From IMG/VR virus record IMGVR_UViG_3300009788_000227, positions 1-33,216 of that record: a stretch of 33,216 nucleotides of DNA, one strand, 5' to 3'. Made by a program: the position numbers and the translations under genes. Below, piece by piece: positions 1 to 33,216 of the stretch (its first letter is position 1; the number at the start of each line of letters is the position of its first letter). The notes under the pieces are model-generated. The model saw only the letters and a list, made by a program, of their open reading frames with translations. It was not told where the DNA came from and did no database searches. The DNA is from a virus.

Positions 1-2218
1 CAATACCCTGTGCAATGGTTGCAGCGGCCAGAACAGCGCCCCATGGCCAACCGCCACCTGTTTGAAATGCAGTGGCCGCAGCGTTATAGGTACTCACTGT
101 AGCTTCAGCAATGGCAATTCCTTGGGCGATCTTAAATCGCTTCTCACCGCTTTGTTGAACAATAGCGAGAATGGCACCACCAGCAGCCATCAAAGCAGCT
201 TTCTTTTGTGCTTCTTGTCCTTTTCCTAGCTTTTGCTCAGCAGTAATATGGGCTTTTATCATTTTCAATTGCTGATTTTGCTGACTTGCAAACATGGCAT
301 TTCTTGCAAACATGCCACCGGCAAAGGCACCTGTAATCTGCTGCTCTTTTTGAGTGAATACCAAAGCTTCCTGTTCAGCCGCTGCAATATTTCTCTCTAA
401 TTTACGATCAAAAGCAGCCGATTCAAGGGCTTCCCTTTCGAGAATTGCAGCCGCTCTTATGTCAGTTTCTATACGTTCGCCCTCAGTCACCCCGATTAGT
501 TTTTCACTTTGTAAAAAGGCTAAAGACTCCAATTCTTTTGCTGATTGTTCATTGATCGCGGCAAATCTAAGTTCATTTTGAAAGGATAAGAATTCAGTCA
601 ATTGTTTTGCACTTTCAGTGATAAGGGCATTCTTCTCTTTCTCAAGTCTGACTTGTTCAGCTGCTGCAGCTTTAGCCGCGGCAGTTTGTTGAGCGGTAAC
701 TGCTGGATCTCCTCCTATTCCAGGTGATTTAGCAGCCACAATATCGACAGGGGCTTTATCAAGATTTTCTTGAATTTCATCATTTAAAGCACTCACCTTA
801 TTAGACAAAGAATCGATTTCAACTCCACTATTAACGGCTTCAAGAGCACTTTTTTGCATTGCTGAGGAAAATGCGCCTAAGGATAATTCACTTGATTTGA
901 GACTTTTAGAAGACGTATCTAGCGCACTTGAAACCGCCGATCCCAGATCTGGAATATCGCCTTTTAACGATTTCATTGTTGACCTTAGAGCGTTGGCATT
1001 GACCCTAACGGCATTCACGACAGAATCCGGTAAAAATGCCTGAGCAAGATTGACACTAGTTTCAAGAGTGGTAACTACATCTACAGCGAATTTAATAAAT
1101 TGAACTTTAATCGCATTTAAAGATTTAGTAACCGCTGATAATACTGGCCCTAAAAATGATGAAAATGCATCAACAATTGTTCTTATTCCGAATAATGAAA
1201 TTTTTGCTAAATCTGCCATTGCAGAACTTGCAAATGACATCCACTTTACCCATGTTGTAAAAGCTTTTACTAAAAATATGACTGATTGTATTACAAGATT
1301 TACAGTAGTTGCAAATAATCTAGCAAATAAAATAACACCAGATGTGACCAATTCTTCGTTTTTACTTATCCATTGAGATACTTTATCTACAACTTTTATG
1401 GCAGTTGCTGTGAAAATCTTCATCGCAGGTACTAATTTTTGACCAAGCCTAACTTGTAAATCTTCAAATCGGGCATCCAAAATACGTTGTTGATTGGCAA
1501 GGCTTTGACTACTTCTAGCAAAATCACCTACAGCTTTTTGGCTCTGTTCTAAGATCAAATCAAAAGTAACTTGAGCCTTAGCAGCTTTTAAAGCTGTGCC
1601 TGTCAACTTATCCATTCCCTCTGCTGCAAGACGTGTTTGCACATCAGATTCAAGAATACTGATACCCAATGTCTTCAACATCTCTCTTTCACCAAGTAAA
1701 CCCCTTGTGAGAGCAAGGACAGCCCTTTCAGCACCACCCTCAATATTTGAAAATGACGCCAAATCAGTACCTAATTCATTTACTCTTTTACTTAGATCTA
1801 AAGCGGCTTTTTCATTAAATCCAAATCCTGTCAACAAATCTCCTGTGAGAGCAAGGGATTCTTTCGCTGCTTTATTTGAGATTCCAAAATTCTTTGCTAA
1901 ATTTGCAGCAGTTTTATCCGCTTCATCTCGAACGGATTGGAAGACAACATTAAATTTCTGTTCAATTTCAGCGAAATCAGATGCAAGCCTAACGGCATCT
2001 TTTCCAAATTTGGCAAAAGCAAGAGCACCCAAGGCAACGCCGATAACCCCAACTGCAACAGCCACTCTTTTAGCGCTTTTTTGAACTCTCTTAAAGGTTT
2101 TCGCCATTTTGCCACCGGCTTTTTTCGTCTTATCAGCGGATTTATCAACTTCTTTATCAAACTTTTTAAGAGTTGGAGTGCCTTCATCATCAACTGTAAG
2201 TAGGTATTTTAGATCCAC
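1..2218 (-). CDS. Tail tape measure protein (C-terminus beyond left edge)
   Basis: The frame stays open to the window edge and shows 739 codons. Tape measure proteins set tail length and line the tail tube lumen. The N-terminus is Lys-rich (a run of KKFDKEVDKSADKTKKAGGK type) and is followed by a Gly/Ala-rich hydrophobic segment. A long Ala/Lys/Glu helical body follows, with membrane-like stretches near residues 290-330 and an Ala/Gly/Gln-rich tail (AAATIAQG). This composition and the position directly after the G/GT chaperone pair are typical of siphovirus tape measures. The start is GTG at 2218, overlapping the previous stop by one base (TAGTG), with AAAGG six bases upstream. No N-terminal methionine alternative has a better site. 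Confidence 0.9.
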   Translation of the reverse strand, partial: MDLKYLLTVDDEGTPTLKKFDKEVDKSADKTKKAGGKMAKTFKRVQKSAKRVAVAVGVIGVALGALAFAKFGKDAVRLASDFAEIEQKFNVVFQSVRDEADKTAANLAKNFGISNKAAKESLALTGDLLTGFGFNEKAALDLSKRVNELGTDLASFSNIEGGAERAVLALTRGLLGEREMLKTLGISILESDVQTRLAAEGMDKLTGTALKAAKAQVTFDLILEQSQKAVGDFARSSQSLANQQRILDARFEDLQVRLGQKLVPAMKIFTATAIKVVDKVSQWISKNEELVTSGVILFARLFATTVNLVIQSVIFLVKAFTTWVKWMSFASSAMADLAKISLFGIRTIVDAFSSFLGPVLSAVTKSLNAIKVQFIKFAVDVVTTLETSVNLAQAFLPDSVVNAVRVNANALRSTMKSLKGDIPDLGSAVSSALDTSSKSLKSSELSLGAFSSAMQKSALEAVNSGVEIDSLSNKVSALNDEIQENLDKAPVDIVAAKSPGIGGDPAVTAQQTAAAKAAAAEQVRLEKEKNALITESAKQLTEFLSFQNELRFAAINEQSAKELESLAFLQSEKLIGVTEGERIETDIRAAAILEREALESAAFDRKLERNIAAAEQEALVFTQKEQQITGAFAGGMFARNAMFASQQNQQLKMIKAHITAEQKLGKGQEAQKKAALMAAGGAILAIVQQSGEKRFKIAQGIAIAEATVSTYNAAATAFQTGGGWPWGAVLAAATIAQGI

Positions 2219-2978
2219 TATTTACCTTTACGCTTTGGCCTGTTTGGTCTTTGGTCGTTCGAAATGTCTTGCAACATCAAGATTCTTACCATGATTTCAG
2301 GCTTGTCATCGATATCAATATTGTGAATATTCATCAACGCCTCTATATCTGTCGGCTCAACATAGTGAAAATCTTTGTCTTCGCCGGCAACACAGTTTGA
2401 AGTTCGAAGTGCTTGATCAAACAATTCCAGAACAATATAGTTTTCTTCTGAAAGTAAGGGTGATTCATCTTCGATTCGACACGATCCATTGTTCTCTTCC
2501 AAATCCCTCAAGCAGGTAACGCCATCAACACCTTCACAGCATTGATGGCAATGTTCATAAGAAGCTCTGTTTTCCTGAGCATAGCGAAACTCTGCCCAGG
2601 CTATGAGTTTTTTACTTCTTCCCCCGACTCTTCTTCGTCTTCAATGTCGATGCCAACAACAACTTCATTCCAGCACTCGCTGAATTCAGTCCAGTTTTCA
2701 TCACAAAGAACCTTATTTTCATGATTGCATTCTGCTGGTTTGCCATCTAGAGTGATTCCCTCCCAACCAGAAATAAACTTATCCATACAAGCATTGCTGT
2801 ATTTAGATTCATTGAATTCTGTTGCAAGGCCAGCTCTTCCGCGTTTTTTGAAAGTGCATAATTTTCTAAGGGCTGTCAACTCCTTTGGTTTTGGCTTGAC
2901 AATAAGCAATACAGCATCAGAATCTCTGATTTTGTATCGCTTTGCTACTTCTTCTTTTTGTATTTCCCGAATGTCCAT
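2218..2978 (-). CDS. Tail assembly chaperone, -1 frameshift product (gpGT-like)
   Basis: This is the predicted fusion product: 124 codons of the short form through the AAC at 2609-2607, a -1 slip, then 129 codons in the -1 frame, for 253 aa in total. The downstream segment lacks a convincing start of its own. In the -1 frame it is open from before the slip site to the stop at 2218. It begins KLIAWAEFRYAQENRASYEH and carries a Cys-rich patch (HCHQCCEGVDGVTC) that would be lost if translation began at a later TTG. The T-like domain would contact the tail tube subunits. The stop overlaps the GTG of the tape measure gene. Confidence 0.8.
2574..2613 (-). promoter_or_regulatory. Programmed -1 ribosomal frameshift signal
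   Basis: The minus strand carries the slippery heptamer A AAA AAC (2613-2607) in the correct zero-frame phase (GTA AAA AAC). Six bases later an 8-bp stem forms, CCTGGGCA (2600-2593) pairing with TGCTCAGG (2581-2574) with one G-U pair, around an 11-base loop. Heptamer, spacer length and stem match the standard layout for bacterial and phage -1 frameshifting. Confidence 0.85.
2601..2978 (-). CDS. Tail assembly chaperone, short form (gpG-like)
   Basis: A 125-aa protein lies between the tail tube gene and the tape measure gene, the position of lambda G and its analogues. It reads as a soluble, mixed-charge protein with an acidic tail (GIDIEDEEESGEE) just before its stop, which is usual at these frameshift sites. 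The start is supported by AAAAGGAG five bases before ATG. The zero-frame stop TAG falls inside the spacer of the frameshift signal. In lambda the G and GT proteins bind the tape measure before tube assembly and are not in the virion. That role is inferred here from position and from the frameshift arrangement, not from sequence identity. Confidence 0.8.
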   Translation of the reverse strand: MDIREIQKEEVAKRYKIRDSDAVLLIVKPKPKELTALRKLCTFKKRGRAGLATEFNESKYSNACMDKFISGWEGITLDGKPAECNHENKVLCDENWTEFSECWNEVVVGIDIEDEEESGEEVKNS

Positions 2979-3022
2979 ATGTGCTCCTTTTGCTCCTGTT
3001 TCGGTTGTTCGGTATGCTTTTA

Positions 3023-3979
3023 TTATGTGAAAACTATTGTAAATTCATCATCCCCTTCATCACCATCTTGATTCAGTGACATTTCCAACTCTTCGGTTCT
3101 GATTGAATCGGAATCCCCATCACTCAGATTGATGAATTGTGCTTTTGGTGCTGAAAATGTCATTATGTTTCCAGCTGATCCAGTTAAGGCATATGTCAAA
3201 ATACCCTCTGAGTTATCCCTGATCTTTGCAAAGAAATCAAGCGTTGCAACTGCGACCTGTTCAGGATCAACTTCAGCTTTTGGCTGTCTACCAACATAAA
3301 GAGCAGATTTGTAACCGGTGCTGTCATTAACATCTGGACGATGAATAATCTCATTACCCATATCAATACTTAGGTTTTGAATATTCAAAGTACCTACGCC
3401 ATGAACGCTGAAAGCGACTCCCAAGAATGTTTTTGGAATAACGCCTGGTGATGGTTGTGCAAATGCAACGGTATCTGTGGGCTTTACATATTTTCCTTTG
3501 AATTCAAATTCACACATAACAATGCCACCCTTGGCAGCAACGAATTTAACCGTACCGCGGGCACCGAGAAGTTTCTTAGATTTGAATACAGATCCTTCAG
3601 CACCTTCACGCATTTCAAGAGTTACAGATGGAATATCCTCTGTAACCGGTGCGTAAGTAACACTAGTTGCTGGGACAATGGTTTCGCTCAATCCGCATGC
3701 TTGAAGAAGATCTGTTAAGTGAGCCGGCGCTGTTCCAGCAGCACCTGAACCTTTGAGCTCAGTTGAAAATGACAAGGTTGCATTGATTTCACCATTAACC
3801 TGGCTGAGTCTTGAAAAGCTCGGTTGAACCACTTCAAGACGGTCATTTTGAACATTGTCAATTGAATAATCGGGACTGTAAACTGGGGCAATTACATCGA
3901 TATCAGCCAATGTCTCTTCTACGCCTTCAACAGCTTCAATCTTTACTGCAATTTGTTTTCTTTTAGTTAGAAATACCAT
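3023..3979 (-). CDS. Major tail tube protein
   Basis: A 318-aa protein with many short beta-strand-like segments, few cysteines and an acidic C-terminus (NQDGDEGDDEFTIVF). It sits directly upstream of the chaperone pair and downstream of the tail terminator, the standard place for the tail tube subunit. It starts MVFLTKRKQIAVKIEAVEGV, a pattern seen at the start of siphovirus tail tube proteins. The protein is expected to polymerise as stacked hexamers around the tape measure. The start ATG overlaps the stop of the preceding small gene by one base (TAATG). The assignment rests on gene order and fold-type composition. Confidence 0.8.
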   Translation of the reverse strand: MVFLTKRKQIAVKIEAVEGVEETLADIDVIAPVYSPDYSIDNVQNDRLEVVQPSFSRLSQVNGEINATLSFSTELKGSGAAGTAPAHLTDLLQACGLSETIVPATSVTYAPVTEDIPSVTLEMREGAEGSVFKSKKLLGARGTVKFVAAKGGIVMCEFEFKGKYVKPTDTVAFAQPSPGVIPKTFLGVAFSVHGVGTLNIQNLSIDMGNEIIHRPDVNDSTGYKSALYVGRQPKAEVDPEQVAVATLDFFAKIRDNSEGILTYALTGSAGNIMTFSAPKAQFINLSDGDSDSIRTEELEMSLNQDGDEGDDEFTIVFT

Positions 3980-4170
3980 TATTTGCCCCCATCCTCATTT
4001 GTGATTGGTTTAGTTTTATTTGTTTTTGCAACTGGCTTTTCAAGCTTTCCATCTTTGCCAACTGTCCAAGATCCACCTTTACGGCAAAGACCTGGCTTTG
4101 TGTTGTTGTGTTCAATTTTAGATTTCTTTGGTCCAACTTTTTCAGTTTTCTTTGATTCAGCTTTGTCCAT
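3979..4170 (-). CDS. Small basic protein of unknown function
   Basis: A 63-aa, very Lys-rich, probably disordered protein (MDKAESKKTEKVGPKKSKIE...) with one cysteine. It lies between the tail terminator and tail tube genes, with a one-base gap upstream and a one-base overlap downstream, so it is almost certainly translated with them. No family is recognised. A role as a minor tail or assembly factor would be a guess. Confidence 0.6.
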   Translation of the reverse strand: MDKAESKKTEKVGPKKSKIEHNNTKPGLCRKGGSWTVGKDGKLEKPVAKTNKTKPITNEDGGK

Positions 4171-4171
4171 C

Positions 4172-4636
4172 TTATCCTCCGACTCTTTCTACTAGGTCAA
4201 TTGTTAGAACTGCATGGTGTACGAGAATCCCCGCATAATTAGCGTGTCCAACCGATTTAATTTGCAGCTTATTAGGCGGTTGTATTGGCAATATTGTACC
4301 ATTCAAATTGTCATCTTCTCTAAAACTATCCTGAATCGTATCGCAAAGAGACTGAAACGTCTTTTCTGTTTCAAGTTCATCAGACAACGACATGTGGCCA
4401 ACGATCACAAAACTATGTGTGAGATGATAGAGATCCTCAACCGCACCAACAGTAGCAAGTGCTTGGGCAGTGCCAACTCTTGATATCTCCCAACTCAAAA
4501 TCTTTGTTCCATCCTGATGTTCAGCAAAAAATTGATTCCAAAAATATGTGGATCTGATGTAATCATGGACATTTCCAATATCAGTAACTGTTTCCAGAAG
4601 AGTCTTTATCTCAGCTAATATGGTTGCCTGTGACAT
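4172..4636 (-). CDS. Tail terminator/completion protein (gpU-like position)
   Basis: A 154-aa protein with an N-terminal helix (ATILAEIKTLLETV), a central region of alternating strands, and a closing strand rich in beta-branched residues (ILVHHAVLTIDLVERV). This size, layout and position between the gp10-like protein and the tail tube match tail terminator proteins, which cap the finished tail and join it to the head. Its ATG overlaps the stop of the upstream gene (4636). Sequence motifs are weak in this family, so the call rests mainly on gene order. Confidence 0.65.
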   Translation of the reverse strand: MSQATILAEIKTLLETVTDIGNVHDYIRSTYFWNQFFAEHQDGTKILSWEISRVGTAQALATVGAVEDLYHLTHSFVIVGHMSLSDELETEKTFQSLCDTIQDSFREDDNLNGTILPIQPPNKLQIKSVGHANYAGILVHHAVLTIDLVERVGG

Positions 4637-5148
4637 TATTCTTCACCTAATTTTTTAACTAAGCGATTTTTAGCTCGATGCATCGCCTCATCAAATTCAA
4701 TTTCGAGATCAGCAAATGAACCTGAAAACACTTTTCTTTTGGGGAGACCTTTGCTTTTTATCTTTCGAGATATCAAAAAAGCAGCTGTACTGGCCTTTGT
4801 TGGATCAGTAATCCTTAATTTACGATTTACCCACTGTCTCAAGCCTGAAGAATCTCCGCTTGGTGGTGTGTGTGGTTTAGCCCCCTCATCAACAACAAGG
4901 GCCTGAGTGACAGAACTGGTGACATCACCACTTATAACATTACCATCTACATTTGGACCGTCTGATACCCATGAGTTCTTTAAAACAGCTGTCCCGCCGA
5001 CAGGTGATTCTTGAACGAATTCATTACGCAATCCAACAAGGGATTCAGCAATGGCTGTGGAATATTCCAGAACAAAAAGATTGTGAGGGATATTACCCCT
5101 AATATTTGGAGGCCTTTTAACCAAAGACATAGAAACGCTAAGTGTCAT
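4636..5148 (-). CDS. HK97 gp10-like head-tail joining/completion protein
   Basis: A 170-aa protein with features of the HK97 gp10-like family. It has an N-terminal helix region ending in VQESPVGGTAVLKNSW, where 'SPVdTG.Lr.SW' is the usual form. A middle GAKPHTPPSG segment follows, then an ARKIK-type helix ISRKIKSKGLPKRKVF before the C-terminal helix. Proteins of this family act at the neck where head and tail join. It overlaps both neighbours by one base, and the order connector, gp10-like, terminator, tube is the classical one. Confidence 0.75.
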   Translation of the reverse strand: MTLSVSMSLVKRPPNIRGNIPHNLFVLEYSTAIAESLVGLRNEFVQESPVGGTAVLKNSWVSDGPNVDGNVISGDVTSSVTQALVVDEGAKPHTPPSGDSSGLRQWVNRKLRITDPTKASTAAFLISRKIKSKGLPKRKVFSGSFADLEIEFDEAMHRAKNRLVKKLGEE

Positions 5149-6122
5149 TATCTTTGACCGGTTGGATGGAAAATGAAATCTTCGCCATGCATAAATTTAA
5201 TATCAGCCTCAACCAATGCTTGGGCCGGCTTGATATTGCCCTTAAGGCCAACGATCACCTTATACTTATCTTCAAAATCTTTTGCTGAGACTCTGTAGTT
5301 CTGACCTTTAATAGCATAATCGACACTATCCACATTGATTTGCCTATTCACAGATTCATTCATGAAATTTGACAAAGAATAAAGCAGTAGAGATGTGGCC
5401 AGATAACAAACCGCATTAAAAGTATTTGTATTTAATGATGAATCTGTTGTGCTGATAAAGTGAACGCTATTGAATCTGATACGAATTGTTTCAACGGTTC
5501 TCAGGTTCACGGTCGAGGGGCTATCACTTGCCTCATCTAATGTGGCGTCACCTCTCAAATCATTGGTAACTTCAACATAATTAGAGCCATTATTAACCGC
5601 GCTGATGTAATAACTTCCATTATTATCTGAATTCGTTGAACTTTCAGCAAAAAGAACATTGTTCACAGCTATTCCACTGAGATCAGGGGCACCATTGAAT
5701 GTATATCTAATCGTGTTTCCTGATTGCCACAAAATTTCGTCTACATCCAAAGCCTCAAGAATGTTGGAAAAACTGGGACTTGATTGATTGAATCTTAACC
5801 TCTGTCTTTGGGCAGTTACAAATGTTGGATCTTCATATAAAAACCAATCATCATTTCTTGTCTTCATACGAATCGGAGATTTTCCAGTGGGTGATTCAAC
5901 AGTAGAAACGTTTGAAAGGCCTTTTACGAATGCTACAGGCAATCTGTAATCCTGTGTGCCATCACCAGGAATATCTGAGACATCATTGAAAGGTTGATCT
6001 CTATTTAATTGTTGAATAGCAAAATGGATCGCTTTTTCATCATCACCAACGGCTAAAAATGGAGCTGTATCTTTAACAAAGAGAGCAACAGTTGCTTGTG
6101 CATCTGCAAGCTTGAATACCAT
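5148..6122 (-). CDS. Probable head-tail connector protein with inserted beta domain
   Basis: A 324-aa protein in the position of a connector or adaptor. Residues about 20-70 and 225-320 look helical or mixed, with an N-terminal helix (DDEKAIHFAIQQLNRDQPF) as in gp6/gp15-type adaptors. Residues about 125-205 are a Thr/Asn/Ser-rich beta module (NNGSYYISAVNNGSNYVEVT) that resembles repeats in the fibre protein at 28461-30401. The insertion makes the protein much longer than the usual 100-150 aa adaptor. The adaptor role is inferred from position. Confidence 0.55.
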   Translation of the reverse strand: MVFKLADAQATVALFVKDTAPFLAVGDDEKAIHFAIQQLNRDQPFNDVSDIPGDGTQDYRLPVAFVKGLSNVSTVESPTGKSPIRMKTRNDDWFLYEDPTFVTAQRQRLRFNQSSPSFSNILEALDVDEILWQSGNTIRYTFNGAPDLSGIAVNNVLFAESSTNSDNNGSYYISAVNNGSNYVEVTNDLRGDATLDEASDSPSTVNLRTVETIRIRFNSVHFISTTDSSLNTNTFNAVCYLATSLLLYSLSNFMNESVNRQINVDSVDYAIKGQNYRVSAKDFEDKYKVIVGLKGNIKPAQALVEADIKFMHGEDFIFHPTGQR

Positions 6123-6131
6123 AAAACCCCC

Positions 6132-6485
6132 CTATTCTAAGATTGCGGCTTTCAGGTCGAACGTGACTTCTGTTGTGTTTTTCACCCAACGCACACGATA
6201 CCTTTCGCCAAGGGAGTGATCAATCCGGTTGATGAGAATATTTACAATGCCAGTTGCGATCACATTGACTGTATCGCCTTGCTGTGACCAAACAGGATTT
6301 ACAGCACCAACATCACCAAGGGCAGTTTCAACAATAAAGTCATAATCACCAGCAGCACCGAGAGCAGTCACATTCAGCCAGAATTCAATCGCCTTTGCAG
6401 TTTTTGAATTGAACTGGGCAGAGTTACCGTTTGCGGCCTCTTCACCTGAAGTCTTCAGAGTCTCTTGACGTATTTGACCAAGCAT
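6132..6485 (-). CDS. Phage structural-region protein, unknown
   Basis: A 117-aa protein with a beta-rich body (YDFIVETALGDVGAVNPVW, YRVRWVKNTTEVTFDL). AGGGG lies five bases before the ATG. It comes directly after the hairpin at 6508-6531, so its expression may be set by read-through. A head decoration, fibre-attachment or head-completion role is possible but nothing in the sequence decides it. Confidence 0.6.
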   Translation of the reverse strand: MLGQIRQETLKTSGEEAANGNSAQFNSKTAKAIEFWLNVTALGAAGDYDFIVETALGDVGAVNPVWSQQGDTVNVIATGIVNILINRIDHSLGERYRVRWVKNTTEVTFDLKAAILE

Positions 6486-6507
6486 TGATGCCCCTAGTTG
6501 TAAGAAT

Positions 6508-6531
6508 AGCCCCCCTCAAAAGAGGGAGGCT
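6508..6531 (-). terminator. Terminator-like hairpin after the decoration-like gene
   Basis: A 10-bp stem (AGCCTCCCTC / GAGGGGGGCT on the minus strand, one G-U pair) with a UUUU loop begins five bases after the stop of the 6537-6965 gene. It is followed by a weak ATTCTTA tract. It may be a partial terminator that lowers expression of the genes downstream of the capsid genes, or a processing or stability hairpin. Confidence 0.55.
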
Positions 6532-6536
6532 GATTT

Positions 6537-6965
6537 TTAGTTGTACTCGTAAGAAATTTCAACGAGGCCGGGAGGCAATTCCAAACCGGCACCGGTCTCA
6601 GTCTTGAGCAAGGCCAAAACTTCTCCAGCAGAAACAATCAAATTTGCGGCAGTTGTCGAAAGAACAAATTCGTTTGCAACAAATTTAACGCCATCAACTC
6701 CAACATCGTATTCAAATGCATCTGACACAGCAACCGTTTCAGCTCCACCAACACCCCTGTTCTGAACTTGAAGAAGAAGGTTTGCTGTGGCATGACCGGT
6801 GATCGCAGTATCAGGGATAAACCTGGCACCAGTGATCTTGATGTCTTTAGAGCCAGAATGTCTGAAGATTGCAAACTCTTCATCTGATCCAAGAGCTACC
6901 AGAATAGTTCTGGCCTGTTTGAAATGATCCCCATGGAGGTCTTCAATTTTATTATCTTTACTCAT
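6537..6965 (-). CDS. Head decoration/stabilisation-like protein
   Basis: A 142-aa protein immediately downstream of the major capsid gene. It has short beta strands (DIKITGARFIPD, TANLLLQVQNRG, AAGEVLAL-type) and a closing GLVEISYEY strand. This resembles small head-associated proteins found after capsid genes in many siphophages, where strands like 'a.riPd.a..a..tn...l.l.n' recur. It would bind the outer shell surface. The family is not certain. It is separated from the next gene by a hairpin, as expected for an abundant product. Confidence 0.55.
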   Translation of the reverse strand: MSKDNKIEDLHGDHFKQARTILVALGSDEEFAIFRHSGSKDIKITGARFIPDTAITGHATANLLLQVQNRGVGGAETVAVSDAFEYDVGVDGVKFVANEFVLSTTAANLIVSAGEVLALLKTETGAGLELPPGLVEISYEYN

Positions 6966-7011
6966 TTTCCCTGTTTCCTTCCAATTAGATAAGGATTAAT
7001 TCATTCAGTTC

Positions 7012-9525
7012 TTAGCTTTTTGTTCCACGCTGAATCCAACGATAATCAATGATGGTTGCAGCAGCTACTTGTCTGATCTTATAAGTGATCATGTCAGCAT
7101 CAAACATTGATCCAGCTGTTGGAGTGTTGATTCCTTGAACGAAGATGTCAGGTTGTGAACGACCACCCAAGAAACCAACAGCAATTGTGTCAGCATCTTT
7201 GGGACTTGCGGCAACATACCAATAAAGAACTCTAGCAGCAGCGGTCCCCAAACCAAGGGTTCCGAGAGCCTTCATTCTGAACTTCGTCATCAAAACGTTT
7301 TTGATGGTTGAATCTTCGGCACTTGTTGCTTTGGCAGTTGATCCAATGATCTCTTCAGCAAGGGCTTCTTGATCAACAGAACTCAACAAGAAATGAGGGG
7401 CAAGGCCCATCTTCTCATCAGATTCAAAAGCGGTCTGATTTCTCAGTCCCTTCACACCAACAACAACATTGGCATAACTCAAGGCCACATCTCCAAGATC
7501 GTTATTGTGATCTGCATGGAAAAGGGTCTTACTATCTGCTGCCAATACTGGATTCAATTCAATTTCATCCCAAATGAGACCGTGAATTGTCAAGTTGGAA
7601 GCTCGGGCCAATTTTCTGGGGATCTTACGGATGATTCCCATATTGTCGGCCAAAACAGATTCCCAAGTGACGATTTCCAAACCACCATATTTGTCGGGAG
7701 TCATTGTTTCGACTTCCTCGGTGGTGTCAGGGTTGATTTCTTGATAAGGAGCTTTCTGGTTGACTATTGGCAACCTTTTGCTCTCACCGGTTCTAACAAC
7801 TCGGAAAGGATTGGTGGCATCTTGAAGATTCTCGATGCTTGAAACAATGTCTCTCCAATCACTTCGGGGGTCCATTGTGGTTTCTTTTTGAAGGCGACGA
7901 TAAAGAGAATCACCGAAACCAATAGAGAAATCACCAGTAGCGGTTGATTCCCTCAAACTCTGAGAAGTTGAACGATTCCAACTCTCTCTCAATTTATTGG
8001 AGTGTTCTTGATAAGGGTTGCCATCATCCCAGTTCAGACCACCTTCGCCTGGAAGTCCTCGGGCCATTGATTCAAAAATATGGCGGCTGATTTGTTGGTT
8101 ACTACCACTCAAGGCTTTAAGATTACCTTTATTATAGGCTCTCCAAGCTTCTTTGAGATTGTTGAAACGGGGAACGCCGTCGACGTCATCCATCTCATAC
8201 ATTCCATCCCAAGCTTTGGCCAACTTTTCTTTAAGGCCATCGCCAACTTTAGCTTTCTTTAGAGCATCGTCGTCATCATCATGAGCATCACCAAGATCAC
8301 TAACGCCACCGTTGTTTTCTTTGAATGTGGCGATATAGTCTTTTTCAGCCTTAATGGCTTCCTGAATCTTTTCTGCGGTCACTTCTTCTTGACCGTCAAA
8401 CTTTTCAGTGATTTTCTTCTTTGCCTGTTCGGGCAAATCAGATGCAAGCAACGCTTCTTTCACCAAGACTTGGCACTCTTTGATACGTGAAGCCTTTTTT
8501 TCTTCGTCAAATACTTTTTGCTCTTCAGCAAGTTTTTCCTGAGCTTCTTTGAGTTCTTGAGCTGTTTTCATTTCCAAATCCTTTTCTTCGTCGCTTATAT
8601 AAGCACCATCTACTGATTCTTTGATATCTGAGGGAATAGCATTCAAAAGTTGATCGAATGAAATTCCTGTTACCCTTGCAAACCCTTTAAGGCGTTCGTT
8701 CGGCGGTCTTTTTATACTTCCATCTAAAATTTGTGAGACTGTACCGGCATCAATGCCAGCAGCTTTTCCGAGATCAGCAGTGGAGAGCCCTTTGGCTTCC
8801 ATGGCCTTCCTCAGCATATTACCAAGGGGGGATCCCGCTTCTTCAAGCTTAGATTCAAGAACTCTTTTTTTGAAATCGTCATCAGATTCACCATCATTCT
8901 GGTTGATACCGAGCTTTTCAGCGAGTTTCTTAAAATCTTTCATGCCTTCTCCCTTTTTTTCTTTACTTGCAGCGATACGAAGCAATCTTCCCCCGGCTGA
9001 TGGACTGGTCACAAAGTCAGTTGATTCAACATGCTCCAATGATTCAACAATAAGAGCCTGTTCTCCTTCAATGATACCTTCTCGAACCTCACCATGGGCA
9101 TCAATAGAAAATCCGAACAAATCAGTTTTCCCATTTGCAAAGGCATCTTTCATGCCCTTCATAATGCGGTCTTGACCTTCGAGAACTTTTAATCTTGCAA
9201 CGATTCCATGACCCTTTGAACCATCTGGTTTGGTGAACTCTTCAAATCGAGCGTTTTCAAACCATCCAATTGTATTCATGCCAGGGCCAGCTGGATTGTT
9301 TTCAGCATTACCTTCATCACGATGATTAAAATTGTCACCTTCTAAGAAAACGCAACATTTCACACCTTCAAAGCGGCTTACTGAATTTTCTAGAAGTTCA
9401 TTCGAATAGAATTTTTTATTGTGGGAGAGGCCGGATTCAATGAGAACAACATCCCATTCTTTGCCTGATTTGCCCTCAACATCGTTGAGTAAAAAGACAT
9501 TATTTTTCTCGTAGAATCTTTTCAT
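7012..9525 (-). CDS. Prohead protease - XRE HTH - scaffold - major capsid fusion
   Basis: An 837-aa protein with four visible parts. Residues 1-185 look like a prohead serine protease, with His68 in FNHRD, Ser140 in LFGFSIDAHG and a closing ESTDFVTSPSAGGR segment. Residues about 233-297 are a classical XRE/Cro helix-turn-helix (LSTADLGKAAGIDAGTVSQI). Residues about 312-405 are a charged coiled coil that fits a scaffold. Residues about 425-837 fit a major capsid protein, with Trp/Thr-rich strands and the C-terminal ATIIDYRWIQRG. Protease-capsid fusions are known in tailed phages, and the protease would cut the chain during head maturation. The embedded HTH is unusual. No strong ribosome site precedes ATG 9525. 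Two better ones lie inside the gene. Confidence 0.85.
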   Translation of the reverse strand: MKRFYEKNNVFLLNDVEGKSGKEWDVVLIESGLSHNKKFYSNELLENSVSRFEGVKCCVFLEGDNFNHRDEGNAENNPAGPGMNTIGWFENARFEEFTKPDGSKGHGIVARLKVLEGQDRIMKGMKDAFANGKTDLFGFSIDAHGEVREGIIEGEQALIVESLEHVESTDFVTSPSAGGRLLRIAASKEKKGEGMKDFKKLAEKLGINQNDGESDDDFKKRVLESKLEEAGSPLGNMLRKAMEAKGLSTADLGKAAGIDAGTVSQILDGSIKRPPNERLKGFARVTGISFDQLLNAIPSDIKESVDGAYISDEEKDLEMKTAQELKEAQEKLAEEQKVFDEEKKASRIKECQVLVKEALLASDLPEQAKKKITEKFDGQEEVTAEKIQEAIKAEKDYIATFKENNGGVSDLGDAHDDDDDALKKAKVGDGLKEKLAKAWDGMYEMDDVDGVPRFNNLKEAWRAYNKGNLKALSGSNQQISRHIFESMARGLPGEGGLNWDDGNPYQEHSNKLRESWNRSTSQSLRESTATGDFSIGFGDSLYRRLQKETTMDPRSDWRDIVSSIENLQDATNPFRVVRTGESKRLPIVNQKAPYQEINPDTTEEVETMTPDKYGGLEIVTWESVLADNMGIIRKIPRKLARASNLTIHGLIWDEIELNPVLAADSKTLFHADHNNDLGDVALSYANVVVGVKGLRNQTAFESDEKMGLAPHFLLSSVDQEALAEEIIGSTAKATSAEDSTIKNVLMTKFRMKALGTLGLGTAAARVLYWYVAASPKDADTIAVGFLGGRSQPDIFVQGINTPTAGSMFDADMITYKIRQVAAATIIDYRWIQRGTKS
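8569..8585 (-). promoter_or_regulatory. Second internal ribosome binding site and ATG (Met319)
   Basis: AAAAGGA at 8585-8579 lies seven bases before an in-frame ATG (8571) that begins MKTAQELKEAQEK, the first turn of the coiled-coil scaffold. Initiation here would give a scaffold-capsid product lacking both protease and HTH. Confidence 0.35.
8941..8954 (-). promoter_or_regulatory. Internal ribosome binding site and ATG (Met195)
   Basis: AGGGAG at 8954-8949 lies five bases before an in-frame ATG (8943) that begins MKDFKKLAEKLG. Initiation here would give a 643-aa HTH-scaffold-capsid product without the protease. This is like lambda Nu3, which starts inside gene C. The match to the anti-SD is better than at the gene start. 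Confidence 0.45.
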
Positions 9526-9571
9526 ACATCAAAAGTATCTTATTTGAATGATTGGGGGCAATGAAAAAGAT

Positions 9572-9613
9572 GGATTGTTCACAAAATAGATTTAAATATT
9601 ATGTGAACAATCC
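9572..9613 (-). repeat. 12-bp perfect inverted repeat upstream of capsid fusion gene
   Basis: GGATTGTTCACA (9572-9583) and TGTGAACAATCC (9602-9613) form a perfect inverted repeat around 18 AT-rich bases. On the minus strand it is followed by ATCTTTTTC, so it can act as a terminator for the 9639-10043 gene. The arms also overlap a possible promoter (TTGTTC, 16 bases, TATTTT) for the capsid gene, so an operator is a second reading. Confidence 0.6.
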
Positions 9614-9638
9614 GTTCTGTCTGGGGCGGGTTTGTAGA

Positions 9639-10043
9639 TTATTTTTCTATTAAAATCTTTTTCTTGCCCTTATATTTTTCGACTTTATCATGCTTTATTT
9701 TGTAGATATAAAATGTTTCTGTATGGAATTCACCAATACAATCTTCTGCATCTGGAGCGCCTTTTGGCCTAAATTTTGATGGATGAATTTCCTTAGTTTC
9801 AGGCTTTTCTTCGGGTTCTGGCTGAATTTCTGCGCGATCTTTTGAATCATCTTTTGGAGATTCTTCTACTTCAGTTTCCTGATTAGTTTGATTTTCTGAA
9901 ACAACTTCTGATGACTTCGATTTATTGTTGTCCTGAGAATTATCATCCCCAGTAATCACGGAAGACATTTTTTCCACAATTTCAGATGACCTATCTTTTT
10001 CTTTTGTGGATTTCTTTTTCTTTGTAGATTTCTTTTTTGCCAT
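9639..10043 (-). CDS. Lys-rich, disordered head-region protein
   Basis: A 134-aa protein that begins MAKKKSTKKKKSTKEKDRSS. A long acidic, Ser/Gln/Glu-rich linker follows, with a short folded tail (ECIGEF-type, FYIYKIKHDKVEKYKG). AGG lies seven bases before the ATG. It sits between the MuF-like protein and the capsid fusion. No family is recognised. The charge pattern would suit nucleic-acid or scaffold contact, but that is only inference. Confidence 0.6.
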   Translation of the reverse strand: MAKKKSTKKKKSTKEKDRSSEIVEKMSSVITGDDNSQDNNKSKSSEVVSENQTNQETEVEESPKDDSKDRAEIQPEPEEKPETKEIHPSKFRPKGAPDAEDCIGEFHTETFYIYKIKHDKVEKYKGKKKILIEK

Positions 10044-10057
10044 GGTAATACCTCATT

Positions 10058-11098
10058 TCAAGATTGTTGAATAATTCCAATTGATTTATCTAAAGTCTTT
10101 TCCAGATTGGGGATAACGTCCATGGTGACACATCGACATTGAATAACATTTCCAGCACTTGCGCTTGGATCTCTGGGAAATAACATCTTATCGACAATTA
10201 ATCGGCCACGCCTTTGATATGTCTCAACCTTGATAACGCTCAAGCCGCCTGTAAAACCTTTTGGGCTTGCAGATCCGCCAAGAGTCATAAAATTTGTTGA
10301 TCCTGTTCTGGAATAGTCCGTTATTCTAAATTTTTGCTTAATGGGAATTGGACCAATTTCACCACCAGGCGCATAGATTGAACCGGCTTCACCATGGCCA
10401 CGCCTTACACGACCATCCCCCACTGGAATCCACCGTTTCTTTAATCCAGGTATTGAATCGGCCAATTGTTCAGATGCCGATTGTTGAGCACTTGAAAAAA
10501 CCCGACCCATTTCTGTTCTAACAATTTCCTCAGCCTGGAATGCAAATTTAACACGTTTTCTTTGGCCGGCCCTTACTTCTGGACTTGTTCTCAAAAGTCT
10601 GTTTATCCTTCTCATTGCTTGACTTGAAGATTGAAGTCCGGCAACAGATCTATTAACTTGATTCGTGATAGCTATTCCCAGATCATCAAACATTTCACTG
10701 TAAACATTGACCGCATCCCTTGATAATCCAGCTAAAACACTTGGGGCAATTTGTGGAAATGCTACAGGAACATTGGCAGCAACCATGGCCCGAGCGGTCA
10801 CACCCTGACCGAGATCAAAACCCAAATCAAGCTTATCACTGAATTCTTGATTTGATCTTTGTTTCAAAGTATTTAAAGAACTGTTTAGGCTTCTCTCTAA
10901 ATCAGGCAAAATTCTCACATTGAATGGGGCCCTTGGATCTGATGGTCGATCAAATCTTAATCTTTCCAAAGAATCTTCTCGAAAATCTTTCATCAATGAC
11001 ATGAGATTGATTACTGCCTGATCTGAAAGACTGAAAAGTGATTTTCTGCTATCCGCGAAAGACTTGACGAACTTCTCAGAACCTTCGCTGTCAGCCAT
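10058..11098 (-). CDS. MuF-like minor head protein (head morphogenesis)
   Basis: A 346-aa protein with the C-terminal pattern of the Mu gpF/SPP1 gp7 family: a helix AEEIVRTEMGRVFSSAQQ, then KKRWIPVGDGRVRRGHGEA, and finally FPRDPSASAGNVIQCRC. The last segment carries the conserved 'P.dp..p..vi.CRC' signature. The N-terminal two thirds are helical. Such proteins bind the portal and are packaged in the head in a few copies. It lies downstream of the portal gene as expected, separated from it by two extra genes. Confidence 0.85.
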   Translation of the reverse strand: MADSEGSEKFVKSFADSRKSLFSLSDQAVINLMSLMKDFREDSLERLRFDRPSDPRAPFNVRILPDLERSLNSSLNTLKQRSNQEFSDKLDLGFDLGQGVTARAMVAANVPVAFPQIAPSVLAGLSRDAVNVYSEMFDDLGIAITNQVNRSVAGLQSSSQAMRRINRLLRTSPEVRAGQRKRVKFAFQAEEIVRTEMGRVFSSAQQSASEQLADSIPGLKKRWIPVGDGRVRRGHGEAGSIYAPGGEIGPIPIKQKFRITDYSRTGSTNFMTLGGSASPKGFTGGLSVIKVETYQRRGRLIVDKMLFPRDPSASAGNVIQCRCVTMDVIPNLEKTLDKSIGIIQQS

Positions 11099-11101
11099 GA
11101 T

Positions 11102-11839
11102 TTAGGAGTCGTTTAGTAATAGAAATAATTTTTGGAATGAACTTGCACCACCACCGTTGAACGGGTTTAAGTAAATAGGGGCCAAATTATTGAAAACGTC
11201 CAACGGATTCAAAAGGGTGTCGTCAAGTGCTATGTAAAACAGATGACCGTCTGTGCTATTACTATCATTTCCAATACGCATTTTCGCCAGGGTGTCAGAC
11301 AAACTCTGAAAAAGATTGGCGGCTGGAGAATTTGTTACCTCGTCCTCCACTCCGTTTGTGAACTGAGAAGTCCTGTTTGTAGTCGTATTGAATTGGGTGG
11401 TAATAACCATTGGGATCGACAAATCAGAAATAACAGCGCCCATCCATGCGTCACGATTTACGCCATCACCTATCAGGGAAAATGGGGTTTCAGCCCCAGC
11501 AAAATACTGCTGATAACCCTGGGCACCTGCAAATAAATTGACCGTTTTCCTGACATGGTTTCGGGTGGAGGTTTTCAAGGTGTGCTTCGCAACCACTGTC
11601 AGAGTTAGGTCGCTGGTCGTAATGTCACCCACGGTACCGCTAAGAGCTTCCAAAAACTCGGTAGTGTCAGGACTTACGGCAGGGTGCCCCAAATGAGCGT
11701 CTAAGGTATATAAAGGCTGATCCGCCTCGGTTAATTGTGAAAAAACATCCGAACCTGCCGCCTGGCTGGTCCAAGTTTCCACATCAGGTCCGTTTAGACC
11801 TATTCCGAGATGGGATTCTAATAGAACCTTATTGGTCAC
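11102..11839 (-). CDS. LamG/concanavalin-like virion protein (probable insertion)
   Basis: A 245-aa protein that matches the pattern of phage LamG-like lectin folds. Near the N-terminus a V.tWts.a...F.Q......P.Y....LGhPAV segment (residues 20-57) mirrors 'v..W.D.sg.....q....qP......ng.p.v.f'. At the C-terminus KMRIGNDSNSTDGHLFYIAL and NNLAPIYLNPFNGG resemble the 'G......f.G.iaev' edge strands. The fold binds sugars or acts as an attachment domain. Its G+C is visibly higher than its neighbours: 52% in line 11641-11700, against 32% in line 12961-13020 of the portal gene. This suggests later acquisition. Confidence 0.6.
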   Translation of the reverse strand: MTNKVLLESHLGIGLNGPDVETWTSQAAGSDVFSQLTEADQPLYTLDAHLGHPAVSPDTTEFLEALSGTVGDITTSDLTLTVVAKHTLKTSTRNHVRKTVNLFAGAQGYQQYFAGAETPFSLIGDGVNRDAWMGAVISDLSIPMVITTQFNTTTNRTSQFTNGVEDEVTNSPAANLFQSLSDTLAKMRIGNDSNSTDGHLFYIALDDTLLNPLDVFNNLAPIYLNPFNGGGASSFQKLFLLLNDS

Positions 11840-12095
11840 TTGTTATCACCACATCCTTATAATAGCCCAACTCCTGTACGGCGTGGCCGTCAATTAAATC
11901 GTAGTCCTTTAAAAGCTCTAGGTGAAAGCTCTTTTCACTCAATTTAACAATACATGTCTCACCGTCTTCGTGGTGGATGCACTTGCCATGTGACCGGGGC
12001 GCTACGATTTTTAAAGCCTCATTAACCTTTTTCAAAAAAGCAACGCCTTCAGCGTGGGTATCGAAAACAACGTACATTTTTTCTTTATGTGACAT
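11829..12095 (-). CDS. 88-aa protein of unknown function, head cluster
   Basis: A small soluble protein with a ferredoxin-like alternation of strands and helices (KMYVVFDTHAEGVAFLKKVNEAL ... HAVQELGYYKDVVITS). It overlaps the portal gene by 11 bases at its start and the LamG-like gene by 11 bases at its end. It shares the raised G+C of the LamG-like gene, so the two may have arrived together. No family is recognised. Similar small proteins next to phage fibre genes often act as chaperones, which is a possibility only. Confidence 0.6.
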   Translation of the reverse strand: MSHKEKMYVVFDTHAEGVAFLKKVNEALKIVAPRSHGKCIHHEDGETCIVKLSEKSFHLELLKDYDLIDGHAVQELGYYKDVVITSDQ

Positions 12096-13518
12096 TTTTT
12101 GACTCGTCGGTTTCTTCTTCTTTTTCTTTCTTCAAAAATCTATTTTTAAGAATTTTAACATCCTTCAAATCTTCAGGGTCAAAATCTTCCATCAAACTTC
12201 CAAGCTGCTCCAATGAATTTCTGTAAATTTCTGCAGCTTCTTTATTTGAAATATATTGTTCAGCTACGGCATCTGGAAGAGTTGTCCCTAAATCAATTAA
12301 TGCCGCTGTCATAACTTTGATATCTCTCAAAAGTATTGGAGACATTGATATTTTGAAACTGAAATCTGTAACGCCTTCCAACTTACCTTGTTCTTTGGCA
12401 ATTTGAATTTGATATTTGAATATTTTGGTAAGCATGCGTTTCCAAAAATTTTGCCTTGCCTTAATGGCCCTGGCAACAGGCATTGATAATTCGGATGCGC
12501 TACCTTTTGTCAGGTCTTCAGCATCACCAAAGAATAATCCAGCCAATCTCATTCCCGCTTGAATTTGACGGAGCAGTATAGAAATCACAGTTTCGGCATC
12601 AGATGCGGCAAGCTCGGGGGCCATTATCTCCAACTTGACTTTCTCATTGTGGGCATATGCTCCGCCCTCTTTCAAACTATTAATGAATTCCAAAGCCATT
12701 TCACGACATTCTTTATCATTTGCACCCTCATAAGTGAGGTCAAAAACAATGTCTTGGGCTAAAGAGCTTCTTTCCATAAGTGCAAACAACATACCATCGA
12801 GGCCTTCAAGCCAATCAACAGCCGGCAACATATCGGGTACGCCACGACTTCCACCACTTATTCTGTTAACAGTAAAATAAAAGGCTTCTCCCTCAAGTTT
12901 ACCATCATCATTCATGTTGATGATTTCAAGTTTTGGCTTTTTCTTCAAACCTGTAACGATGTGCGTAACTTCTTCAGCATCTTTTTTACTTCTCAGAACA
13001 TTTTTTATTTTCAATGGAGATATTGTGGAAAGTTTCACAATGGCGGTTTTATCATTTATGAATACTGGATAAACCTGTTCCCCTAACAATGAAAGAGCTC
13101 GCATACGCTCTTCAATTTTGTCATCCCACTCGTTTAATTCCCAATGCTGATCTAAAATTTCCTGAACTTTGGGATCTACGGCCTTATGTTTGATTCCATC
13201 ACCAAGAACGAAATCTTTCATAATTTCAGTTCCACTCCATGCTCTACAATTTTTACGGAATAGAAGAACTGCCAGTCTTTGGGCTTTTAACAGAGTTTGT
13301 TGAGGTAAATCAATATCGGTAGTTCCACCCAATTGCTGAAAAAAAATATCATCAAAATCTGTACCTTCATCAAGATTAGATGTTTGGGTAAAAATGGTTT
13401 CGGTTAATCTTTTTACAGTTTTTGGTCTTGGTAAAGCTGAACCACCACCTCTAATATCTTCGGGATCTACCTTAACTTCTTTCAATTCCTTTTTCTCTTT
13501 AGACCAAGAAAATCTCAT
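12085..13518 (-). CDS. Portal protein
   Basis: A 477-aa protein following the large terminase by four bases. It has the portal layout. The N-terminal clip and stem lead to an FRKNCRAWSGTEIMKDFVLGDG segment. Beta-strand wing regions follow (VYPVFINDKTAIVKLSTISP), then IQAGMRLAGLFFGDAEDLTKGSASELSMP and a long helical C-terminus with ARQNFWKRMLTKIFKYQI. The segment 'G.p..l.g......sgaa...' followed by a long helix is typical of portals of the SPP1 gp6/HK97 gp3 type. The dodecamer forms the DNA entry vertex and docks terminase. The C-terminus is acidic and Lys/Glu-rich. Confidence 0.9.
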   Translation of the reverse strand: MRFSWSKEKKELKEVKVDPEDIRGGGSALPRPKTVKRLTETIFTQTSNLDEGTDFDDIFFQQLGGTTDIDLPQQTLLKAQRLAVLLFRKNCRAWSGTEIMKDFVLGDGIKHKAVDPKVQEILDQHWELNEWDDKIEERMRALSLLGEQVYPVFINDKTAIVKLSTISPLKIKNVLRSKKDAEEVTHIVTGLKKKPKLEIINMNDDGKLEGEAFYFTVNRISGGSRGVPDMLPAVDWLEGLDGMLFALMERSSLAQDIVFDLTYEGANDKECREMALEFINSLKEGGAYAHNEKVKLEIMAPELAASDAETVISILLRQIQAGMRLAGLFFGDAEDLTKGSASELSMPVARAIKARQNFWKRMLTKIFKYQIQIAKEQGKLEGVTDFSFKISMSPILLRDIKVMTAALIDLGTTLPDAVAEQYISNKEAAEIYRNSLEQLGSLMEDFDPEDLKDVKILKNRFLKKEKEEETDESKNVT

Positions 13519-13522
13519 TTAT

Positions 13523-14959
13523 TTAACCCCAAAACGTTGAACCCGAAGATTTGAAACCAAGATTTGACTTAGTTCCGTAATACCTTTTTAACAGATTTGT
13601 CTTTGAAGAGCGAACGCGATTTTTATTATTTTTTGATTTTCTAATGGCCTCATCCCATTCTTTACGGGCCAGTGATACTTGCGCTGCGGTCAATCCACCA
13701 CCGGCCAAACCGCGGGCTCTGCCCCAATTTGCCAAGGCCAAAGATATCACGCAATCATCATGCATGCCTCTTGGTGCGCTATAACTCAATTGTTTTCGGC
13801 CTGGTGTTAATTTGGTTGCATAGTAACCGAGCTCATCATACATTTGCTGATCGTCTGTAGTTCCCCACTCGGACTTGGGATCAATCAATTTAATTGATTT
13901 TGTCTCAAATCCGAGCTGCAATTGCTGGATTAACGATGTTTTCACATCATGAGAGTTCATATCAACGGCATGCACCTGAAGCCCTTCAGCCCTCAAAAGC
14001 TCTTGAATCACGTTACCCACGTTGGCTTTATCAATAACTACGCATGCATTCCACAATTTTGACTGTTCAACGACTCTTTCCACCTGAATCTTATAATCAA
14101 CTTTTTGAAATCTCAAAACTTTGAATACCCGGCCATCACCATCCATCACCGTAATTACGGTAAAATCCTGTTCTTTCGCCAAATCAAGGCCTATAACATA
14201 TTTTGCCTTATTGTCTCTGACCAGTGGGGCTCGAGACAAAGCTTCCCAAATATAGTTGAAAACAGATGTTCCATGTGATGAAAACAATGCGGCAATATCT
14301 CGATCAAATACCACCCGGGGCCTTTTCGCCTTTTTATCGGCCACCCATTCTTTGGGTACCCATGGGAAATGCCAGGTTGGATAATGGCTGATGAAATATT
14401 TATGGTCTTTTTTCCCATCCTCACCGCGGCTTTCAAAAACCCCATATTCCATAGTGGGCGGCATTCCACCTTCAAGGCAAAGTTCCCAAAGCCAGTTTCT
14501 TACATCAGTGGTAGTGGTTAAAAGAATTCTTCCCTGAGTTACGGCCAAACGGTCTTGGCAGATCCACCATGCCTCTTCTTTTACGAAGGCAGCCTCATCA
14601 ATCCACAACCAGTCGACGTTTGGGCCCCTTAGATTGTCGTATTGATCAGCGGATTTGCACGAAATAACCGTTCCATTGGCCAAATGAAAGCTGTGATTAC
14701 CAATTTTGTATTTATATGCGACCTTGTTGTGTTCCAACAATTTTGTAAGTGCTGCAATACAGGCTTCAAGGTTGTGAAATGATGAACTGACGCACCAAAC
14801 GTTCTTATTTGAGTTAAATTTAGCGAATCGTACCGTTTCGCAGGCGCCCCACTCAGTCTTGCCGCTTTTAATTCCCCAAACCAAACATCTGATATTGGCA
14901 AGGCTTTTATGGGCCCTTATTGCATCCTTACCTGGAACGTATCCTTCAACTTTGGCCAT
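13523..14959 (-). CDS. terL: Terminase large subunit
   Basis: A 478-aa packaging motor. The N-terminal ATPase has a Walker A at residues 28-36 (WGIKSGKTE), a Walker B at about 116-122 (DWLWIDEA) and a coupling motif LLTTTTD near 146-152. The C-terminal RNase H-like nuclease shows the acidic residues Asp259 (VIGLDLAKEQDFT), Asp310 (VVIDKANVG) and Asp401/402 (MHDDCVISLALA). All key residues are present, so the enzyme should be active. It pumps DNA into the prohead through the portal encoded next to it. No recognisable small subunit is adjacent; see the AP2 and XRE genes upstream. Confidence 0.95.
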   Translation of the reverse strand: MAKVEGYVPGKDAIRAHKSLANIRCLVWGIKSGKTEWGACETVRFAKFNSNKNVWCVSSSFHNLEACIAALTKLLEHNKVAYKYKIGNHSFHLANGTVISCKSADQYDNLRGPNVDWLWIDEAAFVKEEAWWICQDRLAVTQGRILLTTTTDVRNWLWELCLEGGMPPTMEYGVFESRGEDGKKDHKYFISHYPTWHFPWVPKEWVADKKAKRPRVVFDRDIAALFSSHGTSVFNYIWEALSRAPLVRDNKAKYVIGLDLAKEQDFTVITVMDGDGRVFKVLRFQKVDYKIQVERVVEQSKLWNACVVIDKANVGNVIQELLRAEGLQVHAVDMNSHDVKTSLIQQLQLGFETKSIKLIDPKSEWGTTDDQQMYDELGYYATKLTPGRKQLSYSAPRGMHDDCVISLALANWGRARGLAGGGLTAAQVSLARKEWDEAIRKSKNNKNRVRSSKTNLLKRYYGTKSNLGFKSSGSTFWG

Positions 14960-15131
14960 TGTTTCCCTGTATTGGTTTTTGAAAAGTTAAATCCAACTCA
15001 ATATACCCGTCTTCATCCATCACAAGGGTTTCAACGATGTATTTCCTGACATTTTTTGGCTGCATTTCTGGATTTGACGCCATAATAGCCTCAATCAAGT
15101 CATGTAATTGGATTTTTATTTTGGCTTTCAT
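14946..15131 (-). CDS. Small protein upstream of terminase, unknown
   Basis: A 61-aa protein (MKAKIKIQLHDLIEAIMASN...) that overlaps the start of the large terminase by 14 bases and the end of the preceding small ORF by ATGA. It has one predicted helix and a closing beta hairpin (GYIELDLTFQKP). It is too short to be a usual small terminase. No family is recognised. Confidence 0.55.
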   Translation of the reverse strand: MKAKIKIQLHDLIEAIMASNPEMQPKNVRKYIVETLVMDEDGYIELDLTFQKPIQGNNGQS

Positions 15132-15232
15132 CTCAGCTTTGTTTCATTGTGCCATTTAATTATTCTCATGATCTTAGAATAGCAGTATTCAGCCAAGGGC
15201 TCAAATGTGAAATAAATACCGTCTAAAAACAT
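15128..15232 (-). CDS. Possible 34-aa small protein
   Basis: An ATG at 15232 opens a 34-aa reading frame (MFLDGIYFTFEPLAEYCYSK...) whose TGA overlaps the ATG of the next gene (ATGA), the junction used throughout this operon. The ribosome site is poor (AGG touches the ATG). It fills an otherwise unexplained 118-base gap between two genes. Function is unknown. Confidence 0.4.
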   Translation of the reverse strand: MFLDGIYFTFEPLAEYCYSKIMRIIKWHNETKLR

Positions 15233-15249
15233 CCTGGTTCTAAAGAATT

Positions 15250-15561
15250 TCAAGCTATATTCTGAAGTATCAATAAAAACACCAAGGCCATCAAAGCTGC
15301 TATCAAAGCCAAGAGAACCGAGCCTTCCATGAGTTTTTCGGGTTTCATTCCAATAAGTTTCACTTGGGGAATTGGTTCAATTGACTTTTTATCCACAATA
15401 CACTCATATTCCTGTCCGAATTTAGTGATAAAACCCTCTTCTAATAGGTATTTCTCGAATTCTATCCACACTCGATCGTGCCAATCAAGTTCCAGACCAC
15501 TTATTTCCCTTTGAAGCCGCCTTAATTCACGATCAAACGATTCCATATTGTCCTCAATCAT
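15250..15561 (-). CDS. Small protein with C-terminal membrane helix
   Basis: A 103-aa protein. Residues 1-75 are charged, with an N-terminal coiled-coil-like helix (SFDRELRRLQREISGLELDW). Residues about 81-102 form one hydrophobic helix (VLLALIAALMALVFLLILQN) that reaches the C-terminus, so it would be tail-anchored with the N-terminus in the cytoplasm. It overlaps the preceding gene by ATGA. A holin or spanin is not indicated, because there is only one segment and the gene lies in the packaging operon. Function is unknown. Confidence 0.6.
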   Translation of the reverse strand: MIEDNMESFDRELRRLQREISGLELDWHDRVWIEFEKYLLEEGFITKFGQEYECIVDKKSIEPIPQVKLIGMKPEKLMEGSVLLALIAALMALVFLLILQNIA

Positions 15562-15767
15562 GATTCAACATCACTATTAGAGTTGAATTCTATTCGATCT
15601 ATTAATTTTTCATCAAACCACGAGGTCTTTTGCTCCTTATCATCCAGATAAGTCAATTCGTACTGAATGGAGCTTCTTCTTATCAAAATAGCACTTACGA
15701 AACTCTCCGTTGTCGGCGTGATCATAATAGTTTGATTGAGCTTATAGTTTGTTGATTCTCTAGTCAT
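15558..15767 (-). CDS. 69-aa protein of unknown function
   Basis: A small soluble protein with alternating strands (SFVSAILIRRSSIQYELTYLDD) and a short C-terminal Ser/Asn tail. It resembles a small beta-barrel of the kind that reads out translation or DNA signals, but no family can be named. It overlaps the XRE gene by eight bases at its start and the membrane-helix gene by ATGA at its end, so it is co-translated with both. Confidence 0.55.
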   Translation of the reverse strand: MTRESTNYKLNQTIMITPTTESFVSAILIRRSSIQYELTYLDDKEQKTSWFDEKLIDRIEFNSNSDVES

Positions 15768-15969
15768 GTTGGCTTATCGTTTCCCCAATAGCACTCAATA
15801 CCTGATCAGCCGTAACACCACATATCCTCGAAAATGTCGTAATCCGCATTGTGGGCATAATCCTTTTCCCATTCTCCCAATGATCCAATGTCCGAAGACC
15901 TACTCCCAATAACCTACAAAATTCTTTCCGATGAATACCAGTACCTTTACGCATCTCCCTTAAATTCAT
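15760..15969 (-). CDS. Small XRE-family DNA-binding protein
   Basis: A 69-aa single-domain helix-turn-helix protein. Residues 10-40 (GIHRKEFCRLLGVGLRTLDHWENGKR) carry the XRE pattern with the recognition helix ending in WENGKR. A stabilising helix follows, with VTADQVLSAI at the end. It lies in the packaging operon between the AP2 gene and the terminase. It could regulate the late operon, or contribute to packaging-site recognition in place of a small terminase. Its codons show the same strong strand skew as the AP2 gene. Confidence 0.8.
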   Translation of the reverse strand: MNLREMRKGTGIHRKEFCRLLGVGLRTLDHWENGKRIMPTMRITTFSRICGVTADQVLSAIGETISQHD

Positions 15970-16460
15970 TATTCCTCTTCCAAATCATCATCATCCTCAG
16001 ATTCCCGCGCCCTCTCATAATCACCAACCGTTGTCGGCCCAAATACACTTTCATCTCCATCAACAATCTCTGACTTCTCTTCATCAGCATGCACCTGATC
16101 CGATAACGCTGCCGACACACTATCACTCTCATCCGGAAAGTTCAAATTCTTACGCAACCTTTTAATCAACTTCCTCGCATACTCATCAAACGCCAACGCC
16201 GCACCACGCTCCGTCATATGCCTGCCCAACGTAATCTTCTTATACCCTATTCGCGAAACAGCATGCCATTTATTACGCTCTGTACACCAATTTACACCAC
16301 TATATATCGATGACGGCGACCTCTTCCTCGTAATCGGTGTTTTTGGACTAGAAATAGCTATTTGGTTCTCAGATCTGGTGACTTCTGGTGTGCTGGGGTG
16401 TAACTTGACGTTCTCAGAAAACTTTTTTTGGAAATTTTCTTTTTCTTCAAGATCTTTCAA
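15969..16460 (-). CDS. AP2-domain DNA-binding protein
   Basis: A 163-aa protein with one AP2-type domain at residues about 50-111: SIYSGVNWCTERNKWHAVSR, then GYKKITLGRHMTERGAALAFDEYARK and a closing NLNFPD. This follows the AP2 pattern 'S.YrGVsw....kW.A.i...gk...lG.f.teeeAA.aYd.aa......a.lNFp'. The N-terminal 48 residues are a basic linker and the C-terminus is strongly acidic (DDDDLEEE). No HNH nuclease is attached, unlike most phage AP2 proteins. The start is taken as TTG 16460, which has AGGAG seven bases upstream. A longer reading from TTG 16517 lacks a ribosome site. The plus strand here is rich in C and poor in G, unlike the neighbours, which suggests transfer. Confidence 0.75.
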   Translation of the reverse strand: MKDLEEKENFQKKFSENVKLHPSTPEVTRSENQIAISSPKTPITRKRSPSSIYSGVNWCTERNKWHAVSRIGYKKITLGRHMTERGAALAFDEYARKLIKRLRKNLNFPDESDSVSAALSDQVHADEEKSEIVDGDESVFGPTTVGDYERARESEDDDDLEEE

Positions 16461-16554
16461 GGCATGTCTCCTGTTGACTGTGAGAGGCTGTAATAAGCTC
16501 TCAGTGATCTTAATCAATGATTACTGTGTATTACTAGGCAACGATTCATGAATG

Positions 16555-16584
16555 ATTATAACCCTACAACAGGCTCTCATACAA
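16555..16584 (-). promoter_or_regulatory. Predicted promoter of the packaging operon
   Basis: The minus strand reads TTGTAT (16584-16579), 18 bases, then TATAAT (16560-16555), with an expected transcription start near 16548. Two palindromes follow, ATTCATGAAT at 16544-16553 and TAATCAATGATTA at 16511-16523. They could be operators for the AP2 or XRE protein encoded just downstream. Confidence 0.5.
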
Positions 16585-17090
16585 CTTCAACTGATGAATA
16601 GCTGAGGTCAATAGAATCAAATGTTCTAGATATAACAATGTATCGATTGCAGCCTTTAAATCAATGGCACCATGGATGACAGTCTTAAAACACTACATGT
16701 TGTGGTTTGAGAGGTGCTGAGGTCGATCTTTAAATTTAAATAAATTGTAGCGTCAATCAACAACAACACACAATTGCACACACAAATACAATGAAAGTGT
16801 TTACAAGTAGTCACGATGAGCAGTGATAAACATAGACAGATAGAGAGTTTGAAGATGATAGCTGAGGTCAGTTTAGATCTGTGTAATGCTGTACATCAAA
16901 CACGTTAAATGAATACAAAATAAAAGCTGTGATGGAGTAGATGTTATGCAGTTACCTAAGTCAATCTCGCATATGGTCAAGCGTACCATAGAATTCTAAT
17001 ATTACAATGTGAGTGAGTGTTTACATTGAGGTGTTGAGAGGTCTTAAGTCACTGTGCATTATGCTTTTAAAAGTATTTAAATTATTATCA

Positions 17091-17119
17091 CATGATAGTT
17101 CATGATAGTTCGTAATAGT
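17091..17119. repeat. Tandem 10-bp repeat
   Basis: CATGATAGTT is present twice in direct tandem (17091-17110) and is followed by a degenerate third copy CGTAATAGT. It lies at the edge of the gene-less repeat region. Confidence 0.7.
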
Positions 17120-17168
17120 AATGGATGATGTGAATATCTTATGAGATTGACGTTAATTAAGCAGGTTT

Positions 17169-17402
17169 CTAGTACCTTGAGATCAATTTATCCTTGATGG
17201 CAAGTCTGCATTGATACGTGATGATGATGTGAATGGTTGAGTGTCGTTCTATTTGTATTTGCTTTTTAGAGAAGTAGAAGGGGTCTATGCGATCCTTCTT
17301 GTACAACACCATGGCCTTGAGCCACTTATCAGTCTCCTTGATGATCTTAGCTTTGAATCTAACTGTCTTTGAGTACTTCTTTATATTTGTAAAGTCTTTC
17401 AT
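17169..17402 (-). CDS. Small protein, possible WIPKSQ-like phage domain
   Basis: A 77-aa protein from ATG 17402, with GGAAG about eight bases upstream. The frame stays open further upstream to 17450 but without a ribosome site. The core VRFKAKIIKETDKWLKAMVL ... DPFYFSKKQIQI resembles a common small phage domain of form 'KA.i..eT.KA.lv....e.WiPKSQi'. That match is weak and the role of that domain is unknown. The gene is isolated between two noncoding stretches. Confidence 0.5.
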   Translation of the reverse strand: MKDFTNIKKYSKTVRFKAKIIKETDKWLKAMVLYKKDRIDPFYFSKKQIQIERHSTIHIIITYQCRLAIKDKLISRY

Positions 17403-17726
17403 AGTAATAACTTCCAATACATTTCTAAGCCTAAGCCCATAGCCCGTCACCCAGACCCCCGAGCCCCTGTCACCCCATGTATTAATTTTGATTGATTATG
17501 AGTGTTGATGTCAATGAAATATCTTTGAGATAACACTTATTGAAAGTTCACTTAAGTAATTGATAGTAACTTTGAGAGGTCAGTTGGACCATTTAAGCTG
17601 TGATTATATGAGATTGGTCCAGTGTTCTAACGTCTGTTAAAGTGAAGGTCGATGGAGTTTTATAATCTGTTAACATCTGTCATCGTGATAAAGAGAAGCC
17701 ACCGAAGCAGCTTCCCCAAGTCACAA
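17403..17726. other. Noncoding stretch
   Basis: No supported gene is seen. On the minus strand, just before the preceding gene, there is a G-rich stretch with two GGGTGAC copies (about 17443-17475). TTGAGAGGT recurs at 17572-17580. GGACCA and TGGTCC (about 17586-17620) are complementary. A short plus-strand frame from 17652 overlaps the better-supported minus gene and is not accepted. Confidence 0.4.
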
Positions 17727-17888
17727 TTACTCAGCCAATTCAGTGAAAATATTCTTCTGAAGTTCGTCAATGATATCACCATGCCAGATAACACCCTTGG
17801 CATCACCACGCTTCTCACAATTCATTTTAAGCTCCATGTGAAGTGCCACTGACTTGTACAAATTAGCTAGATACAGTGCCTTATCCAT
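17727..17888 (-). CDS. 53-aa protein of unknown function
   Basis: Start ATG 17888 has AAAGGA six bases upstream, so the reading beginning MDKALYLANLYKSVALHMEL is preferred over the in-frame ATG at 17909. The protein looks like two helices with a short linker (RGDAKGVIWHGDIIDELQKN). No family is recognised. Confidence 0.55.
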   Translation of the reverse strand: MDKALYLANLYKSVALHMELKMNCEKRGDAKGVIWHGDIIDELQKNIFTELAE

Positions 17889-17969
17889 GTTATTTCCTTT
17901 CGTTAACATGGAGTCTTTATCGTGCTGATCAGCGTGATTCCTTAGAGGTTATTTACGGCCGGCGGTGCG

Positions 17970-18173
17970 TTAAAGGGTCAGATCTTCCAGTCTCTGACGA
18001 AATTCCACATCCTCAACATTCATATCCCCACCTTCATGAACAATCTCATTATGAGGCTGATAGTGAACATCAATAAACTCAGCATCATCAGGGACATCGC
18101 CAAACTTTCTCATAAAATCAAGGACACATTGCCCCGTAATTCGATAGAGTTTTCTTTTCTTGTCGTCAATCAT
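17970..18173 (-). CDS. 67-aa protein of unknown function
   Basis: A small acidic protein (MIDDKKRKLYRITGQCVLDF...) with AGGGAGA seven bases before ATG. It begins 25 bases after the last unit of the tRNA-like array, so it may be on the same transcript. The middle DAEFIDVHYQPHNEIV looks like a strand pair. No family is recognised. Confidence 0.55.
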   Translation of the reverse strand: MIDDKKRKLYRITGQCVLDFMRKFGDVPDDAEFIDVHYQPHNEIVHEGGDMNVEDVEFRQRLEDLTL

Positions 18174-18198
18174 GTCGTTATCTCCCTGTTTGAATATG

Positions 18199-18266
18199 TG
18201 CCGAGGCAGGATTCGATACCTGCATCACAGATCGCGTATCTGTAACTCTACTTAAGCTACCCGGCA
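18199..18266 (-). tRNA. tRNA-like unit 1 (anticodon loop non-canonical)
   Basis: A 68-nt unit with a 7-bp acceptor (TGCCGGG/CTCGGCA, one G-U), a 3-bp D stem (GCT/AGT) and a 5-bp anticodon stem (ACAGA/TCTGT) with loop TACGCGA. The T stem is GCAGG/CCTGC. The T loop TATCGAAT has eight bases instead of seven. Position 33 of the anticodon loop is A rather than U, so the anticodon (CGC by position) is uncertain. It may be a degenerate or unusual tRNA. Confidence 0.5.
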
Positions 18267-18274
18267 TAATATAG

Positions 18275-18350
18275 TGAACCGTGAACGGATTCGAACCGTC
18301 TGTCTCCTATGCGAAGTGGCCTACCAAGATGCATCACGACCCACGGTTCA
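18275..18350 (-). tRNA. tRNA-like unit 2 (anticodon arm shortened)
   Basis: A 76-nt unit closed by TGAACCG/CGGTTCA. In another register it is closed by 8 bp, GAACCGTG/CACGGTTC. It has a canonical T arm (GACGG TTCGAAT CCGTT) and a D stem GGTC/GGCC around a long loop containing TTGGTA. Only a 4-bp CTTC/GGAG stem with loop GCATA remains where the anticodon arm should be. The acceptor and T arm support a tRNA origin, but amino-acid identity cannot be assigned. Confidence 0.5.
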
Positions 18351-18357
18351 TATAATA

Positions 18358-18478
18358 TGGCACCGATAAGAGGAGTCGAACCTCTATTACCCCTACGATC
18401 TCATGAGCGATCTACGGGCCACTATCGTCTAATGCTTCATCTCGTTCATGACCTCAATGAAGGCTCAACTATATCGGT
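18358..18478 (-). tRNA. tRNA-like unit 3, enlarged, with encoded CCA
   Basis: The acceptor ACCGATA/TATCGGT is perfect. It is followed by discriminator G and an encoded CCA (18360-18358), and the T arm AGAGG TTCGACT CCTCT is perfect. The core is far too long: 117 nt without the CCA. It contains a CTTCAT/ATGAAG hairpin in the D region and ACGAT/ATCGT around 24 bases in the anticodon region, which include CTCATGA (Met-type loop). It could be a tRNA carrying insertions or a tRNA-like RNA. Confidence 0.4.
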
Positions 18479-18484
18479 ATAATA

Positions 18485-18601
18485 TGGTGATAGCGGCCAG
18501 TCCTGCCCTGACTATTTTGGAGACGTGTCGTCAACCACGTTCTTAGATGCACTCATCCTAATACGACTTCAGCAAGATATCTCTCGCTGTGCTGCGCTAC
18601 C
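18485..18601 (-). ncRNA. tRNA-like unit 4, enlarged, with encoded CCA
   Basis: The unit is closed by GGTAGCG/CGCTATC (7 bp, one G-U) and followed by discriminator A and CCA (18487-18485). It has a D-like stem CAGC/GCTG, a stem GTCGT/ACGAC around a long insert with its own hairpins (for example ACGTG/CACGT), and GTCAG/CTGGC in the T position. The T loop GGCAGGA lacks the TTC consensus. It is only tRNA-like at its ends. Confidence 0.35.
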
Positions 18602-18615
18602 ATAAACATTCTATC

Positions 18616-18680
18616 AAAAAAGATTACCAGGGGTTCTCCGTCCCTTGAGCTCATAGGGCACTCCGCCGCTCCTGGCAATC
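18616..18680 (-). terminator. Structured element ending in U6, terminator-like
   Basis: GATTGCCAGG (18680-18671) pairs over 10 bp, with one G-U, with CCTGGTAATC (18631-18622). TTTTTT follows at once. The 39 bases between contain a smaller CCCT/AGGG hairpin. It begins inside the stop codon of the 18679-19008 gene and lies just before the tRNA-like array, so it may end the operon or be a small RNA. Confidence 0.55.
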
Positions 18681-19008
18681 AAATTTTCGCACCAACCGCT
18701 TGCAATGCGGCCAAACATATTGCATGAGGTATCGATTCACCTCCAAACATGGGGCCATTTAGAAAACTGTCTAAAATGACTGAATGTGAATCATTACCCA
18801 TTGATATGTAGATTTTACGTGTTTCCCTTATCTTCTCCACCACTTCCCAAGCGTGTTGAATTTCAGTGGAGTAGGATGGTACGGGGTGAACTACTCCATC
18901 TTTATTCCATCGCATTTTTCTATTTGGGTACTGGATGTATGTTAATCTGCCCATAACTTGCGTATGGATTAAGACATCCATTTCATTTCCACTATCCATT
19001 ATTCCCAT
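18679..19008 (-). CDS. Phage ABA-sandwich-like protein
   Basis: A 109-aa protein of a common phage accessory type. An N-terminal GNEMDVLIHTQVMG helix, a central VHPVPSYSTEIQHAWEVVEKIR and a C-terminal IPHAICLAALQAVGAK helix match the pattern '...PpYStdi..AWevve.....' and '..P.AICrAaL.a.g' of the phage ABA sandwich (DUF2591-like) group. Its function is unknown. GGGA lies seven bases before ATG. The stop overlaps the structured element that follows. Confidence 0.7.
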   Translation of the reverse strand: MGIMDSGNEMDVLIHTQVMGRLTYIQYPNRKMRWNKDGVVHPVPSYSTEIQHAWEVVEKIRETRKIYISMGNDSHSVILDSFLNGPMFGGESIPHAICLAALQAVGAKI

Positions 19009-19020
19009 ACCAAAATCCCT

Positions 19021-19158
19021 TCAAAACAATAAAAATACATCCTTACAGCCACCCGAATCATCAATATCATGAAAATAAATACAAACAGATGAGTCAACAA
19101 ATCCTGTTTCCAATAGTAATTCTTCACTTACACCAACTCGTTTTATGATCCCTGCCAC
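19021..19158 (-). CDS. Possible 45-aa small protein
   Basis: A GTG at 19158 opens a frame (MAGIIKRVGVSEELLLETGF...) that overlaps the end of the upstream zinc-binding gene and fills the gap before the ABA-sandwich gene. The residue mix is protein-like, with an LLLETGFVDSSVCIYFHDID strand region. No good ribosome site precedes it, so translation would depend on coupling. Function is unknown. Confidence 0.35.
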   Translation of the reverse strand: MAGIIKRVGVSEELLLETGFVDSSVCIYFHDIDDSGGCKDVFLLF

Positions 19159-19369
19159 ATCGTTTACAGAAGTTCTTAGGGCTTTTCACCGGCATATCGG
19201 GAAGATCGATCGACATTTCCTCGATCGGCGTGATGTCCATGCGAGACTCGGAACCCTCACAATTACAGCCTGTGCCACCAACAAACGCTATTGTTGAGCT
19301 GTTTCTTAGATGAAGGATGCATTCAATCAGTTCCAAGTCCGAATGCGATAATGTTGGGTCTATGATCAT
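19124..19369 (-). CDS. Small protein with C-terminal zinc knuckle-like motif
   Basis: An 81-aa protein. The C-terminus CKRCGRDHKTSWC is a CxxC...HxxxxxC cluster that should bind zinc. The N-terminal half is a short helix-strand unit (SDLELIECILHLRNSSTIAF). The ATG overlaps the stop of the upstream gene (TGATG), with GGGGG just upstream. Function is unknown, and nucleic-acid binding is possible. Confidence 0.6.
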   Translation of the reverse strand: MIIDPTLSHSDLELIECILHLRNSSTIAFVGGTGCNCEGSESRMDITPIEEMSIDLPDMPVKSPKNFCKRCGRDHKTSWCK

Positions 19370-19623
19370 CAATCCCCCTTGGCTCTTATATCCCTACAAT
19401 TCCAACAAACCTCAGAGAAAAATTTACCATGTGGAGTCATCACTAAAACCTTTTTCTCATAGTCATGATTGCATATGCTTCTGTAATATTTGCTCAATGT
19501 TTTTCTGGTATGTGTAAAGACAAAGGTTGCAACCTCACCAGACTTAAATGCTTCCCACATTTTTCTTTGGTGTTCATTTGGTTTGAATTCTTTGGGCAAA
19601 TCTTTGTGAGAAATTTCACTCAT
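19369..19623 (-). CDS. 84-aa protein with HQRKMWEAFKSG motif, unknown
   Basis: It starts at ATG 19623 (MSEISHKDLPKEFKPNEHQR), overlapping the upstream stop as TGATG. An ATG-less extension is ignored. The segment PNEHQRKMWEAFKSGEVATFVF resembles a helicase Q-motif start but no Walker A follows, so it is not a helicase. A CNHDYEK and CWNC pair near the C-terminus may bind metal. Function is unknown. Confidence 0.55.
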   Translation of the reverse strand: MSEISHKDLPKEFKPNEHQRKMWEAFKSGEVATFVFTHTRKTLSKYYRSICNHDYEKKVLVMTPHGKFFSEVCWNCRDIRAKGD

Positions 19624-19982
19624 CAGAGATTTCTTTTCGAACGGGTGAATGGGCAGTGAATACAATATTTATGCTCTGAAGACCCTCCACCGGCCTCAGC
19701 TGACCAATCCAAACCAATCACGCCCAACTCATGCCATCCAAAGAAACATTTGATTCTGTTGATGAGTTTCACGTCTTTGATGAGTTTTATGTTTATTTGC
19801 GCCGGCTTCTCATAAACATTGGCGCCTTCTACATCTTGGCAGATATCACAGATATCCCCGGTTCTGCTTGGATGTGAGCAATACCCGCATTCTTCATGGG
19901 CAAGTACTCCGAAACCGTCCATGTCTACAACCCACTTTTCACATCTTGGACATTGTGTTTTAGGAGAATGATCTTGGTTCAT
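19623..19982 (-). CDS. Cys/His-rich zinc-binding protein
   Basis: A 119-aa protein with at least three Cys clusters: CPRCEKWVVDMDGFGVLAHE then CGYC, CDICQDVEG, and HKYCIHC near the C-terminus. The first is a CxxC zinc ribbon half with a GFGVLAHE insert that is common in phage ribbon proteins. A middle segment is basic (INIKLIKDVKLINRIKCFFG). It is likely a multi-zinc DNA- or protein-binding adaptor. It is coupled to the genes on either side by short overlaps. Confidence 0.6.
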   Translation of the reverse strand: MNQDHSPKTQCPRCEKWVVDMDGFGVLAHEECGYCSHPSRTGDICDICQDVEGANVYEKPAQINIKLIKDVKLINRIKCFFGWHELGVIGLDWSAEAGGGSSEHKYCIHCPFTRSKRNL

Positions 19983-20308
19983 AACAATAACCTTTTCTTT
20001 AAAAGCTTGTATATTTTCTTACTGTCACGTTTTGAAAATGTTCTATGTGAAATGTCGAATTGGTGAGGGTTGCGTTCACCTTCAAGGTATGGCGTTACGG
20101 CTATGTTCCCACTATCCACACTAACAACTAACAGCATATCTCCTTCTAAATCCCACAATTGATACTTAGGCCACATACCTACAATAGTTTTACAGATTGT
20201 GAAGCATCCTTTGTTTTCAATGTGGTCAATCACTTGTTCGGGGGTTAAGGAGTTGACGGCTGCTATGTCTGAGGCACTCAGCTTCTGCGTGGGGGTTTTG
20301 TTTTTCAT
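19979..20308 (-). CDS. 109-aa protein of unknown function
   Basis: Start ATG 20308 has GGAG six bases upstream and overlaps the stop of the 52-aa gene (TAATG). The N-terminus is basic (MKNKTPTQKLSASDIAAVNS). A beta-rich middle follows (WDLEGDMLLVVSVDSGNIAV), then a basic helical tail (SKRDSKKIYKLLKKRLLL). Function is unknown. Confidence 0.55.
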   Translation of the reverse strand: MKNKTPTQKLSASDIAAVNSLTPEQVIDHIENKGCFTICKTIVGMWPKYQLWDLEGDMLLVVSVDSGNIAVTPYLEGERNPHQFDISHRTFSKRDSKKIYKLLKKRLLL

Positions 20309-20466
20309 TATTTTCTCCACTTTATAAAACTATACTTATCACCCCAGTAAGTTGTATGAAATTTCCAGCCTCTACTTTTAAATATAAAAGCCACACGCTC
20401 AAGAATCGAGTTTGTTAAGGCGATACAATATTTCTTATCGTCTATTTCACCTCGAACAAATCTCAT
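20308..20466 (-). CDS. 52-aa basic protein, unknown
   Basis: It starts at ATG 20466, which overlaps the upstream TGA (ATGA), and ends in TAATG with the next ATG, so it fits perfectly between its neighbours. The sequence begins MRFVRGEIDDKKYCIALTNS and ends in an aromatic, basic segment (WGDKYSFIKWRK). The tight fit on both sides is the main support. Function is unknown. Confidence 0.6.
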   Translation of the reverse strand: MRFVRGEIDDKKYCIALTNSILERVAFIFKSRGWKFHTTYWGDKYSFIKWRK

Positions 20467-21215
20467 TTATCAACCGCACTTTCATCTTCATCGCTTTTGG
20501 GGGTTGGAAATAACCGTTCACAATGTTGCTTTATAACTTCTAATTGAAGACCTTGTTTCGTACCGTCATCTTTGTGATTTTTCAAATTATCGTTTATTTG
20601 ATAGAGTAGCTTCTCCATAGCATTTGCCCTATTTACAAACCCCGCAACATCCTCAATCCCCGCCAAAGGAGCCAGTTTGGCTTTGAGGTCTTGATTTTCT
20701 TTAATGATAACTTCGCTGTAGTCAATGTCGAAAAACCACTCTTGCTTACATCTATCACAAGCAACACTTTCTAAATCAACAAGTTTCGTGTATTCTTTGC
20801 ACCCACATTCAGGGCAAGTTGTTGTTTTCACTTCCAGTTTAGCGCGGAGTTGTTGGTTTTCTTCTTTGTAATCGTCAAGAATTTTATTTTGAGTAACAAT
20901 ACTGCCGTTTATATGCGTGTTTTCTCGCTCCAACTCATCGATTCGATTTTGCGCGGTTTGGAGCTGTTCACTTTTAATACCTAAGACAACATAACCGTCT
21001 TTTTGTTCAAAGTCAGTTACGAAAGATATCTCAAATATGTATTGATCACCTGTGTAAAATTCTTGTTCATATTCTTCTAGACAAACTTCATCACCAACTT
21101 GATAATCACAATCGTTAAGGCGTATCTCAAATGTTTTAGACCCGTCTTTTACTGCTTGAAATGACCATGGCAAACATTTCTTTCTGTGAAATTTTTTTAA
21201 ACGATTATCACTCAT
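20463..21215 (-). CDS. DUF3850/ASCH-like domain fused to coiled coil and zinc ribbon
   Basis: A 250-aa protein. Residues 10-80 fit the DUF3850 (ASCH superfamily) pattern: PWSFQAVKDGSKTFEIRLND, YQVGDEVCLEEYE and a closing DGYVVLGIK. ASCH-type domains bind RNA. A coiled coil follows (about 82-130), then a zinc ribbon (CPECGCKEY and CDRCKQEW, about 135-165), a second helix and a disordered tail. Known DUF3850 proteins are usually about 80-100 aa, so the extra parts are notable. The stop overlaps the next small gene (ATGA). Confidence 0.75.
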   Translation of the reverse strand: MSDNRLKKFHRKKCLPWSFQAVKDGSKTFEIRLNDCDYQVGDEVCLEEYEQEFYTGDQYIFEISFVTDFEQKDGYVVLGIKSEQLQTAQNRIDELERENTHINGSIVTQNKILDDYKEENQQLRAKLEVKTTTCPECGCKEYTKLVDLESVACDRCKQEWFFDIDYSEVIIKENQDLKAKLAPLAGIEDVAGFVNRANAMEKLLYQINDNLKNHKDDGTKQGLQLEVIKQHCERLFPTPKSDEDESAVDK

Positions 21216-21216
21216 A

Positions 21217-21465
21217 TCAATTCGTTCCTTCCAATATCTTCAACTTCTTTGCCATTTCATAAATCCTAAGATGGACCTTGGGATCACAATCTGATTTCGA
21301 GTTCTTCAGAATATAATCTATTAACGCTGCATGGGCCTGTGAACAGGGAGCTTCATTATGCTCTTTAAGGCTAATCATCTGTGTATCGAGCCAAGGCTGG
21401 ATGTGAAACGGGTTCGACAACTTATAATTTTTGATTTCTTGTACTGTCCATATTTTAATGGCCAT
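21217..21465 (-). CDS. 82-aa protein of unknown function
   Basis: ATG 21465 has AAGGAG seven bases upstream, which favours MAIKIWTVQEIKNYKLSNPF over the TTG six bases earlier. The protein appears fully helical (AHAALIDYILKNSKSD, VHLRIYEMAKKLKILEG). It is separated by one base from the DUF3850-like gene. No family is recognised. Confidence 0.6.
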   Translation of the reverse strand: MAIKIWTVQEIKNYKLSNPFHIQPWLDTQMISLKEHNEAPCSQAHAALIDYILKNSKSDCDPKVHLRIYEMAKKLKILEGTN

Positions 21466-21503
21466 TCTCAATCTCCTTCAATCGGTTTAGTTGTTCGGGG
21501 GTT

Positions 21504-22055
21504 TTAGGTTTCATTATTTCTAGTCTCCTGTAATCGATAAAACACCTTTAAAAATTTTGCTTTTGCTTTTTTTGGGGAGTAAAATTTGAAACTCATATTT
21601 TCATATGGCTTTATCTTGTCCATATACTTACCCCATAGAACCCTGTTTTTGAAAACAGCATCACGCTCTGTAGCCAACATCCTTAAATCAACATCCTTAA
21701 TTTCTTCTCGGTATTGTGAGCTTAAATTAAATTTCTGCATAATCACTTCGTTTAATCTAATTTCAATTCTTTTATATTCGGGCAAGATAGATTTCAAGGG
21801 AGATGTGATGTCGTGAATGTACGCCTCTGTAGCATCATGCATGAGCGCTTCGAACTCAATATCTCTATTTTGTATGGCCACGGCAACATTAACACTATGT
21901 TCTGCCACCGAATAGTATTCACTACATTGTCCAGCGAATCTACAAGTGTGTGCTAGTCCATGTGCGATATCTTCAATGTCAATATCGTCTACACTTGGGT
22001 TTTGTAGATATACTTTCTTACCTGTATAAGTTTGCATAAAAATCATATCAATCAT
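21504..22055 (-). CDS. HD-domain phosphohydrolase (YfbR-like)
   Basis: A 183-aa HD-fold metal hydrolase. The N-terminus MQTYTGKKVYLQNPSVDDID leads to the first His in IAHGLAHTCRFAGQ. EYYSVAEHSVNVA follows, then the metal-binding HD pair in EALMHDATEAYIHDI and a later DVDLRMLATERDAV helix. Phage proteins of this layout resemble YfbR-like 5'-nucleotidases that act on dNMPs, so a role in nucleotide pools is likely. The start overlaps the coiled-coil gene by eight bases. ATGs at 22046 and 22037 are alternatives. Confidence 0.8.
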   Translation of the reverse strand: MIDMIFMQTYTGKKVYLQNPSVDDIDIEDIAHGLAHTCRFAGQCSEYYSVAEHSVNVAVAIQNRDIEFEALMHDATEAYIHDITSPLKSILPEYKRIEIRLNEVIMQKFNLSSQYREEIKDVDLRMLATERDAVFKNRVLWGKYMDKIKPYENMSFKFYSPKKAKAKFLKVFYRLQETRNNET

Positions 22056-22467
22056 CTCCGTTCGTTTTTAGGGCTTGTTGGGCTAGTTTTAATTCTGACT
22101 TTAGAGAATTAAGCAAGCTGATAACGCCTTTGCTTACAATTTCATCATCACCTATAATATGTGGTTCATATTTATCACAAAACCTTTGGACTAAATTATC
22201 TACAGAGTCTACTAAAGCCCGATACTTGGCGTTTTGTTCTTCAAGATCATCGCATTCTTTTTGCTGGTCTTGATACACATCAACCATAGCCTCTAAGGTT
22301 TTAATTTGTTCATTTTCATCATACAACTTCTTTGCAGTTTCCGCTAAATTTTGATACCTCTTTACTTCTTCTTCCAAAGCCGCTTTTTCTGATTCTAATT
22401 CCTTATTCTCATGTTCTAATTGATGGATCTGGCCTAACAAATAATCTCTTTCGGTTTCTTCACTCAT
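22048..22467 (-). CDS. Coiled-coil protein, unknown
   Basis: A 139-aa protein. Residues 5-85 are an almost unbroken heptad-type coiled coil (LLGQIHQLEHENKELESEKA ...). A helical C-terminus follows (KGVISLLNSLKSELKLAQQA). No catalytic motif is visible. It overlaps the next two genes by eight bases on each side and would be made in step with the HD hydrolase. It resembles the coiled-coil part of the 250-aa DUF3850-like protein in style only. Confidence 0.55.
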   Translation of the reverse strand: MSEETERDYLLGQIHQLEHENKELESEKAALEEEVKRYQNLAETAKKLYDENEQIKTLEAMVDVYQDQQKECDDLEEQNAKYRALVDSVDNLVQRFCDKYEPHIIGDDEIVSKGVISLLNSLKSELKLAQQALKTNGDD

Positions 22468-22897
22468 TTTCCAAAACCTCCAAAGCGGCTAGGGTTATCT
22501 GTTCGGGTGAAGCCGTTAAGCATAAATGCATCTCACCCGTATTTAATTGGTCATATAAAATTGCCTGATATAACTTCTTGAGTAAACCTCTCTTATTACA
22601 CTCATCCACCAACAGCCAAGCCCAATCTCTTGAGGTGGTGAATTTGAGTAGATCTGCTCTAAACCAAGCACCAATTTCTTTTTTCCAAGTTAATTGATCG
22701 TTGACCAAATTAATGACAGCTTTATTTATTTTAACTTTACAACAACTTGGATATTTTTCACAGTGGTAGTATTCACACCCTAGCACCTTTACAGCGCGAA
22801 TATTAATTTCTTGATCAGATACTTTATCACCCAACTTTCCCATTTCTTCCTCCGTCATATAAGTTTGGCGATCACTCGCTGCTAGATTTCCGTCCAT
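22460..22897 (-). CDS. Second phage ABA-sandwich-like protein with Cys cluster
   Basis: A 145-aa protein. VSDQEINIRAVKVLG at the start, KFTTSRDWAWLLVDECNKRG in the middle and SPEQITLAALEVLENE at the end follow the same ABA-sandwich pattern as the 18679-19008 gene. It has an inserted Cys/His group (CEYYHCEKYPSCC) that may bind metal. The two proteins are therefore probably distant paralogues in one operon. Function is unknown. Confidence 0.55.
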   Translation of the reverse strand: MDGNLAASDRQTYMTEEEMGKLGDKVSDQEINIRAVKVLGCEYYHCEKYPSCCKVKINKAVINLVNDQLTWKKEIGAWFRADLLKFTTSRDWAWLLVDECNKRGLLKKLYQAILYDQLNTGEMHLCLTASPEQITLAALEVLENE

Positions 22898-22899
22898 TA

Positions 22900-23322
22900 T
22901 TATTTCCCCAATTCCTTCAAAGCCTCATCAATCAAAACGTGTGTAAAATAACCACAGTCATTTTCCTTTTTAGCCTTTTTTAATTTGGTCTTGGCCGTTT
23001 TGATTTTTTGCTTCAACTCATCAGTCGTCAATTCTTCGGCTTCGTCTTTACAAGTGCAATCGGGATTCATCGGATCAGATAAATCAGTATAGTCATGTAA
23101 TGCACAAAATCTTTGGTGATTATTGGCTTCGTCTGATTGGTTATTGTTCAACATGTTTTTAATGTTATCGGGCAGTTTTTCAAATTCTGCTTTAACCTGT
23201 GGCAACAATTCAGCGGCTTCTTTTTTGATGTGTTCAGGGATCTCGACATTAGGGTCTAAGACCTCACTAGCCTCATCGTCGTGTTGCTCATAATCAGCAA
23301 GACTAAAATCAGGTTCACTCAT
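22900..23322 (-). CDS. Acidic protein of unknown function
   Basis: A 140-aa protein from the second of two adjacent ATGs, with GAGG six bases upstream. The first half is acidic and helical (VEIPEHIKKEAAELLPQVKA). A central C-x2-H/C-x-C group (CALHDY, CTCKDE) may bind metal, and the C-terminus is a Lys-rich helix pair. It overlaps the upstream gene by eight bases. No family is recognised. Confidence 0.55.
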   Translation of the reverse strand: MSEPDFSLADYEQHDDEASEVLDPNVEIPEHIKKEAAELLPQVKAEFEKLPDNIKNMLNNNQSDEANNHQRFCALHDYTDLSDPMNPDCTCKDEAEELTTDELKQKIKTAKTKLKKAKKENDCGYFTHVLIDEALKELGK

Positions 23323-23527
23323 CATTTACCTCGCTTTCTTTTTCGGGGGCTGTTCGGATTTTATCTATATACAACTTTAATTCTTTTAAAGTTTTAAAAT
23401 GAGAACCCTCTGCTTTGTGTGCTTTGTCAAAAATAAACCACCAACGCTCTTTTATGGTAGAGTAGGTACAGACATCACAAATCCTCATTTTTCTATAGTT
23501 TACCCCTTTGTACATACCTACACTCAT
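23315..23527 (-). CDS. 70-aa protein with CxxC motif
   Basis: Start ATG 23527 overlaps the upstream stop (ATGA), giving MSVGMYKGVNYRKMRICDVC. It has one CDVC pair and a WWFIFDKAHKAEGSHFKTLK segment that looks like a strand-helix unit. Function is unknown. Confidence 0.55.
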   Translation of the reverse strand: MSVGMYKGVNYRKMRICDVCTYSTIKERWWFIFDKAHKAEGSHFKTLKELKLYIDKIRTAPEKESEVNDE

Positions 23528-23712
23528 AATCCTAAAACCTTCATCACCTGATCCCGATCCCATAAGCTAGTTCGAGCGTCTACAGGGTACTTTGATATTC
23601 CGTGACGCTCTAACCACTTCTTAGCGGCCATGGTTGTGTTGATGCTGTCAACGGCCTGTATGACTTCTTCGGTTGTCATTGTTTCTTTGTAGAGTTTTGG
23701 GTGTTTTTTCAT
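23524..23712 (-). CDS. Small possible winged-helix/excisionase-like protein
   Basis: A 62-aa protein (MTTEEVIQAVDSINTTMAAK ... RTSLWDRDQVMKVLGL). The pattern helix, AAKKWLERHGI helix, short wing YPVDARTSLWDRDQV and final helix resembles small MerR/Xis-like winged helix proteins. The match is loose. If correct it could be a transcription or directionality factor. It overlaps both neighbours (TAATG and ATGA). Confidence 0.45.
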   Translation of the reverse strand: MKKHPKLYKETMTTEEVIQAVDSINTTMAAKKWLERHGISKYPVDARTSLWDRDQVMKVLGL

Positions 23713-24095
23713 TAATTTACGCCTTGATTACGGTAGTCTGTCTGCATCGAATCGTGGAATTCCTCTATAGTTAAGAGGGCGTCAAGGAATAAGCCGACAT
23801 TGTCTAAGTCTATAAATATTGCCGATCCAACAATGCTAGGGTGTCGTATGAGTAGATGTGATCCGCCTCGCTTAACGTGGAACGTAGGTAATCTCCTGCC
23901 AAATTTAGCGTTAAAGAAGGGTGTGCAGTCACCTTTTTTAATTTTAAGTATAGCCTCAATAGTTTCAGCAATGGTATCCCCATAAATGTGAAAATGATTA
24001 TTACTTTTACTTTGATTTACTTCGATACAGTAGGGAATGGAGCGTACAATAATATCACCAAAAGCAGGTGGGCCGTTTTTAATTACAATTTTCAT
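23712..24095 (-). CDS. 127-aa protein of unknown function
   Basis: A soluble mixed alpha/beta protein (MKIVIKNGPPAFGDIIVRSI, FHIYGDTIAETIEAILKIKK, IFIDLDNVGLFLDALLTIEE). Its ATG overlaps the upstream stop (ATGA). A GGSHLLIRHPSIVGSAIF segment resembles a small sensor-type sheet but no family can be named. Confidence 0.55.
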   Translation of the reverse strand: MKIVIKNGPPAFGDIIVRSIPYCIEVNQSKSNNHFHIYGDTIAETIEAILKIKKGDCTPFFNAKFGRRLPTFHVKRGGSHLLIRHPSIVGSAIFIDLDNVGLFLDALLTIEEFHDSMQTDYRNQGVN

Positions 24096-24388
24096 TTAGC
24101 AAAAGCTCCCTTCTTTGGCTTGCCTGATGAATCAATAAATTTCTTAACCCAATTTACATAGGCTTTGTCAATGGCTTCCTGTCTGTCAAGTAATCTAACA
24201 AATTGTTTGTAGCCGTTTATAACTATATTCCAACCTGAAAAGTTCTGTTGGTACGTGGTCGGAGAGACGACTATTTTAATTTTCAACACATCAGGAAGGC
24301 CATCATTATCAAAAGGTACGTTAAAAGTTTGCTGGGTTCTTCCTCCCACATTGCCACGTAATAGGTTACTCATATTTTTTTGATTCAT
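24092..24388 (-). CDS. 98-aa protein of unknown function
   Basis: Start ATG 24388 has AAGGA six bases upstream and gives MNQKNMSNLLRGNVGGRTQQ. A beta-rich core follows (PDVLKIKIVVSPTTYQQNFS, GWNIVINGYKQFV), then a helical, Lys-rich end. It may be the first gene of a coupled group, since about 100 bases without a gene lie upstream. No family is recognised. Confidence 0.55.
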   Translation of the reverse strand: MNQKNMSNLLRGNVGGRTQQTFNVPFDNDGLPDVLKIKIVVSPTTYQQNFSGWNIVINGYKQFVRLLDRQEAIDKAYVNWVKKFIDSSGKPKKGAFAK

Positions 24389-24493
24389 CTCGTTTCCTTT
24401 TTCAATCTTCATACTTATAGTATACCTAGATATACTAACAACTCAAGAACTATTTCGGATTATTTTAAAAAAGGGCATGGTTTCAGCGGTGCG

Positions 24494-24655
24494 TTATTGG
24501 GTTTCATTTTGTTTTTCCCTCAATTTCTTCCCTAGACATTTACAATAGTCAAATAAATAGTCGCCCACTCTTTTACACGCCTCTGGACTTTCTAGGTCTT
24601 TCAATGCTTCTAGGCAACTTTTTATTATTCCAATTTCTTTATCAGTATCACTCAT
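24494..24655 (-). CDS. 53-aa helical protein, unknown
   Basis: The reading from ATG 24655 (MSDTDKEIGIIKSCLEALKD...) is preferred because the longer frame overlaps a zinc-ribbon gene in another frame. GAAGGA lies about seven bases before the ATG. It has three spaced cysteines within helices (EACKRVGDYLFDYCKCLGKK). Function is unknown. Confidence 0.5.
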   Translation of the reverse strand: MSDTDKEIGIIKSCLEALKDLESPEACKRVGDYLFDYCKCLGKKLREKQNETQ

Positions 24656-24656
24656 A

Positions 24657-24818
24657 TCAATCTTCCTTCTCGTTCGTTGGGGTATTCCATTTATAGCCAT
24701 GCCCATCACATATTGGGCATTCTTCTTCAAACGAAATTGGTTGGTCTTTATCAAAATCAACATTGAAAATATGTCCACAAGATAGGCATTCATATTTTAC
24801 TTCCAAAACTCCCACCAT
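24657..24818 (-). CDS. 53-aa zinc-ribbon protein
   Basis: This small frame starts at ATG 24818 and encodes a clear two-half zinc ribbon, YECLSCGHIF (residues 9-18) and ECPICDGHGY (33-42), like rubredoxin-fold ribbons. It overlaps the upstream gene by 22 bases and ends one base before the ATG of the next. It is too short for usual gene finders but the CxxC pairs and spacing make it convincing. It probably binds nucleic acid or another protein. Confidence 0.65.
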   Translation of the reverse strand: MVGVLEVKYECLSCGHIFNVDFDKDQPISFEEECPICDGHGYKWNTPTNEKED

Positions 24819-25018
24819 CTCTTAGGCTTCTGTTTGAAGTGTTTGGCTGATGGGCCGCAGACATCTCCCACGGTATCGCCTCTCTCATAACTTGAACGTC
24901 TAACTTTACCGTCAAACCTAGTGCAGTACCCTAAATTTAAATACTCCTCGTCAAAATGTTCACAATCCTTACAAAGCCTCGGCTGTTGTTGGTTATTATC
25001 GGCTTGGGTGGGGGTCAT
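24797..25018 (-). CDS. Small zinc-binding phage protein (CxxCxxF/H type)
   Basis: A 73-aa protein with RLCKDCEHFDEEY, GYCTRFDGKVRR and VCGPSAKHFKQ. This series (CkdC.hf ... yCtr ... CGp.ak.Fe) is a frequent phage small zinc-binding module, and all four cysteines are present. The C-terminus is aromatic (RWWEFWK), a feature that recurs at the end of phage small proteins. It overlaps the upstream gene by four bases. Confidence 0.65.
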   Translation of the reverse strand: MTPTQADNNQQQPRLCKDCEHFDEEYLNLGYCTRFDGKVRRSSYERGDTVGDVCGPSAKHFKQKPKRWWEFWK

Positions 25019-25215
25019 GATTGGGCCTTGTCATTACATTCACATCGATCAACACTAATTTGAAGATCACCGCAACCATCAGATTCGAGAACAAATCCTA
25101 ACTCTTCGCGACATTCATTACATTTAACATAATCAACTTGGACTTTAATGTCGATATCGATTTCTTGTTCTAATTGAACGCTCACATTCTTAGTTACTTC
25201 TACCGTTTCACTCAT
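25015..25215 (-). CDS. 66-aa Cys-rich protein
   Basis: A small protein with a beta-rich start (TKNVSVQLEQEIDIDIKVQV) and a cysteine group CNECREELG ... DRCECND that likely binds one zinc. ATGA junctions join it to both neighbours. Function is unknown. Confidence 0.6.
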   Translation of the reverse strand: MSETVEVTKNVSVQLEQEIDIDIKVQVDYVKCNECREELGFVLESDGCGDLQISVDRCECNDKAQS

Positions 25216-25481
25216 TTCAATTTCTCCGTTCTTTCAGGGGGTTTGGTGCTAGTCTTTCCCGTTGATGTGTACTCGTTAACTTTTGATCTTATTTTCCCTA
25301 GATTCTTATTCAAAACAGCCTCATCATCTGGTTTTAGGGAAGGTGAGCATCCGACACAAGTACCTTTATCAAGCCTGTCGCATATCAATATAAGTGGTCT
25401 TGTCGGCTTAAATATTCTTCCAGTGTTATCGCAAAAAGCTCCGCACCAACCACATCGTAATAGCAACAACATATCACTCAT
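25212..25481 (-). CDS. 89-aa zinc-finger-like protein
   Basis: The N-terminus has CGWCGAFCDN and the middle KGTCVGCSP, forming a treble-clef-like zinc site. The C-terminal half is basic and probably disordered (SKVNEYTSTGKTSTKPPERT). It is the first of three coupled Cys-rich genes. About 120 bases without a gene lie upstream and hold an 8-bp hairpin ACGCCTCC/GGGGGTGT. Confidence 0.6.
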   Translation of the reverse strand: MSDMLLLLRCGWCGAFCDNTGRIFKPTRPLILICDRLDKGTCVGCSPSLKPDDEAVLNKNLGKIRSKVNEYTSTGKTSTKPPERTEKLK

Positions 25482-25601
25482 CCTTTAAACCATCCTAATT
25501 TCTGCCTGTTGTGGCTTCATTTCTCGTTGCCTAAGACACCCCCTAAGAAAGACAGGAGGCGTTTCGGGTATTTAACCCTCTTCAGTTAGGCTAGTAACTG
25601 T

Positions 25602-25868
25602 TTAGCTAGGATTAATATCCTTGCGTTTTGATAGCTTCCCACACGTTGGACAAGGCATCTCTACTTCGTCGAATGGGACAGCATCATATTGATCTTTCAT
25701 AAGATCGATAATGTCCCCAAGTATGGAGGGTGAAGAACTAAATAGAACTTCTAAACATGACTTGAACTTAATAGCCTCATCATGTGTTAGATTCTTACCT
25801 AGAACCTTGTCGTCAACTGACAACTGATACTCTTCACCTTGTAGGTGCTTAATAGATATGTTTTTCAT
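25602..25868 (-). CDS. 88-aa protein with C-terminal CPTC motif
   Basis: The N-terminal half is a strand-helix unit (MKNISIKHLQGEEYQLSVDD, KNLTHDEAIKFKSCLEVLF) and the C-terminus has MPCPTCGKLSKRKD, half of a zinc ribbon. Start ATG 25868 follows an AAAGGA-type ribosome site. No family is recognised. Confidence 0.55.
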   Translation of the reverse strand: MKNISIKHLQGEEYQLSVDDKVLGKNLTHDEAIKFKSCLEVLFSSSPSILGDIIDLMKDQYDAVPFDEVEMPCPTCGKLSKRKDINPS

Positions 25869-25949
25869 ACAATCTATCCTTTCTACTTATGTATCGGATG
25901 GGGCGTTGGGTTTCTTTAGTACCCACTCTCCCTTCTTTCAGGGGGTTTA

Positions 25950-26120
25950 TCACTCTCCACTCCAATCTATAAAAGGCGCAATATCCTCCGCGCTCAATTC
26001 CTTTTCCATCACATTGGTGAAGTAACTTTCAACCTCTTCATGTTCTAGGCCCCATTTCATAACTAAGGCTTTGTATGTTTGGATAATTGATTCCGCGTTA
26101 CTTGGTTTCTTGTCGGTCAT
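25950..26120 (-). CDS. 56-aa acidic protein, unknown
   Basis: ATG 26120 overlaps the upstream stop (ATGA) and has AAAGGA six bases upstream, so the longer in-frame reading from 26153 is rejected. The protein is helical and acidic (MTDKKPSNAESIIQTYKALV ... SAEDIAPFIDWSGE). Function is unknown. Confidence 0.55.
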   Translation of the reverse strand: MTDKKPSNAESIIQTYKALVMKWGLEHEEVESYFTNVMEKELSAEDIAPFIDWSGE

Positions 26121-26398
26121 GATGGTTCCTTTAGTTTTCTTTTGGCAAGCCACTCCTGCCGTTTTAGGTAAGTGGCTTCTTTCCTACAGGGCTTAGGTAT
26201 GTCACAGTACAGTTGTTCAGTCATGCTCTTGATAAAGGTTCCTTTGCACATAAGACAAACACCCTCACCAAAGTTCTGGATTATAGGGTGGTAAGGCCTG
26301 GCTTTAATCTCCATCTGTTTAATCCTAGCTTCCCTATCGGCTTCCCATTGGATTATATTGCCCAATGGATCTCGCTCTAGTATATTATCAGCCTGCAT
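26117..26398 (-). CDS. 93-aa zinc-finger protein, first gene of operon segment
   Basis: The C-terminal half holds VCLMCKGTFIKS, then YCDIPKPCRKEA. This CxxC...C...C layout is that of MYM/treble-clef-like phage fingers. The N-terminus is a charged helix (WEADREARIKQMEIKARPYH). An 11-codon frame (MAITDKELNAG) starts just upstream at about 26425 and ends inside this start region; it could be a leader peptide. A terminator lies upstream, so a new promoter should exist here. Confidence 0.6.
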   Translation of the reverse strand: MQADNILERDPLGNIIQWEADREARIKQMEIKARPYHPIIQNFGEGVCLMCKGTFIKSMTEQLYCDIPKPCRKEATYLKRQEWLAKRKLKEPS

Positions 26399-26456
26399 TT
26401 AATTCTTTATCTGTGATTGCCATTATTGACTTCCCATTTCCTTCTGTGGATAAAAA

Positions 26457-26485
26457 GGCCAATCATTCAATTAAGATGATTGGCC
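26457..26485 (-). terminator. Strong intrinsic terminator (bidirectional)
   Basis: A perfect 10-bp stem, GGCCAATCAT/ATGATTGGCC, with a 9-base loop is followed by TTTTTAT on the minus strand and by TGTTTTAT on the plus strand. It begins 20 bases after the stop of the lipoprotein gene. Confidence 0.9.
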
Positions 26486-26504
26486 TGTTTTATCTTGTGA
26501 TCGT

Positions 26505-26978
26505 TTATTTAGTTCGTTTGTATTTGATCACTCCCGAATCACTCACACTAATAATCTGAAATTTCAATTCTTTATATGAAATGATTTTAGATGTTTTAAT
26601 GTTGTATTCAAATTCTTCAGTTAAACCCGGCTTGACATGCCAGGTATCAGACTTTAAGAAGTATTTATTAGGGCCTTCAAATCGACTAGGTTTGAAATAA
26701 TGCTTTACACGTAAAGATACTGAATCTTTCCTAACAGCAGCAATAGACAATTCAACCCTACCATTTGAACCATGAAATATTTGATCTTTAAGTCTCTCGA
26801 TATAATCAGGTTGACCCTTCATAAATTCGTCGAAGTAAAAAACCTGACCTGTTGAGGACTCTTTTACCTCATTAACTTTCTGAGATTGCATCCTATAATC
26901 GAGCTCTTTGTATTTTTCTCGACTTGATTGACATGCCACTATTAGAGTGACCATTAACGTTAAAATAATTTTTTTCAT
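26505..26978 (-). CDS. Predicted secreted lipoprotein (possible moron)
   Basis: A 157-aa protein with a lipoprotein signal. A basic MKK start and a hydrophobic core (IILTLMVTLIVA) end in the lipobox LIVAC with Cys16. The mature part is a beta-rich domain (GRVELSIAAVRKDSVSLRVK, FEYNIKTSKIISYKELKFQI). AAAGG lies eight bases before ATG. It stands alone, with its own terminator and about 100 free bases upstream, as expected for a gene expressed from a prophage. Superinfection exclusion or host-envelope change is possible but unproven. Confidence 0.7.
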   Translation of the reverse strand: MKKIILTLMVTLIVACQSSREKYKELDYRMQSQKVNEVKESSTGQVFYFDEFMKGQPDYIERLKDQIFHGSNGRVELSIAAVRKDSVSLRVKHYFKPSRFEGPNKYFLKSDTWHVKPGLTEEFEYNIKTSKIISYKELKFQIISVSDSGVIKYKRTK

Positions 26979-27082
26979 ATTATTTACCTTTCAATCTTCT
27001 TATCGTCCATACGAGATAATTCTTTAGGTTAAAAATGTCGCATGCTTATAACTTATGCTTTTCTGCGTATCAGGTGCATATT

Positions 27083-27295
27083 TCATTTCTTATCAACCTG
27101 CATATCCATAACAAATTTTTTATTTTCATATACTAAAATAGCTTCAACGATCTGAGGGACATCCATTAGATCTAAAGGTGAATTATCTGAGTCAGCAGTA
27201 TCAACCAAATAATTAACTAATTCTTTAAAATCATCATAGTGATATGAAAATATATGCTTACCTTTTTGAAATTGTATGTGTCTTACTTTTAACAT
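27083..27295 (-). CDS. 70-aa protein of unknown function
   Basis: A small acidic protein (MLKVRHIQFQKGKHIFSYHY, FKELVNYLVDTADSDNSPLD) with a strand, helix, strand layout. It starts two bases after the stop of the basic 115-aa protein, so the pair is one unit. No family is recognised. Confidence 0.55.
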   Translation of the reverse strand: MLKVRHIQFQKGKHIFSYHYDDFKELVNYLVDTADSDNSPLDLMDVPQIVEAILVYENKKFVMDMQVDKK

Positions 27296-27297
27296 TT

Positions 27298-27645
27298 TTA
27301 GTTGTCGTTTCCTCTATGTGGTAATGTGCGCCATTGCTCATTGCTGAACTTTATAGCTGTTCCAAAGCCACGCCTGTACTTAGAAGCTTCATTCTTAGAA
27401 GATTCAATCCCTGCCTTCTCACAGGCCTTTATAAATGGTTGATAGGTCTTGGCGAATTCTTCAACAGATTTCTTGATGATGAGATCTTTACGCTTACCAA
27501 AACGATTCTTTAGACATTTACCCTTAGAATCATAAACTTCATTGGCACGATTAAAAGCTTCGGTTTGTTCAGACCCATCTAAAAGATCGTAGTCATGAAC
27601 GATTTTCTTGAATCCATGTTTTTTCTTCGTTTTATTAGTCTTCAC
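27298..27645 (-). CDS. Basic protein at the head of the accessory operon
   Basis: A 115-aa, Lys/Arg-rich protein (MKTNKTKKKHGFKKIVHDYD ...) starting at GTG 27645 with AGGGAG five bases upstream. It contains KSVEEFAKTYQPFIKACEKA helices and an RRGFGTAIKFSNEQWRTLPH end that suggest nucleic-acid binding. It is the first gene after a good promoter and a structured leader, a position often held by a regulator. No family is recognised. Confidence 0.6.
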   Translation of the reverse strand: MKTNKTKKKHGFKKIVHDYDLLDGSEQTEAFNRANEVYDSKGKCLKNRFGKRKDLIIKKSVEEFAKTYQPFIKACEKAGIESSKNEASKYRRGFGTAIKFSNEQWRTLPHRGNDN

Positions 27646-27664
27646 AACTGCTCCCTCTAAAGAA

Positions 27665-27719
27665 GGTGCAAAACCATTCCCAAAGCTAGACCAGTAGATA
27701 GGGGGGTAGGAATTGCACC
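27665..27719 (-). promoter_or_regulatory. Structured leader of the accessory operon
   Basis: Within the roughly 115-base leader, GGTGCAA (27719-27713) pairs perfectly with TTGCACC (27671-27665). Part of the enclosed sequence can pair further (TTCC with GGAA). The element lies between the promoter and the first start codon and could control read-through or translation. Confidence 0.4.
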
Positions 27720-27766
27720 CATTTGTTACTTGTTTGTTTTTTTGAGTTTTGGTCTAACTGCTTAAG

Positions 27767-27794
27767 ATTATACGGCAGTTATTTTGAAATGCAA
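27767..27794 (-). promoter_or_regulatory. Predicted sigma70-type promoter
   Basis: TTGCAT (27794-27789), 16 bases, TATAAT (27772-27767) on the minus strand. It lies just after the last fibre-module gene and before the accessory operon, exactly where a new promoter is needed. Confidence 0.7.
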
Positions 27795-27800
27795 ATACTT

Positions 27801-27938
27801 TTAATCACAAACTACGCTGATGGCCACAGTGATCACTGGTTTTACCACTGTAATCTCTACTTCTGAATTGACATTATTGAGAACTTCAACCTCTATTGGG
27901 GCCGGTCCAAGATTGAATGAATAGCCATGAATGCTCAT
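27801..27938 (-). CDS. 45-aa protein ending the fibre module
   Basis: Start ATG 27938 overlaps the upstream stop (TAATG) and opens MSIHGYSFNLGPAPIEVEVL, then a strand-rich tail (VEITVVKPVITVAISVVCD). The junction type matches the rest of the module. It is short enough to be missed by gene finders. It probably belongs with the fibre or baseplate proteins, but its function is unknown. Confidence 0.6.
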   Translation of the reverse strand: MSIHGYSFNLGPAPIEVEVLNNVNSEVEITVVKPVITVAISVVCD

Positions 27939-28450
27939 TATTGGGGAACTTTCTGGAAAAATGCTGAAGATCCAGCCGGATTACCAACAGCATCTTTCAT
28001 ATTAAATAATAACGTATCAGTGCCATTTACAAATGTCAGAGTTAACACAGATGTTCCAGCATTATACTCAGCCTTACCAATAGCCCCAGCAGCGGCCCAT
28101 TCTTGGAACATAGCCAATGTATCGCCAACAATGGCTGTGAAGTGCAAGGGTACGTTTACAGCGTTCCCAGATGTGTCTGTGATAACCCCTAGATATGTAT
28201 CTGGATCTATGCCAGAAGATGGAAATAAGAATTCCCATAAACCAGGGCTGTTTGTTTCATCAATCTCAGTCATTGCTATTTGAACAGGAGAAGCTTGGAA
28301 AGTGCTTCCTGTGCCAGTCCAATATTCTTTATTTGATTGTTTCTGCCAAGTTATTTGAAGAGCAGCATTTGTGATCGGCGCACTGTTTTCATCCCGAGAA
28401 ATTACATTAACTACTACATTGTCATTCCTAGCATATTTTACAGTACTCAT
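27938..28450 (-). CDS. Probable fibre-module beta-sandwich protein
   Basis: A 170-aa protein starting MSTVKYARNDNVVVNVISRD with an Ig-like or carboxypeptidase-regulatory-like run of strands (AALQITWQKQSNKEYWTGTG, PGLWEFLFPSSGIDPDTYLG, GNAVNVPLHFTAIVGDTLAM). A C-terminal part follows with GTSVLTLTFVNGTDTLLFNM and NPAGSSAFF. The last motif recurs at the C-terminus of tail-fibre accessory proteins. It follows the large fibre gene by 10 bases. It is likely part of the adsorption structure. Confidence 0.55.
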   Translation of the reverse strand: MSTVKYARNDNVVVNVISRDENSAPITNAALQITWQKQSNKEYWTGTGSTFQASPVQIAMTEIDETNSPGLWEFLFPSSGIDPDTYLGVITDTSGNAVNVPLHFTAIVGDTLAMFQEWAAAGAIGKAEYNAGTSVLTLTFVNGTDTLLFNMKDAVGNPAGSSAFFQKVPQ

Positions 28451-28460
28451 TATTACCCCT

Positions 28461-30401
28461 TTACTTTACACTCACGGCGATGGTATCAATTATTATATTC
28501 GCTGTGTTATCAAAATTTGCTACTCCCAGTTTGAATAGGTTATTTGTTTCCGCGACAATATCTTTCTGGAATGGGGCAGTCGTTACCGTGGCGCTTATTT
28601 CAACGGGCAGTGCGAAACCGTTTGTATAAGTTACCCCGTTATCTGTTGATTTAAGAAGTATGAATTTATAGCGTTTAGCTGCGCCTCCTACAGCTTTGGC
28701 GCTAATTGTCGCAGTGTAGTTTCCATCGAACTCTTCTAAACCTATATATCTTAATATCCCCTTTTCAAAGTCAACTACTTGCCACCTTTCGATATCTACT
28801 CCACTGAACGCTCCACTTCTCCAAGTACCTACGCCATCGTCAGCAACAAAAGCAACGTCGATATCATAGGTATTAGTAGTAACATTAAATATCTCACGTT
28901 GACCATTGTAGCTAGTTGACCCTTTAATTTCTAAGAGTCGCTCGTTAGGTTGACCGTGAGCTGCTGATGATACCGTTGTACCACCAATTCCATTATCGGC
29001 ATAAGCTGTAATTGATCCTGTGAATAACCCCAAATCTAAATCAACATATCCCGATTCACCTTCACCTATATCAGAAATAATTGTTTCAACGTCATTGCCT
29101 TGAGATATAAACGAGCCAATTGATCTACTTACAGGTATTCCAATATTACCGGGACCTGAAATTACTCTTGGGTCTTTTTGGTCAAGGCTGCTTGTGTCCC
29201 ATATAGCCAACTCAGTTGACGTAAACGCTTTATTTACTTGGAATGTATTTGTTAGCGAATTGTAAACATATGAACCCACATTATGATTGATCGATTCTTT
29301 TACAGAAAGGCTTTCGCCATTTGTGCGGCCATGGCCCGTTGAAGTCAGCGTTATCGAATCAGATGTAAAGGTTCCCGTTGCTTCATCTGTTCCAAACAAT
29401 ACGCTTGATATCTCAAAATAAGTTGTTCCATCTGTGTCCGTGATTATCCCAGTGACGTTATAGGCTGTATTTGTTACGAATGAAATTATTGTCACTTTTT
29501 GAAAATTGTAAAGCGTTGGACCTGTGAAATTAAATCTAGCTGTACCGCTTGAATCTGTGACAGATGTAATTGAAGTAATGGTAATCGAAGCATCTGCGAT
29601 TACTGTAATGTCCCCTTGAACACCCTTCCAAAAAACATCCCCCAGAAACGGTGTTATTTCATTATCTGTAAAACTACTACCTTCTATAAATAATCTTGAG
29701 TTCTCACCAATGCTTGGCCTTATATTTAACACGCTTTCATTTGGGAATGTTGTAGCTGTTAGACCATTTATTTTTCCAGACAAATCATCACATCCGTCAT
29801 AAGTTATAAAAATACTGCTCTTGTCTGAAAAATTAAAAATTAATAACTCTATAATCCTTAAATCTGGGCTATTCAGTAATGTTAATCCACCACCATCAAG
29901 AAAAGCGCAATTATTAACCACGAGCCTTGATTCTTCAATAGTTCCAAGTGATAGCCATGTTTGGAATCTTGTTCGAATGATTGCAGTCTGGTCAAAGTTG
30001 CTTGTTTTAATACCCATAATGTCGAAAAGTGTTGCTGATGTATTACCCAATAAAGCCATTGTGAAAAAATTTAAGAAAGAAACGTCAACACCTGAAAAGA
30101 AAGCCTCGACACTGGCTGTGTATGTCAATTCTACAAGGTTAAAAGCCGCGCCCCTAAGACTGCTTATAACATTAGGATTCATATCAAACGGATCAGCGGT
30201 TGAAAGGGATTCGTTTACTATATTTTCAATGTTTGAGGTAAGGGTTCTAAAACCTCCTGACTTTGCTGGAAAATCAATCATAGTATAAACGGGATTTGTT
30301 TTACTTGAATTTATCAAGGCTTCTCGTGATACATTCTTGGGATCATAGATCCTTTTAAACATAAGATCGCCAGCTGGAACTTCAACGCTTGCAAACGACA
30401 T
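28461..30401 (-). CDS. Tail fibre/receptor-binding protein with repeated beta domains
   Basis: A 646-aa protein from ATG 30401 (MSFASVEVPAGD), which overlaps the upstream stop as TAATG with GGAGG nine bases before. An ATG nine bases upstream is possible. Residues 130-250 resemble a right-handed beta helix (RLVVNNCAFLDGGGLTLLNS). Three related beta modules follow near residues 270-345, 350-405 and 465-530, of form 'HG..NGe.l...gs...ng.y.v.n.t.nTf.v...f'. The C-terminal 100 residues form a sandwich (YTATISAKAVGGAAKRYKFI) as in receptor-binding tips. It probably sets host range. Confidence 0.7.
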   Translation of the reverse strand: MSFASVEVPAGDLMFKRIYDPKNVSREALINSSKTNPVYTMIDFPAKSGGFRTLTSNIENIVNESLSTADPFDMNPNVISSLRGAAFNLVELTYTASVEAFFSGVDVSFLNFFTMALLGNTSATLFDIMGIKTSNFDQTAIIRTRFQTWLSLGTIEESRLVVNNCAFLDGGGLTLLNSPDLRIIELLIFNFSDKSSIFITYDGCDDLSGKINGLTATTFPNESVLNIRPSIGENSRLFIEGSSFTDNEITPFLGDVFWKGVQGDITVIADASITITSITSVTDSSGTARFNFTGPTLYNFQKVTIISFVTNTAYNVTGIITDTDGTTYFEISSVLFGTDEATGTFTSDSITLTSTGHGRTNGESLSVKESINHNVGSYVYNSLTNTFQVNKAFTSTELAIWDTSSLDQKDPRVISGPGNIGIPVSRSIGSFISQGNDVETIISDIGEGESGYVDLDLGLFTGSITAYADNGIGGTTVSSAAHGQPNERLLEIKGSTSYNGQREIFNVTTNTYDIDVAFVADDGVGTWRSGAFSGVDIERWQVVDFEKGILRYIGLEEFDGNYTATISAKAVGGAAKRYKFILLKSTDNGVTYTNGFALPVEISATVTTAPFQKDIVAETNNLFKLGVANFDNTANIIIDTIAVSVK

Positions 30402-30886
30402 TATAGCCATCCTCCATTGCCAGCAGATTTAACCATTGGGCCGGCGTAATAATCACAGATCTTAAAACTATCAGGAATATCAATGCTGTCATCCCTCATT
30501 AGATCACGGTCTGAATCTCTACGTGTTTTATCTGGAACAGCTTCCTGTCGTTCTCCACTACTATCTGTGTAAGCAATTTTTGCAAAAACTGGTACTGTTT
30601 CACAATCTTTCAAATCAAGAGTATCGGTATCCGCTATGGGTATGCAGATAACAATAACCTCTCCATCAAATGTAATCGTAGAAACAGTTTTACCTTCAGC
30701 AGATGCTTCTGCAGCAACGTCAGCTGCTGCTGGATTTTTTGCAGCCCAATGAAACTTAAATATTTGATTTTTTCTAATGTAATAGAGAGTAGCTACTATC
30801 TGAGGAAGAGCTGAAACAACTTCCGGTGTAGCGGTCAAAACAATTCTAACCGTTATGTCTGTCCCTGTTTTGAACTCATTAGCCAC
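30401..30886 (-). CDS. BppU-like N-terminal baseplate/fibre protein
   Basis: A 161-aa protein from GTG 30886, with GGGGT five bases upstream (a TTG at 30898 is less likely). The first half is a strand-rich domain (FKTGTDITVRIVLTATPEVV, ATLYYIRKNQIFKFHW, TISTITFDGEVIVICIPIAD type) that resembles BppU-like baseplate upper domains. The second half has a DSDRDLMRDD segment. It is coupled to the fibre gene by one base and probably links it to the tail tip. Confidence 0.45.
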   Translation of the reverse strand: MANEFKTGTDITVRIVLTATPEVVSALPQIVATLYYIRKNQIFKFHWAAKNPAAADVAAEASAEGKTVSTITFDGEVIVICIPIADTDTLDLKDCETVPVFAKIAYTDSSGERQEAVPDKTRRDSDRDLMRDDSIDIPDSFKICDYYAGPMVKSAGNGGWL

Positions 30887-30933
30887 TTTAGACCCCAATT
30901 AATAAAATTTTTATATATTTTATATCAGGGCAA

Positions 30934-31035
30934 TCATAAATCTGAGGGAATTACAATATTTAAATCTAAAACGTGTTCAATCGGTTCGCTTTTTAATTCA
31001 GATGAGTCGTTTTATACAAATTCTTTATTGGTCAT
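30934..31035 (-). pseudogene. Possible small ORF interrupted by TAA
   Basis: ATG 31035 overlaps the end of the 58-aa gene and opens MTNKEFV. A TAA follows at 31014-31012, after which the same frame continues as NDSSELKSEPIEHVLDLNIV and stops at 30934. The second half has the look of a real peptide but no start of its own. It may be a nonsense-mutated small gene, or chance. Confidence 0.25.
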
Positions 31036-31201
31036 TTAAAATCTCCAAAAGAACAATCTCTTTTAATCTAACACATAAATTAGGAATTTTGTAATTACCA
31101 TGATCTAGAAACATTACCTCTTTCATTTCTTGGGCAATTGCATCTTCGAGTTTAAGTGTTGTTGTGTTACCAGATTTAAAAGTCAGGTTTACTTTTTGCA
31201 T
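31025..31201 (-). CDS. 58-aa protein of unknown function
   Basis: ATG 31201 follows GAGAGG by eight bases and opens MQKVNLTFKSGNTTTLKLED. The pattern strand, turn, strand, helix (AIAQEMKEVMFLD), then KIPNLCVRLKEIVLLEIL resembles small regulatory beta proteins near phage integrases. It is too short for many gene finders. The downstream region to 30886 has no other clear gene. Confidence 0.55.
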   Translation of the reverse strand: MQKVNLTFKSGNTTTLKLEDAIAQEMKEVMFLDHGNYKIPNLCVRLKEIVLLEILNDQ

Positions 31202-31243
31202 TTTATATACCTCTCGTAAATAGCTTTATTTAAAGAATAAGGA

Positions 31244-31723
31244 CTAGGCTTCATCTCTTGCCTCCATGACCATCAACCATATTTCGTCAAGAGTATCTAT
31301 TCTCGGTAACTTATCACCACTTCTCCATCTGGAAATAGTTGCGAGTGTTATTTTTAAAGTTGTACAAATTTTTTGCTTACTTTCAGCCTTATCGTAAATT
31401 TCATTAAGAAAAGCTTCAACAATATTTTTACCACTAAGAGATGGTTTACTATCGATATTTTTTTTAGTTACAAATTTCTTATTAATATTGTCATAAATCA
31501 TAGCTGCGAAATTGGCAATGTCAGCACATTCTCTTAAGGCCTCTTCCAGATTCATTTCAATCAATTCATCTTTCAATTCTTGAATCTCACCCTCCATCAT
31601 TTCAATCAGATCATTAATCGAACATTCACGCCAATGAGGCTTATGACCATTACTTCTCAATTTTTCAAGCATTGGGGCTTTTAAGGCTGAGACTATTTTT
31701 AGTTCTTCTAATTTTCTACTCAT
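31244..31723 (-). CDS. MazG-like pyrophosphohydrolase fused to HTH
   Basis: A 159-aa protein from ATG 31723, with AGAGG six bases upstream. A longer frame to 31939 runs through the recombinase start and is rejected. Residues about 36-82 carry the MazG signature E46-x2-E49 ... E65-x2-D68 (EGEIQELKDE and RECADIANFA), so the metal site looks complete. Residues about 105-155 are an XRE-like helix-turn-helix (QKICTTLKITLATISRWRSG). It is divergent from the recombinase and shares its control region. It may be a repressor that senses or hydrolyses nucleotides, which is inference. Confidence 0.7.
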   Translation of the reverse strand: MSRKLEELKIVSALKAPMLEKLRSNGHKPHWRECSINDLIEMMEGEIQELKDELIEMNLEEALRECADIANFAAMIYDNINKKFVTKKNIDSKPSLSGKNIVEAFLNEIYDKAESKQKICTTLKITLATISRWRSGDKLPRIDTLDEIWLMVMEARDEA

Positions 31724-31746
31724 TTCAAACCTCTTTATGACGATAA

Positions 31747-31775
31747 ATAATACCCACATATTAAATGACATGCAA
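31747..31775 (-). promoter_or_regulatory. Predicted promoter of the MazG-HTH gene
   Basis: TTGCAT (31775-31770), 17 bases, TATTAT (31752-31747) on the minus strand. The -35 element matches that of the promoter at 27767-27794. A TTGACA also lies a little upstream (31797-31792). Confidence 0.6.
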
Positions 31776-31820
31776 CATTTATTATAAATATTGTCAATTT
31801 TTATAACATGTCCCGTAAAA

Positions 31821-31839
31821 TATTTAGTTATACTAAATA
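31821..31839 (+). promoter_or_regulatory. 19-bp perfect palindrome, operator-like
   Basis: TATTTAGTTATACTAAATA is two 8-base arms around TAT. It lies 22 bases before the recombinase start codon and contains TATACT, a possible -10 element. This is the expected layout for a repressor site, and the MazG-HTH protein is the nearest candidate. Confidence 0.6.
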
Positions 31840-31860
31840 GAACTTTAGAAAGGTTAGACC

Positions 31861-32793
31861 ATGAACAACGAAAATATCCTAGAAACCTACTTAAAATCAG
31901 TTGAAACCAATCACTTGATTGAGAAGCAACATGTCTCACAGACGACCATTAAGACCTATAGAGACCGTCTAAGGCTTTTCTTTAACTACATTGGTGATAA
32001 GCCTTTAAGTAAGGTTATGACTATGGATATCAAAGCTTACCTGGCTGATTGTGTTAAGAAGGATATTAAGCCGGCAACCCTCAAAGCCCGTCTATCTGCC
32101 CTCAAAGCCATGTATAAAGAGCTCTCTGATCCTGAATATGGCCTTGAGATCTATGATATGGCCAATTGCATCAAATCAATAAAGAATACTTATTCCCATA
32201 AGAGACCGGTTGAGAAAGAAGATCTGAATAAAATTGTTGAATACGTAAAGATTCGAAAGTCTCTATCTGATTTGTGTATGCGAAATTATCTATTTGTTCA
32301 AGTGTTGAGATTTTATGGATTGAGGGTATCGAGTGCTTTGAACATAAAAGCCTGTGACATCGTTTTTGAGGATAAAGGTATTAGATTGAACTACATTAGC
32401 AAGGGAAACAAAGAACGTTCAAAATTGATGCCTTATATGAATTCTGATGGTGATCTGATGGAGCAAGTGGAACTGTTTGGAAGCAATCTGAAAGCACATA
32501 TTGAAAAGATAGATTCGGGTTTAATATTTTTAACAAAAACCGGTAATGAGTGGTCATACTGTGCAGCTTTGAAAGTATTCAAAAAGGTATGTTCTGAATG
32601 TGGTTTTGCTAAAAAGAATTACACACCCCATTCAATCAGACATTCATTTGTTTCTCATAAATTAGCTGCCGGTGTTCCCCTTCAAACTGTGAGCAACTTG
32701 GCAGACCATGCGAACACATTTATCACAGCGAGTATTTATAGTAAGGCAGAAGATTCGGAAACAGAGGCAGCAATGGCGATAGGTCTAATTTAG
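31861..32793 (+). CDS. int: Tyrosine recombinase/integrase (XerC/D-like)
   Basis: A 310-aa protein with an N-terminal SAM-like core-binding domain (residues about 5-100, SQTTIKTYRDRLRLFFNYIG) and a C-terminal catalytic domain. Catalytic residues are visible: Arg in YGLRVSSAL, Lys in ISKGNKERSK, HxxR in HSIRHSFVSH, His in LADHAN and Tyr in ASIYSK. All are intact. AGAAAGG lies about seven bases before ATG. It is the only clear plus-strand gene. The size and lack of an extra arm-binding domain resemble XerC/D more than lambda Int. Its stop overlaps the convergent gene by four bases. No att site can be recognised. Confidence 0.9.
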   Translation: MNNENILETYLKSVETNHLIEKQHVSQTTIKTYRDRLRLFFNYIGDKPLSKVMTMDIKAYLADCVKKDIKPATLKARLSALKAMYKELSDPEYGLEIYDMANCIKSIKNTYSHKRPVEKEDLNKIVEYVKIRKSLSDLCMRNYLFVQVLRFYGLRVSSALNIKACDIVFEDKGIRLNYISKGNKERSKLMPYMNSDGDLMEQVELFGSNLKAHIEKIDSGLIFLTKTGNEWSYCAALKVFKKVCSECGFAKKNYTPHSIRHSFVSHKLAAGVPLQTVSNLADHANTFITASIYSKAEDSETEAAMAIGLI

Positions 32794-32993
32794 ATCTTAT
32801 TGCCATTGCCCTCCATCTCAGAAACAACTTTAACGATCTCATTATGAATTTTTTTACCCATTCTCAAAATAGCATCGTTATCAAAACCTTCATCATCCTG
32901 ACGGATCATTGAAAGAAAAAATGTTACGGTAGATTTTGACAATCTATCTTCCCTCGCTCTTTGCTCGTAGTTTTCAAGTGGATTATTCGCCAT
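32790..32993 (-). CDS. 67-aa protein of unknown function
   Basis: Start ATG 32993 has GGAG seven bases upstream and gives MANNPLENYEQRAREDRLSK; an upstream in-frame start lacks a ribosome site. The protein is helical and charged and ends at the convergent recombinase stop. It overlaps the YopX-like gene by 11 bases. No family is recognised. Confidence 0.55.
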   Translation of the reverse strand: MANNPLENYEQRAREDRLSKSTVTFFLSMIRQDDEGFDNDAILRMGKKIHNEIVKVVSEMEGNGNKI

Positions 32994-33216
32994 TTTTAGA
33001 CTCCAATAATTCAGGTGCTCTGTAGATATCACCAACAACCTCATAATATTCTGGATTCAAATCCAAAGGGTAATTACCAATATCTAATTTAGATTCTTCT
33101 GCAAATTTGGAATCAAATTCATCCCAGATAATTAATGCTGGTTTTTCAGGTTCTCTGTCAAAATCCCCATCTTGGTAGAATATAACAATATCACCTTGGA
33201 AAATGAACTTACCATG
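32983..33216 (-). CDS. YopX-like protein (N-terminus beyond right edge)
   Basis: The frame is open from the window edge to TAA 32983 and gives 77 residues. It begins near FIFQGDIVIFYQDGDFDREP. IIWDEFDSKF follows, and it ends YEVVGDIYRAPELLE. The final motif 'YeviGniyenPeLL' and the earlier 'G.i.f.GDiV' are hallmarks of the YopX family, common phage proteins of unknown role. It continues beyond the right edge. Confidence 0.75.
   Translation of the reverse strand, partial: HGKFIFQGDIVIFYQDGDFDREPEKPALIIWDEFDSKFAEESKLDIGNYPLDLNPEYYEVVGDIYRAPELLESKNGE

Follow-up and report, generated by a model that had tools for sequence, protein, structure and literature searches.

The locus examined here raises the question of why a phage should carry, inside the precursor of its capsid, a helix-turn-helix (HTH) domain of the kind found in repressors. 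The window, i.e., the whole stretch of DNA analyzed, was a virus record from IMG/VR, 33,216 bases in length. The original prediction had read one of its frames as a protease-like domain, an XRE-type HTH, a coiled-coil scaffold and a capsid protein, naming no strand, and this reading was borne out. The gene lay on the minus strand (7012..9525), as do the features of this gene and its upstream region given below unless stated, while the plus strand across the same interval was riddled with stops. It encoded a polyprotein of 837 aa in the order protease, HTH, scaffold and capsid, based on the ORF, Pfam, AlphaFold2 and an alignment of the fusion family. The full-chain AlphaFold2 model, built on a 31-sequence alignment, showed an N-terminal domain rich in beta structure, followed by five short helices (residues 233–296), a long helix (312–361) and an HK97-like capsid.

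At the C-terminus, residues 527–831 matched PF25209 (Phage_capsid_4; 1.2e-23, 85.2 bits against a Pfam cut-off of 27). Structure comparison placed this part in the HK97/encapsulin fold, with a match to 1ohg at E 2e-7, and PHROGs grouped it with head maturation protease/major head proteins. The mature HK97-fold major capsid protein is predicted to span residues 527–837 (7015..7947). Residues 304–526 (7948..8616) formed the coiled-coil/scaffold region in the AlphaFold2 model, with numerous predicted cleavage motifs. A Pfam profile search with residues 1–230 gave no match, Peptidase S78 included. Two fusion relatives (L058 and L078) did match Peptidase_S78, and H68 and S140, candidates for the catalytic His and Ser, were near-invariant across the fusion family, so that residues 20–190 (8956..9468) can be regarded as a prohead-protease-like domain by family relation.

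Fusions of prohead protease and capsid are already known (NCBIfam NF045540 and NF045541; PHROG 133, 4523 and 29592), and they share with the window a protease, a scaffold and an HK97-fold capsid in one chain, with matching capsid halves. The window protein scored 102.7 and 110.5 bits against NF045540 and NF045541, through its capsid part only and far below their cut-offs of 475 and 525; it also has an added HTH. Its best PHROG was 29592, of unknown function. The same domain order was found elsewhere. A contig from another metagenome (L001) carried the same chain at 838 aa and 85% identity with conserved neighbors, and one from a further metagenome (L037) carried an uninterrupted chain in the same order at 69% identity. 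Since the chain is intact in these three independent contigs, the joining of two genes by an assembly error, which had been named beforehand as a possible refutation, is ruled out. In the nearest isolate, Microcystis phage Mae-JY22, the fusion was present without the HTH, and a search of genome contigs returned one distant capsid relative and nothing else. In the first alignment of the fusion family, 3 of the 29 proteins had an HTH (within the chain in the window and L001, at its very N-terminal end in L017), and the domain is thus dispensable in most fusion phages.

Both a profile search and structure prediction identified residues 233–299 (8629..8829) as an XRE-type HTH, as originally proposed. 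Residues 234–298 scored above the gathering cut-offs of three Pfam models, HTH_26 (34.1 bits, cut-off 22), HTH_31 (34.0, 27) and HTH_3 (30.8, 23), and phmmer matched the domain to variants of the 434 repressor. The helices at 233–296 had pLDDT values of 81–89 in the full chain, with a core of 95–98 when the domain was modeled separately, and the five-helix model aligned with the structures of 434, P22 c2 and SinR at target-normalized TM scores of 0.76–0.84. A chance HTH-like stretch is ruled out by the Pfam models, AlphaFold2 and the 434 matches. The domain was also under strong constraint. In pairwise comparisons, dN/dS was 0.023–0.048 for the HTH, the lowest of all polyprotein segments, vs. 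0.125–0.196 for protease and capsid; between the window and L037, the best of all 67-residue segments began at residue 234. Because synonymous sites were not conserved, this constraint acts on the protein. An antisense ORF of 140 aa (8753–9175, plus strand), shared in part by L001, lies over the HTH region; synonymous changes argue against its being coding, and it was rejected as the source of the conservation.

Searching IMG/VR viral contigs with degenerate DNA for GxIx[RC]PPxxRLxGFA yielded 39 stretches, all in frame within HTHs, where fewer than one chance match was estimated from the pattern information. A second pattern, in which RLxGFA was left free, gave 19 stretches, of which 6 were new; all six kept the Arg of RLxGFA, while the rest of that stretch varied. 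Positions fixed by the search pattern were left out of the conservation evidence. Once identical cores were collapsed, the subfamily comprised 33 distinct members besides the window. In most of these ORFs the HTH was fused either to capsid or to a head protease, the proteases being unrelated to one another (S78, S49, Mu-I); partners were assigned by Pfam or PHROG profiles of differing strength. The partner was Peptidase_S78 in L060, L064, L065, L067, L076 and L085; S49 in L054, L062 and L088; a Mu-I or head maturation protease in L047 (to which L071 was close), L063, L069 and L072; DUF2213/head maturation protease in L056; a protease-like PHROG with portal/head domains in L051; PF25209 capsid in L058, L078 and L087 and, by overlap with known fusions, in L017/L048, L045 and L050; and HK97 capsid in L079. 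It was weakly or not identified by profiles in L080, L082, L083, L084 and L052, with L083 and L084 grouped from a reading of the sequence alone. Three versions of the HTH were small standalone proteins (the L044 group, L075 and L086), and in L044/L049 the standalone HTH belonged to a head-gene cluster, with genes for an S78 protease and a capsid downstream of it.

Among 50,697 isolate phage records, three HTH queries from the family retrieved no head proteins, a direct search of isolate phages with the window HTH region returned repressors only, and a plasmid search returned ordinary XRE regulators. No description of an HTH/XRE domain joined to a prohead protease or capsid was found in the open-access literature searched.

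The HTH tree split into two branches, one with RPP and no C-terminal Cys (n = 13, including the window) and one with CPP and a later GC (n = 21). The two cysteines of these motifs co-occurred in 21 of 21 members and were both absent from the other branch; a disulfide or metal pair is possible. Mean net charge was +1.6 in the window's branch and -7 (down to -16) in the Cys branch, which thus holds 21 of the 34 HTHs and is acidic on average. The core of helix 3, TVxQIL, was kept across very different phages. The starred branches of the tree forced at least three changes for capsid-fusion partners and at least four for Mu-I (a label that includes L083), indicating that the HTH has moved repeatedly between head proteases. 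These forced moves, together with its recurrence beside S78, S49, Mu-I-type and DUF2213 proteases and capsid, imply that its function goes with the head protease/scaffold. The pattern suggests that phage head assembly has a recurrent component not described so far.

The original prediction also proposed that the HTH could be released by cleavage, and conserved predicted sites on either side of the domain support this. At its N-terminal border stands L-E-E/A (the slash marking the predicted cut, here after E229; 8836..8847), with (L or M)-x-E/A in L001 and L037 as well. At its C-terminal border stands I-K-E/S after E303 (8614..8625), also present in both relatives, so that [LM]xE/A and [IM][KR]E/S bracketed the HTH in all three internal-HTH proteins of the window's type. 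Where the HTH was N-terminal (L017/L048, L045 and L050), L-R-E/A followed it at the same offset. A predicted maturation site, L-R-E/S after E526 (7945..7956), marks the start of the capsid domain and was conserved in the family, with Glu in 28 of 31 members and Ala or Ser next in 30 of 31. Among non-redundant members, [LIMF]xE[AS] occurred 208 times ahead of the capsid vs. 28.5 in residue shuffles, a 7.3-fold excess. Replacing E with D, K, R, Q or A gave 0.5–1.8-fold, shifted spacings 0.8–2.0-fold and the capsid part 0.8-fold. As the shuffles were made within related proteins, with shared ancestry and helix patterning not fully modeled, cleavage is a prediction. Two motifs, at residues 30 and 161, fell within the folded protease, and the distant capsid fusions L058 and L078 had no cleavage motifs adjoining the HTH. 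The gp21 protease of phage T4 cleaves after L/I-X-E and cuts the scaffold down to fragments (PMC9026906). The window shares with this system the predicted L/I-x-E cut, a scaffold in many pieces and a capsid N-terminus whose maturation follows this rule. It differs in that protease, scaffold and capsid are separate in T4, where there is no HTH, and in that cleavage is only predicted here.

A second product may arise by internal initiation. An in-frame ATG following the protease domain was found in 29 of 31 family members; in the window it encodes Met195 (8941..8943) and is preceded by the Shine-Dalgarno (SD)-like AAGGGAG (8949..8955), and its predicted product would comprise HTH, scaffold and capsid without protease. 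SD matches of at least 5 nt preceded 16 of these 29 starts vs. 21 of 456 other internal ATGs, a comparison that ignores relatedness and in which the best Met was chosen from a few candidates. In the wider subfamily, SD-supported starts lay between protease and HTH with S49 (L054, L088), Mu-I-like (L047, L083), S78 (L065) and capsid-fusion (L078) partners. Linker ATGs were SD-supported in 6 of 25 cases vs. 7 of 148 elsewhere (p = 0.004), yet just 6 of the 16 loci in which the HTH follows the protease had such a start between the two. Nested protease/scaffold genes are known from lambda (C/Nu3) and Mu (I/Z), where, as predicted here, an in-frame internal start after the protease yields the scaffold product. 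The window differs in that its predicted internal product includes the capsid and begins with the HTH, since use of Met195 would place this domain at the head of the scaffold product.

The reading that we favor, with roughly even chances of being correct, is a prohead protease–scaffold–capsid polyprotein whose XRE-fold domain serves as an assembly or docking module and is cut out at maturation. The protein would probably exist in two forms, a minor full-length one with the protease and one of HTH, scaffold and capsid beginning at Met195. In many or all scaffold arms, the HTH would cap the N-terminal tip that points inward, by analogy with HK97, in which the N-terminal domain of the capsid protein serves as the scaffold and the scaffold arms touch the portal (PMC10275583). 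There it would most likely dock in the prohead core, contacting neighboring arms, protease or portal (12085-13518 in the window). The activated protease would then cut after [LIMF]-x-E, freeing an HTH of about 74 residues (230–303), chopping the scaffold and maturing the capsid between E526 and S527. Assembly or docking is favored because the HTH follows the protease/scaffold and not any one phage, because its helix-3 core is conserved and because most members are acidic. Moreover, the name helix-turn-helix need not mean DNA binding: a scaffold domain of P22 so named binds coat protein, a structural role (PMC9965877). Both are helical scaffold domains, but that of P22 is a C-terminal, two-helix U-shaped motif, neither of XRE fold nor N-terminal to the scaffold. 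Several observations count against the favored reading. The window HTH is mildly basic and looks like a DNA-binding XRE domain. Other points against it, given above, are the absence of the HTH from most fusion phages, the minority of loci with an SD-supported start between protease and HTH, the missing motifs beside the HTH in L058 and L078, and the limits of the cleavage-motif test. A role at the arm tip fits less well with L017/L048, L087, L050 and L067, in which the HTH precedes the protease and only full-length copies would carry it.

The main rival, chiefly for the window's branch, is that the HTH grips DNA within the prohead, at the packaging vertex or as DNA comes in, coupling entry to scaffold release or protease action; we consider this possible rather than probable. 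Its canonical fold, near that of 434, P22 c2 and SinR, would suit such a role, and its net charge of +3 equals that of 434, with basic residues (K272, R273, R278, K280 and R284) near the loop from helix 3 to helix 4 and Q265 of helix 3 mostly retained. The scaffolding protein gp7 of phi29 reportedly binds DNA, offering a precedent. However, HTHs of the sister branch are joined to the same partners, and their mean charge of -7 is unfavorable to DNA binding. In addition, T4- and HK97-like phages cut their scaffold and remove most of it before or during DNA entry (PMC9026906; PMC10275583), and cleavage is predicted to free the HTH here. Binding to phage DNA in the prohead, one of the two roles first suggested for this domain, is unsupported so far, though the charge of the window HTH leaves room for it. 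A broader proposal, speculative and rather unlikely in our view, is that of an undescribed, mobile HTH module of head assembly in many uncultured phages, in which many copies of a DNA-binding-type fold, at the scaffold-arm tips and next to unrelated proteases, line the prohead interior and sense or grip DNA (or the portal), coupling packaging, scaffold release and protease action.

The other role first suggested was that of a regulator. Unassembled polyprotein or freed HTH could bind an operator and tune late-gene or capsid expression, as might be expected from the HTH family and from the standalone versions, one of them in a head cluster. The sole dyad upstream of the polyprotein gene could be taken for its operator. 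As RNA, this dyad (9572..9613, 47 bases before the gene) folds into a hairpin with a U-run behind it (z-score -6.3); it was conserved in L001, where changes within it preserve pairing, and more weakly in L037. A terminator or leader hairpin is therefore likelier than an operator, for which there was no evidence, and the element resembles a terminator that would precede a separate capsid transcript. The conservation of the helix-3 core in distant phages, whereas this core is variable in repressors, and the acidic branch also speak against sequence-specific regulation, which is unsupported so far and which we regard as unlikely. The window HTH shares with XRE/Cro-C1 repressors (434, P22 c2, SinR) the five-helix fold and clear Pfam membership, and differs from them in lying within a head polyprotein, in its many acidic relatives and in having no identified operator.

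It is quite unlikely that the HTH is cargo, carried into the head by the scaffold/capsid fusion, kept after cleavage and injected like T4 internal proteins. The predicted cleavage sites flanking it and the presence of a methyltransferase (L019) or zinc ribbon (L011/L012) in family chains elsewhere would fit this idea, as would the loading of fusion proteins by T4 via a cleaved targeting peptide (PMC9026906). Against it, the HTH shows unusually high sequence conservation even among distant phages and stays with the protease/scaffold instead of being swapped for other cargo, and nothing points to its retention in the virion. A decayed, functionless remnant of a regulator left by accidental fusion could account for the absence of the HTH from most fusion phages of the family, but is contradicted by the strongest purifying selection in the protein and by independent recurrence with many partners, and can hardly be entertained.

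While protease–scaffold–capsid fusions were known, the recurrence of a repressor-type fold beside unrelated prohead proteases, under greater constraint than the capsid itself, has not been described in the open-access literature searched. The HTH module represents a conserved component of head assembly that is not apparent in isolate phages; it comes with exact predictions of cleavage and start sites, and it offers a handle on the function of the inward tips of scaffold arms. Further features were seen in the family and in the window. One member of the fusion family (L019:5056-7887) had a complete SAM methyltransferase domain at its N-terminus (Methyltransf_11, 5e-21), possibly an encapsidated enzyme, and two others (L011:5362-8007 and L012:5305-8022) carried, close to the N-terminus, a stretch resembling a zinc ribbon (DZR, 0.004). 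The ORF of 1246 aa at L051:1166-4903 joined an RNA-ligase-like stretch, portal/head-morphogenesis parts, the HTH and a head maturation protease. Beside the minor head gene, dissimilar proteins (window 11102-11839, L001:2995-3693 and L001:3712-4479) had in common a C-terminal SSFxKLxLLxN/D, resembling an attachment tag. Finally, the window encoded a second small XRE-type HTH protein, of 69 aa, upstream of the terminase gene (15760-15969, minus strand).
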